A program made the translations under genes and the position numbers. This document shows positions 1 to 64,000 of a stretch of DNA of 64,000 nucleotides, piece after piece; the stretch's first letter is position 1; every line of letters starts with the position of its first letter. The stretch is from positions 248,001-312,000 of the forward strand of contig NZ_JAHSPR010000002.1 of the NCBI RefSeq assembly GCF_019132845.1, in the 5' to 3' direction. The stretch is from Advenella alkanexedens. Its GTDB lineage: Bacteria; Pseudomonadota; Gammaproteobacteria; Burkholderiales; Burkholderiaceae_B. The notes under the pieces were generated by a model that was given only the letters and a program-made list of their open reading frames with translations, ran no database searches and was not told the DNA's origin.

Positions 1-118
1 CGCGCAAGGCTTCCTGCTCAGTGGCTGACTGGTAAATACGCTTGAGCCCGGCAGCAACTGCCTTGTAGTCCTTGTAGGGCACGTACTTCATCGCGTTGCG
101 TACCATCGTAGACTTACC
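1..118 (-). pseudogene. IS256-family (Mutator-type) transposase fragment
   Basis: Read on the minus strand, this stretch encodes TMVRNAMKYVPYKDYKAVAA and then GLKRIYQSATEQEALR, which matches the region of IS256-family transposases around the conserved VRNS/AxKYV segment. Upstream of the T the frame meets a stop after three codons (stop-G-K-S), so the left part of the gene is missing and homology breaks off near position 115. The other side runs off the window edge. Without the rest it cannot be said whether the fragment belongs to a longer relic. It is the outermost piece of an IS-rich junction. Confidence 0.7.
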
Positions 119-178
119 TTAAAAAGGCACAAACGAAAACCAGAGATTTCTGCCATGATTCTTTACATGGAGGAAATC

Positions 179-310
179 ATGAAACGATCTAAATTTACCG
201 AAGCCCAAATCGTCAGCATTTTAAAACTCGCTGAACAGGGTGCTAAAGTGACCGATATCTGCCGTGAACACGGCATCAGCAGTGCCACTTATTACCAATG
301 GAAAGTGTAA
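179..310 (+). pseudogene. Truncated IS3-family OrfA (transposase N-terminal HTH)
   Basis: The 43-residue frame starts MKRSKFTEAQIVSILKLAEQ and runs through TDICREHGISSATYYQWK, the classic HTH of IS3-family (IS407-like) OrfA. It has a good GGAGG-type ribosome site just upstream. Normal OrfA is about 85-90 residues, so only the DNA-binding half is left. After the QWK codons the DNA still resembles the usual 'KY' continuation, but with one extra base that creates the stop. An IS66-like end then begins at about 316, so the element seems to have been disrupted by IS66. No OrfB is visible. Confidence 0.75.
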
Positions 311-402
311 ATACCGTAATGCTCCGGCCAGTGCCGTCTAGAATTCTGTTTTAAATTCTAGCAATATAGATGTCCATTTATTCAACTAGGTTTTGATGCG
401 TT

Positions 403-621
403 ATGGATGTTTCTCTTTATTCGGTGCCAGTGGCTGAGCGACCCCGGCGTCGCTATTCAAACGAATACAAGCGCCAGGTCGTAGAGGCCTCTTTTCAGGC
501 CAATACGTCGATTGCTGCCGTTGCCCAAGCACACCAGATTAATGCCAATTTACTGCATACCTGGGTAACTGTCCGTAACTGTCCGGTAAAGTCATCTTTT
601 CAAGTCGCTAATAAAATATGA
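403..621 (+). pseudogene. IS66 OrfA N-terminal fragment
   Basis: The first 50 or so residues (RRRYSNEYKRQVVEAS, then SIAAVAQAHQINANLLHTW) are the HTH domain of the IS66-family OrfA protein. From about position 570 the reading continues into unrelated residues and stops after 72 codons, against a usual 110-140. The junction contains a doubled ACTGTCCG. The protein would have a DNA-binding half only and is almost certainly non-functional for transposition. Confidence 0.7.
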
Positions 622-640
622 ACATACTTGTCCACTATCG

Positions 641-736
641 CAAATGGACACGTATGGACTATCTAGAAGAAATCAGCCCGCCAGCCGTATTGCTGAACTG
701 TTGCCGCATAATTGGCAACCACAGACAGCGATGTAA
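641..736 (+). pseudogene. IS66 transposase C-terminal remnant
   Basis: The last codons read ASRIAELLPHNWQPQTAM and a stop at 734-736, which is the characteristic C-terminus of IS66-family transposases. A little upstream the matching peptide MDYLEEIS lies in the next frame (654-677), so a small indel separates the two pieces. Nothing of the catalytic DDE domain remains. The IS66 right end follows 51 bp downstream. Confidence 0.65.
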
Positions 737-885
737 AAAAACAGGTTAAAGAAAACCGCTGTCAAGATGAGATGGCCGAACGCTTACCGTGATGTAAACT
801 ACGAGTCCAGAGGATGTGTTATTCTGCACAAAATACCCTGGTTTCATAAAACAGTTATTCTCTCTATATTTAAAGGATAGTGAGC

Positions 886-1953
886 ATGTCTTTATTCTCC
901 AACGCTTTACGAAAAACCGCCACAACAGCGCTTGTAGCAACCATGCTCGTGGGTACCACCGCATTGGCTTGCACCCGGCTAGTCTATCATGGTGTTGATG
1001 ATCAGATTCTTACCGCCCGCTCAATGGACTGGAGCGTTGATGTGGAAACCAATTTGTGGATTTTCCCCCGGGGCATGGAAAGAAATGGCCAGGCCGGAGA
1101 GAACTCTCTTCGCTGGACCTCAAAGTATGGCAGCGTGATTTCATCCGGTTATGATATTTCAACCACAGACGGCATGAATGAAGCCGGCTTGGTGGCCAAC
1201 CTGCTGTGGCTGGTCGAGTCCAGTTACCCTGAGTTTAAAGAGGGCTCCGCACCGGGTCTGACTATTGCTGCCTGGGGACAATATATTCTGGATAACTTTG
1301 CAACGGTCCAGGAGGCCGTTGACGAACTGCGCAAGCAGCCTTATACAATCGTTACACGCGACGTACCGGGACAAAACAGGTTGGCCACGCTCCATTTGGC
1401 CATCTCCGACGCCAGTGGTGATAGTGCCATTGTGGAATATATAAATGGTCAGGCGGTGATTCATCACAGTCGTGAATATCAGGTTCTGACCAACTCACCA
1501 ACGTTTGAGCGCCAGCTGGCCTTGCATTCGTATTGGACCGAGATTGGTGGTACTGTCATGCTGCCAGGCACCAACCGTGCCGCGGACCGCTTTACGCGTG
1601 CCGCATTCTATGTGAATGCCATTCCTCGTGACCAAGACGCGCGCAAGACTATTGCCAGCGTGTTCAGCGTTATTCGCAACGTGTCTGTGCCCTTTGGCAT
1701 CAGTACTCCTGATCAGCCCAATATTTCATCAACCCGCTGGCGTACCGTGGCTGACCAGAAGCGCATGCTGTACTTTTTTGAGAGCGCATTGACCCCCAAT
1801 GTTTTCTGGGTTGAGCTCAACAATATTGATTTTTCTGAAAAAACAGGCAAAGTCAAAAAACTGGATCTTGGTCCCAATCAGGCCAATATTTTCTCAGGTG
1901 TGGTCAATGATAAGTTCGAAGAATCCAAACCCTTCGAATTTTTGGGTCTTTGA
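886..1953 (+). CDS. Exported linear amide C-N hydrolase (choloylglycine hydrolase / penicillin V acylase family), copy 1
   Basis: 355 residues. A signal peptide (residues 1-28, ending GTTALA) is followed directly by Cys29, the expected N-terminal nucleophile of this Ntn-hydrolase family after signal removal. Family active-site residues are visible: Arg45 and Asp48 in TARSMDW, Asn203 in LTNSP, and Arg284 in SSTRWR. ATG at 886 is preferred over GTG at 880 because AAGGA at 873-877 is correctly spaced only for the ATG. Characterised Gram-negative members are periplasmic and cleave penicillin V or acyl-homoserine lactones, while gut members cleave conjugated bile salts. The substrate here is unknown. 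A close paralogue lies two genes downstream, and a beta-barrel gene sits between them. Confidence 0.88.
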   Translation: MSLFSNALRKTATTALVATMLVGTTALACTRLVYHGVDDQILTARSMDWSVDVETNLWIFPRGMERNGQAGENSLRWTSKYGSVISSGYDISTTDGMNEAGLVANLLWLVESSYPEFKEGSAPGLTIAAWGQYILDNFATVQEAVDELRKQPYTIVTRDVPGQNRLATLHLAISDASGDSAIVEYINGQAVIHHSREYQVLTNSPTFERQLALHSYWTEIGGTVMLPGTNRAADRFTRAAFYVNAIPRDQDARKTIASVFSVIRNVSVPFGISTPDQPNISSTRWRTVADQKRMLYFFESALTPNVFWVELNNIDFSEKTGKVKKLDLGPNQANIFSGVVNDKFEESKPFEFLGL

Positions 1954-1983
1954 TTTTTTGGTTATATTTAAAAGGATGCAGGA

Positions 1984-2745
1984 ATGTTTCAGTCCTATCT
2001 AAGGCGCTCACGAGCAACACTTCAGGCGGGTATGTCTGCCCTGGTCTGTTGTCTGGTTTCATCAGCGGCATTCGCACAGGATACCGGTTGGTATGGGCAA
2101 ATTACTCCTTATGTCTGGGCAACCGGTATGGGAGGTCATCTTAAGCCTTTTTCAGGAGCGCCTTCCATTTCATTCGAGCGGTCTTTTTCAGACACACTGA
2201 AAGACCTGGATGCCGCATTTTTTATTAATGGTTTTGCAAGAAAAGACCGTTTCGTGGTTTCCGCAGACTTGCTCTATGCCAGTCTTTCCAGAAAAGGAGA
2301 GGTTTTTCCCGATATTTCGGCCAAGGGTAAGCTGCGCATGACTGCGCTGACCCTTACCGGAGGATATCGGGTTCTTGATGACTCAGTCGTGGCCCTGGAT
2401 GTCATGGCGGGTGCGAGGGCCTGGCGTACACGGGCTTCTGTCAGCGTGCCGGTCATTGGAGAACATCTGTCCGAGACGAAAAAATTTGTTGATCCGATTG
2501 TTGCATTACGTGCCAATTTCACTTTGAGTCCTGACTGGTCCATTCTGGCGTATGGTGATATTGGTGGCTTGGGTGCCGGATCAGAACTCACCAAGCAAGT
2601 TGCCTTAAGTGCCAATTATCAAGTGAATGAAAATATCTATGTATCAACCGGATATCGTTATCTTTACCTGGATTACAAACAGAACGGGACGCGGATTGAT
2701 ACAAAATTGACGGGTCCGTTTCTTGGGCTGACCTGGAGATTCTGA
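1984..2745 (+). CDS. Outer-membrane beta-barrel protein of unknown function
   Basis: 253 residues. The signal peptide probably ends at residue 31 (AAFA, then QDTGWYG). The rest alternates hydrophobic and polar residues in short segments, such as LTLTGGYRVLDDSVVALDV and VSTGYRYLYLDYK, and the protein ends in Phe (GLTWRF), a BAM-recognition-type C-terminus. The pattern suggests a small barrel of about 8-12 strands, related in look to Omp25/OmpW-like proteins, but no named family is recognised. It starts 30 bp after the first amidase with AAAAGG upstream, and the second amidase follows 23 bp later, so all three are probably one transcript. It might help substrate entry or product release; that is inference. 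Confidence 0.75.
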   Translation: MFQSYLRRSRATLQAGMSALVCCLVSSAAFAQDTGWYGQITPYVWATGMGGHLKPFSGAPSISFERSFSDTLKDLDAAFFINGFARKDRFVVSADLLYASLSRKGEVFPDISAKGKLRMTALTLTGGYRVLDDSVVALDVMAGARAWRTRASVSVPVIGEHLSETKKFVDPIVALRANFTLSPDWSILAYGDIGGLGAGSELTKQVALSANYQVNENIYVSTGYRYLYLDYKQNGTRIDTKLTGPFLGLTWRF

Positions 2746-2757
2746 GGGATTCTGAGG
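2738..2757 (+). repeat. Perfect tandem 10-bp repeat across a stop codon
   Basis: GATTCTGAGG occurs twice head to tail. The first copy contains the TGA stop of the barrel gene. The second supplies GAGGCAG, the only ribosome-site-like sequence before the next gene's ATG at 2769. A small slippage duplication may thus have set the spacing to the second amidase. Confidence 0.8.
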
Positions 2758-2768
2758 CAGAGCTACGC

Positions 2769-3824
2769 ATGAGCCAGCTTTTGCTGGCTTCTTCATTACT
2801 TTTAAGTAGGATAACAATAGCTATGGCATGTACACGAGTGGTTTATTTGGGCGAAGAGCAGCAGATTATTACAGCTCGCTCAATGGACTGGAAAATGGAT
2901 TTGGGCACCAATCTGTGGGCTTTGCCCCGTGGGGTGAAACGCCAGGGGCAGGCAGGCGCAAACTCTCTTTCCTGGGAGTCCAGGTATGGCAGTCTGGTTG
3001 CCACGGGCTATGATATTGCCACCACTGACGGGCTTAATGAAAAAGGTCTGGCTGTTAACCTGTTGTGGCTGGTCGAATCAGAATATCCAACATTTACGCC
3101 AGAAAGCAAACCCGGCTTGAACATTTCCCTGTGGGCGCAATACATGCTGGATAGTTTCGCTTCGGTCGATGAGGCCGTCAAGGCACTGGAAAAAGAACCC
3201 TTTACCCTGGTGACCGATCAGGTTCCGGGGCAGGGCCGTCTGGCAACTTTGCATCTTTCATTGTCGGATGCCTCCGGAGACAGTGCCATTGTTGAATATA
3301 TTGGTGGCAAGCAGGTGATTCACCATGACCGGAAATACCAGGTCATGACCAACTCGCCTGTATTTGGTGATCAGTTGGCGCTTAATGCTTACTGGAAACA
3401 AATTGGTGGCACCGTGATGCTACCGGGTACCAATCGGGCAGCGGATCGTTTCGTACGCGCATCGTTTTATGTGGATGCGATCCCGCAAAAAGCACCTATC
3501 GCCGAAGCCTTGGCCAGTATGTTTGGCGTTATCCGGAATGTTTCGGTGCCTTATGGTATTGCTTCTGAAACCGAGCCGAACATATCGTCAACCCGCTGGC
3601 GAACCGTGGTTGATCACAAACATTTGAATTATTTCTTTGAGTCGGCTTTCAGTCCCAATACTTTCTGGGTAGACCTGAAAAAAATCGATTTTGGCATGGA
3701 TCCATCCAAAGCCCTGAAGCTGGATTTGGGCCCCATGGCAAGCCAGGTATATGCAGGCGAAGTCTCGTCCTCTTTTGAGCCAGCCCAGCCATTTACCTTT
3801 TTGTCAGTGGGTGCTGGTAAATAG
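2769..3824 (+). CDS. Exported linear amide C-N hydrolase (choloylglycine hydrolase / penicillin V acylase family), copy 2
   Basis: 351 residues, closely similar to the protein at 886-1953 along its whole length (shared VANLLWLVES-like, DASGDSAIVEYI, GGTVMLPGTNRAADRF and NISSTRWRTV segments). The predicted nucleophile is Cys21, with Arg37 and Asp40 in TARSMDW. The leader (MSQLLLASSLLLSRITIAMA) is unusual: it has no positive n-region and carries Arg14 inside the hydrophobic stretch. Export is likely but less certain than for copy 1. No better upstream start is visible. The pair probably arose by duplication around the barrel gene. Substrate is unknown; penicillin V, bile salts and acyl-homoserine lactones are candidates. 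Confidence 0.87.
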   Translation: MSQLLLASSLLLSRITIAMACTRVVYLGEEQQIITARSMDWKMDLGTNLWALPRGVKRQGQAGANSLSWESRYGSLVATGYDIATTDGLNEKGLAVNLLWLVESEYPTFTPESKPGLNISLWAQYMLDSFASVDEAVKALEKEPFTLVTDQVPGQGRLATLHLSLSDASGDSAIVEYIGGKQVIHHDRKYQVMTNSPVFGDQLALNAYWKQIGGTVMLPGTNRAADRFVRASFYVDAIPQKAPIAEALASMFGVIRNVSVPYGIASETEPNISSTRWRTVVDHKHLNYFFESAFSPNTFWVDLKKIDFGMDPSKALKLDLGPMASQVYAGEVSSSFEPAQPFTFLSVGAGK

Positions 3825-3889
3825 CTAGCACTGTGCAGTAGCGCAGGCGCTTGGATATCCGGTTTTTTCCGGATGCGCTTTTGAACTGA

Positions 3890-3932
3890 CCCCAAAAAAC
3901 TGGACCCGTTTTCAGTCTTTTTGGGGTTTTTT
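3890..3932 (+). terminator. Rho-independent terminator after the amidase cassette
   Basis: CCCCAAAAAACTG pairs with CAGTCTTTTTGGGG (one bulged base) across a short loop, and a TTTTTT run follows at 3927-3932. It lies 65 bp after the second amidase. A smaller hairpin (ATCCGG, six Ts, CCGGAT) lies just before it. The left arm, TGAACTGACCCCAAAAA from 3883, also resembles the end of an IS150-type IS3 element, so it could be an IS relic that now serves as terminator. Confidence 0.7.
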
Positions 3933-3989
3933 AATATTGTTCAAGTGCGCGATAAGCCACACCGTTTATGTATTGGGATTCAGCAAGCC

Positions 3990-4256
3990 ATGGGTGGCCA
4001 GTCATGAGCGGTCGGGTTTCATGGGGTCCCGGAAGGGATTTTGCTGGAGCGGCTTCGTTATATCAATGATGAGCCCATTTCCTATGTGCAAACCTGGCGG
4101 CCTACCTGCAGGTTAAAAACAGAAGCCCCTTGTTGCAATTGCAGGCCAGTTATTACCGCCTGGCACCGTGAAGACAAAGTGGTGTTTGATATTGCCGTTG
4201 ATGCCTCTTTGGAAAACAGGATTCAGGTGAAAAATTTTCAGCGCGTGCTAAAGTAA
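3990..4256 (+). pseudogene. Decayed GntR-family regulator (UTRA domain remnant)
   Basis: Three pieces of a UTRA ligand-binding domain can be read in order but in different frames: GILLERLRYINDEPISYVQT (from about 4030), then VKNRSPLLQLQASYYR (from about 4110), then ITAWHREDKVVFDIAVDAS ending at 4256. The section normally lying between the first two is deleted, and no GntR winged helix is found upstream. At least one internal deletion and two frame changes make it a pseudogene. The original ligand cannot be inferred. Confidence 0.6.
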
Positions 4257-4290
4257 TCACTTTTCAATCATTATTGTTATTTCTTCTGCC

Positions 4291-4863
4291 ATGACCCAGT
4301 TAGTACCTGTCCTTTCATTTGTCCATCAGCTCTTAAGACAGGTGGTGCAGCCTGGCGATGTAGCGGTTGATGCCACCATGGGAAACGGACATGATACGGT
4401 GGTACTGGCCCAATGTGTGGGGGCCGCAGGCAAGGTGTATGCGTTTGATGTGCAGGAACAGGCCTTGCATAAAACACGCCGTCGCCTGCAGGCAGCCGGT
4501 CTTGACGATCAGGTTGAATTGATTTGCCAGGGCCATCAGTATATGAACGAACACGTGCGACAGGGCGTGTCGGCGGTTATTTTTAATCTGGGTTATTTGC
4601 CGGGCGGCAACAAGGCGCTGACTACCCAGCGGGACACGACGCTGGCCGCCACTACCCAAGGGCTGGCTTTGTTGCGACAGCATGGTTTGTTATTGCTGGT
4701 GATTTATCCCGGGCATGAACCGGGCAGAATAGAGCAGGAAGCCATTGAGGGCCTGGTAACCGGGCTGGATCAGCAGCATTTCCAGGTACTGCGTTACCAG
4801 TTTACCAACCAGAAAAACAACCCCCCCTATTTGCTGGCTATTGAAAAGCTGTCTACCGGTTAA
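4291..4863 (+). CDS. Class I SAM-dependent methyltransferase, MnmM/YtqB-like
   Basis: 190 residues matching the YtqB/MraW_2 family. The SAM-binding motif AVDATMGNGHDTVVLA lies near residues 25-40. VYAFDVQEQAL (about 50-60) is the ribose-binding acid loop, and VIFNLGYLPGGNK (about 96-108) is the diagnostic NLGYLPGG motif. The B. subtilis homologue methylates the wobble uridine side chain (nm5s2U to mnm5s2U) in tRNA. That activity is plausible here, though proteobacteria commonly use MnmC. The gene ends 4 bp inside the convergent gene at 4860. Confidence 0.8.
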   Translation: MTQLVPVLSFVHQLLRQVVQPGDVAVDATMGNGHDTVVLAQCVGAAGKVYAFDVQEQALHKTRRRLQAAGLDDQVELICQGHQYMNEHVRQGVSAVIFNLGYLPGGNKALTTQRDTTLAATTQGLALLRQHGLLLLVIYPGHEPGRIEQEAIEGLVTGLDQQHFQVLRYQFTNQKNNPPYLLAIEKLSTG

Positions 4864-5234
4864 AGGTGGACCAGGGTGTCCTGGGCAGACTGGCTGAGTT
4901 GCTCCTTGAACGCAGTCCTGGCCTTGATTAAATACCCATCATCGAAGTGGGCGATTTTTTTATTGTTACAGCCATCCTTGACCTGGCTGATGATATAGCT
5001 GCCTTTGGCGCAATGCCTAAGAATCAGCAAGTCATATTTCAAGGCGCTATTGGGATTGTAATGCTTGAAGATTTGCGGCAAACCTTCTTTCAGGCCTTTC
5101 TCACTAAGCCAGCCAGAACGGGAATAAAACTCGGGATTGGCCTCTTTCTGGCAAGGGAGCGCCAGGTTTATATAGAAAGGATTGTCTTTATGAACGCGGT
5201 CATCAAAGTTTCTGTACAAATAGGCTGTTTTCAT
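4860..5234 (-). CDS. Hypothetical protein
   Basis: 124 residues with no family recognised. It has no signal peptide or membrane segment and is rich in aromatic and charged residues (DNPFYINLALP, SRSGWLSEKGLKEGLP, YDLLILRHCAKGSYIISQVKDG). Two Cys residues sit in HCAKGS and DGCNNKK. A GGGTG-like ribosome site lies upstream of the ATG. The 3' end overlaps the convergent methyltransferase gene by 4 bp, which leaves no room for a terminator. It reads as a genuine small soluble protein, but no function can be proposed. Confidence 0.6.
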   Translation of the reverse strand: MKTAYLYRNFDDRVHKDNPFYINLALPCQKEANPEFYSRSGWLSEKGLKEGLPQIFKHYNPNSALKYDLLILRHCAKGSYIISQVKDGCNNKKIAHFDDGYLIKARTAFKEQLSQSAQDTLVHL

Positions 5235-5315
5235 ACTACACCCATATAAATCAAAATGTTATGCGGGCATTATCCTGTGCTTGTGTTAAGAAACCGTGAC
5301 AGTTCCTGAATGCGC

Positions 5316-5753
5316 CTATTCTCCAATATCCTCGTTCCAGAGTTCCGGCTTGCTGGCAATAAAATGACGCATCAGCTCAATGCAGGTATTATCTTGTAAA
5401 ACCTGCAATTCCACGCCCTGGCTGCGTAATAATGCTTCACCACCCATAAAGGTCTGGTTCTCACCAATCACGACTTTGGGAATGCCATAAAGCAGAATGG
5501 CACCCGTACACATGGAGCAGGGTGAAAGTGTGGTGTAAATGACTGATTCACGGTAAACGTGCGCCGGTAGTCTGCCAGCGTTTTCCAGGGCATCCATTTC
5601 GCCGTGCAGAATGGCGCTGCCTTTTTGAACACGCCGGTTGTGTCCACGTCCAATAATGCGTCCCTGATGTACCAGTACCGAACCGATGGGAATGCCACCT
5701 TCCTGCAACCCAAGACGAGCTTCCTCAATGGCTGCCTGCATGAATTCATCCAT
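5316..5753 (-). CDS. Cytosine deaminase-type nucleoside/base deaminase
   Basis: 145 residues of the zinc-dependent CDA fold. HGEMDA (about residues 50-55) supplies the zinc-ligand His and the proton-shuttling Glu. PCSMC (about 78-82) supplies the two Cys ligands. The flanking sequence (LENAGRLPAHVYRESVIYTT, TGAILLYGIPKVVIGEN) closely follows the yeast Fcy1 cytosine deaminase rather than tRNA adenosine deaminase TadA, so free cytosine to uracil is the likely reaction. AGGAG precedes the ATG. It is transcribed in the same direction as gshA, 138 bp downstream of it. Confidence 0.8.
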   Translation of the reverse strand: MDEFMQAAIEEARLGLQEGGIPIGSVLVHQGRIIGRGHNRRVQKGSAILHGEMDALENAGRLPAHVYRESVIYTTLSPCSMCTGAILLYGIPKVVIGENQTFMGGEALLRSQGVELQVLQDNTCIELMRHFIASKPELWNEDIGE

Positions 5754-5891
5754 GTCTGTCTCCTGTCTGTTTTTGTTGTCGGTAAGGAAAGTTTACGGGA
5801 AATCAAACCGTGATGGAAGGGGGGGTGAAGCGGCCGGAAAACGAAGGGTTTCGGGCAAGCCGGTGACATGTCTGTCGCCCGGCCGCGTTGG

Positions 5892-7445
5892 TCATGCAGG
5901 ACGCTTCAGGGAGTCATTGTAGTGTTTGACATATTCATCAAATGATTCCATATCGGAGACTTCAATTTCTTTTTGTTCAAGTATTGATTCCTGAGCCATG
6001 TTTTTCAGTTTTTGGTCGGTTTCCACCGATAGCTCCTGAAAGCGCAGTGCATCCGAGTGTTCCTGGCTTTTCTGAAGGGTGTAATCCTGTAGGCTTAAAC
6101 CACTGTTCCTGAGTTCCTGCAGCAGGCGGGCAGAAGGCGTCAGGTCCGGGTTGTCCAGTTTTTGTCGTTGCAGTTCAACTGCCGCACTGTATTGTGTGGT
6201 GCTGTAGGCAATATCCAGTTCTTTGGCATAGGCAAGAATCTGATCCAGAATCTCATGTCCCCAGTCTTTGACGGACAGGCGGGACCCTTCTTTATTAAGG
6301 GTTAAAGCGGGATCGCGACCTTGTTTGACAGTCAGTGCAAAGTTATTCTGGCTTTGTGCGCAGTGACCACCATCAGGGAAGAAACCGCTTTCACTCACGG
6401 CACAGAAAAGCAGGAAAGCGTCCATGAAATGGCTGGTGGATGCCGCAATGCCAATAGGCTCGAAAGGGTCGATGTCAAGGCAACGGATTTCAACATATTG
6501 CACGCCACGTTCCATCAGGGCGGTAATCGGACGTTCGCCACGCGAGGTGGTTCGTTTGGGGCGAATGCTGGAATAGAATTCATTTTCTATTTGCAGCACA
6601 TTGGTGTTCAGCTGGATCCACTGGCCGTCACGGTGAGTGCCGATGGCTTCATAAGCAGGCCAGGACTGGGTTACCGCGTCATACATTTTTCGTATAAAGG
6701 AATCCAGGTCGTTATAGCATAGGGTCAGAGCTGATTGTGCATCGTTCTGGTAGCCCAAATCACTCATGCGCAGGCTGGTTGCATAGGGCAGATAGAACGT
6801 ATCATGATCAAAGGTTTGCAACTCGTGTGGCATGTTGGCCAGGAACGACTTTGAAGCGGCCGGTGAAGCGCCAAACAGATACATCAGGAGCCATGAGTAG
6901 CGGGTAAAGTTGCGGATTAAGGCCAGGTAGCCATTGGATTGCTGTTCCTGGTGGCTGTCACCCTTGAAGTCCAGTAATGGCCATAACTCGGAGGGCATGG
7001 AAAAATTGTAATGCAGGCCGGCAATACATTGCATTTTCTTGCCATAGCGCTCGGCCAGTCCCCGGCGGTATACATGCTTGAGCATGCCGGTATTGGAAGA
7101 GCCATATGTCGCGATCGGGATGTCTTTTTCAGGCGGTAAAATAGCCGGCATGGATTGCATCCAGATGCTTTCACCACGGTTTTGCTGCATGACAAACTGG
7201 TGAATCTCGGTGAGTTCCCGTAACAGGGACTCGACGGTTGTATGTGTTCCAGTGATCAGCTCCAGCAAAGCCTCAGAGTAATCGGTCGTAATATGAGGGT
7301 GCGTCAGTGCAGAGCCTAAGGCAAGCGGATGGGGCAGAGTGGACAGATGACCATCCCGGTCTATGCGTAAACCTTCCCGCTCGATGCCACGCATGGTTCG
7401 GGTTAATATGTCACGATGTTGTTGTAATTGAGTGAATCGCTGCAC
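5892..7445 (-). CDS. gshA: Glutamate-cysteine ligase
   Basis: 517 residues, the usual size of the proteobacterial (type 1) enzyme that makes gamma-glutamylcysteine, the first step of glutathione synthesis. Recognisable segments include GIEREGLRIDRDGHLSTLPHP (without the break) near the N-terminus, TDYSEALLELITG (about 54-66), and YVEIRCLDIDPFEP (about 320-333). The start is GTG at 7443-7445 with AGGAT six bases upstream. gshB is not in the window. Confidence 0.93.
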   Translation of the reverse strand: MQRFTQLQQHRDILTRTMRGIEREGLRIDRDGHLSTLPHPLALGSALTHPHITTDYSEALLELITGTHTTVESLLRELTEIHQFVMQQNRGESIWMQSMPAILPPEKDIPIATYGSSNTGMLKHVYRRGLAERYGKKMQCIAGLHYNFSMPSELWPLLDFKGDSHQEQQSNGYLALIRNFTRYSWLLMYLFGASPAASKSFLANMPHELQTFDHDTFYLPYATSLRMSDLGYQNDAQSALTLCYNDLDSFIRKMYDAVTQSWPAYEAIGTHRDGQWIQLNTNVLQIENEFYSSIRPKRTTSRGERPITALMERGVQYVEIRCLDIDPFEPIGIAASTSHFMDAFLLFCAVSESGFFPDGGHCAQSQNNFALTVKQGRDPALTLNKEGSRLSVKDWGHEILDQILAYAKELDIAYSTTQYSAAVELQRQKLDNPDLTPSARLLQELRNSGLSLQDYTLQKSQEHSDALRFQELSVETDQKLKNMAQESILEQKEIEVSDMESFDEYVKHYNDSLKRPA

Positions 7446-7541
7446 AAAATATCCTGAATCGTCTAACGAAAATTCGATTTTAAGTTAGAACCCGGGTAAT
7501 TCAGTTTTAAATTTATCTTTTTATGATTTTTTATTCTTTGT

Positions 7542-8051
7542 ATGAAAATGATAGCTCGCCATCTCCTGATGTTTTCCTTTGTGCTCTTAATGGGGTGTTC
7601 GCCCGAGTATGACTGGCGCAGCGTGAATACCGCGGAAGGCAATCTGACAGCTTTGTTTCCGGCCCGGCCGGTGGAGCAAACCAGGCAGGTGGAGCTTGAT
7701 GGTGAAAAAATGCCATTTACCATGCAGATTGCCACGGTTAGCGATGAGGTGTATGCCGTGGGATATCGTGTCTTTCCAGTGGAAATGGTGGCCGAACAGG
7801 CAAAAATTGAGCAAAAGGGCAGGGCACTCATGGCTTCGGTTTACCAAACCATGGGCGAACCCATGCCCGACCCGGCGCCGGCGTTTGGGGATGTATTCAG
7901 TTTTTCCAAAGAGGTCAATGGCAAGGTTTTCAATGTGCATGTCAAAATACTGGCCGCCAATGGCTTAATCGTTCAGGCCTATGTGGCGGCAGATAACCAG
8001 ACACCGCCCGAACAGGTCAGGCAGTTTCTGGATGGGGTGAAAATCAATTAA
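7542..8051 (+). CDS. Putative lipoprotein
   Basis: 169 residues. The N-terminus (MKMIARHLLMFSFVLLMGCS) is a lipoprotein signal with lipobox LMGC, so Cys19 should be lipidated. The mature part, from DWRSVNTAEGNLTALFPARP to the end, resembles small periplasmic proteins of unknown role in Burkholderiales, and I cannot assign a named family. The ribosome site is weak, and the second Met (7548) is an equally good start. It is divergent from gshA, with about 100 bp between the starts. Confidence 0.72.
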   Translation: MKMIARHLLMFSFVLLMGCSPEYDWRSVNTAEGNLTALFPARPVEQTRQVELDGEKMPFTMQIATVSDEVYAVGYRVFPVEMVAEQAKIEQKGRALMASVYQTMGEPMPDPAPAFGDVFSFSKEVNGKVFNVHVKILAANGLIVQAYVAADNQTPPEQVRQFLDGVKIN

Positions 8052-8161
8052 ATGCCTGTTGCGTGTTGTCGAAGATGTTAGAATCATATCTTTAAGCTTT
8101 TTTGCGCCGATTTGCTTGATCTGCTTGCGGGCGCTTCAAAAATCCAGCTAAAGAGGTCCTT

Positions 8162-9346
8162 ATGGCCGAATCTATTCCTGAAAAAAAATTGTCTGAATCC
8201 GTTGGTGTTGTCAGTCCGGTTTACCTGGACTTCCAAGAGCCCCTGCCTTTGGCAAGCGGGCAAGTCCTTGAAAACTATACCCTTGCCATAGAAACCTATG
8301 GTACCCTTAACGCAGATGCCTCCAATGCCGTGCTGGTGTGTCATGCCCTGAATGCGTCGCACCATGTTGCCGGCATCTCGGCCAGTGATCCCAATGATAT
8401 TGGCTGGTGGGACAATATGGTGGGGCCGGGCAAACCGGTCGACACCAATATTTTCTTTGTGATTGGTATCAATAACCTGGGGTCCTGTTTCGGCTCTTCG
8501 GGTCCTGCTTCCATCAATCCGCAAACCGGCCGTCCCTGGGGGGCTGCATTTCCGGTACTTACCGTTGAAGACTGGGTACGGGCGCAGGCCCGGGTGGCCG
8601 ATCACTTTGGCATTCAGCGTTTTGCCGCTGTCATGGGTGGTTCGTTGGGCGGCATGCAGGCCTTAAGCTGGGCCATCCAGTGTCCCGAGCGGGTGGCCCA
8701 TTGCGTGGTCATTGCCAGTACCTGCAGCCTGTCTGCCCAGAATATCGCTTTCAATGAAGTGGCCCGGCGCGCCATTATTACCGATCCTGAATTTCACGGT
8801 GGTGATTATTATGCCCATAACACCGTGCCTAAACGGGGTTTGTCAGTTGCCCGCATGATTGGTCATATCACGTATTTGTCCGATGATGACATGGCTGAAA
8901 AATTTGGCCGTGCCCAGCGTAATCCTGCCGAAGACGGCCGGTTCCGTTATGGTTACGATGTCGAATTCGAAGTCGAGTCTTACCTTCGCTATCAGGGTGA
9001 GAAGTTTTCCGGTTATTTTGATGCGAATACATATTTGCTGATTACCCGGGCACTGGATTATTTTGATCCGGCCCGCCGTCATGGCGGCGATTTGAGCAAG
9101 GCGCTGGAAAATGTCCAGGCCGATTTTCTCACGGTTTCCTTCACCACCGATTGGCGTTTCCCGCCCGAGCGTTCCCGTGAATTGGTACGGGCCCTGCTTA
9201 AAAACCAGAGCAAAGTCACGTATGCCGAAATTGATGCTCCGCATGGGCATGATGCCTTTTTGCTGACCGATCCCAGATATCACGCCGTTGTCAGGGCCTA
9301 TTACGAGCGCATTGTGCGCGCCCTTGATCTGGAGGTTACAGCATGA
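8162..9346 (+). CDS. metX: Homoserine O-acyltransferase
   Basis: 394 residues of the MetX alpha/beta-hydrolase family, which activates homoserine for methionine synthesis. The nucleophile Ser161 lies in [14 protein letters not shown]. The catalytic Asp is in [11 protein letters not shown] and the His in [24 protein letters not shown] near the N-terminus is the family oxyanion region. Many proteobacterial MetX enzymes use succinyl-CoA rather than acetyl-CoA, and I cannot decide which from sequence. AAAGAGG precedes the ATG. It overlaps metW by 4 bp. Confidence 0.94.
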
Positions 9347-9975
9347 ATAAAAAATCCGTATTAAGGCCCAATCAGGGAAAAATCCGTCCAGACCTGATCC
9401 GTATTGCCAGCTGGATCCGGGAAGAAACCCGTGTGTTGGATTTGGGTTGTGGTGATGGTGCTTTGCTGGCTCATGTTCAAAATAACAAGGGGGTGACCGG
9501 CGTTGGTGTTGAGATTGAAGACGAACATGTCATTACCTGCGTACGCAAAGGGGTAGAGGTTATCCAGCAAAACCTGGAAGATGGCCTGGCCATGTTTGAC
9601 GATCGGCAGTTTGATACCGTGGTATTGTCACAAACCTTGCAGGCCATGAAAAATACCGAGGATATCCTGCGGGAAATGTCACGGGTGGCGCGTTACGGCA
9701 TTGTGTCGTTTCCCAACTTCGGACACTGGACCCATGGGTGGTCTATTTTGAATGGCCGTATGCCGGTAACCGGGCAAATGCCTTATCAATGGTACAACAC
9801 ACCCAATATTCATTTATGCACATTGCATGACTTTGAGGCGCTGGCCGCCCAACTGGGTATTAAAATACTGGATCGTGCCACGTTTAACGAGGGCCGTGAA
9901 ATTTCTTTCATGCCAAGCTGGCGCAGTACGCTGGCGGTGTATCATTTCGAATCGGCACCCCTGTTGAAGGAATAG
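9343..9975 (+). CDS. metW: Methionine biosynthesis protein MetW
   Basis: 210 residues with a class I methyltransferase fold: [15 protein letters not shown] (residues 31-45) is the SAM motif and [13 protein letters not shown] is motif II. MetW is almost always paired with MetX in beta- and gammaproteobacteria and supports the acyltransferase step; its own methyltransferase reaction is uncertain. Its ATGA overlap with metX indicates translational coupling. Confidence 0.93.
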
Positions 9976-10027
9976 ATTTTTTCCCCTTTAGGCAAACACA
10001 TTACCCGGTCAATCAAGGAGCACGCCT

Positions 10028-11329
10028 ATTTTCAACTATATCCAACCCTATCTGAGTCGCCGGGTTTATCCTTTGCTGTTATTGGGGGTGGCCAGTGGTT
10101 TGCCACTGGCGCTGACCGGTGGAACCTTGCAGGCCTGGGCAACAGTTGAAAATGTGTCGCTCAAGGAAATCGGTTTCCTGACCCTGGTGGGGGCGGCTTA
10201 TACGTTCAAGTTTCTGTGGGCTCCGTTCATCGACCGTTTTGTGCCCCCTTTTATGGGGCGGCGGCGGGGCTGGATGGCAATCGCGCAAATCGCCCTGGGT
10301 ATTACCATTGGGTGCATGAGTCTGTTCAGCCCGTCTGACAACCTGTTTATATTGGCCCTGCTGGCCACGGCGGTGGCATTTTTGTCGGCGACCCAGGATA
10401 TTGCCTTTGATGCTTACAGTGCCGAAGTGCTCCAGCCGGAAGAACGGGCGGCGGGGGCAGCCATCCGTACCTTGGGTTATCGCATCGGGATGATTGTTTC
10501 CGGCGGTCTGGCGCTGGTGATTGCTTCGGTCTGGCTGGGGTGGGCCAATATGTATCTGCTCATGGGCCTGCTCATGTTCGGGTTCGCCGTGTTGACCTGG
10601 CTGGCTCCCGAACCTGATGCCACACGTGTACAGCCCCCTCGCAATATTTATGATGCTTTCACGGTGCCTTTCCGGGAATTTTTTTCACGCCCTGAAGCCT
10701 GGTCGATTCTGGCCCTGATCGTGTTTTATAAATTGGGAGATGCCTTTGCCGGCGCCCTTTCAACCACTTTCCTGATTCGTGGGGCCGGTTTCTCACCCGA
10801 GGTGGTGGGGTCGGTTAACAAGATCCTGGCGGTTATTGCCACGATTTTGGGTGCCTTGGTTGGGGGCTCCATCATGGGTAAGCTGGGTTTGTACCGTTCC
10901 CTGATGTTTTTTGGGATCATGCAGGCGGTTTCCAACCTGGCGTATTGGGTAGTGGCCATTACACCGCAAAGTATTCCCGTGATGGCACTGGCCGTTGGTC
11001 TGGAAAACCTGTGTGGCGGCCTGGGAACGGCGGCTTTTGTTGCCCTGTTAATGGCCTTGTGTCACCAGCAATTTACGGCCACCCAGTTTGCCTTGCTCTC
11101 GGCCCTGTCTTCGGTGGGGCGGGTGTTTTTGGCCGGGCCGCTGACGCCACCGCTGGTGGAAGCGTTTGGCTGGCCCGGATTCTTTGTGTTTACGGTGTTT
11201 ATTGCCTTGCCCGGTTTGCTGCTGTTGTGGTACCGACGCAAAGAGCTGAGCCGGCTGGATCAGCCGCAACAGGCTGATGAAGTCGGGCCCGAAACTGACG
11301 AAGCCGACTTGCCAGTGGCATCCCGTTAG
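10028..11329 (+). CDS. ampG: Muropeptide permease AmpG (MFS), apparent ATT start
   Basis: 433 residues if started at ATT 10028. The hallmark AmpG segments are present: GVASGLPLALTGGTLQAWAT, FKFLWAPFIDRFVPPF and GRRRGW, followed by MFS-type membrane helices. AmpG imports anhydro-muropeptides for cell-wall recycling. The frame contains no ATG or GTG before the conserved N-terminus. The first TTG (10073) would remove residues that align with other AmpG proteins and has no ribosome site. AAGGAG at 10015-10020 sits 7 nt before ATT 10028, giving (M)FNYIQPYLSRRVYPLLLLG. A sequencing error remains possible. Confidence 0.85.
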   Translation: MFNYIQPYLSRRVYPLLLLGVASGLPLALTGGTLQAWATVENVSLKEIGFLTLVGAAYTFKFLWAPFIDRFVPPFMGRRRGWMAIAQIALGITIGCMSLFSPSDNLFILALLATAVAFLSATQDIAFDAYSAEVLQPEERAAGAAIRTLGYRIGMIVSGGLALVIASVWLGWANMYLLMGLLMFGFAVLTWLAPEPDATRVQPPRNIYDAFTVPFREFFSRPEAWSILALIVFYKLGDAFAGALSTTFLIRGAGFSPEVVGSVNKILAVIATILGALVGGSIMGKLGLYRSLMFFGIMQAVSNLAYWVVAITPQSIPVMALAVGLENLCGGLGTAAFVALLMALCHQQFTATQFALLSALSSVGRVFLAGPLTPPLVEAFGWPGFFVFTVFIALPGLLLLWYRRKELSRLDQPQQADEVGPETDEADLPVASR

Positions 11330-11376
11330 CGTATTGGCAATGTATTTTTTGCCTGTCATGTTGGGGCTGGGCAGCC

Positions 11377-11409
11377 TTCACTGGCCAGAAAATCCGGCCG
11401 GCCAGTGAA
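11377..11409. terminator. Hairpin between convergent ampG and xthA
   Basis: TTCACTGGCC pairs perfectly with GGCCAGTGAA over a 13-nt loop, midway between the two stop codons. There is no strong T-run on either side, so it may act as a weak terminator or as mRNA 3'-end protection. Confidence 0.5.
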
Positions 11410-11430
11410 AGCACCGGGGGCCTGGATGGG

Positions 11431-12216
11431 TTATAGCGTCACATCGTAATCAATCGTCAGGGGGGCGTGGTCCGAGAAGCGCTCATCTTTATAAATAGAG
11501 GTGGCCACGGCTTTTTCGGCAATGCCCGGGGTTGCAATTTGGTAATCAATCCGCCACCCCACGTTTTTGGCCCAGGCCTGGCCACGGTTGCTCCACCAAG
11601 TGTATTGGTCGGGTTCGGGGTTCAGTTTTCTGAATACATCCACAAAACCCCGACGGTCAAAGACTTCTGAAATCCAGGCCCGCTCTTCCGGTGTAAAACC
11701 CGAGTTCTTCAGGTTGCCTTTCCAATTTTTCAGGTCAATTTCCTTGTGTGCGATATTCCAGTCACCGCAAATGATGTAGTTGTGACCGGTTTTGACATGG
11801 TCTTCCATCATGGCGTCAATCCAGGGACCGAATTTATCCAGGAAACGGAATTTGGCCGCTTGCCGTTCTTCGCTGCTGGAGCCTGAGGGAAGGTAGGCGC
11901 TGACCACGGTCAGGTCATCCCAACGGGCACGGATCAGACGGCCTTCTGCATCAAATTCGTCACAGCCCATACCGGTTGCCACCGGTACATCCTGGCGGGT
12001 GTAAATGCCTACCCCGCTATACCCTTTTTTTTCTGCATGACAAAAAAAACCGCGGTAATCAAGCGGGTTGCGCAGTTCGTCAACCAGGTCCGGGTCACTG
12101 ACCTTGATTTCCTGCAGGCAGACAATATCGGCATTATGCTTTTCCAGCCAGGGAATAAGTCCTTTTTTGGCGGCGGAACGAATGCCATTGACATTGATGG
12201 AGGTAACGCGTAACAA
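11431..12216 (-). CDS. xthA: Exodeoxyribonuclease III
   Basis: 261 residues of the EEP nuclease family. Metal-binding and catalytic motifs are in place: SINVNGIRSA (about 6-15), LQEIKV with Glu36, GDWNIAH (about 151-157), WWSNRGQAWAKNVGWRIDY (about 214-232) and SDHAP near the C-terminus. It repairs abasic sites and removes 3'-blocking groups from DNA. It is a single gene convergent with ampG. Confidence 0.93.
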   Translation of the reverse strand: MLRVTSINVNGIRSAAKKGLIPWLEKHNADIVCLQEIKVSDPDLVDELRNPLDYRGFFCHAEKKGYSGVGIYTRQDVPVATGMGCDEFDAEGRLIRARWDDLTVVSAYLPSGSSSEERQAAKFRFLDKFGPWIDAMMEDHVKTGHNYIICGDWNIAHKEIDLKNWKGNLKNSGFTPEERAWISEVFDRRGFVDVFRKLNPEPDQYTWWSNRGQAWAKNVGWRIDYQIATPGIAEKAVATSIYKDERFSDHAPLTIDYDVTL

Positions 12217-12234
12217 AATGAATTCCTTTGTGAA

Positions 12235-12375
12235 TCAGTGTTTTGAATCTGTGTTTTTAGGGAACACGGCTGCCGTTATTATAAGGGCCCCACCCAGTAT
12301 CATGCGCTGAGAGGGGGGCAAACAGTATTCAGGTAAGCACAATCGCATACGCTGATTCAGGGATAGTATTCGCTC
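12235..12375 (-). pseudogene. C-terminal remnant of a second EamA-family exporter
   Basis: On the minus strand this reads PESAYAIVLT, stop, ILFA, then after a frame change PSQRMILGGALIITAAVFPK and a stop at 12235-12237. It is clearly homologous to the last 40 residues of the intact EamA gene at 13138-13992 (EPVYAIAVAWILFAEAPSER, MILGGILIITAAVFPKKA). An in-frame stop and a frameshift show decay. It lies just downstream of the FMN reductase gene, so homologous segments flank that gene on both sides. Confidence 0.75.
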
Positions 12376-12388
12376 TTTTGGAAAATTG

Positions 12389-12970
12389 TTATGCAGGGAT
12401 CAGTTCTTCGGCATTATGCTGTTTTTGTAGTGCGATGCCTTGCAGAACAGGGGTGGCCAGATTAGCGACCAGGTCAAGGCGCTGTTTCAGGGCTGTGCTT
12501 GAAATCAGGCCATCCTGAATGTCTTCCTGTGTGGCGTATACACCGGCCGGCAGGCTAAGCGCATGGAAGAAACCGAACAGGGTGCGTAGCTGATGGTCAA
12601 TCATCAGCGCATGCCGGGTACTGCCACCGGTAGCAGCCAGCAAAACAGGTTTGCCCGCGATGGCATTCATATCAACCAGGTCAAACAAATGTTTGCACAG
12701 GCCGGGAATGGAGCCCTTGAATACAGGGGTTCCTACAATCAGAAAATCGGCCTGTTCAATGCGGGTTAACGTCTGTTTGGCATAATCGTTCAGATGATCG
12801 GTGCAAAGTGCTGTTCCAATATAGGGAACCAGATCGACCAGATCGATGAATTCGGTTTCAAGTGATACCCGCTTTGATATTTGTTTTTCAATTTCATTCA
12901 GTAGTATGCCAGTACGGGATGGGCGATGCAGGCTACCATTAATAACGACGGTATTTAAAGGTTGTGTCAT
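12389..12970 (-). CDS. NAD(P)H-dependent FMN reductase (flavodoxin-like fold)
   Basis: 193 residues of the SsuE/MsuE family. VVINGSLHRPSRTGILL (about 8-24) is the FMN-phosphate loop, DFLIVGTPVFKGSIPGLCKH (about 75-94) the isoalloxazine loop, and LLAATGGSTRHALM (about 110-123) follows. Such enzymes supply reduced FMN to two-component monooxygenases that desulfonate organosulfur compounds, but no monooxygenase gene is in the window. The family match is strong and the physiological partner is unknown. Confidence 0.82.
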   Translation of the reverse strand: MTQPLNTVVINGSLHRPSRTGILLNEIEKQISKRVSLETEFIDLVDLVPYIGTALCTDHLNDYAKQTLTRIEQADFLIVGTPVFKGSIPGLCKHLFDLVDMNAIAGKPVLLAATGGSTRHALMIDHQLRTLFGFFHALSLPAGVYATQEDIQDGLISSTALKQRLDLVANLATPVLQGIALQKQHNAEELIPA

Positions 12971-13137
12971 GTTGTTCTCTTTTATGTTTGTATTGTTGTG
13001 CTGGTTGTATCGCTGAAAATCATAATTGTTGATATTTGAAAATGAAACAATTCATTGGAAAAGGTTCATCTTAATGTTTTCAGTCAATAAATTTAAATAT
13101 GCATAATTTATATAAACATTCGTTTTTTTTATGTGAG

Positions 13138-13992
13138 CTATGCTTTCTTCGGGAACACGGCCGCTGTTATTATGAGTATCCCCCCCAGAATCATGCGCTC
13201 TGAGGGGGCTTCGGCAAACAGTATCCAGGCAACCGCAATGGCATACACTGGTTCAAGGGCTATGATTAACCCTGCGGTGCGGGCGGTCAGGGAGCGCAGG
13301 CTGAAAACGAACAGGTAATGGGACAAGGCTGTACACATAACGCCAAGCACTGCTATCCAAAAATAATCCCGTGGTGCCAACAGGTGGATATGGGTGAAAA
13401 TAAAGGGCAGGGTCAAGGCGGCAACCACCAGATTCTGCCAGAAGGCCAGTTGCACCGGGTTAAGGTTAACGGCATTTTTGCGGTTCATGACAGCCAGTAT
13501 GGCAAATGCAAAACCGGAAATAATGCCCCAGATCAAGCCGCTGGCAGACGTATTGCCCGGGTCTGTCGATGGGGCAGGTGTGACCAGAATCAGGCCGATT
13601 AACACCAGAGCCAGTAAAAACCATTCTCTTTTGCCGATTTGTTCTTTCAGCAAGAGACGTTCCAGCAGGGTGATGAATGCGGGAAAGCTGGCAAAACCCA
13701 GGGTGGCAATGGCAACGCCGGCCGTTTTGATGGCAATGAAAAAGGTGAACCAGTGAATGGCCAGGGAAAGGCCAGAGAAAAATAGAATTTTAAGTGTATG
13801 GCGGTTGATGTTTTTTGTAATCGGACTGCGCAGTAAAAACGAGGCAATAGCCAAGGCCAGCACGGCAAAAAAAGCCCGGCCAAAGGTAATGATGGCGGGC
13901 GTACTGTGTATCAGGGCGCCAAGCACACCGGTAAGACCAAACAGAAAAGCGGCGATATGGGCAGAAACAAGGCCCTGACGAGCAGAAGTCAT
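13138..13992 (-). CDS. EamA-family (DMT superfamily) transporter
   Basis: 284 residues with about ten hydrophobic helices in two EamA repeats. The first covers residues 10-140 (SAHIAAFLFGLTGVLGALI onward), and the second starts near 152 (ASGLIWGIISGFAFAILAV) and ends with RMILGGILIITAAVFPKKA. The family exports metabolites such as amino acids or purines; the substrate cannot be told. A decayed copy of its 3' end is at 12235-12375. The strong hairpin at 14015-14056 lies directly upstream, so transcription from the dioxygenase gene should not reach it. Confidence 0.85.
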   Translation of the reverse strand: MTSARQGLVSAHIAAFLFGLTGVLGALIHSTPAIITFGRAFFAVLALAIASFLLRSPITKNINRHTLKILFFSGLSLAIHWFTFFIAIKTAGVAIATLGFASFPAFITLLERLLLKEQIGKREWFLLALVLIGLILVTPAPSTDPGNTSASGLIWGIISGFAFAILAVMNRKNAVNLNPVQLAFWQNLVVAALTLPFIFTHIHLLAPRDYFWIAVLGVMCTALSHYLFVFSLRSLTARTAGLIIALEPVYAIAVAWILFAEAPSERMILGGILIITAAVFPKKA

Positions 13993-14014
13993 GAAATGGG
14001 ACTGTAAAAAGATG

Positions 14015-14056
14015 AAAAAGCCAAAGCATCAAGGATACATGATGCTTTGGCTTTTT
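14015..14056. terminator. Strong bidirectional terminator
   Basis: A perfect 17-bp stem (AAAAAGCCAAAGCATCA / TGATGCTTTGGCTTTTT) with an 8-nt loop. It has A-run and T-run flanks, so it should work in both directions. It lies 25 bp after the stop of the dioxygenase gene and 23 bp before the EamA start. Confidence 0.9.
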
Positions 14057-14080
14057 GGTGATGAGTCTGGTTTTAAGGAA

Positions 14081-14875
14081 TTAGCCAAACTTGAAACTTG
14101 TCGCGGTAATACCACCAAACGCAGTTGTTTCATGATACACACAGGTGGCCGCATCATCACCGGCCGAACCAACTGCCACCATTAAGGGAATCAGATGGTC
14201 TTCCTGCGCATGGGCCAGGCGGGCAGCAGGGGCTTGTTCCCATTGCTCCAGGGCATGGCTGCGGGCTTCCTGGGTTTTTCCCAAAATGGCATCCTGTAAC
14301 CACTGATCAAACTTTGCCGAAGGGACTGAACCGGCCGGGCCCAACAGGCGCAAGTTATGGTAGCTTAGGCCGCTGCCAATAATCAGTACCCCTTCATCGC
14401 GCAAGGTGGCCAGTGCCTGACCCATGCGAATATGATAGGCCGGGTCATAATGACGGTTAATAGAGACCTGCACCACCGGAATGTCGGCGTCGGGAAATGA
14501 AACAGCCAAAGGCACAAAAGCACCATGGTCAAAACCGCGATCCAGGTCAATGCGGGTTTCAAAGCCGGCTTCAGTCAACATGTTTTGTATTTGGGCGGCT
14601 AAAGCCGGGTGGCCGGGGGCGTTGTAGTGAACATGATAAGTATGTTCGGGGAAGCCGTAATAATCGTAAAGCATACTCGGCTTTTCACTGCCCATGATCA
14701 GGATTTCATTGCCAATCCAGTGTGCTGAAACCATGACAATGGCTTTGGGCTTTTCCGGCAGCTGGGCAGGCAGTTGTTCAAGAGACTCCCGCAATGCTTT
14801 GTATTGTTCATCCCATTCCCGGATATAAGGCCAGGGGCCGCCGCCGTGCGAAATAAAATAAGTGGGCATTTTCAT
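14081..14875 (-). CDS. ygiD: DODA-type extradiol ring-cleaving dioxygenase (YgiD-like)
   Basis: 264 residues of the LigB superfamily. Iron/zinc-binding His residues are visible in SHGGGPWPY (His10), VSAHWIG (about 50-56) and FDHGAFVPL (about 115-123), with a further conserved His in GSGLSYHNLR. E. coli YgiD opens the ring of 4,5-DOPA, and the plant relative makes betalamic acid. The physiological substrate in bacteria is unclear. It is a monocistronic gene with a strong terminator right after it. Confidence 0.85.
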   Translation of the reverse strand: MKMPTYFISHGGGPWPYIREWDEQYKALRESLEQLPAQLPEKPKAIVMVSAHWIGNEILIMGSEKPSMLYDYYGFPEHTYHVHYNAPGHPALAAQIQNMLTEAGFETRIDLDRGFDHGAFVPLAVSFPDADIPVVQVSINRHYDPAYHIRMGQALATLRDEGVLIIGSGLSYHNLRLLGPAGSVPSAKFDQWLQDAILGKTQEARSHALEQWEQAPAARLAHAQEDHLIPLMVAVGSAGDDAATCVYHETTAFGGITATSFKFG

Positions 14876-15219
14876 ATGAGTTCCTTGTAAAAAACAATAG
14901 CCAGCCGGTTTTTTTTGCGGGTTCTTGCAGCGCCTGAATGATATTGGGCAAATCAGTGTTTGGCTGTATGTAAAAAACCGTTTTCATGGAGCCAGGATAT
15001 TCTAATCAGGATTTTGAGGGAAATAAATCGGGTTAACCTGAATGCACTGTTCCGCAAATGGAATAGTGCCATTTAAGCGCTGAAAACATCATCAATAAAT
15101 CGGGGTTTCTTGCCTGGGTCATAAGCATTACCCGGACTTGATGGGGTAATTTGGCAGAGCTAATCAGACCGGTAATTTTCTTTTCGGAAAAAATGGACAA
15201 ATAAAAGTGGAGGACTGGT
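14876..15219. other. Intergenic region between ygiD and the pyrE leader
   Basis: This 344-bp divergent gap has no supported gene. It contains a short hairpin (ATTACCC 15127-15133 with GGGTAAT 15144-15150) and an AT-rich stretch. It ends with AAAGTGGAGGACTGGT, a strong ribosome site for the small ORF at 15220. Promoters for ygiD and pyrE are expected here, but no clear -35/-10 pair stands out. Confidence 0.6.
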
Positions 15220-15276
15220 ATGAATATTGCTAAGATGACAGAATTATTTTATTCATCAGTTTTTGTGCAAGGTTAA
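15220..15276 (+). CDS. Possible 18-codon leader peptide upstream of pyrE
   Basis: The frame reads [18 protein letters not shown] and stops two bases before the ATG of pyrE. It has a better ribosome site (GTGGAGG, about 5-6 nt from its ATG) than pyrE itself (AAGG). Its second half is made of U-rich codons (Leu-Phe-Tyr-Ser-Ser-Val-Phe-Val). Translation of this ORF would deliver ribosomes to the pyrE start, so coupling or pyrimidine-responsive control is conceivable. No terminator lies between the two, so classical attenuation is not shown. It could also be chance. Confidence 0.45.
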
Positions 15277-15278
15277 TT

Positions 15279-15950
15279 ATGTCATCTCGGAATCGTCTTG
15301 ATTTTGTTCGTTTTTCATTGGGTCAGGGTGTTTTGAAGTTTGGCCAGTTTAAAGTCAAATCTGGTCGGCTCAGTCCTTATTTTTTTAATGCCGGCCTGTT
15401 TGACTCTGGAAAATCGGTGGGTGAACTGGCTCAGTTTTATGCCCAGGCACTGGTTGATTCCGGGGTAGAGTTCGATATGTTGTTTGGCCCTGCTTACAAG
15501 GGTATTTCACTGGCGACGGCTACTTCTATTGCCTTGGCTAATCATCCTGCCCTGAAGGGTCGTGATGTGCCATTTGCCTTTAACCGCAAAGAAGCAAAAG
15601 ATCATGGCGAGGGCGGTGTATTGGTGGGTGCGCCTCTGCAGGGCAAAGTGGTTATTATCGATGACGTGATTACCGCAGGTACGTCGGTGCGTGAATCGGT
15701 GGACATTATCCGTAAGGCTGGCGCCACGCCTGCTGCCGTACTGATTGCGCTTGACCGGATGGAAAGGGCCGGTCCCGATGATGCGCTGTCCGCCCATTCA
15801 GCGGTTCAGGATGTGTCGCAAACGTATGGCATTCCGGTTGTCAGCATTGCCTCTTTGAACGATATCATGCAATTGCTTAATGAGGATCCGGCGTTTGCCG
15901 AACATAAAGATGCAGTGGTGGCCTATCGTGCGAAATATGGCGTGAACTAA
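15279..15950 (+). CDS. pyrE: Orotate phosphoribosyltransferase
   Basis: 223 residues. [17 protein letters not shown] (about 124-140) is the PRPP-binding motif, [16 protein letters not shown] (about 23-38) is the orotate/phosphate region, and [15 protein letters not shown] (about 98-112) is the flexible catalytic loop with Lys residues. It makes OMP from orotate and PRPP in pyrimidine synthesis. It follows the small ORF at 15220 by two bases and is followed by two REP-like palindromes. Confidence 0.95.
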
Positions 15951-15975
15951 TCGCTGTGGGCTGTTTCGTTTGTTC

Positions 15976-16002
15976 GTTCGCATGCTCCTGCGTGGGAGCA
16001 AG
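15976..16002. repeat. REP-like palindrome, copy 1 (diverged)
   Basis: GCATGCTCCTGCGTGGGAGC is a variant of the palindrome found more perfectly at 16021, 50531 and 59143. It lies just after pyrE and points the same way as copy 2, 45 bp away. Confidence 0.6.
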
Positions 16003-16020
16003 GAGTCCAGGGCATTAACG

Positions 16021-16046
16021 CATTCCCATGCTCCCGCGTGGGAATG
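16021..16046. repeat. REP-like palindrome, copy 2
   Basis: CATTCCCATGCTC and CGCGTGGGAATG form an inverted repeat around a short CC centre. It is the same unit as at 50531-50556 and 59143-59167. Short palindromes of this kind are dispersed between genes in many proteobacteria and are often mobilised by TnpA-REP transposases; none is in this window. Confidence 0.75.
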
Positions 16047-16092
16047 AAAACCTACAGAAACCTTTATTACCCCATCCGTTGCAAGAGGAAGT

Positions 16093-17340
16093 ATGAGTCA
16101 GAAATATTCTATTTTCAGTCTGGTCCGCAATGGACTAAGTTATCACCGGAACTGGGAGCGCGCCTGGCGCAGTCCCGAACCTAAAAAAGAATACGATGTC
16201 GTGATTGTGGGTGGGGGCGGTCATGGCCTGGCAACGGCATACTACCTGGCTAAAGAGCATGGCATACGCAATGTGGCGGTGCTGGAAAAAGGCTGGTTGG
16301 GTGGTGGCAATACGGCCCGCAACACCACGATTGTGCGTTCCAATTATTTATGGGATGAAGCCGCGCTGCTGTATGAAAAATCCATGTCGCTGTGGGAAGA
16401 CCTGTCCCAGGACCTGAACTATAACGTCATGTTCAGCCAGCGTGGGGTGCTGAATCTGGCCCATACCTTGCAGGAAGTCCGTGATACGCAGCGTCGGGTC
16501 AATGCCAATCAACTTAACAATATCGATGCCCAGTTCCTGACCCCCCATCAGGTACAGGAGCTGGTTCCCCTTATCAATCTTAACAGCCGTTATCCGGTAC
16601 TGGGTGCCTCCTTTCAGCCACGTGGCGGAGTAGCCCGTCATGATGCCGTTGCCTGGGGATTTGCCCGGGCGGCCGATCACCGCGGGGTGGATATCATCCA
16701 GAATTGCGGAGTAACCGGTATTCGCCGTGAAAATGGTGCGGTAAGCGGTGTGGATACGGTCAAGGGATTCATCAAGGCCAAAAAAGTGGCGGTGGTCGTG
16801 GCGGGCAATTCCAGCGTGCTGGCCGAGATGGCCGGCATTCGCCTGCCTATCGAAAGCCATCCCCTGCAGGCCCTGGTGTCTGAATCCATCAAACCGATTA
16901 TCAATACGGTCATCATGTCCAATGCCGTGCATGCCTATATCAGCCAGTCCGACAAGGGCGACCTGGTGATTGGTGCCGGCATCGACCAATACACCGGCTA
17001 TGGACAACGTGGCAGCTTTCACACTATAGAAGGTACGCTGCAGGCGATTGTTGAAATGTTTCCGGTGCTTAGCCGCGTGCGCATGAACCGGCAGTGGGGC
17101 GGCATTGTGGATGTCACGCCCGACGCTTGCCCGATTATTTCAAAAACCGCGGTCAAGGGACTTTATTTCAACTGTGGCTGGGGAACCGGTGGCTTCAAGG
17201 CGACACCGGGCTCGGGCTGGGTATTTGCCCATACCGTGGCCAACGATACGCCGCATTCTTTGAACGCGGCGTTTTCCATTGACCGTTTTTATACTGGCCA
17301 TTTGATTGATGAGCACGGGGCTGCCGGTGTGGCCCACTAG
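16093..17340 (+). CDS. soxB: Sarcosine oxidase beta subunit
   Basis: 415 residues of the D-amino-acid-oxidase-like fold. [20 protein letters not shown] (residues 34-53) is the FAD-binding dinucleotide motif. The His of [12 protein letters not shown] (about His183) corresponds to the covalent FMN attachment site known in heterotetrameric sarcosine oxidase. The enzyme demethylates sarcosine to glycine, passing the methyl group to tetrahydrofolate and making H2O2. GAGGAAG precedes the ATG. It is the first gene of soxBDAG. Confidence 0.95.
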
Positions 17341-17362
17341 TTCAAATCTGAAGGAAGAAGAT

Positions 17363-17638
17363 ATGCTGTTGATAAAATGCCCGTGGTGTGGAGAAAGGGC
17401 CGAATCCGAATTTGCAGCCGGTGGTGAGGCAGGTATTGTCCGGCCGGTCAACCCCGAATCGTTAAGCGATGAAGCATGGGGCGACTATCTTTTCATGCGT
17501 CAAAATAAACGTGGTCTGCAGCACGAGCAGTGGCAGCATATACATGGCTGCCGACGCTGGTTTACCGTGTATCGGGATACGGTCAGCTACGCTTTTCAGG
17601 AAGTGGCCGAGTCGGTCCGGGAAGGAGGCGCAGCATGA
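17363..17638 (+). CDS. soxD: Sarcosine oxidase delta subunit
   Basis: 91 residues from ATG 17363 (GGAAGAAG upstream). MLLIKCPWCGERAESEF carries Cys6 and Cys9. With the His of QHIHGC and its Cys these form the zinc site of the small delta subunit. RRWFTVYRDTVSYAF is the typical C-terminal half. It overlaps soxA by 4 bp (ATGA). Confidence 0.93.
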   Translation: MLLIKCPWCGERAESEFAAGGEAGIVRPVNPESLSDEAWGDYLFMRQNKRGLQHEQWQHIHGCRRWFTVYRDTVSYAFQEVAESVREGGAA

Positions 17639-20600
17639 GTCAATCGTTCAGGCTTAAGGAAGGTGGCCGGATCGACCGGCACCTTAAGATCCGTTTTCAG
17701 TTTAATGGAAAAAGTTATTACGGTTACGAGGGTGACACCCTGGCTTCTGCCCTGTTGGCCAACGGCGTGCATTTTGTGGCACGCAGCTGGAAATACCACC
17801 GGCCGCGCGGCATTATGACAGCCGGAGTTGAAGAGCCCAATGCGATTGTTCAGCTTGAAACCGGTGCCTATACCGTGCCCAATGCCAAGGCTACCGAGAT
17901 CCCGTTATATGACGACCTGCAAGCTGCCAGCGTGAATGTCAGCCCCAGTCTGGCGCAGGACAAAATGGCGGTTGTGCAAAAATTCTCCCGTTTTCTGCCG
18001 GCGGGTTTTTACTATAAAACCTTCATGTGGCCCAAAAAATACTGGCCCCGTTTCGAAGAAAAAATCCGTGATGCCGCGGGTTTGGGTGTGGCACCCAAGG
18101 CTCGTGATGCCGATCGCTATGATAAGCAGTTCATGCATGCCGATATTCTGGTGGTGGGGGCGGGGCCAGCAGGGCTTGCCGCAGCCCTGGCCGCTGGCAA
18201 GGGTGGTGCACGGGTCATCCTGCTCGATGAACAGGCACAGGCGGGTGGCTCTTTATTGTCTGGCGATGAAAACATTGATGGTATGAAGGCCGCGCAATGG
18301 GTCGATGGCATCATGCAGGATTTGGCCGACATGCCCAATGTGAAGGTTTTTTTGCGTACCACCGCTTTTGGCTACCAGGATCATAATCTGCTGACCGCCT
18401 GCCAGCGCTTGACCGATCACTTGCCTTTGGCTGAACGCAAGGGAACGCGTGAACGCATCCTGAAAATCAGGGCCCGTCAGGTTATTCTGGCGACAGGGGC
18501 TCACGAACGGCCCCTGGTTTTTGCCAATAATGATTTGCCGGGCATTATGCTTTCGGGGGCCATTGTCAGCTACGTCAACCGCTATGCGATTTTGCCGGGC
18601 AAGTCGGCCCTGATTTTCACCAACAATGATGAAGGATACCGGGCGGCCATTGCCCTTAAACAGCATGGTGCTGCCGTTACGGTGATTGATGCGCGGCCCG
18701 TGTCGGGGGGCACCTTGCCACAACGGGCCCATGCCATGGGTATTTCCATTCTTTTTGAGTCGGTGGTCCTGGAGGCCTTTAGCGAACAGTTTGACCATCA
18801 CATTGAAAAAGTCAGTGTGGCTGCTTACCGGAAAGGTCATCTGGGTGAGGTCGTGGCCACCTTGTGCTGCGATCTGCTGGGGGTGTCCGGTGGCTGGAAT
18901 CCGGTTGTGCATTTGTTTGCCCAGTCTGGTGGGAAAGCCACCTGGTCCGATGAAAAAGCCTGCTTTGTACCTGGTGATGCCGTGCAGAAGCAAGTCAGCG
19001 TGGGAGCCGCCAATGGCGACTTCCTGCTGGCTGAGGCGTTGGCCGGTGGCCAGCAGGCAGCCAATGATTGCCTTGCCAAGTTGGGTTTGCCGGCTGTGCA
19101 GCCTGTGGCCTGGGCGCTTGATGAATACCGGGAAAACGCCATTTTGCCTTTATGGCTGATTGGTGAGCGTGCGCAAATAGGCCAGGGTGAAAAGCAGTTT
19201 GTCGATTTCCAGAATGATGTGTCTGCGGCTGACATTTATCTGGCGGCGCGGGAGGGCTATCAGTCGGTGGAGCACGTCAAACGCTATACGGCATTGGGAT
19301 TTGGCACCGACCAGGGCAAACTGGGCAATATCAATGGCATGGCTATTCTGGCCGAAGCCCTGCAACAAACCATTGCGCAAACCGGCACCACGACTTTTAG
19401 GCCCAACTACACACCGGTTACGTTTGGTGCCATGGCCGGGCGTGAACTGGGTGATTTTTTTGAGCCGGTCCGGACTACTTGCATTCATGCCTGGCATGAG
19501 GCGCATGGCGCGGTCTTCGAGGACGTGGGTAACTGGAAGCGGCCTCTGTACTACGCGCCTGGCAATGAAGACATGCAGGCCGCAGTCAGGCGTGAATGCC
19601 TGGCCGTTCGTCATGGTGTGGGTATTCTGGATGCCTCCACCCTGGGCAAGATTGATGTCCAGGGCCCGGATGCCGCCGAATTCCTTAACCGTATGTATAC
19701 CAATGCCTGGAATAAGCTGGGCATAGGCAAATGCCGTTATGGGCTGATGCTTGATGAAAACGGCATGGTTTTTGATGATGGGGTGAACATCCGTCTGGGC
19801 GAGAATCATTATTTGCTGAGCACGACCACTGGTGGCGCGTCCCGGGTGATGCAGTGGATGGAAAAATGGTTGCAAACTGAATGGCCCGAGCTGAAGGTGC
19901 ATCTGGCTTCGCTTACCGATCATTATTCCACCTTTGCCGTGGCCGGGCCCAATGCCCGTAAAGTACTGCAAAAAGTGTGCTGCGACATTGATTTTGCGGC
20001 CGGGCAATTTCCGTTCATGAGTTTCCGTGAAGGCAGCATTATGAACGTTCCGGTTCGTATCATGCGGATCAGTTTTTCAGGTGAACTTTGTTATGAAGTG
20101 AATGTGCCTTCCAATTATGGCAGGGCGGTTTGGGATACCCTGATCCAGGCCGGCCAGGAGTTTGAGATTACCCCTTATGGTACTGAAGCCATGCATGTCC
20201 TGCGGGCTGAAAAGGGTTTCATTATTGTGGGCCAGGATACCGACGGCTCCATGACGCCTGCCGATCTGGGCATGGACGGCCTGGTGGCCAAAACCAAGGA
20301 CTTCATTGGTAAACGCTCCTTAAGCCGAAGTCATACCGCTGGCAGCGGGCGTAAACAGTTTGTGGGGCTGAAGGCAGAAGATCCACAGCAGGTTTTGCCC
20401 GAAGGCGCGCAAGTCTTGCTGGAAGAAACCGAACAGCGCCCGGCTCCCATGCTGGGGCACGTGACTTCCAGTTATTACAGCCCGGTCCTGGACCGCTCAA
20501 TCGCCCTGGGGGTTGTCCGGGATGGCTTCAGTCTGATGGGGTCAACTGTTGTTGTGTGGTCGGCGCAAACCGGTTTTATAAAGGCACAGGTTTGCAGTCC

Positions 20601-20643
20601 GGTCTTTTTTGATGAAGAAGGGAGCCGTCAGCATGCAGCTTGA
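17635..20643 (+). CDS. soxA: Sarcosine oxidase alpha subunit
   Basis: 1002 residues. The N-terminal ferredoxin-like domain has GYEGDTLASALLANG and then RSWKYHRPRGIMTAG (about 30-60). The NAD-binding domain begins ILVVGAGPAGLAAALAAG (about 169-186). The C-terminal half, from about residue 615 (CIHAWHEAHGAVFEDVGNW), is a GcvT-like folate-binding aminomethyltransferase domain that receives the methyl group. Start ATG 17635 was chosen because it overlaps the soxD stop and has GGAGG upstream; the longer in-frame extension would run through soxD. Confidence 0.95.
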   Translation: MSQSFRLKEGGRIDRHLKIRFQFNGKSYYGYEGDTLASALLANGVHFVARSWKYHRPRGIMTAGVEEPNAIVQLETGAYTVPNAKATEIPLYDDLQAASVNVSPSLAQDKMAVVQKFSRFLPAGFYYKTFMWPKKYWPRFEEKIRDAAGLGVAPKARDADRYDKQFMHADILVVGAGPAGLAAALAAGKGGARVILLDEQAQAGGSLLSGDENIDGMKAAQWVDGIMQDLADMPNVKVFLRTTAFGYQDHNLLTACQRLTDHLPLAERKGTRERILKIRARQVILATGAHERPLVFANNDLPGIMLSGAIVSYVNRYAILPGKSALIFTNNDEGYRAAIALKQHGAAVTVIDARPVSGGTLPQRAHAMGISILFESVVLEAFSEQFDHHIEKVSVAAYRKGHLGEVVATLCCDLLGVSGGWNPVVHLFAQSGGKATWSDEKACFVPGDAVQKQVSVGAANGDFLLAEALAGGQQAANDCLAKLGLPAVQPVAWALDEYRENAILPLWLIGERAQIGQGEKQFVDFQNDVSAADIYLAAREGYQSVEHVKRYTALGFGTDQGKLGNINGMAILAEALQQTIAQTGTTTFRPNYTPVTFGAMAGRELGDFFEPVRTTCIHAWHEAHGAVFEDVGNWKRPLYYAPGNEDMQAAVRRECLAVRHGVGILDASTLGKIDVQGPDAAEFLNRMYTNAWNKLGIGKCRYGLMLDENGMVFDDGVNIRLGENHYLLSTTTGGASRVMQWMEKWLQTEWPELKVHLASLTDHYSTFAVAGPNARKVLQKVCCDIDFAAGQFPFMSFREGSIMNVPVRIMRISFSGELCYEVNVPSNYGRAVWDTLIQAGQEFEITPYGTEAMHVLRAEKGFIIVGQDTDGSMTPADLGMDGLVAKTKDFIGKRSLSRSHTAGSGRKQFVGLKAEDPQQVLPEGAQVLLEETEQRPAPMLGHVTSSYYSPVLDRSIALGVVRDGFSLMGSTVVVWSAQTGFIKAQVCSPVFFDEEGSRQHAA

Positions 20644-21232
20644 TGTGAATATGCAATCACCATTGATTAATGTGCCGGGTTTGCTGGAAGAGGCTGCCGG
20701 CAAGGCACCTGATAAGTTTCTTTTAAGGGAATTGCCGTTTCGTGAGTTACTGAATGTCCGGGCTGACCTTGCAGATGCCAATGTTGTCCGGGTTTTGGGT
20801 AATTCATTTAATCTTCAATTTCCCGTGCAGCCCAATACGGTTGTGGATAATGACCGATATGTGATCTGGTGGCTGGGGCCCGATGAGTGGCTGGCCCAGT
20901 CAGTCGCGCCAGTTGATATGCCGGCACCGGTTGATGAAATCCAGGCTTTGTTGACGGGTTCGTTTGCCCGGGTGCTTGATGTCAGCAGTGGCTACACCTT
21001 GCTGCATTTAAGTGGCAGCATGGCCACAGATGTGCTTAACAAAGGCTGTCCGCTGGATTTTGATGCCAGCGTGTTTGGCAAGGGGCAGTGTGCCCAGTCG
21101 CATTTTTTCAAGGCGGATATTGCCGTCAGGCCAGTGCCAAGTGGCTGGCATGTATTGGTACGCAGGAGTTTTGCCGAATATACGGTAAGAATGCTGCTGG
21201 ATGCAGCGTACGATTATTATTTGCCGTCTTGA
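20633..21232 (+). CDS. soxG: Sarcosine oxidase gamma subunit
   Basis: 199 residues from ATG 20633 with GAAGGGAG 8 nt upstream; it overlaps the end of soxA by 11 bp. WWLGPDEWL (about 80-88) and DVSSGYTLLHLSGSMATDVL (about 115-134) are typical of SoxG, a GcvT-related subunit without its own cofactor. It is last in the operon, and a strong terminator follows. glyA, purU and folD, which accompany soxBDAG in many genomes, are absent. Confidence 0.92.
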   Translation: MQLDVNMQSPLINVPGLLEEAAGKAPDKFLLRELPFRELLNVRADLADANVVRVLGNSFNLQFPVQPNTVVDNDRYVIWWLGPDEWLAQSVAPVDMPAPVDEIQALLTGSFARVLDVSSGYTLLHLSGSMATDVLNKGCPLDFDASVFGKGQCAQSHFFKADIAVRPVPSGWHVLVRRSFAEYTVRMLLDAAYDYYLPS

Positions 21233-21283
21233 GCTAAGTGTTTTTTCTCGCTGTCACAGGGTGGTTTCACCGCAGGCCGATAA

Positions 21284-21322
21284 AAAAACAGCCGTTCATT
21301 AATACAATGAACGGCTGTTTTT
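21284..21322. terminator. Bidirectional terminator between soxG and gatB
   Basis: AAAAACAGCCGTTCATT pairs perfectly with AATGAACGGCTGTTTTT over a 5-nt loop. It serves the convergent sox operon and gat operon. Confidence 0.92.
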
Positions 21323-21344
21323 GGCGGGATATGGCTATAAAAAC

Positions 21345-22799
21345 TTAACCCAGTTTTTCCTTAAGGATTTCATTCACCTGGGTTGGGTTGGCCTTACCTT
21401 TGGCCGCTTTCATGACTTTACCCACTAAAGAGTTGAAGGCTTTTTGTTTGCCGGCCCTGTATTCCTCAATGGTTTCAGGGTTGGCTGCCAGCACTTCGTC
21501 AATCATGGTGGCAATGGCGCCGCTGTCGCTGATTTGTTTCAGGCCTTTGGCCTCGATAATGGCATCGGCATCGCGATTGTGTTCACCGGCCCACATATCG
21601 GCAAATACATCACGCGCGATTTTGTTGGAAATGGTGTTGTCAATAATGCGAAGCAGCATTTTGGCCAGTTGTTCGGGGCTGACGGGGCTGTTTTCAATGT
21701 CCAGCTCATCACGGTTAAGCGCGCCCGACAGTTCACTCATGATCCAGTTGGAAGCCAGTTTGGCATGGCCTTCGGGCAGTGCCTTGATGGTGTCTTCAAA
21801 GTAGTCAGAGATGGCGCGGGAAACGGTTAACTGTGCAGCATCATAGGCGGGCAGGCCCAGATCGCTGCAGTAGCGTTCGCGGCGGGCAGCGGGCAGTTCG
21901 GGCATGCTGGCCTGCACACGGTCTTTCCATTCCTGTGAAATGACCAGTGGTGGCAGGTCGGGATCGGGGAAGTAGCGGTAGTCGTGGGCATCTTCCTTGG
22001 TACGCATGCTGCGGGTTTCATCTTTTGCGTCATCGTACAGGCGGGTTTCCTGGATCACGGTGCCACCGTCCTCGATCAGTTCAATCTGGCGGCGGGCCTC
22101 GTACAGGATGGCGCGCTCAAGGAAGCGGAAAGAGTTGACGTTCTTGATTTCGGCACGGGTACCGAATTCTTTTTGGCCAACGGGACGCACGGAAACGTTG
22201 GCGTCGATGCGGAACGAACCTTCTTGCAGGTTGCCATCGCAAATACCCAGCCAGACTACCAGGCCATGCAGGGTTTTTGCATAGGCGACAGCTTCGGCGG
22301 CCGAACGCAGTTCAGGTTCGGTCACGATTTCCAGCAAGGGCGTGCCGGTGCGGTTTAAGTCAATCCCGGTAGACAGTTCACCCAGCGGACCAATGAAGTC
22401 ATCGTGCAGGGATTTACCGGCATCTTCTTCAAGGTGGGCCCGGGTCAGGTTAAGGGTTTTTTCTTCTTTTCCGACAAAGTAGGAAATTTTTCCGCCCACC
22501 ACCACAGGCAGTTCGTACTGGCTGATTTGATAGTTTTTGGGCAAGTCGGGGTAGAAGTAGTTTTTACGGGCAAACACCGAGCGCGGTGCGACTTCGGCAC
22601 CAATGGCCAGGCCAAAACGGATGGCCTTTTCGACGGCCGATTTGTTCATGACCGGCAGGCTGCCGGGCAGGGCCATGTCAACCACATTGGCTTGCGTGTT
22701 GGGAGCGGCACCAAAAGCGGTGCTGCTGCCTGAAAAGATTTTGGATTTTGTGGAAAGCTGTACATGCGTTTCCAGACCAATGACAATTTCCCAATTCAT
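21345..22799 (-). CDS. gatB: Asp-tRNA(Asn)/Glu-tRNA(Gln) amidotransferase subunit B
   Basis: 484 residues, full length. [20 protein letters not shown] (residues 6-25), [16 protein letters not shown] and [10 protein letters not shown] are signature stretches of the kinase/tRNA-binding cradle. The GatB/YqeY tail ([16 protein letters not shown] to the end) grips the tRNA. It phosphorylates the mischarged aminoacyl-tRNA before amidation by GatA. It overlaps gatA by one base. Confidence 0.95.
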
Positions 22800-24331
22800 T
22801 ATTTGATTTCCGGTTTACGTGTATGCCAGTCAGTGTGTTGCTGGAAGCGATCTGCAATGGCAAGGATTTGACCTTCATTGAAGTAGTTGCCGATAATTTG
22901 CAGCCCTATGGGACGGTTGCCATTGGCACCGCCAAATCCGCAAGGAATGGACATGGCCGGCAAGCCTGCCATGCTGATCCCCAGGGTAAAAATGTCGGCC
23001 AGCCAGTCGGCGGTCAGGTCATCGCGGTTTTCACCAATGTTTTTGGCCACGTTGGGGCTGACGGGACCCATGATGACATCGCATTGCGTGGCAAAGGCGG
23101 CCTGGAAGTCGTTGGCAATAAGGCGGCGGATCCGTTGCGCCTGCAGGTAGTAGGCATCGTAGTAGCCTTGTGACAGAACATAAGTGCCGATCATGATGCG
23201 ACGCTGCACTTCGGGGCCAAAGGCCTCTGAGCGAGAGCGGCTGGTCATGTCTTCAAGGCCCTTGTATTCTTTGGCGCGGTAGCCGTAGCGCACGCCATCG
23301 TAACGGGACAGGTTGCTGGAGGCCTCGGCCGGTGCAAGTACGTAGTAAGCAGGGATGGACAGCTCGGTGCGAGGCAGGGAAATTTCAACCCGTTCGGCAC
23401 CCAGGGCTTCGTATTGCTGCAGGGCGGCTTCAATGGCACTGGCGACATCGGCAGACAGGCCCGGGCCAAAAAACTCTTTGGGTACGCCAATGCGCAAGCC
23501 TTTCAGAGGAAGGCTTCCTTGAGCGTTCTGGCTGGCCAGGGTGTCGAGGTAGGCCTGCTTGACCCTTCCCTGGCGGTTGGGGGTTCCATCGCAGGTTTCA
23601 ATGCTGGTGGAGTCGCGCTCGTCGAAAGCGCTGATGACATCAAGCAGCTCAACCAGGTCCTGGGCGCTGCCGGCAATCGGACCGGCCTGATCAAGGCTGG
23701 AGCCGTAAGCGATCATGCCAAAACGGGATACCGTGCCATAAGTGGGCTTGATACCGCTGACGCCGCACATGGCTGATGGCTGGCGAACCGAGCCGCCGGT
23801 ATCGGTGCCGGTGGTTGCCAGTACAATACCGGCGGCCACCGCGGCGGCTGAGCCACCCGATGAACCACCCGGAACCGCGTTGGTATCCCAGGGGTTAAGA
23901 CAGGGGCCGAAGGCCGAGTTTTCATTGCCTGAGCCCATGGCGAATTCATCGCAATTGAGCTTGCCAATGTTGACAGTTCCCGCGTTGTTCAGGTGCTCGA
24001 CAACAGTGGCATCAAAGGGGCTGGTATAGTTTTCAAGCATTTTGCTGCCAGCCGTGGTGCGCCACTGGCGGGTTACAAAAACGTCTTTGTGGGCAATTGG
24101 AATGCCGGTCAGTAACTGTTGTTTACCTTCGGCAATGCGCTGGTCGGCTTCTTTGGCTTGTGCCAGCGTGGCTTCGGGGTTGATATCCAGAAAAATATTC
24201 AGGTGTTTGGTGGCATGGGCACGGTCAAGTGCCGCCTGTGCAAGTTCGGTTGCGCTAACCTGCTTGCTGTCCAGTGCCTTGCGCATTTGGGCAATACTGG
24301 AAAAAGTGTAAGGGGAAGTTGTATTGCTCAT
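22799..24331 (-). CDS. gatA: Asp-tRNA(Asn)/Glu-tRNA(Gln) amidotransferase subunit A
   Basis: 510 residues of the amidase-signature family. The Ser-cisSer-Lys triad is visible as Lys82 (IAHKDVF), Ser157 (GGSSGG) and Ser181 (DTGGSVRQP). It releases ammonia from glutamine and feeds it to GatB. It is the middle gene of gatCAB, starting 2 bp after gatC. Its presence suggests indirect charging of Asn- and/or Gln-tRNA in this organism. Confidence 0.96.
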
Positions 24332-24333
24332 GA

Positions 24334-24642
24334 TTACTCGATAACTTTAGGGACCAGGAATAAGCCGTTTTCGGTGGCTGGGGCATTGGCCAGCAGGGTG
24401 GCGCGTACGGATTCGGAGCTGGTTTCGGTAATAACGTCTTCACGCAATCTGAGTGTTATGTCTTCATGTGCGGATAATGGATGGGCAAGAGGCTCGATAC
24501 CGGTTGTATCCACGGATTGCAGCTTTTCGATAAGTCCCAGAATATTATTCAGTTCGTTCAGGGTCTGCTCTTTTTTTTCAGGAGTCAGTTCCAGTCGTGC
24601 CAGGCGCGAAATACGCGTTACATCTTCTAGGGAGAGTGACAT
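24334..24642 (-). CDS. gatC: Asp-tRNA(Asn)/Glu-tRNA(Gln) amidotransferase subunit C
   Basis: 102 residues from the ATG at 24640-24642 ([20 protein letters not shown]). The longer reading upstream is hydrophobic, AT-rich non-coding sequence and does not belong to the family. [20 protein letters not shown] and the C-terminal LVPKVIE are typical. GatC wraps around and stabilises GatAB. Confidence 0.93.
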
Positions 24643-24776
24643 ATAATTCTTGCGATATAAAAAATAAAAAGAAAAAAGGGATATACAAAAAATAAAGTAA
24701 AAAACTGTGGATTTCAGTAAAGAAAACAGCACCAGGTTACAAAGAAAACAATGTGTTGGCGCACTAAATCCGTTAG

Positions 24777-24805
24777 TTGGCAGCAATTTTCAGTTATTAT
24801 TATAA
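24777..24805 (+). promoter_or_regulatory. Candidate sigma-70 promoter for mreB
   Basis: TTGGCA (24777-24782) and TTATAA (24800-24805) are separated by 17 bp, in the divergent gap between gatC and mreB, about 75 bp before the mreB ATG. It is the best -35/-10 pair in that gap, but AT-richness makes chance matches likely. Confidence 0.4.
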
Positions 24806-24860
24806 GTTATCTTAATCGTTATGTGCGCTGGGCTTGTCGCTGCGCTTTTATCTCCCCTAA

Positions 24861-25925
<1,065 letters not shown>

Positions 25926-26012
25926 ATCCCCTGGCAACTGAATTTTTCATCGGGCCATGCCTGTCCGGAATGGCCCGCTCCATGTTGTTGTTCTTCTTCC
26001 CACGGTTGTTTT

Positions 26013-26921
26013 ATGCAGCAGAACAGATCAATCCGCTTATTCAAACATGGGCCGGCTGCAGAGGTAAGACTGTTTTTTCTTGTCTTGTTATGTTTTGGGT
26101 TGATGATTACCGATTCCGGCTGGCGGGTACTTGATCCCATTCGGCAGGCTACCGCAGTTGTCCTGTATCCATTTCAGAAAGCAGCCTTGTGGCCACGTGA
26201 TGTCGTCGCCAAATTCAATGACTGGTCCAATATTGTGGCCGTTGCCAAGCAGGAAAGCGAGGCATTGCAGCATCAACGCATAGAACTGGCACAAATTTCG
26301 GCCCATGCGGCACAGATGGCAGCTGAAAATATTCAGTTGCGCCGTTTGCTGGGTATTAAAAACACGGCCCAGACGCCATCGGTGGCCGTGGAAATTCTGT
26401 ATACGGCACCCAACCCCCTGAACCAGACCATGGTGCTTACCAAAGGCAGTAACCATGGGATAGAGCCCGGCATGCCGGTTATTGGTGAAGGCGGGGTGGT
26501 GGGGCAAATTCGCAGGGTAACCGCCATGACATCGGAAGCGGCCCTGATTACCGATGAAAAAGTTTCCATTCCGGCCATGGTATTGCGCAATGGCTTGCGG
26601 GTCATTGTGTTTGGTTCCGGGCAGGGGGGCAAGCTTGAAGTCAGGTATTTGTCCATGGATGCCGATATCAGGGTGGGTGACAGCCTGACAACCAGTGGTA
26701 TTGGCGGTATATATCCGGCAGGGTTGTCGATTGGTACCGTGACTTCCATTGAAGCCAATTCGGCTGAAGGGTTTGTACGGGCGATTGCCGAACCTTCGGC
26801 TCACCCCGAACGCTACCGCCACTTTCTGGTTCTGCTGGTGCCTACCGATGAGGTTCCGGGAAAAGATGAGCTTGATATTTTGGCCAAGGCGCCAACCACT
26901 AAAAAATACGGCAAAAATTGA
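26013..26921 (+). CDS. mreC: Rod shape-determining protein MreC
   Basis: 302 residues. One N-terminal membrane segment (VRLFFLVLLCFGLMITDS, about 18-35) is followed by a coiled-coil stretch (residues 75-115, ending ENIQLRRLLGIKN). Then come the periplasmic beta domains (VLTKGSNHGIEPGMPVIGEG, about 138-157). It bridges MreB and PBP2/RodA. The C-terminal tail is short, ending near residue 302. Confidence 0.94.
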   Translation: MQQNRSIRLFKHGPAAEVRLFFLVLLCFGLMITDSGWRVLDPIRQATAVVLYPFQKAALWPRDVVAKFNDWSNIVAVAKQESEALQHQRIELAQISAHAAQMAAENIQLRRLLGIKNTAQTPSVAVEILYTAPNPLNQTMVLTKGSNHGIEPGMPVIGEGGVVGQIRRVTAMTSEAALITDEKVSIPAMVLRNGLRVIVFGSGQGGKLEVRYLSMDADIRVGDSLTTSGIGGIYPAGLSIGTVTSIEANSAEGFVRAIAEPSAHPERYRHFLVLLVPTDEVPGKDELDILAKAPTTKKYGKN

Positions 26922-26924
26922 TTC

Positions 26925-27461
26925 ATGGCGAATAAAAACCTGAAATCGCTGCAACCGCTGCAATCCACCCATTATTCTTACATGGTCAATCCCGTGTATG
27001 GCTGGGGCACGATTGTATTTGTCTGGATGGCATCCATGCTCCCCTGGCGCAGCTGGGAGGGCTCTCCTGATTTGCTGATTCTGGTCCTGGCATTCTGGTG
27101 TGCGCATGAAGTAAGGGGAGTGGGTCTGCTTGCCGCCTTTTGCTTTGGCTTCCTGATGGATGTCCATGACATGAATATCCTGGGTGAACATGCCCTGACT
27201 TATGTGTTGATCATTTACGGTACCTTGAGGATTCGTAAACGAATGATGCGGTTCGGGGTCATTAGCCAGCTTATTCACATGTTTCCGATTTTTGTTCTCG
27301 CGCCTATTCCCAGTCGCCTGATGCAGGCGTGGTTTGCCGGTGTCTGGCCCGGTTGGCTCTGGATTTGGTCCGGTGTGATTACAGGGGTGTTGTGGCTGGC
27401 TGCCGATCTTATCCTGAAACTGCCATTGCGTCCGGTGGAAGACGATGATGCAACCATTTAA
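26925..27461 (+). CDS. mreD: Rod shape-determining protein MreD
   Basis: 178 residues with about five membrane helices, including TIVFVWMASMLPW, GLLAAFCFGFLMDVHD and LWIWSGVITGVLWLAADLIL. FLMDVHDMNILGEHAL (without gaps) is typical of MreD in betaproteobacteria. It starts 3 bp after mreC and forms the membrane part of the elongasome. Confidence 0.93.
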   Translation: MANKNLKSLQPLQSTHYSYMVNPVYGWGTIVFVWMASMLPWRSWEGSPDLLILVLAFWCAHEVRGVGLLAAFCFGFLMDVHDMNILGEHALTYVLIIYGTLRIRKRMMRFGVISQLIHMFPIFVLAPIPSRLMQAWFAGVWPGWLWIWSGVITGVLWLAADLILKLPLRPVEDDDATI

Positions 27462-27481
27462 CCTTATGGCAGGAAAGATCT

Positions 27482-29539
27482 ATGTTTGAATTCAGGAAGC
27501 AGGCACTGGTACAGCGACGGCAACTGATTACCCGGGTAGTGGTGGCGGTGCTGTTTGTACTGTTGTGTTTTGGTATTCTGGTTAACCGCTTGTGGGTTTT
27601 GCAGGTTGAGCGCTACCAGGGGCTGTCGGAAAGGGCCGAAAAAAACCGTATTACGCTTGTGCCTATTACGCCTCGTCGGGGTGATATCGTGGACCGCAAC
27701 GGTGTCGTCCTGGCCCGCAGTCATCGAGACTATACGCTTGAAATGGTGCGCGGGCAGGTTGGGGATGTTTCTAAAATGCTCGAACAGCTTGAGCAGATCA
27801 TTCACTTGTCCCCGCTTGAGTTAAGACGCTTCAAGCGCCGGCTGGGCAGCTCAAACCGTTTTGCCTCGGTTCTGCTTAAAAGCAACCTGACCGACGATGA
27901 GGCGGCCACTTTTGCCGCCCATTCCTACAAGTTCAAGGGCGTCAGCCTGAAGGCACGCTGGGTACGGGAGTACCCTGAGGGGGAATCGGCGGCCCACGTG
28001 ATTGGATACGTTGGCCGGATTTCCGAGCGGGACCAGGAGCAGCTTGAAGAAAAAGGGCTAGAGGGTAATTATCGGGGTACCGAGGTTATCGGCAAAAAAG
28101 GAATTGAAGCCAGCTACGAAGAGCGGCTGCACGGAAAAACAGGTTGGGAGGAAGTGGAAATTGCCGCTTCCGGCAAACCGGTCCGGGTATTGAAAAGAAC
28201 CGACCCCATTCCGGGCGATAATCTGCGCCTGTCGCTGGATATGGGTTTGCAAAAACTGGTAGAGGGCATTTATAACGACCCCAAAGATCCCAAGCGGGGC
28301 GCCCTGGTGGCCATCGATCCGCGTAACGGGCAGGTGCTGGCCTATGTATCGGCACCTTCTTATGATCCCAATTTGTTTGTGGATGGCATTGATGTTGAAA
28401 ACTGGCGTCGCTTGTCAGACTCTCCCGACCATCCCCTGATTGACCGGCCCATTTACGGTACCTTCCCCATTGGTTCCACTTATAAGCCCTTTGTAGCCCT
28501 GGCTGCCTTGAAGCTGGGTGTGCGCGACCCCAATGCCAAAATTCCCGATCCCGGTTATTTTGAGTATGGTGGCCAGCGGTTCCGCAATGCAGGGGGGGCT
28601 GCCTATGGGCCAACCAATATGCATAAAGCCATTGTGGTGTCGTCAGATACGTACTTTTTTAGCCTCGGTCCCCTGATTGGTGTAGATGCCTTGCATGACT
28701 TTGCAGAGCAATTCGGATTTGGCAAGAAAACCGGCATTGATTTGATGCATGAGAAAAAAGGGATTTTGCCTTCACGCGAGTGGAAGAAAAAAGCATTCAA
28801 GAATCCGGCCCAGCAAAAATGGATTCCGGGCGATACCATTTCGGTTTCGGTGGGGCAGGGATATAATTCGCTGACGATTACCCAGCTTGCGCAGGCGACG
28901 GCCACATTGGCGGCCAATGGCGTGTATACCAAGCCACATCTGGTTAACTGGATAGAAAACCCGGTCCTGAAAACGGTCGAGCAAACCGTCTCTGAGCCCG
29001 AGTACACGGTGGATGTGGCGCAGGAACACATTGATCTGGTCAAGGCGGCATTGGCCGAAGTGAATGCCAAAGGCACGGCCCGAAGGATTTTTGCCGGCAC
29101 CAATTATGACTCAGCCGGTAAAACCGGTACGGCCCAGGTTTTTAGTTTGAAGGGTACCAAGTACAAGGCTGAAGCGCTTAACAAACGCCTGCATGACCAT
29201 GCTTTATATATGGGATTTGCGCCGGTTGAAAACCCCCAGATTGCGGTGGCCCTGATTGTTGAGAATGGTGGCTGGGGCTCCAGTGTGGCCGCACCGATTG
29301 CCCGCAAGGTTTTTGATTACTGGCTGGCACCTGAACGGGCCAATATTCCCGAGTACATCCCCAGTTTTGATGATACGGAACAGCAGGAAGAGGTTTCGCC
29401 CGATCTGGTGCTGCCGGAAGACATTCCTGCCAACCCGGATGACAATGCACCGGGACATACACCTGAAATTCTGGCACCGGTCGAGATAAACAGGAATGGC
29501 CGGGAAGATACGCAAAATAATGAGGCAGGTGCACGATGA
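27482..29539 (+). CDS. mrdA: Penicillin-binding protein 2 (elongation transpeptidase)
   Basis: 685 residues. A single N-terminal membrane anchor (VVVAVLFVLLCFGILVNRLW, about 20-39) precedes a PBP dimer domain and then the transpeptidase. The catalytic SxxK is Ser332-Thr-Tyr-Lys335 (PIGSTYKPF), the SxN-type motif is SSDTYFF (about 385-391), and KTG lies in AGKTGTAQVF (about 545). The C-terminal 60 residues are acidic and Pro-rich. It overlaps rodA by 4 bp, matching their joint work in side-wall synthesis. Confidence 0.96.
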   Translation: MFEFRKQALVQRRQLITRVVVAVLFVLLCFGILVNRLWVLQVERYQGLSERAEKNRITLVPITPRRGDIVDRNGVVLARSHRDYTLEMVRGQVGDVSKMLEQLEQIIHLSPLELRRFKRRLGSSNRFASVLLKSNLTDDEAATFAAHSYKFKGVSLKARWVREYPEGESAAHVIGYVGRISERDQEQLEEKGLEGNYRGTEVIGKKGIEASYEERLHGKTGWEEVEIAASGKPVRVLKRTDPIPGDNLRLSLDMGLQKLVEGIYNDPKDPKRGALVAIDPRNGQVLAYVSAPSYDPNLFVDGIDVENWRRLSDSPDHPLIDRPIYGTFPIGSTYKPFVALAALKLGVRDPNAKIPDPGYFEYGGQRFRNAGGAAYGPTNMHKAIVVSSDTYFFSLGPLIGVDALHDFAEQFGFGKKTGIDLMHEKKGILPSREWKKKAFKNPAQQKWIPGDTISVSVGQGYNSLTITQLAQATATLAANGVYTKPHLVNWIENPVLKTVEQTVSEPEYTVDVAQEHIDLVKAALAEVNAKGTARRIFAGTNYDSAGKTGTAQVFSLKGTKYKAEALNKRLHDHALYMGFAPVENPQIAVALIVENGGWGSSVAAPIARKVFDYWLAPERANIPEYIPSFDDTEQQEEVSPDLVLPEDIPANPDDNAPGHTPEILAPVEINRNGREDTQNNEAGAR

Positions 29540-30687
29540 GCCGGGTAATGAATTGGATTCTTGGTTCCCTGCGTTGCATAGACTGGCCGTTGTTGCTGAT
29601 TCTGGCTTTGTTGTCCGGCCTGGGCATGACGGTCATGCATTCGGCAGTGGGGGGCACCGACTGGCGCTTTGCCGGTCAGGGGCGCAATTTTCTGGTGGCC
29701 TTTGTCGTTATGTGGGTGGTGGCCATGATACCCCTGTCCAAAATGATGAAGATGGCCATTCCATTTTACCTGTTGGGGATAATCCTTTTGCTGGGGGTGG
29801 AGTTCTTTGGCATCACCAACAAGGGGGCAACCCGCTGGCTGAATGTGGGTGTGACGGTTATTCAGCCCTCTGAAATGATGAAGTTGGTGGTTCCCATGAT
29901 GCTGGCCTGGTATTTTGACAAGCACAGGGCCAGGCTGCGTGTGATTGATTTTTTTGCGGCTGGCGTATTGCTGCTGTTGCCGTTTATCCTTATTGTCAAG
30001 CAGCCCGATCTGGGGACAGCCTTGCTGGTGTTTGCGACCGGTTTTTTTGTGATTTATTTTGCAGGGTTGTCGTTCAAGTTGTTGGCCCCTCTGTTTTTTT
30101 TTGGGGTAACCGTACTGGTCCTGATTCTGTACTATGAGCAAACGCTTTGTGCCCCCGGTTTTGACTGGGTTGTGCTGCATGAGTACCAGAAACATCGGGT
30201 GTGCACCTTACTTGATCCCAGTACCGATCCGCTGGGCAAGGGCTTTCATACCATTCAGGGGATGATCGCGATTGGTTCCGGCGGCATTTACGGCAAGGGT
30301 TACATGCAGGGTACGCAAACCCATCTGGACTTCATTCCGGAACGCACAACCGACTTCATCTTTGCCGTGTTCGCCGAAGAATTCGGCCTGTATGGTGGCA
30401 TACTGTTGTTGATTTTGTATTCCCTGCTGTTGTTGCGCGGCTTTTTCATTACCCTGAAGGCAAGAACCCAGTTTGGCCGTTTGCTGGCCGGTGCCCTGAC
30501 CATGATGTTCTTTGTTTATGTTTTTGTGAATATGGGCATGGTCATGGGTATTTTGCCGATTGTCGGGGTGCCCCTGCCATTCATGAGTTATGGTGGAACG
30601 GCCCTGGTAACCCTGGGCTTTGCCTGTGGGCTGTTAATGAGCATTTCAAATTATGAGCCCAGTAAATCCACAGTGCCTGAAAACTGA
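29536..30687 (+). CDS. rodA: Peptidoglycan glycosyltransferase RodA
   Basis: 383 residues, SEDS family, about ten membrane helices. LNVGVTVIQPSEMMKLVVPM (about 112-131), KQPDLGTALLVFATGFFVIY (about 155-174) and the C-terminal GVPLPFMSYGGTALVTLGFA hold the conserved catalytic-face residues. It is also named mrdB. Its last 37 bp overlap the convergent mutY gene. Confidence 0.96.
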   Translation: MSRVMNWILGSLRCIDWPLLLILALLSGLGMTVMHSAVGGTDWRFAGQGRNFLVAFVVMWVVAMIPLSKMMKMAIPFYLLGIILLLGVEFFGITNKGATRWLNVGVTVIQPSEMMKLVVPMMLAWYFDKHRARLRVIDFFAAGVLLLLPFILIVKQPDLGTALLVFATGFFVIYFAGLSFKLLAPLFFFGVTVLVLILYYEQTLCAPGFDWVVLHEYQKHRVCTLLDPSTDPLGKGFHTIQGMIAIGSGGIYGKGYMQGTQTHLDFIPERTTDFIFAVFAEEFGLYGGILLLILYSLLLLRGFFITLKARTQFGRLLAGALTMMFFVYVFVNMGMVMGILPIVGVPLPFMSYGGTALVTLGFACGLLMSISNYEPSKSTVPEN

Positions 30688-31733
30688 TGCAGGCCTTGCA
30701 GCAGTTTCAGGATAGGGGCTGGCAAGGCCGTGGTTTCCAGTTGGTCCAGGGGCAGCCACTGATGCCTGCCGGGGTTGCCATTTTCTTCCCTTAATGGAAG
30801 ATGGCTGCATTTAAGCCAGTACGGTTGTATATGCAGTTTGAAATGGGTGAATACGTGTTCGAAAGCTGCCATTTTAAGGGCGGTTTGCCGCGCCTGTTGC
30901 CAATCGTTTTGCAGGCTTTGCAGCGCTTGTTCATCAGTAAATTCGGGTAATGACCACAGCCCTCCCCAGATGCCCTGTTCGGGGCGCTGCTGAATAAGGA
31001 TGCGATCCTCGTGCTGCAAGACCAGCATATTGACCGAGCGCACCGGAACGGTTTTTTTGGCTTTGGGAGTGGGCAGTTCTGCCTGCCTGTTTTCACGATA
31101 GGCATAACAGGATGACTGCAACGGGCAGGCCTCGCATTTGGGTTTGCTGCGGGTGCACAGGGTGGCGCCCAGGTCCATTTGGCCTTGGGTATAGGCGGAC
31201 ATATCCAGGTTTTTATCCGCTTGTTTAATGTTTTCCTCGGCCTGTTCCCATAAGCGGTTTTCAATTTCCCGTTTGTTTGTCTGTCCTTCAATCCCGTAGT
31301 AACGGGTGAAAATCCTTTTGACATTGCCATCCATGATGGGCGTTTTTGCACCAAAACAAAAAGCGGCAATGGCATGGGCGGTGGATTTTCCAATGCCGGG
31401 CAGGCTCATGATGTCTTGTGCCTGCCGGGGAAATTCTCCGTGCCATTGGGTCACGACGGCCTGGGCGCATTTATGCAGGTTCCGGGCGCGGGCATAGTAG
31501 CCCAGGCCGGCCCATAGCGCCAGTACCTCATCTTGCGAAGCTGCAGCCAGGTCGTGGATGGTGGGAAAAGTGGCCAGAAAACGCGCATAGTACGGAATGA
31601 CTGTAATGACCTGGGTTTGTTGCAGCATGATTTCAGATAACCATACTTTATAAGGGTCTTGCGTGTTCTGCCATGGCAGATGGTGTCTGCCATGGATTTT
31701 CTGCCAGGCAACGATAAGATCGGCAAATTGCAT
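30651..31733 (-). CDS. mutY: Adenine DNA glycosylase MutY
   Basis: 360 residues. The helix-hairpin-helix LPGIGKSTAHAIAAFCFG (about 109-126) is followed by PIMDGNVKRIFTRYYG with the catalytic Asp. The 4Fe-4S cluster Cys follow the C-X6-C-X2-C-X5-C pattern in CTRSKPKCEACPLQSSC (about 191-207). The C-terminal NUDIX-like domain (from about 225) recognises 8-oxoG. It removes A mispaired with 8-oxoG. It is the last gene of ftsE-ftsX-mutY and ends inside rodA. Confidence 0.95.
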   Translation of the reverse strand: MQFADLIVAWQKIHGRHHLPWQNTQDPYKVWLSEIMLQQTQVITVIPYYARFLATFPTIHDLAAASQDEVLALWAGLGYYARARNLHKCAQAVVTQWHGEFPRQAQDIMSLPGIGKSTAHAIAAFCFGAKTPIMDGNVKRIFTRYYGIEGQTNKREIENRLWEQAEENIKQADKNLDMSAYTQGQMDLGATLCTRSKPKCEACPLQSSCYAYRENRQAELPTPKAKKTVPVRSVNMLVLQHEDRILIQQRPEQGIWGGLWSLPEFTDEQALQSLQNDWQQARQTALKMAAFEHVFTHFKLHIQPYWLKCSHLPLREENGNPGRHQWLPLDQLETTALPAPILKLLQGLHQFSGTVDLLGS

Positions 31734-31737
31734 GTGC

Positions 31738-32646
31738 TTAGAAATGTGAGTGGCGGGTTACCGACCAGCGGGCCGCCGTGGCGGCAATGAGCATGACCAG
31801 AGCAATGGTCAGTACCAGCCATGAAGCGGAAGGCAGGGTAACGTTGAAGGGGATGCCATAGCTGTTGGAAAGCAGGGTGATGGCCTGGTTTAAAAAGCCC
31901 AGGGTAATGCTGGTGAGTAAAACGGCCAGCAAACCTGCGGTCAGGCCTGTGATGGCACCAAAATACAGAAAGGGGCGTCGCACAAAGGATTCGGTGGCGC
32001 CGACCAGGCGGGCAACCGCAATTTCGTCACGTTGAACCAGTGCCTGCATGCGGACGGTATTGAAAATGGTGGTAATGACAATCAGGGCCACACCGGCGGC
32101 CAGCAGTCCCAGCACAATCCGGATGAAAGAAAGAATGGCCTCCAGTTTTTGTACCCAGGCACTGTCAAATTGCACCAGGTCCACGTCGGGCAGCTTGCTC
32201 CATATCTCTGCCAGCTGTTCGGCCGTTTCAGTGGGACTGGCCTCGTCGGAAAGGGTGATGATAATGGAGTGGGGCAATGGGTTTTGCGGTAGAACCTTAA
32301 GGGCGTCCGACCAGGATTCAGAGGCTTTCAGTGACTGCAGGGCCTCGGCCTTGTCAATCACTTCCAGTGTCAGAATAGACTGGCTGTGTTCGTTTTTCAG
32401 CTGTGTGGCTAGCGCATGGGTCTGTTCAATCGTGGTGGCATCTTTCATGAACAGTGAAATGGCCGGATTGACGGATATATTGCGGGCAAGGGGCTGCATG
32501 GAAACCAGCATGGCACTTGCCAGCAGGGGTAAAGTCAATACCAGGGCGATGACGATGATATTGGTGAGTGATGAAAATGGCGTGCCCAGCAGACGGCGTG
32601 CGGCAATGCGAATAGCGTAAAGATGATGTCTAAGCCAGGTGTTCAT
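31738..32646 (-). CDS. ftsX: Cell division protein FtsX
   Basis: 302 residues with four membrane segments: one near the N-terminus (ALVLTLPLLASAMLV) and three in the C-terminal third (IVLGLLAAGVALIVITTIF, FGAITGLTAGLLAVLL, LVLTIALVMLIAATAA). A periplasmic domain lies between the first two. With FtsE it couples ATP hydrolysis to septal wall hydrolases. It starts directly after ftsE. The rpoH gene often found beside ftsEX is absent. Confidence 0.93.
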   Translation of the reverse strand: MNTWLRHHLYAIRIAARRLLGTPFSSLTNIIVIALVLTLPLLASAMLVSMQPLARNISVNPAISLFMKDATTIEQTHALATQLKNEHSQSILTLEVIDKAEALQSLKASESWSDALKVLPQNPLPHSIIITLSDEASPTETAEQLAEIWSKLPDVDLVQFDSAWVQKLEAILSFIRIVLGLLAAGVALIVITTIFNTVRMQALVQRDEIAVARLVGATESFVRRPFLYFGAITGLTAGLLAVLLTSITLGFLNQAITLLSNSYGIPFNVTLPSASWLVLTIALVMLIAATAARWSVTRHSHF

Positions 32647-33312
32647 TCAGTGTTTCCCCAGGTCTTTGAAACGGCCGGGCTCCAGCAGCAGGGTCCGGTT
32701 GGCATGGCGTTGCAGCAAGGGCATGTCGTGGGAGGCGATCAGGGTGGTCACACCTACCCGATTGAAATCGCGGAACACCTCGAGAATGCGGTTGGCATTG
32801 TCCTGGTCCAGGTTGGCGGTGGGTTCGTCGGCAATCAGGATGGCAGGGCGGTTAACGATGGCACGGGCAATTGCCAGGCGTTGCTGTTCTCCGCCTGAGA
32901 GCGCAATGGGATTGAGTTTTTCCTTGCCCGACAGGCCCACCTTGGCAATCGCGGCGCGTGCTCTTGAGGCGGCTTTTTTATAATCAAGGTTCATCACGGC
33001 CAGGGGTAGCATGACATTTTCGAAGGCATTGCGGTCATAGAGCAGGTGTGTGTCCTGTAAAATGATGCCAACCGCACGGCGCAGATAAGGACGTTCCCTG
33101 GCAGGCATGCTGTCAAGGCTTTGTCCGTTAACCATAATGGATCCGCGGGTAGGCGGTTCAAGTCCGCCAATCAGCTTGAGCAGGGTGGATTTGCCCGCAC
33201 CTGACGGGCCGGACACAAAAACAAACTCACCGCGTGAAATGTTGAAGTTGATATCAGCCAGAATATTGGCGCTTTGGCCATAGGACTTGAAAACGTGCTT
33301 GAATTCAATCAT
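32647..33312 (-). CDS. ftsE: Cell division ATP-binding protein FtsE
   Basis: 221 residues, ABC ATPase. Walker A is GPSGAGKSTLL (about 36-46), the signature is ALSGGEQQRLAIARAI (about 140-155), and Walker B is ILIADEPTANLD (about 161-172). The start of the protein, MIEFKHVFKSYGQ, is typical of FtsE. It is first of the minus-strand operon ftsE-ftsX-mutY. Confidence 0.95.
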   Translation of the reverse strand: MIEFKHVFKSYGQSANILADINFNISRGEFVFVSGPSGAGKSTLLKLIGGLEPPTRGSIMVNGQSLDSMPARERPYLRRAVGIILQDTHLLYDRNAFENVMLPLAVMNLDYKKAASRARAAIAKVGLSGKEKLNPIALSGGEQQRLAIARAIVNRPAILIADEPTANLDQDNANRILEVFRDFNRVGVTTLIASHDMPLLQRHANRTLLLEPGRFKDLGKH

Positions 33313-33465
33313 GTTGGTTCAGGTTAGGGAATCGGGCACATTAATGCAAATGCACATAATACCTGCATTTTATACCAATGATGGCATTCTTTACGGCCGG
33401 TCTGTCTGCCAAAGGGTAATACCGGTCGGTGAATGTATGGCAGGCCGGTTTCTGTCTTGAGGGCT

Positions 33466-33494
33466 ATAAGTTTATAAGGTCATAAGACTATACA
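33466..33494 (+). repeat. 8-bp-period direct repeats upstream of aapQ
   Basis: ATAAG occurs at 33466, 33474 and 33482, exactly 8 bp apart. A fourth, imperfect unit (ATACA) follows at 33490. The array lies about 50-75 bp before the aapQ start, in the ftsE/aapQ divergent gap, and could overlap a promoter or regulator site. Confidence 0.55.
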
Positions 33495-33540
33495 AACAGG
33501 CGATGTTTGGGTTACAAAGGCGCATTGGTTTGTAAAGTTA

Positions 33541-34719
33541 ATGCTTATGACTTCCAAAAAAACAAATAAAATACAAATTTCATGGAATGATCCTGCATTC
33601 CGCGCCATTGTTTACCAGATTGCCGTATTGGGTATCGTGGCGTATGTGGCCTGGTATCTGGTTACCAACACCATGCATAATCTTTCCGTTCGCAATATTA
33701 CAACCGGGTTTGACTTTCTTGACCGGGAGGCCGGTTTTGCGATTGGCGAATCCTCTATCGCCTATTCACCGGCCGACACCTATAAACGCGCCATATTGGT
33801 GGGTATTGTCAATACCCTGCAGGTCTCCGCTTTGGGGATTGTCCTGTCCACTCTGCTGGGTACGATTATCGGTGTGGCCAGGCTGTCAATGAACTGGCTG
33901 GTTGGCCGCTTGGCGACCGTTTATGTTGAAGTCATCCGCAATGTGCCCTTGCTGATCCAGCTGTTTTTCTGGTATGTCCTGATTACCGAAAACCTGCCCG
34001 GTCCCCGACAGGCCCTTCGTCCGGTTGAGGGCGTTTTCCTGTCCAATCGGGGGCTCAAGTTTCCCGCGCTCCAGGGGGATTCCCTGAGCTGGATATTATA
34101 TGGCCTGCTTCTGGCCGCGCTCTGTACGTTTGTTTTTTATTACCGGTCACGCAGGCACCAGGAAAAAACCGGGAAAACGTTTCCGGTTTTAAGCACTGGT
34201 CTGCTCATGTTGCTGGTTTTTCCCTTTATTGGCTATTTTCTGGGTGGTGCTTCGCTGGCGCTGGAATACCCCGAACTCAGGGGATTCAATTTTACCGGCG
34301 GCCTGTCCATTTCTCCTGAGTTGTCGGCCTTGCTGGCCGGTTTGGTTATTTATACGTCTGCATTTGTGGCGGAAATTGTCCGTTCGGGTATTCAAAGTAT
34401 CGGGAGCGGACAGTGGGAGGCCGCCAGTTCTATCGGGCTGGGTAAAGCCCGGGTATTGAGGCTGGTTATTTTGCCGCAGGCCTTGCGTGTCATGATTCCT
34501 CCTCTGACCAGTACTTACCTGAACCTGACCAAAAACAGTTCGCTGGCGGTTGCCATTGGTTATCCCGATATTGTTTCGGTGGTTAACACTACCCTGAACC
34601 AGACCGGACAGGCCATTGAAGGCGTGTTGATCATCATGGCGGCCTATCTCACGGTCAGTTTATCCATTTCGGTATTCATGAACTGGTATAACCGGCATAT
34701 CGCCCTGGTGGAGCGTTAA
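33541..34719 (+). CDS. aapQ: Polar amino-acid ABC transporter permease, AapQ-type
   Basis: 392 residues, long for a permease of the HisMQ family. A large insert between the early helices (about 55-85 and 150-250) is characteristic of AapQ/BztB. NTLQVSALGIVLSTLLGTIIG begins the permease core, and the EAA loop is WEAASSIGLGKARVLRLVILPQALR (about 296-320, interrupted here only by numbering). General L-amino-acid uptake is the known family role. The usual binding-protein gene aapJ is not upstream; ftsE is. Confidence 0.88.
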   Translation: MLMTSKKTNKIQISWNDPAFRAIVYQIAVLGIVAYVAWYLVTNTMHNLSVRNITTGFDFLDREAGFAIGESSIAYSPADTYKRAILVGIVNTLQVSALGIVLSTLLGTIIGVARLSMNWLVGRLATVYVEVIRNVPLLIQLFFWYVLITENLPGPRQALRPVEGVFLSNRGLKFPALQGDSLSWILYGLLLAALCTFVFYYRSRRHQEKTGKTFPVLSTGLLMLLVFPFIGYFLGGASLALEYPELRGFNFTGGLSISPELSALLAGLVIYTSAFVAEIVRSGIQSIGSGQWEAASSIGLGKARVLRLVILPQALRVMIPPLTSTYLNLTKNSSLAVAIGYPDIVSVVNTTLNQTGQAIEGVLIIMAAYLTVSLSISVFMNWYNRHIALVER

Positions 34720-34720
34720 A

Positions 34721-35830
34721 ATGAGTCAGCACACATTGACCGGCCCCGTTCAGCCAGGCAGGCGTCCTCCGCCCAAAAATGAAAGTGGTGTTTTTGGCTG
34801 GGTGCACAAGAATCTTTTTTCTTCGCCCCTCAGTATCCTGATCACGGCACTGGCGCTCTGGTTTTTGCTAATGACGGCGCCTTGGCTGATCGAATGGGTT
34901 TGGCTTAAGGCAAATTTCACGGCAGGCAGCGGCACCGAATGCCGGGGAAGTGAAGGCGCCTGCTGGGCTTTTATCCGGGAAAAATACCGTCTTATCCTGT
35001 TTGGCACCTATCCTTATGACGAACAGTGGCGTCCCTTGCTGGCCATGGTGATTCTGGTGGCGATCATCATTTGCAGCGCCATCCGCGTTTTCTGGAATAA
35101 ATGGCTGCTGCTGATATGGCTGGCAGGCCTGGGTTCGGTTGCCATCCTGATGTGGGGCGGAGTGCTGGGCTTGAGTCCCATTGATAACAGCCGTTGGGGT
35201 GGTTTGCCACTTACCTTGATTCTGGCCACTTTTGGCATTGGCCTGGCTTTCCCTTTAGGCGTTTTGCTGGCGCTCGGGCGACGTTCAAACATGCCTGCCA
35301 TCAAGGCCTTATGTGTGGTGTATATTGAAATCATCCGGGGGGTGCCCCTGATCAGTCTGCTGTTCATGTCGTCGGTCATGCTGCCGCTGTTCCTGCCTGA
35401 AGGAGTCACGATTGACAAGCTGCTGCGCGCACAAATTGCCATTATCCTCTTTACCGCTGCCTATATCGCAGAAACCGTGCGCGGTGGCCTGCAGGCCATT
35501 CCCAAGGGACAAATTGAAGGTGCCGAGTCGCTGGGCCTGACTTACTGGCAGCAAATGTACAAAATTGTTTTGCCCCAGGCCCTGAAAATCGTGATCCCAC
35601 CCATGGTCAGTATTTTTATTGCCCTGTTCAAGGATACCTCGCTGGTGGTGGTCATCGGTATTTATGACCTGACGCTATCGGCCAAGGCAGCTTTGGCCGA
35701 TCCGCTCTGGCAGGGCTTCAGCGTCGAGGCCTATTTGTTTATTTCACTTATTTATTTTGTTTTCTGTTTTGCCATGTCCCGCTACGCCAAAAATCTTGAG
35801 GCTCGCCTGGATACGGGATACAAGCGTTAA
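34721..35830 (+). CDS. aapM: Polar amino-acid ABC transporter permease, AapM-type
   Basis: 369 residues, one base after aapQ. A first helix (ALALWFLLMTAPWLIEWVW) precedes a Cys-containing periplasmic loop (GTECRGSEGACWAF, about 69-82). The core carries LTLILATFGIGLAFPLGVLLALGRR, and its EAA loop is EGAESLGLTYWQQMYKIVLPQAL near 265-288. It pairs with AapQ as heterodimer. Confidence 0.9.
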   Translation: MSQHTLTGPVQPGRRPPPKNESGVFGWVHKNLFSSPLSILITALALWFLLMTAPWLIEWVWLKANFTAGSGTECRGSEGACWAFIREKYRLILFGTYPYDEQWRPLLAMVILVAIIICSAIRVFWNKWLLLIWLAGLGSVAILMWGGVLGLSPIDNSRWGGLPLTLILATFGIGLAFPLGVLLALGRRSNMPAIKALCVVYIEIIRGVPLISLLFMSSVMLPLFLPEGVTIDKLLRAQIAIILFTAAYIAETVRGGLQAIPKGQIEGAESLGLTYWQQMYKIVLPQALKIVIPPMVSIFIALFKDTSLVVVIGIYDLTLSAKAALADPLWQGFSVEAYLFISLIYFVFCFAMSRYAKNLEARLDTGYKR

Positions 35831-35842
35831 AAGGAGCCTGGT

Positions 35843-36583
35843 GTGTCAGATATGATTATCCGTATGGAAAATGTCAACAAGTGGTACGGAAAATTCCATG
35901 TGCTCAGGGATATCAACCTGTCGGTCGCGCCCGGTGAGCGGATTGTGATTTGCGGGCCGTCGGGCTCTGGAAAATCCACCCTGATTCGCTGCATCAACCG
36001 CCTGGAAGAACACCAGGAAGGCCGGATTATTGTGGATGGTGTCGAGTTAAGCAATAACCTGAAAAATATCGAGCAGGTACGTCGCAATGTGGGCATGGTG
36101 TTCCAGCACTTTAATCTGTTTCCTCATTTAACCGTGCTTGAGAACCTCACGCTGGGACCCATTTGGGTCTTGAAAATGCCCAAATCCGAGGCTGAGGCGG
36201 TGGCCATGAAATATCTTGAACGGGTCCGGATTCCCGAACAGGCACACAAATATCCCGGCCAATTGTCGGGCGGCCAACAGCAGCGGGTGGCCATTGCCCG
36301 CTCTTTGTGCATGAGTCCCAAGGTCATGCTGTTTGATGAGCCCACCTCGGCGCTTGACCCTGAAATGGTCAAGGAAGTGCTGGATGTCATGGTGACCCTG
36401 GCTGAAGAATCGGGTATGACCATGCTATGTGTGACCCATGAAATGGGTTTTGCCAGAAAAGTGGCCGACCGGGTGGTTTTTATGGATGAGGGGCAAATTG
36501 TGGAAGAAAATACGCCAGACGCGTTTTTTGATCATCCGGTGCACGAAAGGACCAAACTGTTTTTAAGCCAGATTTTGCACTAG
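35843..36583 (+). CDS. aapP: Polar amino-acid ABC transporter ATPase, AapP-type
   Basis: 246 residues. Walker A is [20 protein letters not shown] (about 37-56), the signature is [15 protein letters not shown], and Walker B is [15 protein letters not shown]. The GTG start at 35843 has AAGGAG upstream; ATG 35852 is an alternative. Last gene of aapQMP. The binding protein must come from elsewhere in the genome. Confidence 0.92.
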
Positions 36584-36628
36584 AAATGCAGTAAACTTTC
36601 GTTTTAGTTTATTTTTGCGTAAGTGATC

Positions 36629-36817
36629 ATGGCACAACATTACGAATCAGATATTACCCGGTTTATTAACGAGTATAAAACCAAACACCCCGACACTGAA
36701 AAGCGTCAGCTGGAAGGACGTGCGCTTTTGTGGGACAAGCAGCAGGATGCCGAACTGCTCAAGCAATTCAAGGCCGCCCGTGTTCCCCAGAAACCCTACG
36801 TCTATCAAACGAACTAA
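36629..36817 (+). CDS. DUF3460 family small protein
   Basis: 62 residues, MAQHYESDITRFINEYKTKH onward, ending QKPYVYQTN. DUF3460 proteins are short, charged and largely limited to betaproteobacteria, typically right before scpA as here (9 bp gap). Function unknown. The ATG at 36629 is preferred to GTG at 36623 because the family starts with this Met. Confidence 0.85.
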   Translation: MAQHYESDITRFINEYKTKHPDTEKRQLEGRALLWDKQQDAELLKQFKAARVPQKPYVYQTN

Positions 36818-36826
36818 GCCATTCCC

Positions 36827-37696
36827 ATGGCAGTGGCCTCTGCGGCAATCGATACACTGGTGGACCCCGAGATAGACAGTACCCCCGATGTGGTGGATAC
36901 GGTCGCTTTGGCTCGTCTGTACGGTGAGCCCCTGTTCAATATCCCGCAAGACCTGTACATTCCTCCCGATGCCCTTGAGGTATTCCTGGAAGCTTTCGAG
37001 GGGCCACTGGATCTTCTGCTGTACCTGATCCGCAAGCAAAACTTCAATGTGCTTGACATTCCCATGGCCGAGGTCACCCGTCAGTACCTGAGCTATGTCG
37101 ATCAGATCCGTAACCAGAATCTGGAGCTGGCTGGCGAGTATTTATTGATGGCAGCCATGCTGATCGAGATCAAGTCCAGAATGCTGTTGCCGGTTCGCAA
37201 GTCGGACAATGGCGAAGAAGTGGAAGATCCCCGTGCCGAGCTGGTGCGGCGCTTGCTTGAATATGAGCAAATGAAACTGGCCGCCCAAAAACTGGATGCC
37301 CTGCCGCTGTTGGGGCGCGATTTCGAGCGTGCCAATGCGCAGATGGATTTAAGTGTGGAGCGCATGCTGCCCGAGGTCAGTGCCGATGATCTCAGGCTGG
37401 CCTGGCAAGATATCATGAAACGGGCCAAACTGAATGCCCATCACCAGATTACCCGGGAGCAGCTGTCGGTCCGTGACCACATGACGCATATTCTGCGCAG
37501 ATTGTCGGATACCCGCTTTATGGAGTTTACCGACCTGTTCATGGAAAGGGTCAATGAAGGCGAACCGGCCGCCGTCATTGTGGTGCATTTTATCGCGATG
37601 CTGGAACTGGCCCGCGAATCGCTGTTGGAAATCACCCAGGCCGAGCCATATGCGCCCATCTATGTACGGCTTGCCTATACAATTGCCGTTGAATAA
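36827..37696 (+). CDS. scpA: Segregation and condensation protein A
   Basis: 289 residues, kleisin fold. VFLEAFEGPLDLLLYLIRKQ (about 50-69) followed by FNVLDIPMAEVTRQYL is the ScpA N-terminal SMC-binding signature. EYLLMAAMLIEIKSRMLLP (about 104-122) is the next conserved block. The winged-helix C-terminus (from about 230) contacts the SMC head. It sits in the DUF3460-scpA-panC block. Confidence 0.94.
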   Translation: MAVASAAIDTLVDPEIDSTPDVVDTVALARLYGEPLFNIPQDLYIPPDALEVFLEAFEGPLDLLLYLIRKQNFNVLDIPMAEVTRQYLSYVDQIRNQNLELAGEYLLMAAMLIEIKSRMLLPVRKSDNGEEVEDPRAELVRRLLEYEQMKLAAQKLDALPLLGRDFERANAQMDLSVERMLPEVSADDLRLAWQDIMKRAKLNAHHQITREQLSVRDHMTHILRRLSDTRFMEFTDLFMERVNEGEPAAVIVVHFIAMLELARESLLEITQAEPYAPIYVRLAYTIAVE

Positions 37697-37701
37697 ATTG
37701 A

Positions 37702-38577
<876 letters not shown>

Positions 38578-38586
38578 TTGTCCCGT

Positions 38587-38606
38587 ACCTACCTAAAAGG
38601 GTAGGT
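38587..38606 (+). terminator. Hairpin after panC
   Basis: ACCTACC pairs with GGTAGGT over a 6-nt loop, 10 bp after the panC stop and before the HTH gene. There is no T-run, so it may be an mRNA end structure or an operator rather than a true terminator. Confidence 0.4.
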
Positions 38607-38668
38607 GTCAAATGAGCAAGGGGTTCATATAATCTTTTTGAGTCTTATATAAGAGTTAAGGAGGTTAT

Positions 38669-38896
38669 ATGATCAACTCAAATTCGACAATGATGCAAAA
38701 AATGGCACAACTGACTCCACGAGAAAAAGAAGTGCTCAAGCTGCTTGGCAAGGGGCTGCCCAACAAGGTCGTGGCAGGCATGCTTGGTGTAACAGAAAGA
38801 ACCATAGAAGCCCATCGGGCGCATATTTTTCGGAAAATGAAGGTCAGGAATCTGGTTCACTTGCTCTATGGGTGTACAACCCTTGAGTCGCTCTGA
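38669..38896 (+). CDS. Stand-alone LuxR-type HTH regulator
   Basis: 75 residues comprising only the GerE/LuxR DNA-binding domain: LTPREKEVLKLLGKGLPNKV (about 15-34) and then GVTERTIEAHRAHIFRKMKVRN (about 40-61, contiguous in the protein) match the four-helix HTH of NarL/FixJ-type response regulators. There is no receiver or ligand-binding domain. A near-consensus AAGGAGG lies 6-7 nt before the ATG, so it should be well translated. It stands alone between panC and coaE with a hairpin on either side. Target genes are unknown. Confidence 0.82.
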   Translation: MINSNSTMMQKMAQLTPREKEVLKLLGKGLPNKVVAGMLGVTERTIEAHRAHIFRKMKVRNLVHLLYGCTTLESL

Positions 38897-38930
38897 CCGA
38901 TTCAGTCACGCCTTGCTTAAGGCAAATCGG
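38897..38930 (+). terminator. Stem-loop at the end of the HTH gene
   Basis: CCGATT pairs with AATCGG and, within it, GCCTT pairs with AAGGC. It starts right after the TGA of the LuxR-type gene. No T-run follows, so Rho-independent termination is uncertain. Confidence 0.4.
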
Positions 38931-39095
38931 TAAGTCCAAAGTGTTTATGGCGTGTCAACCCAGTTTGGTGTACATTGTACGCAGGCCGGGTTGTTTGTTT
39001 CCGGGGTCATGCTGTCATTTTATGTGAAAGTTTTTTTGACCTGCCGGGCAATAACAGGGCAAATCCGTTTATCTGTTTTTAAAATGTAATGCATC

Positions 39096-39731
39096 ATGGA
39101 AAAATTCAAGGTAGGCATAACCGGTGGGATCGGGTCAGGGAAATCTACCGTTTGCCGTTTGTTTGCGCAATGGAATGTCACCATTATTGATGCCGATGCC
39201 CTGTCTCATGAACTGACCGGGCCCGGTGGCAAGGCTGTTGCAGCCATCCGGGATGCATTTGGCAGCCAGGCCATTAATGCCAAGGGGGGCATGGACAGGG
39301 CCTATATGCGGCAACGGGTTTTCGAAGATGACAGTGTGCGTCATACATTGCAAGCGATTATCCATCCCCTCATCAGACAGGAAATGCTCAGCAAGACCAC
39401 CAATGCCACGGGCGAATACGTGATTTACGATATCCCCCTGTTGGTGGAATCGCTCCATAAATACAAGGATTTGCTGAACGTTATTTGTGTGGTGGATTGC
39501 GAAGAGTCTGAGCAGATTCAGCGGGTGCAAAAAAGAAGTGGATTGTCTGTCGAGGCGATCATGAATATTCTCAAGGCACAGGCCAGCCGTGAACAAAGAC
39601 TTGCAGTTGCCAACGAAGTGATATTTAATGGCAGGGGAATCACCCATGAGCAATTGCAGGAGCGTGCTTTTGCGCTACATCAAAAATGGTTGTTGTCGGC
39701 GCGCAAGCTTGCCAGTGCGAGTGTGGACTGA
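39096..39731 (+). CDS. coaE: Dephospho-CoA kinase
   Basis: 211 residues. The P-loop GITGGIGSGKSTVC (residues 7-20) and IIDADALSHELTGPGG (about 33-48) are diagnostic, and YDIPLLVES lies near 110-118. It performs the last step of coenzyme A synthesis. It is followed 18 bp later by zapD, a common pairing in betaproteobacteria. Confidence 0.95.
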   Translation: MEKFKVGITGGIGSGKSTVCRLFAQWNVTIIDADALSHELTGPGGKAVAAIRDAFGSQAINAKGGMDRAYMRQRVFEDDSVRHTLQAIIHPLIRQEMLSKTTNATGEYVIYDIPLLVESLHKYKDLLNVICVVDCEESEQIQRVQKRSGLSVEAIMNILKAQASREQRLAVANEVIFNGRGITHEQLQERAFALHQKWLLSARKLASASVD

Positions 39732-39749
39732 ATGTAGAAAGGAGTCAGT

Positions 39750-40505
39750 TTGATTTTATACGAGTATCCATTTAACGAGAGAATCCGCTCTGTCATGCGA
39801 CTGGAGTATCTGTTCAAGCGATTGTTTGCATTTGCCGGGGCGTCCGATCCCATGCAGCAGCATGTGGCTTTGTCGGTCTTGTTTGAAATCATGGATTCGT
39901 GTGATCGTGCCGAAGTGCGTACGGGCATTTTGCAGGATATCGACAAACAGAAAACCAATCTCGAGGCTTATCGCAATTATCCCGATGTCGATACCGAGGC
40001 CCTGAATCAGGCCATTGCCGATCTGGATCGTGTGTCCGCCGCCTTGTCGGGTACCGGGCGCATAGGCCAGTCAACCCGCGAAAATGAATGGCTGATGAGC
40101 CTGAAAAACCGTTTTGCCATTCCAGGCGGCACCTCCCAAATGGACATGCCGTCGTATTCCGCCTGGCAGCTGTTTCCTGAAGAAGAGCGCAAGGCTTCAT
40201 TGCTGAGCTGGATCAGGCCTTTCATACCCTTGTATGATGGTGTGGCCCAGGTGCTGAAAACGTTGCGTGAATCGGGTCATCCCGTTGAGGCCAACACCCA
40301 GGAAGGAGGTGTTTACCAGGAAATGCTGGGGGGTAAGATCTATCAGTTAATCCGGGTGTGGGTACCCGAGCATATTCGCACTTACCCTGAAATCAGTGCC
40401 AACAAATATATTATCTGGATTCGTTTTCATCAGTTCTCGCCCGAACAGAAAACAGAATTGGTCACCAGCCCAATAGCGTTTAAAATTGCGCTTTGCAACG
40501 TTTGA
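39750..40505 (+). CDS. zapD: Cell division protein ZapD
   Basis: 251 residues of the DUF1342/YacF family. ILYEYPFNERIRSVMRLEYL (residues 2-21) is the typical N-terminus, and WIRPFIPLYDGVAQVLKTLRESG is the central block. It bundles FtsZ filaments at midcell. The start is TTG at 39750, with AAAGGAG 5 nt upstream. Confidence 0.93.
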   Translation: MILYEYPFNERIRSVMRLEYLFKRLFAFAGASDPMQQHVALSVLFEIMDSCDRAEVRTGILQDIDKQKTNLEAYRNYPDVDTEALNQAIADLDRVSAALSGTGRIGQSTRENEWLMSLKNRFAIPGGTSQMDMPSYSAWQLFPEEERKASLLSWIRPFIPLYDGVAQVLKTLRESGHPVEANTQEGGVYQEMLGGKIYQLIRVWVPEHIRTYPEISANKYIIWIRFHQFSPEQKTELVTSPIAFKIALCNV

Positions 40506-40627
40506 GTCCATCTTCACTGTGTTTTAGGTATTGCAATTTATTTCAAATTTTCGGGGTAAGGTAGCCAGACCTTGCGTAGATGGTTCACAATATCGTCTAT
40601 TGATTTTTAATTACGAATTGTTGAGCA

Positions 40628-41839
40628 ATGGCCAATCAAACACAAGAAAATGTACCAAAAACATCTAAACGTCTGCAGCTGGCAATATTTGTCTTGATTG
40701 TTATTGGCGGCTATTACGGGTGGCAATATTTTTCCAATGACCCTTCGGGTGACAATGCCACCACACAGTCTCAAGGTGCCGGTGGCCCACCCTTATCCCG
40801 TAATGGCCCGGGAGCCGGTGCGCGCGGTGCGATGGTTACCCCCGTCAGGGTTGAAACCGTTCAGCAAAAAGATATGGAAGTCAGGGTACCCGGCTTGGGT
40901 ACGGTAACCGCTTTCAACACGGTAGGGGTCAGGAGCCAGGTAAGCGGACCCATTGTAAATATTGCCTTTACCGAAGGGCAGGAAGTCAAACAGGGCGATT
41001 TGCTGTTTGAGATTGATCCGCGTCCTTTCCAGATACAGCTTCAGCAGGCCCAGGGGCAACAGGCCCGGAATGCAGCGGAACTGGCCAATGCGCGGCAGGA
41101 TCTGAAGCGTTACCAGACACTTTTCAAACAGGACTCTATCGCCCGTCAGCAGGTGGATACGCAGGCTGCGCTGGTGCAGCGGCTGGAAGCCCAGGCTTAT
41201 AGCGACAAAGCAGCGGTGGATGAAGCCAAACTGAATCTTGAGTACACCAAGGTATTGGCGCCCATTGACGGTCGTCTGGGTTTGCGAAATGTCGATATTG
41301 GCAACCTGGTAACTGCCAATTCAACAGATGCGCTGGTGAGTATTACCCAGGTCAAGCCTATTTCGGTTGTGTTCTCCATGCCTGAAATTCATCTTGCCGA
41401 GGTGGCAACCCAATATGCCAAGGGAGCAAAGCTGGAAGTCACCCTGATGGACCGCGATAACCGCCAGGAGCTGGCGACTGGAGAGCTGGTATCCATGGAT
41501 AACCTGGTGGATGTCAGTACAGGTACGATTAAGCTTAAAGCCAATTTTTCCAATGAAGACGAGCGGCTGTTCCCCAATCAGTTTGTCAATACCCGGCTGA
41601 AAATCCGTCAGGTTCCACAGGCAATGGTCATTTCCACCGATGCGATCCAGAACAGTTCAAACGGACCGTTTTTATTCAGGGTGGGCAAGGACAATACCGC
41701 GGAAATGGTGCCGGTCAAGCTGGGTGTGACTGATGGCATCTATACTCAGATCCTGGAAGGCGTTGCCTTGGGTGAGCAGATTATCACCGAAGGGGTTGAC
41801 CGCTTGCGTAATGGTTCAAAAATAGAGATTATCCAGTGA
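40628..41839 (+). CDS. mdtA: RND efflux periplasmic adaptor, MdtA-type
   Basis: 403 residues. The N-terminal anchor [20 protein letters not shown] is followed by a low-complexity linker. The lipoyl half-motif [26 protein letters not shown] (about 103-128, contiguous in the protein) leads into an alpha-helical hairpin ([20 protein letters not shown]) and the second lipoyl and barrel domains. It links the RND pump to the outer-membrane factor. It overlaps mdtB by 4 bp. Confidence 0.92.
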
Positions 41840-44800
41840 ATATCTCACGCGCTTTCATTCTTCGTCCGGTAGCCACTACCTTGCTGATGGTGGCCCTTTT
41901 CCTGACCGGGATAGCCGCTTACCGTCAACTGGCCATTTCCGCTTTGCCCGAAGTCGATTACCCCACCATCCAGGTGGTGTCTCTATATCCGGGGGCGGGC
42001 CCTGATGCCATGGCGTCACTGGTTACATCACCGCTTGAGCGACAGTTCGGGCAAATGCCCGGCCTGATTCAAATGAGCTCCTCCAGCTCGGGGGGCGCTT
42101 CGGTCATTACCCTGCAGTTTTCCCTGTCGCTGGAAATGAGTGTGGCCGAGCAAGAGGTGCAGGCTGCGATTAATGCCGCTTCCAATCTGTTGCCCGCTGA
42201 CATGCCCATGCCACCGGTGTACAACAAGGTAAACCCGGCCGATTCACCGGTGGTGACGCTGGCAATCACCTCACCTACCTTGCCCTTGTATGAAGCCCGT
42301 GACCTGGTTGAAACCCGGATGGCGCAAAAACTGTCACAAATTTCAGGGGTGGGGCTGGTCAGCATTGCCGGTGGACAGCGACCGGCCGTGCGCATACAGG
42401 TCAATCCAACGGCGCTGGCGGCCAATGGCATGACCCTGGGAGATGTCAGAAGTGGTGTGACGGGGGCCAATATCAACCAGCCCACCGGCAACCTGGATGG
42501 CCCGCGCCGCGCCACCACGATTTATACCAATAGCCAGCTGAAAACCCCCGAAGAATATGAGGCGCTTATTTTGGCCTACCGCGATGGAGCACCCTTGCGC
42601 TTAAGCGATGTTGCCCGCGTGGTCAATGATGCGGAAAATACCCGGCAGGCGGCCTGGATTGGCAACGAACAGGCCATTTTGTTAAATATCCAGCGCCAGC
42701 CCGGTGCCAATGTGATCGAGGTGGTGGACAATATCAAGGCCTTGCTGCCTCAATTGCAAGCGGCGTTGCCTGCCTCTATCACGGTGGATATTGCCTCTGA
42801 CCGGACCGAAACCATTCGCCAGTCCATTTCGCATGTTCAGTCCGAGATGCTGATGGCGATTGGCCTGGTGGTGCTGGTGACTTACGTCTTCCTGCGCAGT
42901 TTAAGCGCCACCATTATTCCTTCCATTGTTGTGCCCCTGTCCATTGTGGGTACCTTTGCCGTGATGTACCTGCTTGGCTTCAGCCTGAATAACCTGTCCT
43001 TGATGGCGTTAACCATTGCCACGGGTTTTGTGGTGGATGATGCCATTGTCATGATCGAGAACATTGCCCGGCATATTGAAAAAGGCGAAACAGTCATGCA
43101 GGCGGCTCTCAGGGGGGCGCAGGAAATTGGATTCACCCTGATTTCCCTAACCGTGTCTTTGATTGCCGTGCTGATTCCCCTGCTGTTTATGGGAGATGTG
43201 ATTGGCCGGCTGTTCAGTGAGTTTGCCATTACCCTGGCAGTGGCCATTTTGATTTCCCTGCTTATTTCCCTTACCCTGACCCCCATGATGTGCGCCCGTA
43301 TGCTCAAGCCCGAAAGCGAGTATAAGGACAACGCTTTTCACGCCAGAATGGGCAAGGCCATTGACGGCCTGATCCATTATTACGATCGTTTGCTCAACAT
43401 TGTGCTCAGGCATCAGGGTGCCACTTTGATGGTGGCCTTGGCGACTCTGTTATTGACCCTTTTTTTATACTGGTGGATTCCCAAAGGGTTTTTCCCCCAG
43501 CAGGATACGGGCCTTATTCAGGTAATTACTGAAGCACCGCAATCGTCCTCATTCCAGCAGATCTCCGCACGTCAACAGGAAGTGGTTGAGCTTGTCCTGC
43601 AAGATCCGGATGTCGGGTCCGTGTCGTCGTTCGTGGGGATTGATGGCAGCAATACCACCCTGAATACCGGCCGTTTGCAGGTTTCGCTCAAGGCAAATGA
43701 AAACCGTGACAGTATCACGACAATCATGCAGCGTCTTGAAGAGCGGCTTGCACCGTTAAGCGGCATCAATGTTTATCTGCAACCGGCCCAGGACCTGACG
43801 ATTGATACCCAGGTTGCCCGCACGCAATATCAGGTCAGCCTTTCAAGCATTGATGCGGCCTTGCTCAGGCAATGGGTGCCCGAATTTGTCGACCAGCTCA
43901 GGAAAAGCCCGCTGTTAACCGGCGTCACCGATAACTACCAGGCAGGGGGTTTGCAAACCAATGTCATCGTGGACAGGGATGCCGCCGCACGTTACGGGGT
44001 GTCCATGTCCCAGGTGGATGAAGCGCTTTACAATGCGTTCGGGCAGCGTCAGATTTCCACTATTTTCACCCAGTCGGCCCAGTACCGGGTCGTCCTGGAA
44101 GTGGATCCGGAATATGGGCAATCACCGGCAGATCTGGCCAATGTCTATGTGGCTTCCAGCAATGGCACGCCGGTGCAATTGACTCAGATTGCGCGTATTG
44201 ATGACTCGCAAACCCTGCTTGAAGTCATGCGTATTGATCAGTTCCCGGCCGCGCTGGTTTCTTTCAATCTGGCCGAAGGCGTTTCCCTTTCCTCGGCTGT
44301 CGATGTGGTGAACGAAGTCCGGGCGCAGATTGGCATGCCGCTTTCGGTGGAAATGCGTTTGCAAGGGGCGGCCCAGGCCTTTGAGTCGTCCCTGTCCAGC
44401 ACACTCTGGTTAATGCTGGCAGCGGTGTTTACCATGTATATTGTGCTGGGTGTGCTGTATGAAAGTTACATTCATCCCATTACCATTTTGTCCACCTTGC
44501 CATCGGCAGCGGTAGGGGCTCTGCTGGCCTTGATCATGACTGGTCGGGAGCTTGACATGATCGGGATTATCGGCATTATCCTGCTCATTGGTATTGTCAA
44601 GAAGAATGCCATCATGATGATTGACTTTGCCCTTGAGGCGGAAAGGCATCAGGGCCTGAGTCCCCAGGATGCGATTCACCAGGCGGCGCTGTTGCGTTTT
44701 CGGCCGATTCTCATGACAACCCTGGCGGCCCTTTTTGGTGCGATTCCACTGATGCTGTCTACCGGAACCGGTGCCGAATTGCGTCAGCCACTGGGCCTGG

Positions 44801-44931
44801 CCATGGTGGGTGGGCTGATTTGCAGCCAGGTTCTGACGCTGTTCACCACTCCGGTTATTTACCTGATGTTTGACCGGTTGGGCAAGCGGGCAGAGGTCAC
44901 GCCAAGGGATGAAAGCAGTGAGCCTGTCTAG
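41836..44931 (+). CDS. mdtB: RND efflux pump subunit, MdtB-type
   Basis: 1031 residues, twelve membrane helices with two large periplasmic loops. [20 protein letters not shown] opens the protein. [20 protein letters not shown] (about 395-414) bears the proton-relay Asp pair of TM4, and [20 protein letters not shown] (about 915-934) bears the TM10 Lys. Two different RND proteins in a row are typical of MdtABC, where B and C form a heterotrimer. No BaeSR-type regulators are nearby. Confidence 0.93.
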
Positions 44932-47900
44932 CCCCTTCATCGCCCGTCCTGTTGCTACCTCTTTGCTGGCATTGGCTGTTGCCGTGATGGGAGCGATTGC
45001 CTATTATTTTCTGGCGGTCGCTCCCTTGCCGCAAGTGTCTTTTCCCATGATTTCAGTCAGCGCCTCCTTGTCGGGTGCCAGTCCCGAGAACATGGCCTCT
45101 AGCGTGGCGACCCCGCTGGAACGCTCGCTAGGCAATATTTCCGGTTTGATGTCGATGAGCTCGCGCAATACCGAGGGTAGTACGCGAATCTTCCTGCAGT
45201 TTGACATGGACAAGAATGTTGATGACGCCGCGCGTGAAGTGCAGGCCGCCATCAATGCCGCCCAGCCTCTGTTGCCCAGCAGCATGCGCTCACCGCCCAC
45301 TTATCGCAAGGTAAACCCGTCCTCTTCACCGATTATGGCACTGGCCTTAACGTCCGAGACGCTCGACCAGGGCCAGCTTTATGATTTGGCCTCAACCATT
45401 CTGGCGCAAAAACTGGCCCAGGTGGAAGGGATTGGAGAGGTGACGATTGGCGGCAGTTCCCTGCCTGCCGTGCGGGTGGACCTGAATCCTTATGTGCTGG
45501 CTTCATACGGCATTGCCCTGGATGAAGTCCGTTCGGCCATTACCTCGGCCAATACGGTCAAGCCCAATGGCTTTCTGGAAAATGAAGAATACCGCTGGCA
45601 GATTGGCACCAACGGGCAATTGAGCAAGGCGGCGGATTTTGAAAACCTGGTGATACGTTGGCAGGATGGCGCAGCGGTACGCCTGAAAGACGTGGCCAAG
45701 GTTTACGATTCCATCGAAAGTGTCTTCAACAGTGGCTTTTACAACGATGAAAAGGCCATTATCATGCTGCTGCGCAGGCAGGAATCGGCCAATATCATTA
45801 AAACGGTAGAACTGGTCAAGGCTGAATTGCCGGCCTTGCGCCTGCTTTTGCCTACACAGGTGGACCTGGATGTTGTCCAGGATCGCACGCCCAGTATCCG
45901 GGCAACGCTGGCAGAGGCTGAATTTACCCTGGTTCTGTCGGTGCTGCTGGTGACCCTGGTGGTGCTGGTGTTTTTACAGAATGTCCGGGCTACCCTGATT
46001 CCCGCGATTTCGGTGCCTCTGTCTTTGCTGGCGACTTTCATTGTCATGTATTTTCTGGGGTACTCACTCAATACCATTTCCCTGATGGCCCTGATTGTGG
46101 CAACCGGGTTTGTGGTGGATGATTCCATTGTTGTACTGGAAAACATTACCCGTCATCTGGAGCGGGGCGTGAGTCCTTTCACGGCCGCCTTGCAGGGGGC
46201 CAGGGAAGTCGGTTTTACCGTACTGACCATGAGTGTTTCCCTGATCGCGGTGTTCATTCCCCTGTTTCTGATGGGTGGTTTGCCGGGACGCCTGTTCCGG
46301 GAGTTTGCGGTCACGCTGTCGGTGGCCATTCTTATGTCGTTGCTGGTGTCGCTGACCCTGACGCCCATGATGTGTGCGCAATGGCTGAAAAACAAACCGG
46401 CCGTACGCAAAGAACGCTGGCTGACCCGGCAGTGGAACCGTTTTTTTGATGCAATGCTGGGCGGTTACAAGAAATCCCTGGCCTGGGCCCTGCGTTTCAG
46501 GTTTCTGACCTTACTCATGCTGTTGCTGACGATTGGCCTGAATGTCTACTTGTACGTGATTGTGCCCAAAGGCTTTTTTCCACAGCAGGATACCGGCATG
46601 ATCATGGGTTTTTTCCGGGTGGATCAGGGCACGTCTTTTCAGGCCATGGTGCCCAAACTGGAAATTTACCGCCAGGAAATCTTGAAAGATCCAAATGTGG
46701 ATACCGTAATGGGTTATGCCGGCGGGCGTGGTGGCAGCAACTCCAGCTTTCTGATGATTCAGCTTAAGCCTTTTGAGCAAAGGGAATTGTCGGCCAACGA
46801 CGTGATTAACAATTTGCGTCGCAAGTTTCCGGTTATTCCGGGAGCCCAGTTGTCATTGGTGCCACAGCAGGATATCCGTATGGGTGGGCCTGGTGGTGGT
46901 TCAACGGGCTCTTATGACTATACCTTAATGTCCGGTGATCTTGAATTGCTTCGCGAATGGGTGCCTAAAGTGCAAAGGGCCATGGCTGCCCTGCCTGAAA
47001 TTACCGAGGTGACTGCCGCCGTGGAAGACAGGGGGCGCCGGATTGAATTGGTGATTGACCGTGAAATGGCGACCCGGCTGGGTGTGGACATGGATCTGAT
47101 TGCCGGCTCCCTGAATAATCTGTTCAGCCAGCGCCAGGTGTCTGTGATTTACAGTGCGCTCAATCAATATCACGTGGTGATGGGGGTTGAGCAGCAGTAT
47201 GCCCAGGATGCCGGGGTATTGGATACGATAGAATTGATGACAGCCGATGGCAATCGGGTGCCTTTGTCCGCTTTTGCCACTTTTGAAACGGCGAATGCCC
47301 CACTAAGTGTGCAGCATCAGGGGTTGCTGGCCTCCGATTCGATTGCTTTTAACCTGGCACCCGGTTTTACCTTGGAGCAGGCCAGCAATGCCATTGAAAA
47401 TGCCGTTGAACGTCTGAATTTGCCAACCAATGAAATCCAGGCCGGTTTCGAGGGCAATGCGCAGATGTTTCAGCAAACCACCAGTCAGCAGCCCTTGTTG
47501 ATTCTGGCTGCGCTGGTGGTGATGTATATCGTGCTGGGGATTCTGTATGAAAGTTATATGCATCCCCTTACCATTCTGTCCACCTTGCCATCGGCGGGTG
47601 TGGGGGCCCTGCTGGCCCTGATGATTGTGGGCATGGAGTTTACGCTGATTGCCCTGATCGGGGTGTTCTTGCTAATTGGTATTGTGAAGAAAAACGCCAT
47701 TATTATGGTGGATTTTGCCCTGCAAAAAGAGCGTCAGGAGGGGTGTTCGCCCGAGCAGGCCATTTATGAGGCCTGTATTGTCCGTTTCAGGCCCATCATG
47801 ATGACAACCCTGGCCGCCATGTTTGGTGCCTTGCCGCTGGTACTGGCAACCGGGGCCGGTGTCGAAATGCGTCAGCCGCTGGGCGTGGCCATTGTTGGTG

Positions 47901-48031
47901 GTTTGTTCCTGAGTCAGGTGCTAACCCTGTATACAACACCGGTGGTTTATTTGTATCTGGATAAATTGCGCTGGCGCTTTGCCAGAAAGAAAAAACGTAC
48001 CGGGGAAGTGGCACCGGATACTGACAATTAA
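44918..48031 (+). CDS. mdtC: RND efflux pump subunit, MdtC-type
   Basis: About 1037 residues. [20 protein letters not shown] begins the first helix. [20 protein letters not shown] is the TM4 relay and [20 protein letters not shown] the TM10 block. GTG 44918 was chosen because AAGGG at 44904-44908 is 9 nt upstream; ATG 44909 lies too close to that site. It overlaps mdtB by 14 bp, implying coupled translation. It resembles MdtB along its whole length. Confidence 0.92.
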
Positions 48032-48041
48032 AGGTTGAAGA

Positions 48042-49475
48042 ATGAGTGAAGCTTTGAGCAATGATTCCCGTTTTCCAGGCAGGTATTTCCGTTGGGTCGC
48101 GACCATGCTGTCACTGGCCCTGTTAAGTGCCTGTACGGTAGGGCCCGATTACGTGCGTCCCGTTCAAGAAACAGGACTGGCCTACAAGGCGGAAAAGGTG
48201 GATGGCTGGGTACAGGCCCGGCCTGGAGATGATTTGTCCAAGGGCAACTGGTGGGAGCGCTTCAATGAGCCGGTGCTGAATGATTTAATGAAGCAACTGA
48301 ATGCGTCCAATCAGAGTATTGTCCAGGCGGTGGCCCGTTATGATGCGGCCAGGGCCCTGACGGCACAAGCCCGTTCGGGTTTTTTCCCGGTGTTGGGTAG
48401 CGGTGCCGGCTATGACCGTTCGGGTGGCAGCAATCGCTCGGGAACCTCGCAATATGATTTAAGCGGATCCCTGAACTGGGAACTTGACTTGTGGGGGAAA
48501 GTTCGCCGGCAGGTGCAAGGCCAGGAGGCGGCGCAGCAGGCCAGCGCGGCTGATTTGGCCAATGTCAGGCTGAGCATGCAGTCGGAACTGGCCAGGAATT
48601 ATTTTAATTTGCGCATGATTGATGAGCACAAACGCTTGCTGGAACGGACTTTGCAGGCCTATGAACGCTCATTGCGGATGAACCGGAACCGTTATGCGCA
48701 AGGGGTGTCGGCACGGGGCGATGTGGTGGCCGCCATGGCGCAGGTGAATAATGCACGTGCGCAGGCTATTGATATTGAAGCCGAACGTGCGCGAACGGAA
48801 AATGCGATTGCCGTGCTGACTGGACAGTTGCCGTCCAGCGTGAATATAGCGCCTGTTGCCTTCGAAGTGAAAGTGCCAGCTATTCCAGTCAGTGTGCCGG
48901 CTACTTTACTGCAAAGGCGGCCTGATGTGGCGGCTGCCGAGCGCAAGGTGGCGCAGGCCAATGCTGATATTGGGGTTGCCCAGTCAGCCTGGTTCCCCGA
49001 TTTGAAACTGAATTTATCCGGGGGATTGCAAGCTGCCACGTTTTCAGACTGGATTTCTTCCCCGCTTAATTTCTGGTCATTGGGTCCGGCGCTGGCCATG
49101 ACCCTGCTGGACGGGGGGGCGCGTGCGGCCAATATCAATTATGCCAAAGCGTCTTATCAGGCCGAGGTGGCCGGGTACCGTCAAACGGTTTTGACGGCCT
49201 TGCAGGAAGTGGAAGATGCAATCAGTACCCTGGGTGTGCTCAATCGTGAGATTAAGGTTCAGCAGCAGGCATTGGCTGCTTCACGCGAGTCTTTGCAGAT
49301 AACCCGCAACCAGTTTGAGGCAGGCCTGATTGATTATTTAAGTGTGGTGCAGGTGGAGACAGCGGCCTATTCGGCGGAACGCACGGCTTTGCAGTTGGAA
49401 AATCAGCGGCTTAATACGACGGTCGATTTGATCAAGGCGTTGGGGGGTGGCTGGAGTGAGTCGTTAACACCATAG
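48042..49475 (+). CDS. Outer-membrane efflux lipoprotein, NodT/OprM family
   Basis: 477 residues. The lipoprotein signal ends LLSAC (Cys30), followed by the family hallmark TVGPDYVRP. The two TolC-like repeats follow: NDLMKQLNASNQSIVQAVAR with ARSGFFPVLG, then RPDVAAAERKVAQANADIGV with AQSAWFPDLKLNLSGG. It is the outer-membrane channel for the MdtABC pump, 10 bp downstream of mdtC and in the same operon. Confidence 0.92.
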   Translation: MSEALSNDSRFPGRYFRWVATMLSLALLSACTVGPDYVRPVQETGLAYKAEKVDGWVQARPGDDLSKGNWWERFNEPVLNDLMKQLNASNQSIVQAVARYDAARALTAQARSGFFPVLGSGAGYDRSGGSNRSGTSQYDLSGSLNWELDLWGKVRRQVQGQEAAQQASAADLANVRLSMQSELARNYFNLRMIDEHKRLLERTLQAYERSLRMNRNRYAQGVSARGDVVAAMAQVNNARAQAIDIEAERARTENAIAVLTGQLPSSVNIAPVAFEVKVPAIPVSVPATLLQRRPDVAAAERKVAQANADIGVAQSAWFPDLKLNLSGGLQAATFSDWISSPLNFWSLGPALAMTLLDGGARAANINYAKASYQAEVAGYRQTVLTALQEVEDAISTLGVLNREIKVQQQALAASRESLQITRNQFEAGLIDYLSVVQVETAAYSAERTALQLENQRLNTTVDLIKALGGGWSESLTP

Positions 49476-49557
49476 TATTGATGTGGTTTGTTTGCGGTGT
49501 TTTCCCTGCTTGTGTTAAAACTGTGGTATTTAGTTGACCCTTTTTGACGGGTGTTAT

Positions 49558-50514
49558 ATGCCGATTTTCAAGTGTGATTCCAAAAGTGATAACCCCCAGG
49601 TTTTTCCCTTGGATGATATTGTTTGTGGCCTGCGTGAGGCGCGTCATAAGTGGCGGGTATCGCAAAACCGCCAGCATGAGATCGGGGGACGGCATTTGCC
49701 TTCTCCCAGTGAGATCAGGGAAGCCCTGGATTCACTGATCAGTGCGCTGTTCCCGATGCGTTTGGGACCTAATGATTTGCTGCAGGAAACCGAAGATTAT
49801 TATGTGGGCTATACCATTGGGGTGGCGTTGAATGTGTTGCTGGCCCAGGTTCGGCTGGAAGTCCGTTATCAGTATCGTAATGACACTTTAAGTGCCGAAG
49901 CGCTCGAGGAGCGTGCGGTGGAAATCATGAAAGCGTTTTCGATTTCCCTGCCAAGGATTCGCAGCCAGTTGGATACCGATGTGAATGCGGCTTATGTGGG
50001 TGATCCGGCCGCTGGCAGTGTGGATGAGGTGCTGCTGTGTTATCCGGGTATTCTGGCGATGATTTATCACCGGATTGCACATGAGTTTTATAAGCTGGAT
50101 GCCAAGCTGGTGGCGCGTATTATTGCCGAGCTGGCACATAGTCAGACGGGTATTGATATTCATCCCGGTGCACAGATTGGTGACGGGTTTTTTATTGATC
50201 ATGGCACGGGCGTAGTCATTGGCGAGACAACGATTATCGGAGAGCGGGTGCGGGTGTATCAGGCGGTCACGTTGGGCGCGAAGAGTTTTCCGGTGGCAGA
50301 GGACGGGTCGCTGCATAAGGGGCTGGCAAGGCATCCGATTGTTGAGGATGATGTGGTGATTTATGCGGGGGCGACTATTCTTGGCCGCGTAACGATTGGG
50401 AAAGGTGCCACGATTGGCGGCAATGTCTGGTTAACGCATGATGTGGCCCCTGGCAGTTTTGTCAGCCAGGCCTCCAGCCGTGACGAGCGGTTTTTTCAGA
50501 AAAACGGAGAGTAA
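49558..50514 (+). CDS. Serine O-acetyltransferase (EpsC/CysE-type)
   Basis: 318 residues from ATG 49558 (TTG 49534 would extend it). The N-terminal 150 residues are helical. The C-terminal left-handed beta-helix has hexapeptide repeats (GIDIHPGAQIGDGFFIDHGT near 198-217, VVIGETTIIGERVRVYQAVT next) with the catalytic His of DHGTG. The end, IGGNVWLTHDVAPGSFV, is typical. It makes O-acetylserine for cysteine synthesis. The longer N-terminus marks the EpsC-like class rather than classic CysE. Confidence 0.88.
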   Translation: MPIFKCDSKSDNPQVFPLDDIVCGLREARHKWRVSQNRQHEIGGRHLPSPSEIREALDSLISALFPMRLGPNDLLQETEDYYVGYTIGVALNVLLAQVRLEVRYQYRNDTLSAEALEERAVEIMKAFSISLPRIRSQLDTDVNAAYVGDPAAGSVDEVLLCYPGILAMIYHRIAHEFYKLDAKLVARIIAELAHSQTGIDIHPGAQIGDGFFIDHGTGVVIGETTIIGERVRVYQAVTLGAKSFPVAEDGSLHKGLARHPIVEDDVVIYAGATILGRVTIGKGATIGGNVWLTHDVAPGSFVSQASSRDERFFQKNGE

Positions 50515-50530
50515 CAAGCCCCGTTGGCCT

Positions 50531-50556
50531 CGTTCCCATGCTCCAGCGTGGGAATG
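50531..50556. repeat. REP-like palindrome, copy 3
   Basis: CGTTCCCATGCTCC followed by AGCGTGGGAATG is the same inverted-repeat unit as at 16021 and 59143, located 16 bp after the acetyltransferase stop and before the terminator at 50581. Confidence 0.75.
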
Positions 50557-50580
50557 CCTACCCCGTTCCTTTGAAACAGC

Positions 50581-50647
50581 AAAAAACACCACCGGTGCAG
50601 CGACTTCGACCCGCAGGGGCATCGGAGCAAACCGGTGGTGTTTTTTT
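50581..50647. terminator. Bidirectional terminator between acetyltransferase and mutT
   Basis: AAAAAACACCACCGGT pairs with ACCGGTGGTGTTTTTT, with a 35-nt GC-rich loop between. A- and T-runs on the two sides suit both convergent genes. The right arm reaches the mutT stop codon. Confidence 0.8.
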
Positions 50648-51602
50648 ACCAACCGCTAATCCCCGCAATCCCATGTGCACCGTTTTGTTGGGCAACGGGC
50701 AGCAGGGTTTCATTCATGCCGCCAATGGCAAAAACGGGCAGGCCGGCCTCGGCACTTAGTTGCGTGAAGCTTTCCCAGCCCAGCGGTGGCTGCTTGGGGT
50801 GGCTGGCGGTGGGCAAAACATGGCCGAGCACGGTGAAGTCAGCCTGAATGATGTTGGCATACAGCAGATCGGCCAGGTTGTGGGCCGAGACACCGACCAG
50901 TTTATCTTCAGGCAAGGGCCGTTCTTCCAGCAGGAGAGCGTCCTGGGCCCTTAGTTGCACGCCATCGGCCAGGCTCCACCAGGCTTTGGGGTGGATGCTG
51001 TTGATGATCAGGCGGGCACCTTTTTGGTGGCAGCGCTGGTGTATTTCCAGCATGAGTGCTTTCAGGGATTCGGCTTTGGGGCCTTCGTCCCAGTTGGGTT
51101 CGCGCAGTTGGAAAAGGCGGATTCCGCGGTCCAGCAGTGAGTCCAGTTTTTCCAGCCAGGCGGGAGCGTTGGCGGCCGAGCCGATGGCGCTGATGGCGTA
51201 GCGGTCGGGGATACCCAGCCATTTAAGCGGCGGCAAAGAGGCGGGTAACAGCTGGCCCAGTTGTTCTGCGCTTTCCGGTTGGGTCCAGGCCAGTTGCTGG
51301 TTTTCAAGGCCGGTGGGTGTGCCTTGCCAGCGGGTGACTTTCCAGAAGGCAAGATGTACGATGTTTTTGGGATATTCGTGAACAAAGTTGACCCATGGAG
51401 TGGCTTGTTCGACAGTGATGTCGAGTTCTTCTTTCAGTTCGCGGCACAGGGCCTGGTGGACGGATTCACCGGCTTCTATTTTACCGCCGGGAAACTCCCA
51501 CCAGTCTTCCCAGGGTTTGCCTTTGGGGCGTTGTCCAAGCAGTATTTCACCGTTGTCACGGATGATGACGCCAACGGCGACATGGATGTGTGGTTTTGAC
51601 AT
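50646..51602 (-). CDS. mutT: MutT Nudix hydrolase fused to a ThiE-like domain
   Basis: 318 residues. Residues 1-130 are a Nudix domain with the box GGKIEAGESVHQALCRELKE then ELDI (Gly40 to Ile62; the usual late Gly is Asp61, common in this subfamily). It hydrolyses 8-oxo-dGTP. Residues about 145-318 resemble thiamine-phosphate synthase (GIRLFQLREPNW, ARLIINSI, VGVSAHNLADLL, VLGHVLPTASHP, VFAIGGM). This two-domain form is known in beta- and gammaproteobacteria, and the role of the second half is uncertain. Confidence 0.9.
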   Translation of the reverse strand: MSKPHIHVAVGVIIRDNGEILLGQRPKGKPWEDWWEFPGGKIEAGESVHQALCRELKEELDITVEQATPWVNFVHEYPKNIVHLAFWKVTRWQGTPTGLENQQLAWTQPESAEQLGQLLPASLPPLKWLGIPDRYAISAIGSAANAPAWLEKLDSLLDRGIRLFQLREPNWDEGPKAESLKALMLEIHQRCHQKGARLIINSIHPKAWWSLADGVQLRAQDALLLEERPLPEDKLVGVSAHNLADLLYANIIQADFTVLGHVLPTASHPKQPPLGWESFTQLSAEAGLPVFAIGGMNETLLPVAQQNGAHGIAGISGW

Positions 51603-51647
51603 GTTTGTGTATTTTGGCTTAACGGGTTTAATTGTTTATTAACGGGT

Positions 51648-52520
51648 TCATTGATCCATGTGGCGTGCGGCCCAGTCGCGCGCGAAATGACGGGCAACGC
51701 GGCCGGAACGTGAACCGCGTTCAAGGGTCCATTGCAGGGCTTCGGTACGGCTGGCCAATATGTGTTCTTCGGGACAACCCAGTTCACGCAGCCAGTGGTA
51801 CACAATGTCCAGGTAATCGTCTTGTTTGAACGGGTAGAAGGACAGCCACAGGCCAAAGCGCTCGGACAGTGAGATTTTTTCTTCCACGGTTTCGCCAGGG
51901 TGGACTTCGCCATCGCTTTGATGTTTGGCGGCCAGGTTTTCGCTCATGTATTCGGGCATTAAATGGCGACGGTTTGAGGTGGCGTAAACCAGCACGTTGT
52001 CGCCCGCCGAAGAGATGGAGCCATCAAGAATGGATTTAAGCGCCTTGTAGCTGGCCTCGCCTTCTTCAAAAGAGAGGTCATCGCAGAAAATGATGAAGCG
52101 TTCAGGGCGCTGGGCAACCAGGTCGACAATATCGGCCAGATCACCCAGATCGGACTTGTCCACTTCAATCAGGCGCAGGCCCTGGCTGGCGTATTTGTCG
52201 AGCATGGCCTTGACCAGGGAGCTTTTGCCGGTTCCGCGGGCACCTGTCATGAGGACGTTATTGGCCGGTTTTTTTTCAAGGAAATGCAGGGTATTGCGCT
52301 CGATGATGTTTTTTTGCCGGTCGATATGTTTGAGGTCATCAGGGGTGATGGTCGAGATGTGTTTGACGGCATCAAGCCAGGCGGTGTTGCCTTTTTTGCG
52401 CCACCGGAAGGCGGTGGCATTCCAGTCAGGGGTGGGGGGGGCAGGGGGCAGCCATGCTTCAAGCTGGCCCAGAACGCGTTCGGCGCGTGCAATCAGGGTG
52501 GTGAAATCGTGGTTTGTCAT
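51648..52520 (-). CDS. DUF815 family AAA ATPase
   Basis: 290 residues. Walker A is GARGTGKSS (residues 93-101), and Walker B is RFIIFCDDLSFEEGE (about 138-152). The sensor-like VYATSNRRHLMPEYM and the C-terminal GSRSGRVARHFARDW match DUF815. Cellular role unknown. It is usually found near mutT in betaproteobacteria, as here (45 bp gap, same strand). Confidence 0.88.
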   Translation of the reverse strand: MTNHDFTTLIARAERVLGQLEAWLPPAPPTPDWNATAFRWRKKGNTAWLDAVKHISTITPDDLKHIDRQKNIIERNTLHFLEKKPANNVLMTGARGTGKSSLVKAMLDKYASQGLRLIEVDKSDLGDLADIVDLVAQRPERFIIFCDDLSFEEGEASYKALKSILDGSISSAGDNVLVYATSNRRHLMPEYMSENLAAKHQSDGEVHPGETVEEKISLSERFGLWLSFYPFKQDDYLDIVYHWLRELGCPEEHILASRTEALQWTLERGSRSGRVARHFARDWAARHMDQ

Positions 52521-52669
52521 TGCTGCAAAGTAATTTGAAAAAGCATTAAAAACAGGTACATTATCACTGAAATAGGGTTTTTCACTGTGATATTTGAGTG
52601 AGTCGAATATAATTACACAGTTTGACAGCCTTTTAAATTGATTCTTTTTCTTAATCTGTTGGATTTACC

Positions 52670-53635
52670 TTGAACTTAGCCGAGATTGTTAGCCCTATTG
52701 CCAATGACATGAAAGCGGTCGATGCCGTTATTCGTCAGCGTTTGAACTCTGAGGTCGTCATGATCCGTACTATTGGCGACTATATCATCAGCGCAGGAGG
52801 CAAGCGTATGCGGCCTGCCATGGTTCTGATGATTGCCAATGCGTTAGGTTATAAAGGGGCCGACCATCATTTAATGGCTGCCATTATCGAATTCATTCAC
52901 ACTTCAACCTTGCTGCATGATGACGTGGTTGACGAGTCCGACATGCGGCGCGGGCGCAGTACGGCCAATGCGGTGTTTGGCAATGCGGCCAGTGTCCTGG
53001 TGGGCGACTATTTATATTCCCGCTCATTTGAAATGATGGTGGATATCGATTCCATGAGGATAATGCAGATCGTGTCCAATGCCACCACGATTATTGCCGA
53101 GGGTGAAGTCCTGCAGTTGCTGAACGTTCACGACCCCGACGTGTCGGTTGAACGCTATTTACAGGTTGTTCGTTATAAAACGGCAAAACTGTTTGAGGCG
53201 GCAGCCCAGACTGGTGCGGTCATTGCCGGTGCCAGCCCTGAGCAGGAAAAGGCGGCTGCCGAATATGGCTGTTACGTGGGTACCGCTTTCCAGCTGATTG
53301 ATGATGTGCTGGATTACTCTGGCGATGCCGAAACCCTGGGCAAGAACGTGGGTGACGATTTGCGTGAAGGCAAACCAACCCTGCCCCTTATTCGTGTCAT
53401 GCAGGTGGGTACACCCGAGCAGCGCGACCTGGTGTATAAAGCCATTGAAACCGGAGAGGCTGATTTTACCGAGGTTGCCCGAGCCATCCAGGCTACCGAT
53501 GCCCTGGCGTACACTCGCAAGATTGCGCAGGAAGAGGCCGAGCGTGCCCTAAGGGCTCTGGAACCCTTTCCTGACTCTCCCTATAAAGATGCCCTGATCG
53601 GCTTTTGTCACTTTTCCACCGATCGCAATAGCTGA
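52670..53635 (+). CDS. ispB: Octaprenyl diphosphate synthase
   Basis: 321 residues, trans-polyprenyl synthase. The first Asp-rich motif is LLHDDVVDESDMRRG (about 82-96), and the second is QLIDDVLDYSGD (about 207-218). The sequence tracks E. coli IspB closely (AAFGNAASVLVGD-like and GKNVGDDLREGKPTLPL blocks). It makes the ubiquinone side chain. The start is TTG 52670 with a weak GGAT upstream. TATAAT at 52608-52613 may be its -10 element, though no good -35 is seen. Confidence 0.93.
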   Translation: MNLAEIVSPIANDMKAVDAVIRQRLNSEVVMIRTIGDYIISAGGKRMRPAMVLMIANALGYKGADHHLMAAIIEFIHTSTLLHDDVVDESDMRRGRSTANAVFGNAASVLVGDYLYSRSFEMMVDIDSMRIMQIVSNATTIIAEGEVLQLLNVHDPDVSVERYLQVVRYKTAKLFEAAAQTGAVIAGASPEQEKAAAEYGCYVGTAFQLIDDVLDYSGDAETLGKNVGDDLREGKPTLPLIRVMQVGTPEQRDLVYKAIETGEADFTEVARAIQATDALAYTRKIAQEEAERALRALEPFPDSPYKDALIGFCHFSTDRNS

Positions 53636-53643
53636 TCGGCTCA

Positions 53644-54684
53644 CTAAATATTGCTGGAAACCAGATCAGCGTCCTTGAAGACATAAATCGGTTTGGTTGG
53701 CCAGGCACCATCGTAAACCTGCCATTGAACACCCTGTGGGCCAATTTGCATGTCAGCGGTCGCCAGGGTGTTTTCGTGGTCGCTGTCATTGATTTGCTTG
53801 CGATAAACCGGAAATTGCGGATGGGTTTGATCGGCCAGAATCTCTAGCGGGTGGCCGACCCCCTTAGCCAGCATTTGCTGGCCACGCAACTGGCGCCAGC
53901 CTGATGACCCGGTAATGATTTGCGGATAATTAAACGTTTCGTCATGGATGGCATGATTGGCATGTACCTGATCGGCAGTGATGCTCTTGACCGAGCAGGC
54001 GGATGAAAAAAATTCGATACTGAGCAGATGGGGGCTGTTGGTGTGGGCAAGACTAATATGAAAACCGCCGGCTCGCGGAAGCGTTTGCAGCAGCTCCACG
54101 GCCTGCTCCAGGCTGGCTTGGTTTAACAGGGCCCGGGTAAGCACCATACGGGGAATGCCGCCTGCCACATGGCGGGAACGCAGGTTGTTAACGGCCATGG
54201 CCAGACCTGTCTGGGTCACCGCAAAGGTGTGGCCGGGAATCGAGGCCGGATATACAAAGGAAGTAAAAGCGGGTGAATTGTTGACCTGGCATCGGGCCAT
54301 GGCGCAATAACCGTTAAATTCCGGGTAGCCGTCTTCATTGTGGCAAATGCGCCGTTCAGTGCGTTGTGCCGTTTGCGGGTATTGTACGGTGGTGCAGCCG
54401 TCTTTGCTCATGGCCCAGATATCGCCCCGGCAATTCCACAGGAATACATCGGTTTCATCCAGTTCCAAACCCTTTGCCAATCCCTGGATTTCTTCCCAGA
54501 TGGCAGGAAAATGCTGTTGTACCCGGGTTTTCATTTCCATGAGGTCAGGGTCATGTTTGAAAGAAGTGATATAAGCCCAGTCGGGCGATGTTAGCAGGAA
54601 GGCGTGTACGCCAGGAGCGCCAAATTCACCCAGCTGACGGCCAACTTCGTGGGGTGAGCCCTGGATATTGATGTAAGACAGCAT
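53644..54684 (-). CDS. C45-family autoproteolytic acyltransferase/hydrolase
   Basis: 346 residues of the isopenicillin-N acyltransferase-like Ntn family. Self-cleavage is expected before the Cys of SKDGCTTVQY (about residue 97), giving an N-terminal nucleophile. HNEDGYPEF and PGHTFAVTQTGLAMAVNNL are further family blocks. There is no signal peptide, so it is probably cytosolic. ATG at 54682-54684 with AAAGG upstream is preferred to GTG at 54693. Substrate unknown; amide hydrolysis or acyl transfer is likely. It converges on ispB with an 8-bp gap. Confidence 0.85.
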   Translation of the reverse strand: MLSYINIQGSPHEVGRQLGEFGAPGVHAFLLTSPDWAYITSFKHDPDLMEMKTRVQQHFPAIWEEIQGLAKGLELDETDVFLWNCRGDIWAMSKDGCTTVQYPQTAQRTERRICHNEDGYPEFNGYCAMARCQVNNSPAFTSFVYPASIPGHTFAVTQTGLAMAVNNLRSRHVAGGIPRMVLTRALLNQASLEQAVELLQTLPRAGGFHISLAHTNSPHLLSIEFFSSACSVKSITADQVHANHAIHDETFNYPQIITGSSGWRQLRGQQMLAKGVGHPLEILADQTHPQFPVYRKQINDSDHENTLATADMQIGPQGVQWQVYDGAWPTKPIYVFKDADLVSSNI

Positions 54685-54884
54685 GGAAAGCACCTTTTCG
54701 GGAAAGACTGAAGTAAAAAACGGCTATAAATGTGACGGGCTTTCGGGTTTACCTTAAGGCCTTATTTTTAACTGTTCATTATCCTATAAAACGGGTTATA
54801 TTGAATGTTCTTTAGTATGCAATGGGCTGCATTTCCCAAAGCATGAAGAACAGAAAGTGTAAACATACGATTTCAGGAGTAGTC

Positions 54885-55643
54885 ATGTTAAAAAATAAAA
54901 TGAAAGCAGCATTATTGGGATTTGCCATTACCTTTGCAATTCCAGCTGCAACCACAGCTTATGCACAAGATAAGGAACTGGTTGTTGCTACTGATACGGC
55001 CTTTGTACCTTTTGAATTCAAACAGGACGGCAAGTATGTCGGTTTCGATATCGATTTATGGGATGCCATTGCCAAAGAACTGAATCTGAAATATCGTCTG
55101 CAACCCATGGATTTCAACGGTATTATTCCCGGCTTGCAAACCAGGAATATCGATGCGGCGCTGGCCGGCATCACCATCAAGGACGAGCGTAAACAAGTCA
55201 TCGACTTTTCCGATCCCTACTACGAAAGCGGCCTGGCCATCCTGACTTCCGTCAACAATGAAAACATTAAAACCGCGGCAGACCTGGCCGGTAAAGAAGT
55301 GGCGGTTAAAACCGGTACGGCAACCGTGGATTACCTGAAAAAAGAAGTGCCCGATGCCAAGCTGAAACTGTTCCCGAACATTGACAACGCCTTCCTTGAT
55401 CTGGCAACGGGCCGGGTGGATGCCGTGGTGCACGACACGCCTAACGTCCAGTACTATGCCAACACGGCAGGCAAGGGCAAAGTAGTGGTTACGGGCGCAT
55501 TGCAAAGTGGTGACTTCTATGGTATTGCTTTCCCTAAAGGCAGTGACATGGTGGAAAAAGTCAATGCAGCCCTGAAAACCCTGAAAGACAATGGCGAGTA
55601 CGAAAAAATCTATACCAAATGGTTTGGTGAAGAAGTCAAGTAA
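54885..55643 (+). CDS. glnH: Glutamine-type amino-acid ABC transporter binding protein
   Basis: 252 residues from ATG 54885 (CAGGAG upstream). The signal peptide ends AYA at residue 27. The mature SBP_bac_3 domain reads [53 protein letters not shown] (contiguous) and [12 protein letters not shown]. This is close to E. coli GlnH. The transporter genes glnP and glnQ follow, with a hairpin in between. Confidence 0.92.
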
Positions 55644-55680
55644 TCAAGCAGGCGCCTGAAGCGTTTATAGGGCAATATGA

Positions 55681-55720
55681 AACGGTGATTGCTGTCCTGT
55701 ATGGGCAATCACCGTTTTTA
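55681..55720 (+). terminator. Intra-operon hairpin between glnH and glnP
   Basis: AACGGTGATTGC pairs perfectly with GCAATCACCGTT over a 12-nt loop, with a T-run after it. It is likely a partial terminator that makes the binding protein more abundant than the membrane parts, as in many ABC operons. Confidence 0.8.
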
Positions 55721-55760
55721 CTTTGTGTATTGCCGTTTTGCACATAATAAGGAAAAGCTT

Positions 55761-56471
55761 ATGGACTTTGATTTGTCGGTTGTTTGGGATGCGTTGCCCA
55801 GCCTATGGCAAGGTACGCTGGTGACAATCAAAATTACTTTTTGGGGCTTGTTTGGCGGTGCCGTACTGGGTGCGCTGGCGGGGGTCATTCGTACGTATGT
55901 GCCGGGCTGGTTCTCACTCGATGTGATCCGTCAGCACCCGCTGAGCGGTATTGTGCTGCCGCTGGTTTCCATGATTGCGCAGGCTTATATCCTGATTGTC
56001 CGGGGTACCCCGATTGTGGTACAGGTCATGTTTATTTACTTTGCCTTGCCACTGATGGTGGATGTGCGGGTTGATGGCATGAGTGCAGCCATTGCGACAC
56101 TTATTATCAACTCTGGCGCCTATATCGCGGAAATCGTGCGTGGTGCCTTGCAATCCGTGCCCAAAGGCCTGTTCGAGGCGGGGCAGTCCATGGGTTTGCC
56201 CTTTTACAAAATCCTGTTGCGCATTATCGGGCCGATTGCCTTTCGCCGCATGATTCCCGCCCTGGGCAACCAGTGTATTATCAGTTTGAAAGACTCTTCC
56301 CTGTTTATCGTGATCGGGGTTGCCGAACTGACCCGGCAGGGCCAGGAAATCATGGCCAGCAACTTCAGGGCTGTTGAAATCTGGGGGGCGGTGGCGGTTA
56401 TATATTTGATTCTGACCGGTTTGATCGCACTGATCCTGAAAACCATGGAACGTAGGATGCGAATATTATGA
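55761..56471 (+). CDS. glnP: Glutamine-type amino-acid ABC transporter permease
   Basis: 236 residues from ATG 55761. [20 protein letters not shown] begins the permease core. The EAA loop is [20 protein letters not shown] (about 136-155) followed by [15 protein letters not shown]. The pre-core is slightly longer than GlnP of E. coli (219 residues). It overlaps glnQ by 4 bp. Confidence 0.91.
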
Positions 56472-57196
56472 GTATGGTAACTTTTGAGCATGTCGTTAAA
56501 AAGTTTGGCCACAACACCATTCTTGATGATATCAGCCTGACCATTAACAAGGGTGAAGTGGTTGTGGTGGTGGGGCCTTCAGGTTCGGGCAAGTCCACCT
56601 TTCTGCGTTGCATCAATGCGCTGGAAACCATTCAGGGCGGTGATATCAGGGTGGGTCAGTTAAGTGTGCGGGGCAAGCCTGCCGAGGTACGCGAGCTGCG
56701 CCGGGAAGCCGGTATGGTGTTTCAGCAGTTCAACCTGTTTCCACAGTTGACGGCACTGGAAAATGTCATGTTTGGGCCCATCCATGCCCGCGGCATGTCC
56801 AACAAACAGGCGCGCGAGAAAGCGATTGCCTTGCTTGAAAAAGTGGGTCTGGCCGAGCGTATGGATCATTACCCTGGTGAGCTGTCGGGCGGACAACAAC
56901 AGCGCGTGGCCATTGCCCGGGCGCTGGCGGTCAACCCCTTGCTGATGCTGTTTGACGAGCCTACCTCGGCTTTGGACCCTGAGTTGCGCCATGAAGTCCT
57001 CAAGGTGATGAAAGATCTTGCCGAAGAGGGCATGACCATGATTGTGGTAACCCATGAAATGGACTTCGCTCGCAAGGTGGGAAGCCGCTTAATTTTTATC
57101 GATCAGGGTAAAATAGCTCATGATGGCCCGCCATCTGAATTATTATCTAATCCTCCAAGTCAGCGTTTGAAAGATTTTTTACAACACGTTGTGTAA
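56468..57196 (+). CDS. glnQ: Glutamine-type amino-acid ABC transporter ATPase
   Basis: 242 residues. Walker A is [20 protein letters not shown] (about 36-55). The signature is [20 protein letters not shown], and Walker B is [16 protein letters not shown]. ilvD begins 26 bp downstream with no terminator visible, so it may be co-transcribed. Confidence 0.93.
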
Positions 57197-57222
57197 CCTC
57201 CCAGATAGTTTTAGGAATCAGT

Positions 57223-59088
57223 ATGCCTCAGTATCGTTCAAAAACCTCTACACATGGCCGCAATATGGCCGGTGCCCGCGCTTTGTGGCGAGCCACAGGG
57301 ATGAAAGACGGAGATTTCGGCAAACCTATTATTGCCGTGGTCAACTCGTTTACCCAGTTTGTGCCAGGGCATGTGCACCTGAAAGATATGGGGCAGCTGG
57401 TGGCGCGTGAAATCGAAGCGGCCGGAGGTGTTGCCAAAGAGTTCAATACCATTGCGGTTGATGACGGGATTGCCATGGGCCATGGTGGCATGCTGTATTC
57501 CCTGCCTTCGCGTGAGCTTATTGCCGATTCAGTTGAGTATATGGTGAATGCACACTGTGCCGATGCCATGGTTTGCATTTCCAACTGCGACAAAATCACC
57601 CCGGGCATGCTCATGGCTGCCATGCGTTTGAATATCCCGGTTGTCTTCGTATCGGGTGGTCCCATGGAAGCCGGTAAAATTCTGGCGCCAGGAACCGGTA
57701 AGGTCATTGCCAAGCTTGACCTGATTGATGCCATGATCAAGGCGGGCGATCCCACCGTATCCGATGCGGAAACCGAAGAAACCGAGCGTAGTGCCTGCCC
57801 AACCTGTGGTTCATGCTCTGGTATGTTTACCGCCAACTCCATGAACTGCCTGACCGAAGTGCTGGGCCTGTCCTTGCCGGGCAACGGTTCGATTGTGGCA
57901 ACGCATGCCAAGCGCCGTGCCCTTTTTGAGCGTGCGGGCAGTCTGATTGTTGAGCTGTGCAAACGCTATTACGAGCAGGATGATGCGTCTGTCCTGCCAC
58001 GTAATATTGCGACCAAATCCTCTTATGAAAACGCCATGGCCCTGGACGTCGCTATGGGTGGTTCGACCAATACCGTGCTGCATTTGCTGGCGGCTGCCCA
58101 AGAGGCAGAGATTGATTTCAATATGAGTGATATTGACCGTATTTCCCGTCAGGTTCCCTGTCTATGCAAGGTGGCACCGGCTACCAACAAATACCACATG
58201 GAAGATGTTCATCGTGCCGGTGGTGTGATGGCGATTCTGGGTGAGCTGGCTCGTGCCGGTAAACTTGACCTCAATGCAGGTAACGTACACAGCGGTACGC
58301 TGGGCAAAGCCATTGAGCAGTGGGATGTCAATAGTGGACATGCCTCAGAGGAAGTCAAAGAGTTTTACAAGGCTTCACCAGGTGGGGTACCCTCCCAAGT
58401 GGCTTTCAGTCAGGATAGACAGTACCCCAGTCTGGATCTTGATCGAGCCAACGGTTGTATCCGCAGCCATGAACATGCCTATTCACAAGATGGCGGTCTG
58501 GCAGTACTGTATGGCAACCTGGCCATCAATGGCTGTATTGTTAAAACCGCCGGTGTTGATGAAAGTATTTTGAAGTTTACCGGCAAGGCGGTTGTTTATG
58601 AAAGCCAGGAAGATGCAACAGCCGGTATTCTGGGTGATCAGGTCAAGGAAGGCGATGTTGTGATTATTCGCTACGAAGGCCCTAAAGGGGGTCCGGGCAT
58701 GCAGGAAATGCTGTACCCCACCTCTTACCTGAAATCCAAAGGTCTGGGTGCCAAGGCTGCCTTGCTGACAGATGGCCGCTTTTCAGGCGGTTCGTCAGGC
58801 CTGGTGATCGGTCATGCCTCTCCCGAGGCGGCTGAGGGCGGTAATATCGGTCTGGTCCAGCAAGGTGATATCATCGAGATTGATATTCCAAACCGTACCA
58901 TTCATCTGGCCATTTCCGATGAAGAGCTGGCGCGTCGCCGTGCCGCCATGGAAGCCAAGGGTGATCGTGCATGGCAACCGGAAAACCGTGAGCGTTATGT
59001 GTCACAGGCCCTGCAGGCATATGCCGCCATGGCCACCTCGGCCGACCGAGGTGCCGTGCGTGATGTCAGCCAGTTAAAGCGCCGTTAA
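57223..59088 (+). CDS. ilvD: Dihydroxy-acid dehydratase
   Basis: 621 residues, E. coli-like 4Fe-4S class. The cluster Cys correspond to Cys122 (ISNCDK) and Cys195 (CPTCGSC), the same numbers as in E. coli. [20 protein letters not shown] (about 505-524) is the C-terminal signature. It acts in branched-chain amino-acid synthesis. The ribosome site TTAGGAA lies 7 nt before the ATG. It is the only ilv gene in the window. Confidence 0.96.
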
Positions 59089-59142
59089 TTTTTTAACGGT
59101 AACCGGATGGGGGCGCTGTTGTGCCCGTGTCCGGTGGCAAGG

Positions 59143-59167
59143 CATTCCCACGCTCCCGCGTGGGAAC
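59143..59167. repeat. REP-like palindrome, copy 4
   Basis: CATTCCCACGCTCC then CGCGTGGGAAC is the same unit as at 16021 and 50531. It is between the convergent ilvD and ppc genes, 54 bp after ilvD. It may double as a weak transcription end; a small CCGTTAA/TTAACGG hairpin also overlaps the ilvD stop. Confidence 0.75.
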
Positions 59168-59182
59168 CTCTATCCAAGTTGC

Positions 59183-62029
59183 TTAGCCTGAGTTTCGCAG
59201 GCCGGTGGCAATCCCGTTAATAGTCAGGTGGATGGTGCGCTGGCTGCGGGCGCTGGCAAACTTGCTGACTTTGACATTGTCTTTTTCATCCTGGCGCAGG
59301 CGGCTAATGACTTCAACCTGCAAGTAATTAAGCGGGTCGATATAGGCAAAACGTTCTTGCAGGGCAGCCACCAGTTCGGGGTTGTCAGCCAGCAGTTCGC
59401 GACCGGTAATTTTCTTGAGCATGGCCAGGGTTTTGGCGTGTTCGGTTTCAATCATGCCGAAGATTTTTTCCCGGGTTGATGTTTGCGTGACCAGAGAGCT
59501 GTATTGCTTGCCAATGTTCAAATCTGATTTTGCCAGTACCATTTCCATATTGGACAGCATGGTGCGGAAGAAGGGCCAATGCTGTTCCATTTCCTGCAAT
59601 TGCTCAAGACGTTCCCGGGCGGTTTCAGGGGCACCGGGTATGCCTTCATTCAGATAGGTTTCGATTGCAGTGCCTACGCCGTACCAGCCGGGAATCATCA
59701 GGCGGCATTGTGCCCATGAAAAACTCCAGGGAATGGCGCGCAGGTCTTCAATACGTTGGCCGCTTTTGCGTGAAGCCGGGCGTGAGCCAATATTCAGGCC
59801 GGCAATTTCATGAATGGGGGTCGCGGCAAAGTAATATTCATTGAATTCAGGGGTGCCGTATACCAGCTGGCGATAGGTGGCCTCGGCAATGGCAGACATA
59901 TGATCCATCGCATGAGCGAATTTTTCCATGTGTCTGTCCCGGGTGTTGTTCTTGGCCGAGAGACTGGCTTCCAGGGTGGCGCAAACCAGCAGTTCAAGGT
60001 GCCAGCCGCCAATATCGGCATTCTTGTATTTGCTTTGAATGACTTCGCCCTGTTCGGTCAGGCGGATTTGCCCGGCAACCGTACCGGGTGCCTGCGCCAG
60101 AATGGCATCAAAGCTGGAGCCGCCACCACGGCCTACCGAACCGCCACGGCCATGGAACAGGCGCAGGCGGATATCGTGTTTTTCAAAAACCCGGACCAGT
60201 TCGAGCTCGGTTTTGTACAAGGCCCAGTTGGACGTCAGGTAACCCCCGTCCTTGTTGCTGTCAGAGTAGCCCAGCATGACTTCCTGGATACCGTTCTGAG
60301 CGTGCCGGATACGGTTTTTGACAGCTGGCAGCCCAAGCCAGCGATCCATGATGTCGGCGCCAGCCTGAAGGTCGGGAATGGTTTCAAACAGGGGGACCAC
60401 AATCAGGCCGTCATCCTCTGACAGGGGCAGCAGCTCGCCGTTTTCATCGCGTTCCTGCGTGATCAGGCCGGTTTCCTGCTGCAAGACCAGGACTTCGAGC
60501 ATATCGCTAAGCGTTTCTGTGTGGGAAACAATATATTGCTGAATGGTTTGTTTGCCGTAACGCTTGCAGACAAAGGCGGCCGCACGCAGGATGTCCAATT
60601 CCTTGGTGGTTTCTTCGCTGTAACCTTGCCAGGGGGAAACCAGTGGACGGCTTTGATTGAGCTCGTCCAGCAGCAGCTCTACTTTTTCTTCTTCGCTTAA
60701 GCGGGCGTAGTCAACCGGTTTACCCTTGAAGGTAATGGCGGCGCGACGGTACAGTTCGGTCAGGATTCTTTCGTGAACATCCGAGCTTTGGCGCAGATCC
60801 AGGGTGGCCAGATGAAAACCGAAAACCCGTACTGCCTGCAATAGTTTGTCCAGATGCAAAGTCACCACAGCACCTGCCTGGTTTTGTTTCAGGGAGTCGA
60901 TAATGATTTCAAGATCGTCCGCAAAGGCGGCAGGGGTGGTGTAGGGCTCTGCCACATGGGTGCTGCGAATGGTAATGCTTTGGTCGGTCAGCAGGCGTGC
61001 GGTGGCGGCCAGGCGGGCATAAATATAAATCAGGGCCCGGCGATAAGGCTCATCCTGACGGTGTTTGGACTGGTCGGGGCTGAGGTCGGACAGCGTTTGC
61101 AGAGCCTTGGTCACTTGGGTCAGCGAGGTGCTGAGTGACAGTTCGGAACCCAGCGAATGCACTTCAGTCAGGTAATACTCAAAAATGGCGGTTGATTGGC
61201 GCAGGACGGCATGTTTAAGCGTGTCGGCATTCACGAACGGGTTGCCGTCACGGTCTCCGCCAATCCAGGAGCCCATTTTAAGGAAGGTAGGCAGGGATGG
61301 CGTCTCACTTGCCCCGTCCTCTGACAGCGTTTTCAGATAATGATTCAGGCGGCTGTATAGCTTGGGGATGGCTGTCAGGAAGGTGTTGTTGAAATAGGCA
61401 ATGGCGTTTTCAATTTCATCATCCACCATCAGCTTGTTAAAACGCAGCATGCGGGTCAGCCACAGGGTTTTGATATGACCGGCCAGTTCGGTCTCAAGCT
61501 CTGCCTGTTCGTATTCGGTAAGCGGCTTGTCGTACAGGGCCAGGCAACGCCCAATCTCGCGGTGCAGGTCCAGCGTGCTTTTGCGCTGGACCTCGGTGGG
61601 GTGGGCAGTCAAGACCGGAACAATGCATGCCTTTGTAAAGAACTCCCGGATGGCTTCCAGTGACACCCCCTGTTCTTTAAGCTTAAGCAATGTATGCTTG
61701 AAACTGCCGCGTAGCTCATCACTGTTTTCCAGCAGAATGCGGCGGTGGCGCCTGTTCTGGTCACGGTCTTCGGCCAGGTTCGCCAGGTGCAGGAAGTAAC
61801 TGAACGCCCTTGACAGGGTATTGGCTTCATCATCAGACAGTGAGGTGATTTTGTCCAGCAGGACCTCACTGTCATTGATATTGCCTTCCCTGCGAAAACT
61901 GACGGCAGAACGCCGCACGGTTTCAATAACATCAAAAATGGGTTTGCCGTCGGACTCATGAATGCTTTGTCCAAGGATTTTTCCCAGCAAACGGATGTCT
62001 TGCTGTTGCTCGCTCTTTGTCTTCTTCAC
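59183..62029 (-). CDS. ppc: Phosphoenolpyruvate carboxylase
   Basis: 948 residues. [13 protein letters not shown] (about 139-151) contains the catalytic His143. [18 protein letters not shown] (about 600-617) and [12 protein letters not shown] (about 637-648) are the second and third family signatures. The C-terminus ends [10 protein letters not shown]. It fixes bicarbonate onto PEP to refill oxaloacetate. It is monocistronic, with an AT-rich leader of about 110 bp and no clear promoter pair. Confidence 0.96.
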
Positions 62030-62142
62030 ACTTTGTCTCTACGTTTTAATGAATTGGAAAAAAACAATTGTAGAGGCAAATGTCAGAAAGGGTAATTGAA
62101 AATTTTGAAAGACAGGCTTTCGTCGATTAAGGAAAAAAAAAT

Positions 62143-62922
62143 CTAACGCTGTTCCGCCGCAATCGCTTCGGCCCTGATCTCTTCCGTCAGGCGTGCTTTC
62201 AGCTCCATGAATTCGGGTGTTGTCTTGACGGTGTAGTGTCGGGGGTGGGGCAGGTTAACCTTGATTTCGGTTTTGATGCGTCCGGGGCGGGCACTGAAAA
62301 CGGCAATCCGGTTGGCCATGAAAATGGATTCATCAATATCATGAGTCACAAACAGGACGGTTTTTTGGGCCGACTCCCAAATGCCCAGCAACAGCTCCTG
62401 CATGAGCAGGCGGGTCTGGTTGTCGAGGGCGCCAAACGGTTCATCCAGCAGCAAAATCTTGGGGTCATTGGCCAGGGCACGGGCAATCGCAGTACGTTGC
62501 TGCATGCCGCCAGACAATTGTTTGGGAAAGTGCTGTTCAAAACCTTTCAGGCCAACACGGTGAATGAAGTAACTGCTGCGTTCCTTTTGTTCGGCGGCAG
62601 TCATGCCTTTTTCACGCAGGCCAAAACAAATGTTTTGTTCTACCGTGAGCCACGGAAACAGGGTATAGCTTTGAAACACCATGCCGCGGTCGGCACCGGG
62701 ACCGGTAATGCGCTGGCCATCCAGAAGCACCTGGCCGGTGGTGGGGTGATCAAGCCCGGCAATAATGCGCAGCATGGTTGATTTGCCACAGCCCGAAGGG
62801 CCCAGGATAGTGACAAAATCATTTTCCTGGACGTTGAAATTGATCGGGGTCAGGGCTTGGGTTTGTGTGCCTTTTTTACCCGGAAAGACACGGCTGATGT
62901 TTTGTATTTCCAGCTGACTCAT
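62143..62922 (-). CDS. NitT/TauT-family ABC transporter ATPase
   Basis: 259 residues. Walker A is GPSGCGKSTMLRIIAGLDHP (about 39-58), the signature is LSGGMQQRTAIARALANDP, and Walker B is LLLDEPFGALDNQTR. FVTHDIDESIFMANRI is the switch region typical of SsuB/TauB/NrtD-like proteins. Substrate class is nitrate, sulfonate, taurine or a similar small compound, and cannot be told further. One-base overlap with the permease gene. Confidence 0.88.
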   Translation of the reverse strand: MSQLEIQNISRVFPGKKGTQTQALTPINFNVQENDFVTILGPSGCGKSTMLRIIAGLDHPTTGQVLLDGQRITGPGADRGMVFQSYTLFPWLTVEQNICFGLREKGMTAAEQKERSSYFIHRVGLKGFEQHFPKQLSGGMQQRTAIARALANDPKILLLDEPFGALDNQTRLLMQELLLGIWESAQKTVLFVTHDIDESIFMANRIAVFSARPGRIKTEIKVNLPHPRHYTVKTTPEFMELKARLTEEIRAEAIAAEQR

Positions 62923-63725
62923 TACAGGTTGCTCCAGGCAAATAAATGGCGGTTGACCGCCTTGAAGGCAAAGTCGGAAATCAGGCCAATAACACCAATG
63001 GTGATAATGCCAAAAATAATCTGGCCTGTGTTCATCAGGGATTGACTATTGGTAATCATGTGACCGATACCGGACGAGGCACCGATCAATTCGGCCACAA
63101 TCACATAGGTCCAGGCCCAGCCCAGCACCAAGCGCAGGATTTCTGCAATTTCCGGTGCTGCACCGGGCAGTATCACGCGACGGATGATTCCCTTGTTATT
63201 GGCGCCCAGCGTATAGGCCGCTTCCACCAGATCCTTGCGGGCATTACTGACCGTGACCGAAACCATCAGAATAATCTGGAAGACCGAGCCAATAAAAATC
63301 ACCAGTATTTTTTGTGCTTCATCAACACCTGCCCATAAAATCAGCAAGGGAATAAATGCTGACGCTGGCAGATAGCGACAGAAGGAAACAAAGGGCTCCA
63401 GGAACGCTTCGATAAACTTGAAGGCCCCCATGGCAATTCCCAATGGCACGGCAACCAGACACGCCAGCAGGAAACCAACCAGCACACGCATGACCGTCAT
63501 ACCAATATCATGAATAAAATTGTATTCCGTGAAAAGCAGGTATCCCTCTTCAAGCATGGTAAGCGGGCTGGCCAGGAAAGTGGGGGAAACAAATCCCCCC
63601 AGGGTAAAAGCGGCCCAGACGGCAACGAATACAATGAAAAAGAGCAGACCCAGCACCCACTTGAAGCGTGGGTGAACGGGATGCAACGGCCTGAATTCAA
63701 AAATTTTGTGTTGTGTTGGTTTCAT
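62922..63725 (-). CDS. NitT/TauT-family ABC transporter permease
   Basis: 267 residues with six membrane helices. GMTVMRVLVGFLLACLVAVP and EPFVSFCRYLPASAFIPLLI are typical. The EAA loop is LVEAAYTLGANNKGIIRRVI (about 172-191), then LPGAAPEIAEILRLVLGWAW. It partners the ATPase at 62143. Confidence 0.88.
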   Translation of the reverse strand: MKPTQHKIFEFRPLHPVHPRFKWVLGLLFFIVFVAVWAAFTLGGFVSPTFLASPLTMLEEGYLLFTEYNFIHDIGMTVMRVLVGFLLACLVAVPLGIAMGAFKFIEAFLEPFVSFCRYLPASAFIPLLILWAGVDEAQKILVIFIGSVFQIILMVSVTVSNARKDLVEAAYTLGANNKGIIRRVILPGAAPEIAEILRLVLGWAWTYVIVAELIGASSGIGHMITNSQSLMNTGQIIFGIITIGVIGLISDFAFKAVNRHLFAWSNL

Positions 63726-63758
63726 TACTGCGTTATTTAAGACTTAAGACGGCATGAG

Positions 63759-64000
63759 TTAATTAACATAAGTCGCATCAAACAGGGCGTTCAGGTCTGC
63801 TGGCGCCTTGCGGATCACTTTGGTGTCAATCAGGATGTCGGTGGCTTCTTTCATGAAGGGAATAATGTCATTTTTGAAGTATTCGCGACTGTCTTCCTTG
63901 GTTTTCCAGGTCAGGAATGAAGCGGATTTTTCGAATTGCTCAGCAGACTGCTTAACTTCGGCGCCCATGATGGTATAGGCTTCCTTAGGATTATTTTTAA
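63759..64000 (-). CDS. NitT/TauT-family substrate-binding protein, C-terminal part (window edge)
   Basis: Partial. The last 80 residues run KNNPKEAYTIMGAEVKQSAE through FLTWKTKEDSREYF and end ADLNALFDATYVN. The NPxEAxxIM-type motif and the final LFDxTYV are typical of SsuA/NrtA-like binding proteins. The start lies beyond the right edge. It is upstream of, and in line with, the permease and ATPase. Confidence 0.8.
   Translation of the reverse strand, partial: KNNPKEAYTIMGAEVKQSAEQFEKSASFLTWKTKEDSREYFKNDIIPFMKEATDILIDTKVIRKAPADLNALFDATYVN

Follow-up and report, generated by a model that had tools for sequence, protein, structure and literature searches.

Two CGH-family acylase genes flank a predicted outer-membrane beta-barrel gene in Advenella alkanexedens: a recurrent barrel-enzyme neighbourhood and a candidate envelope acylase module

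Gene content of the locus

The window is the whole stretch of DNA that was analysed, 64,000 nucleotides from Advenella alkanexedens (contig NZ_JAHSPR010000002.1, positions 248,001 to 312,000). Close to its left end two genes for predicted exported hydrolases, here called acylase A and acylase B, enclose the gene of a predicted outer-membrane beta-barrel (Table 1). An earlier note, made from the letters of this DNA, had described a tight plus-strand cluster of Ntn-amidase, beta-barrel and Ntn-amidase. The open reading frames and the gaps of 30 bp between A and the barrel and 23 bp between the barrel and B are exactly as given there, and we also located the insertion-sequence debris to the left and the decayed GntR remnant to the right. 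For acylase A an alternative GTG start at position 880 is open as well.

Table 1. Features at the left end of the window, with positions counted from its first letter.
Feature	Position	Strand	Description
Insertion-sequence debris	1..788	.	homology to relatives begins at 789
Acylase A	886..1953	+	predicted exported CGH/PVA-family Ntn hydrolase; 355 aa from ATG; Pfam CBAH
Barrel	1984..2745	+	predicted outer-membrane beta-barrel of an unnamed family; 253 aa; weak OMP_b-brl / TIGR04219
Acylase B	2769..3824	+	long-diverged paralogue of A; 351 aa; Pfam CBAH
Deletion scar, outside the module	3889..4255	+	pieces of an operon found intact in L066 and L067
rRNA methylase gene (PF06962), outside the module	4291..4863	+	right-hand anchor common to two trio-bearing relatives

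The two acylases

Both enzymes are members of the CGH family, with Pfam CBAH scores of 166.9 bits (A) and 158.2 bits (B) against a cut-off of 20.4, and no other CBAH match occurs in the genome, which comprises 2.99 Mb in 20 contigs. They share 63% identity across 332 residues. We mapped both sequences onto the solved structure 4wl2, which we take to be PaPVA of Pectobacterium atrosepticum. Both retain the nucleophile Cys (residue 29 in A, residue 21 in B), the Arg and Asp of ARSMDW, the Asn of TNSP and the Arg of GTNRA, all of them residues with catalytic or binding roles in CGH enzymes, and both contain a Trp-Trp pair. A second solved structure, 5j9r, is presumably one of the AHL-active CGH enzymes of Shewanella loihica. 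The identity of A is 71.8% to 5j9r and 62.3% to 4wl2, that of B 65.6% and 66.4%, respectively. A and B thus resemble the two solved enzymes in family, in 62-72% of their residues, in the nucleophile and binding residues and in the Trp-Trp pair; the solved chains start at the Cys that A and B share as nucleophile.

A signal peptide is predicted in both proteins, with AxA immediately ahead of the catalytic Cys, which would place them with the exported Gram-negative type. Among the 53 enzyme rows of the family sample a pattern caught 50, and 43 of these carry Ala at position -1 of the Cys; of the remaining seven, six are apparently mis-anchored and one has Pro. Leu at -3, which lipoprotein signals prefer, occurred in 0 of the 50 caught rows. 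Ordinary signal peptidase cleavage would expose the nucleophile Cys of A and B at the N-terminus.

We compared the window with two relatives carrying the same three genes (G040 and G150), three species in all. Here A had a dN/dS of 0.04-0.07 and B one of 0.09-0.15. Both genes are under purifying selection, and the low ratios indicate that the enzymes are maintained as working proteins. The earlier note had regarded the amidases as exported and, given their catalytic residues, as probably active; the predicted signal peptides, the mapped residues and the dN/dS values agree with this, and A and B are probably catalytically active.

Two narrower protein models were scored far under their cut-offs. 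For the NCBIfam penicillin V amidase model PenVAmdYxeL we obtained 72.8 bits (A) and 75.7 bits (B) against 600, and for the bile salt hydrolase equivalog NF038245 98.4 and 87.4 bits against 350. A and B have the family and the catalytic Cys in common with the NF038245 enzymes but differ in these low scores, and hence they are not filed as bile salt hydrolases. The scores also bear on the possibility that A and B are true penicillin V acylases engaged in the detoxification of small amides or beta-lactams, in which case the barrel would be a porin and its co-location of little weight. That B is equally close to 4wl2 and 5j9r (66%) is compatible with such a role, and so is the Trp-Trp pair kept in both proteins, a pair that is linked to penicillin V binding in the review PMC8066178. 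The same review describes two CGH enzymes of Shewanella loihica which cleave AHLs and neither penicillin V nor bile salts, though they are similar to other members, so that the Trp pair is not decisive. As A is moreover nearer to 5j9r than to 4wl2, and both proteins score only 73 and 76 of the 600 bits of the penicillin V amidase model, we consider detoxification quite improbable as the function of the locus.

The barrel protein

The barrel is like the barrels of two known models in that it gives a weak match that covers most of its length, but it falls under both curated cut-offs: 26.3 bits for Pfam OMP_b-brl, just under the cut-off of 28.7 (E 9.8e-06), and 40.7 bits for TIGR04219, well under the cut-off of 105 and thus outside that family (E 1.6e-10). 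Of the 29 aligned barrel relatives, only 13 gave an OMP_b-brl match (E up to 0.01). The C-terminal residue is Phe and, by reading the sequence, the N-terminus resembles a signal peptide. For beta-like alternation we counted 18 non-overlapping 9-mers, compared to a mean of 11.6 and a maximum of 16 in 200 shuffled sequences. A profile search of solved structures returned no relative at E up to 1 and a single-sequence search gave one match only (E 0.33); an AlphaFold2 model computed from three sequences had a pLDDT of 27.5. Among the window, G040 and G150 the dN/dS of the barrel was 0.14-0.36, above that of A and B, and the barrel therefore changes faster than the enzymes.

Recurrence of the barrel-enzyme neighbourhood

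We searched 200 genomes of the family, our own genome included. The barrel family was matched in 56 of them and the enzyme in 77, a count that takes in distant CGH members; both were found in 44 genomes and lay at most 5 kb apart in 26 of these. Under random placement, assuming genomes of 3.5 Mb, about 0.3 such pairs would be expected. The earlier note had proposed a dedicated periplasm/outer-membrane function, to be given up if homologues of the barrel were never found next to such amidases. They were found there in 26 of 44 genomes, which supports a recurring partnership between enzyme and outer membrane. The full A-barrel-B trio is much rarer (3 of the 200 genomes: G000, which is our own, G040 and G150). 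A search for the same trio in relatives, which the note had advised, was thus successful inside Advenella only; elsewhere the barrel is accompanied by one enzyme. The order of the genes by chance is excluded by the same trio in two further genomes of the genus together with the barrel-enzyme pairs in the 26 genomes.

It is possible that barrel and enzyme are linked by block descent or shared regulation only and have no joint function. The following observations fit such a linkage. Both genes are present but more than 5 kb apart in 18 of the 44 genomes, and 12 family genomes carry the barrel without any enzyme match, with some assemblies consisting of hundreds of contigs. In some adjacent cases one or more genes intervene. 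The 26 adjacent genomes are not independent events, since 16 of them come from two genera, one contributing nine and the other, Advenella, seven. Against the linkage without function stands the spread over ten genus codes, with tandem (9), divergent (17) and convergent (1) layouts, two of which occur together in one genome, and with barrel neighbours from two CGH subfamilies that are far apart. The small number of pairs expected by random placement argues in the same direction, as does the sample of ten Advenella genomes, in which seven have both genes, always adjacent, and three have neither. We therefore rate a neighbourhood without joint function as rather unlikely and conclude that the barrel and the acylases probably cooperate at the cell surface.

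The association has clear bounds. Mapped on the 53-row enzyme tree, the presence of a barrel within 5 kb requires 12 changes, compared to a shuffled mean of 17.9, and at least 10 of the 12 are forced by well-supported branches; adjacency was hence gained or lost many times. Three barrels adjoin DUF1254/DUF1214-type proteins (two found by scan, one by clustering), which indicates that the barrel is not tied to acylases alone. In a sample of 398 genomes from the phylum we found CBAH in 32, the barrel in 61 and both in 14. The two were at most 5 kb apart in three of these 14 (G000, G401 and G491), all in the order of the window, with three genes between them in G401 and one in G491. A profile search of 13 CGH neighbourhoods outside the order (L169-L181, two of which end at contig ends) detected no barrel. 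Spread by plasmids was considered and rejected: among plasmid records 26 match, none over 80% of the trio.

The enzymes belong to a known family and their barrel partner is uncharacterised; the neighbourhood is real and recurs beyond the window. The arrangement is unlike that of the Gram-negative PVAs and AHL-active CGH acylases as reviewed in having a paralogue on either side of a barrel gene, and the term "outer membrane" has zero occurrences in the available part of the review on such acylases (PMC8066178). Among titles and the starts of abstracts we found no description of a barrel-CGH association, in a search mainly of non-subscription journals; literature searches on 5J9R and on DUF1254 together with DUF1214 also returned nothing. 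The neighbourhood is a first functional lead for the unnamed barrel family. A recurrent barrel partner also provides a genetic handle on the role of Gram-negative penicillin-V-acylase-like enzymes for their owners.

Flanking regions

The earlier note had taken the insertion-sequence debris and the GntR remnant as a hint that the cassette was acquired and had lost its regulator. Comparison with the relatives does not support this reading, and we reject it. In G040 and G150 (L066 and L067) B is followed by a KdgT permease, a DUF1537-type kinase, PdxA and a GntR/UTRA regulator, and then by the rRNA methylase gene. The scar in the window matches the region before kdgT at 3970-4022 and the 3' part of the gntR/UTRA gene at 4010-4255, and the two matches overlap by 13 bases. 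Such overlapping fragments from the kdgT side and from the regulator indicate one large deletion that removed the operon, and smaller ones inside the regulator remnant. As gntR is intact in the kdgT-kinase-pdxA-gntR operon of the relatives, the regulator is best assigned to this sugar-acid operon, and the remnant is the tail of a neighbouring operon that was deleted here. The trio also precedes the same rRNA methylase gene in both relatives, which again speaks against an acquired cassette.

On the left side we take, from translation, approximately 178-309 to be the start of an IS3-like orfA and approximately 403-570 to be an IS66-like piece. The genes to the left of the trio in G040 and G150 are a tRNA-Arg, a cytochrome c, a UvrD-like helicase and PriA. 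Further left in the genome of the window we encountered an IS66 transposase, a dynamin-like GTPase, a HerA-like ATPase and an IS256 remnant. Most likely the left side was rearranged after the trio was in place. The tRNA-Arg(CCG) is upstream of A, at a distance of about 470 bp in L067 and of about 420 bp in L066; integration at this tRNA was considered and rejected, as L067 has no second copy of its 3' end. A scan for promoters and terminators yielded 9 and 5 sites compared to 4.4 and 4.2 expected, and nothing firm.

Proposed function

We give a probability of roughly one half to the reading that the trio is an envelope acylase module, in which the barrel would admit N-acyl amides and A and B would cut them in the periplasm, with AHLs or similar compounds as the most likely substrates. 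Export itself would bare the N-terminal nucleophile of both enzymes. The barrel in the outer membrane would let an N-acyl amide into the periplasm, where A and B, with overlapping or split acyl preference, would cut the amide bond and release an acid and an amine. The substrates would come from outside the cell and would be N-acyl-homoserine lactones or related N-acyl amides, and cleavage of penicillin V might be a side activity. Cleavage of N-acyl amides in the periplasm appears to be the best-supported activity and AHLs appear to be the best candidate substrate; PMC8066178 states that PaPVA and AtPVA degrade AHLs. For the barrel it is the gene neighbourhood that suggests a role in uptake.

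We then considered the origin of such a signal. A profile search for LuxI in the 200 family genomes (E up to 0.001) gave 38 matches, of which three were strong (E below 1e-20, in G003, G008 and G061), 7 over the cut-off and the rest weak, and it gave none in the ten Advenella genomes. The 26 genomes with adjacent barrel and enzyme contain 0 of the 3 strong matches; weak matches below the cut-off occurred in six adjacent genomes of another genus. A LuxI search of our own genome also gave no match, a weak test given that its control was positive in 0 of 14 genomes. Without LuxI in the ten Advenella genomes a signal of the cell's own is improbable, and the substrate is probably not such a signal.

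The lack of a LuxI match in the Advenella genomes suits the main rival, in which the acylases remodel the envelope by acting on the cell's own N-acylated components, e.g. lipids that contain amino acids, and the barrel serves as an outer-membrane enzyme, a sensor or a structural protein rather than a channel. A cgh deletion mutant of Brucella abortus with altered outer-membrane proteins and altered polymyxin resistance, described in PMC3234258, points the same way. So do the barrel relatives which adjoin unrelated exported proteins. On the other hand no lipid-synthesis gene was seen among the annotated neighbours, which are a part of all neighbours, and the solved proteins nearest to A and B belong, if we identify the entries correctly, to a kind for which action on diffusible small amides has been reported. 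We regard envelope remodelling as unlikely, and uptake and periplasmic cleavage of N-acyl amides remains our preferred reading.

History of the trio

On the enzyme tree A falls within a widespread clade, its nearest relative outside the trio being in G089, and B clusters with the enzymes of G189 and G142. The latter two genomes have a barrel-B pair with no A upstream; AhpC/TSA-type and enoyl-reductase-type proteins are found there instead. The earlier note had allowed that the amidase pair might be a recent chance duplication. This is ruled out, as a tree holding A and B together was rejected with p-AU 3e-63; the dS between A and B is 2.76. A weaker grouping of A with the whole B clade, G142 and G189 included, was disfavoured less strongly (p-AU 0.026). 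Most simply, the barrel-B pair is older, and A joined it afterwards in one branch of the genus. Alternatively, A may have been lost in other branches.

In the barrel tree (36 rows, root unknown) one branch with support 98/95 parts the 16 barrels adjacent to PVA-clade enzymes from the 7 adjacent to a distant CGH subfamily, while 13 rows in neither group fall on both sides and some long branches meet. From this split it looks as if barrel and enzyme diversified together. A bolder reading is that the barrel is an outer-membrane entry channel dedicated to CGH acylases, and that both form a two-part uptake-and-cleavage system, co-diversified in the order, which captures the N-acyl signals of other bacteria and destroys them or feeds on them. 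We put this forward as a tentative and rather doubtful extension. If true, it would give Gram-negative penicillin-V-acylase-like enzymes a physiological role; according to PMC8066178 the studies that corroborate a benefit from quorum quenching are only limited.

Between G040 and G150 the dS of A and B was 0.20 and 0.18, the lowest of 13 genes (0.43-1.12 for the others), and the two were also the lowest of 7 genes between the window and G150. High expression was considered as the reason; the codon bias of A and B is only mild (ranks 7 and 8 of the 50 open reading frames of the window). Gene exchange may account for the low values. For the four genes compared between the window and G040 the dS of the barrel was low too (0.28).

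Divergence between relatives

When we compared the trio loci of two relatives (L066 7051-9972 vs L067 8178-11105), acylases A and B showed the lowest synonymous distances among the 13 shared genes, with 0.20 and 0.18, respectively, and for the barrel situated between them the distance was 0.67. The codon bias of A and B is mild and can hardly be the cause of their low values. We also observed that a near-identical leader (TATATTTAAAGGAT-like) precedes both A (window 864-885) and the barrel (window 1962-1983).

Flanking regions

The kdgT - DUF1537 kinase - pdxA - gntR operon is intact in both relatives, and comparison with the window identifies positions 3889-4255 as the scar left by its deletion. 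On the trio's left side the window's own genome carries an island which reaches the window's first bases and is possibly a defence-type module.

Barrel neighbours in other genomes

DUF1254/DUF1214-type proteins adjoin the same barrel family at L092 7482-8924, L093 7638-9167 and L094 4444-5976 (two of the three assigned by scan, the third by clustering with those two), which suggests that the partners of this family include exported proteins of several kinds. The barrel adjoins a protein without Pfam match in two members of the order that have small genomes.

Features of the left-flank island (L065) and of two barrel neighbourhoods (L164, L166)
Feature	Location	Remark
IS66 transposase	within L065 1-8107	
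Dynamin-like GTPase, 664 aa	within L065 1-8107	
HerA-like ATPase, 1043 aa	within L065 1-8107	matches the HerA and mad8 models of PADLOC weakly
IS256 transposase remnant	within L065 1-8107	
Protein of ~293 aa, no Pfam match	L164 7706-8587	between barrel and CGH enzyme
Protein of ~293 aa, no Pfam match	L166 5815-6693	next to barrel
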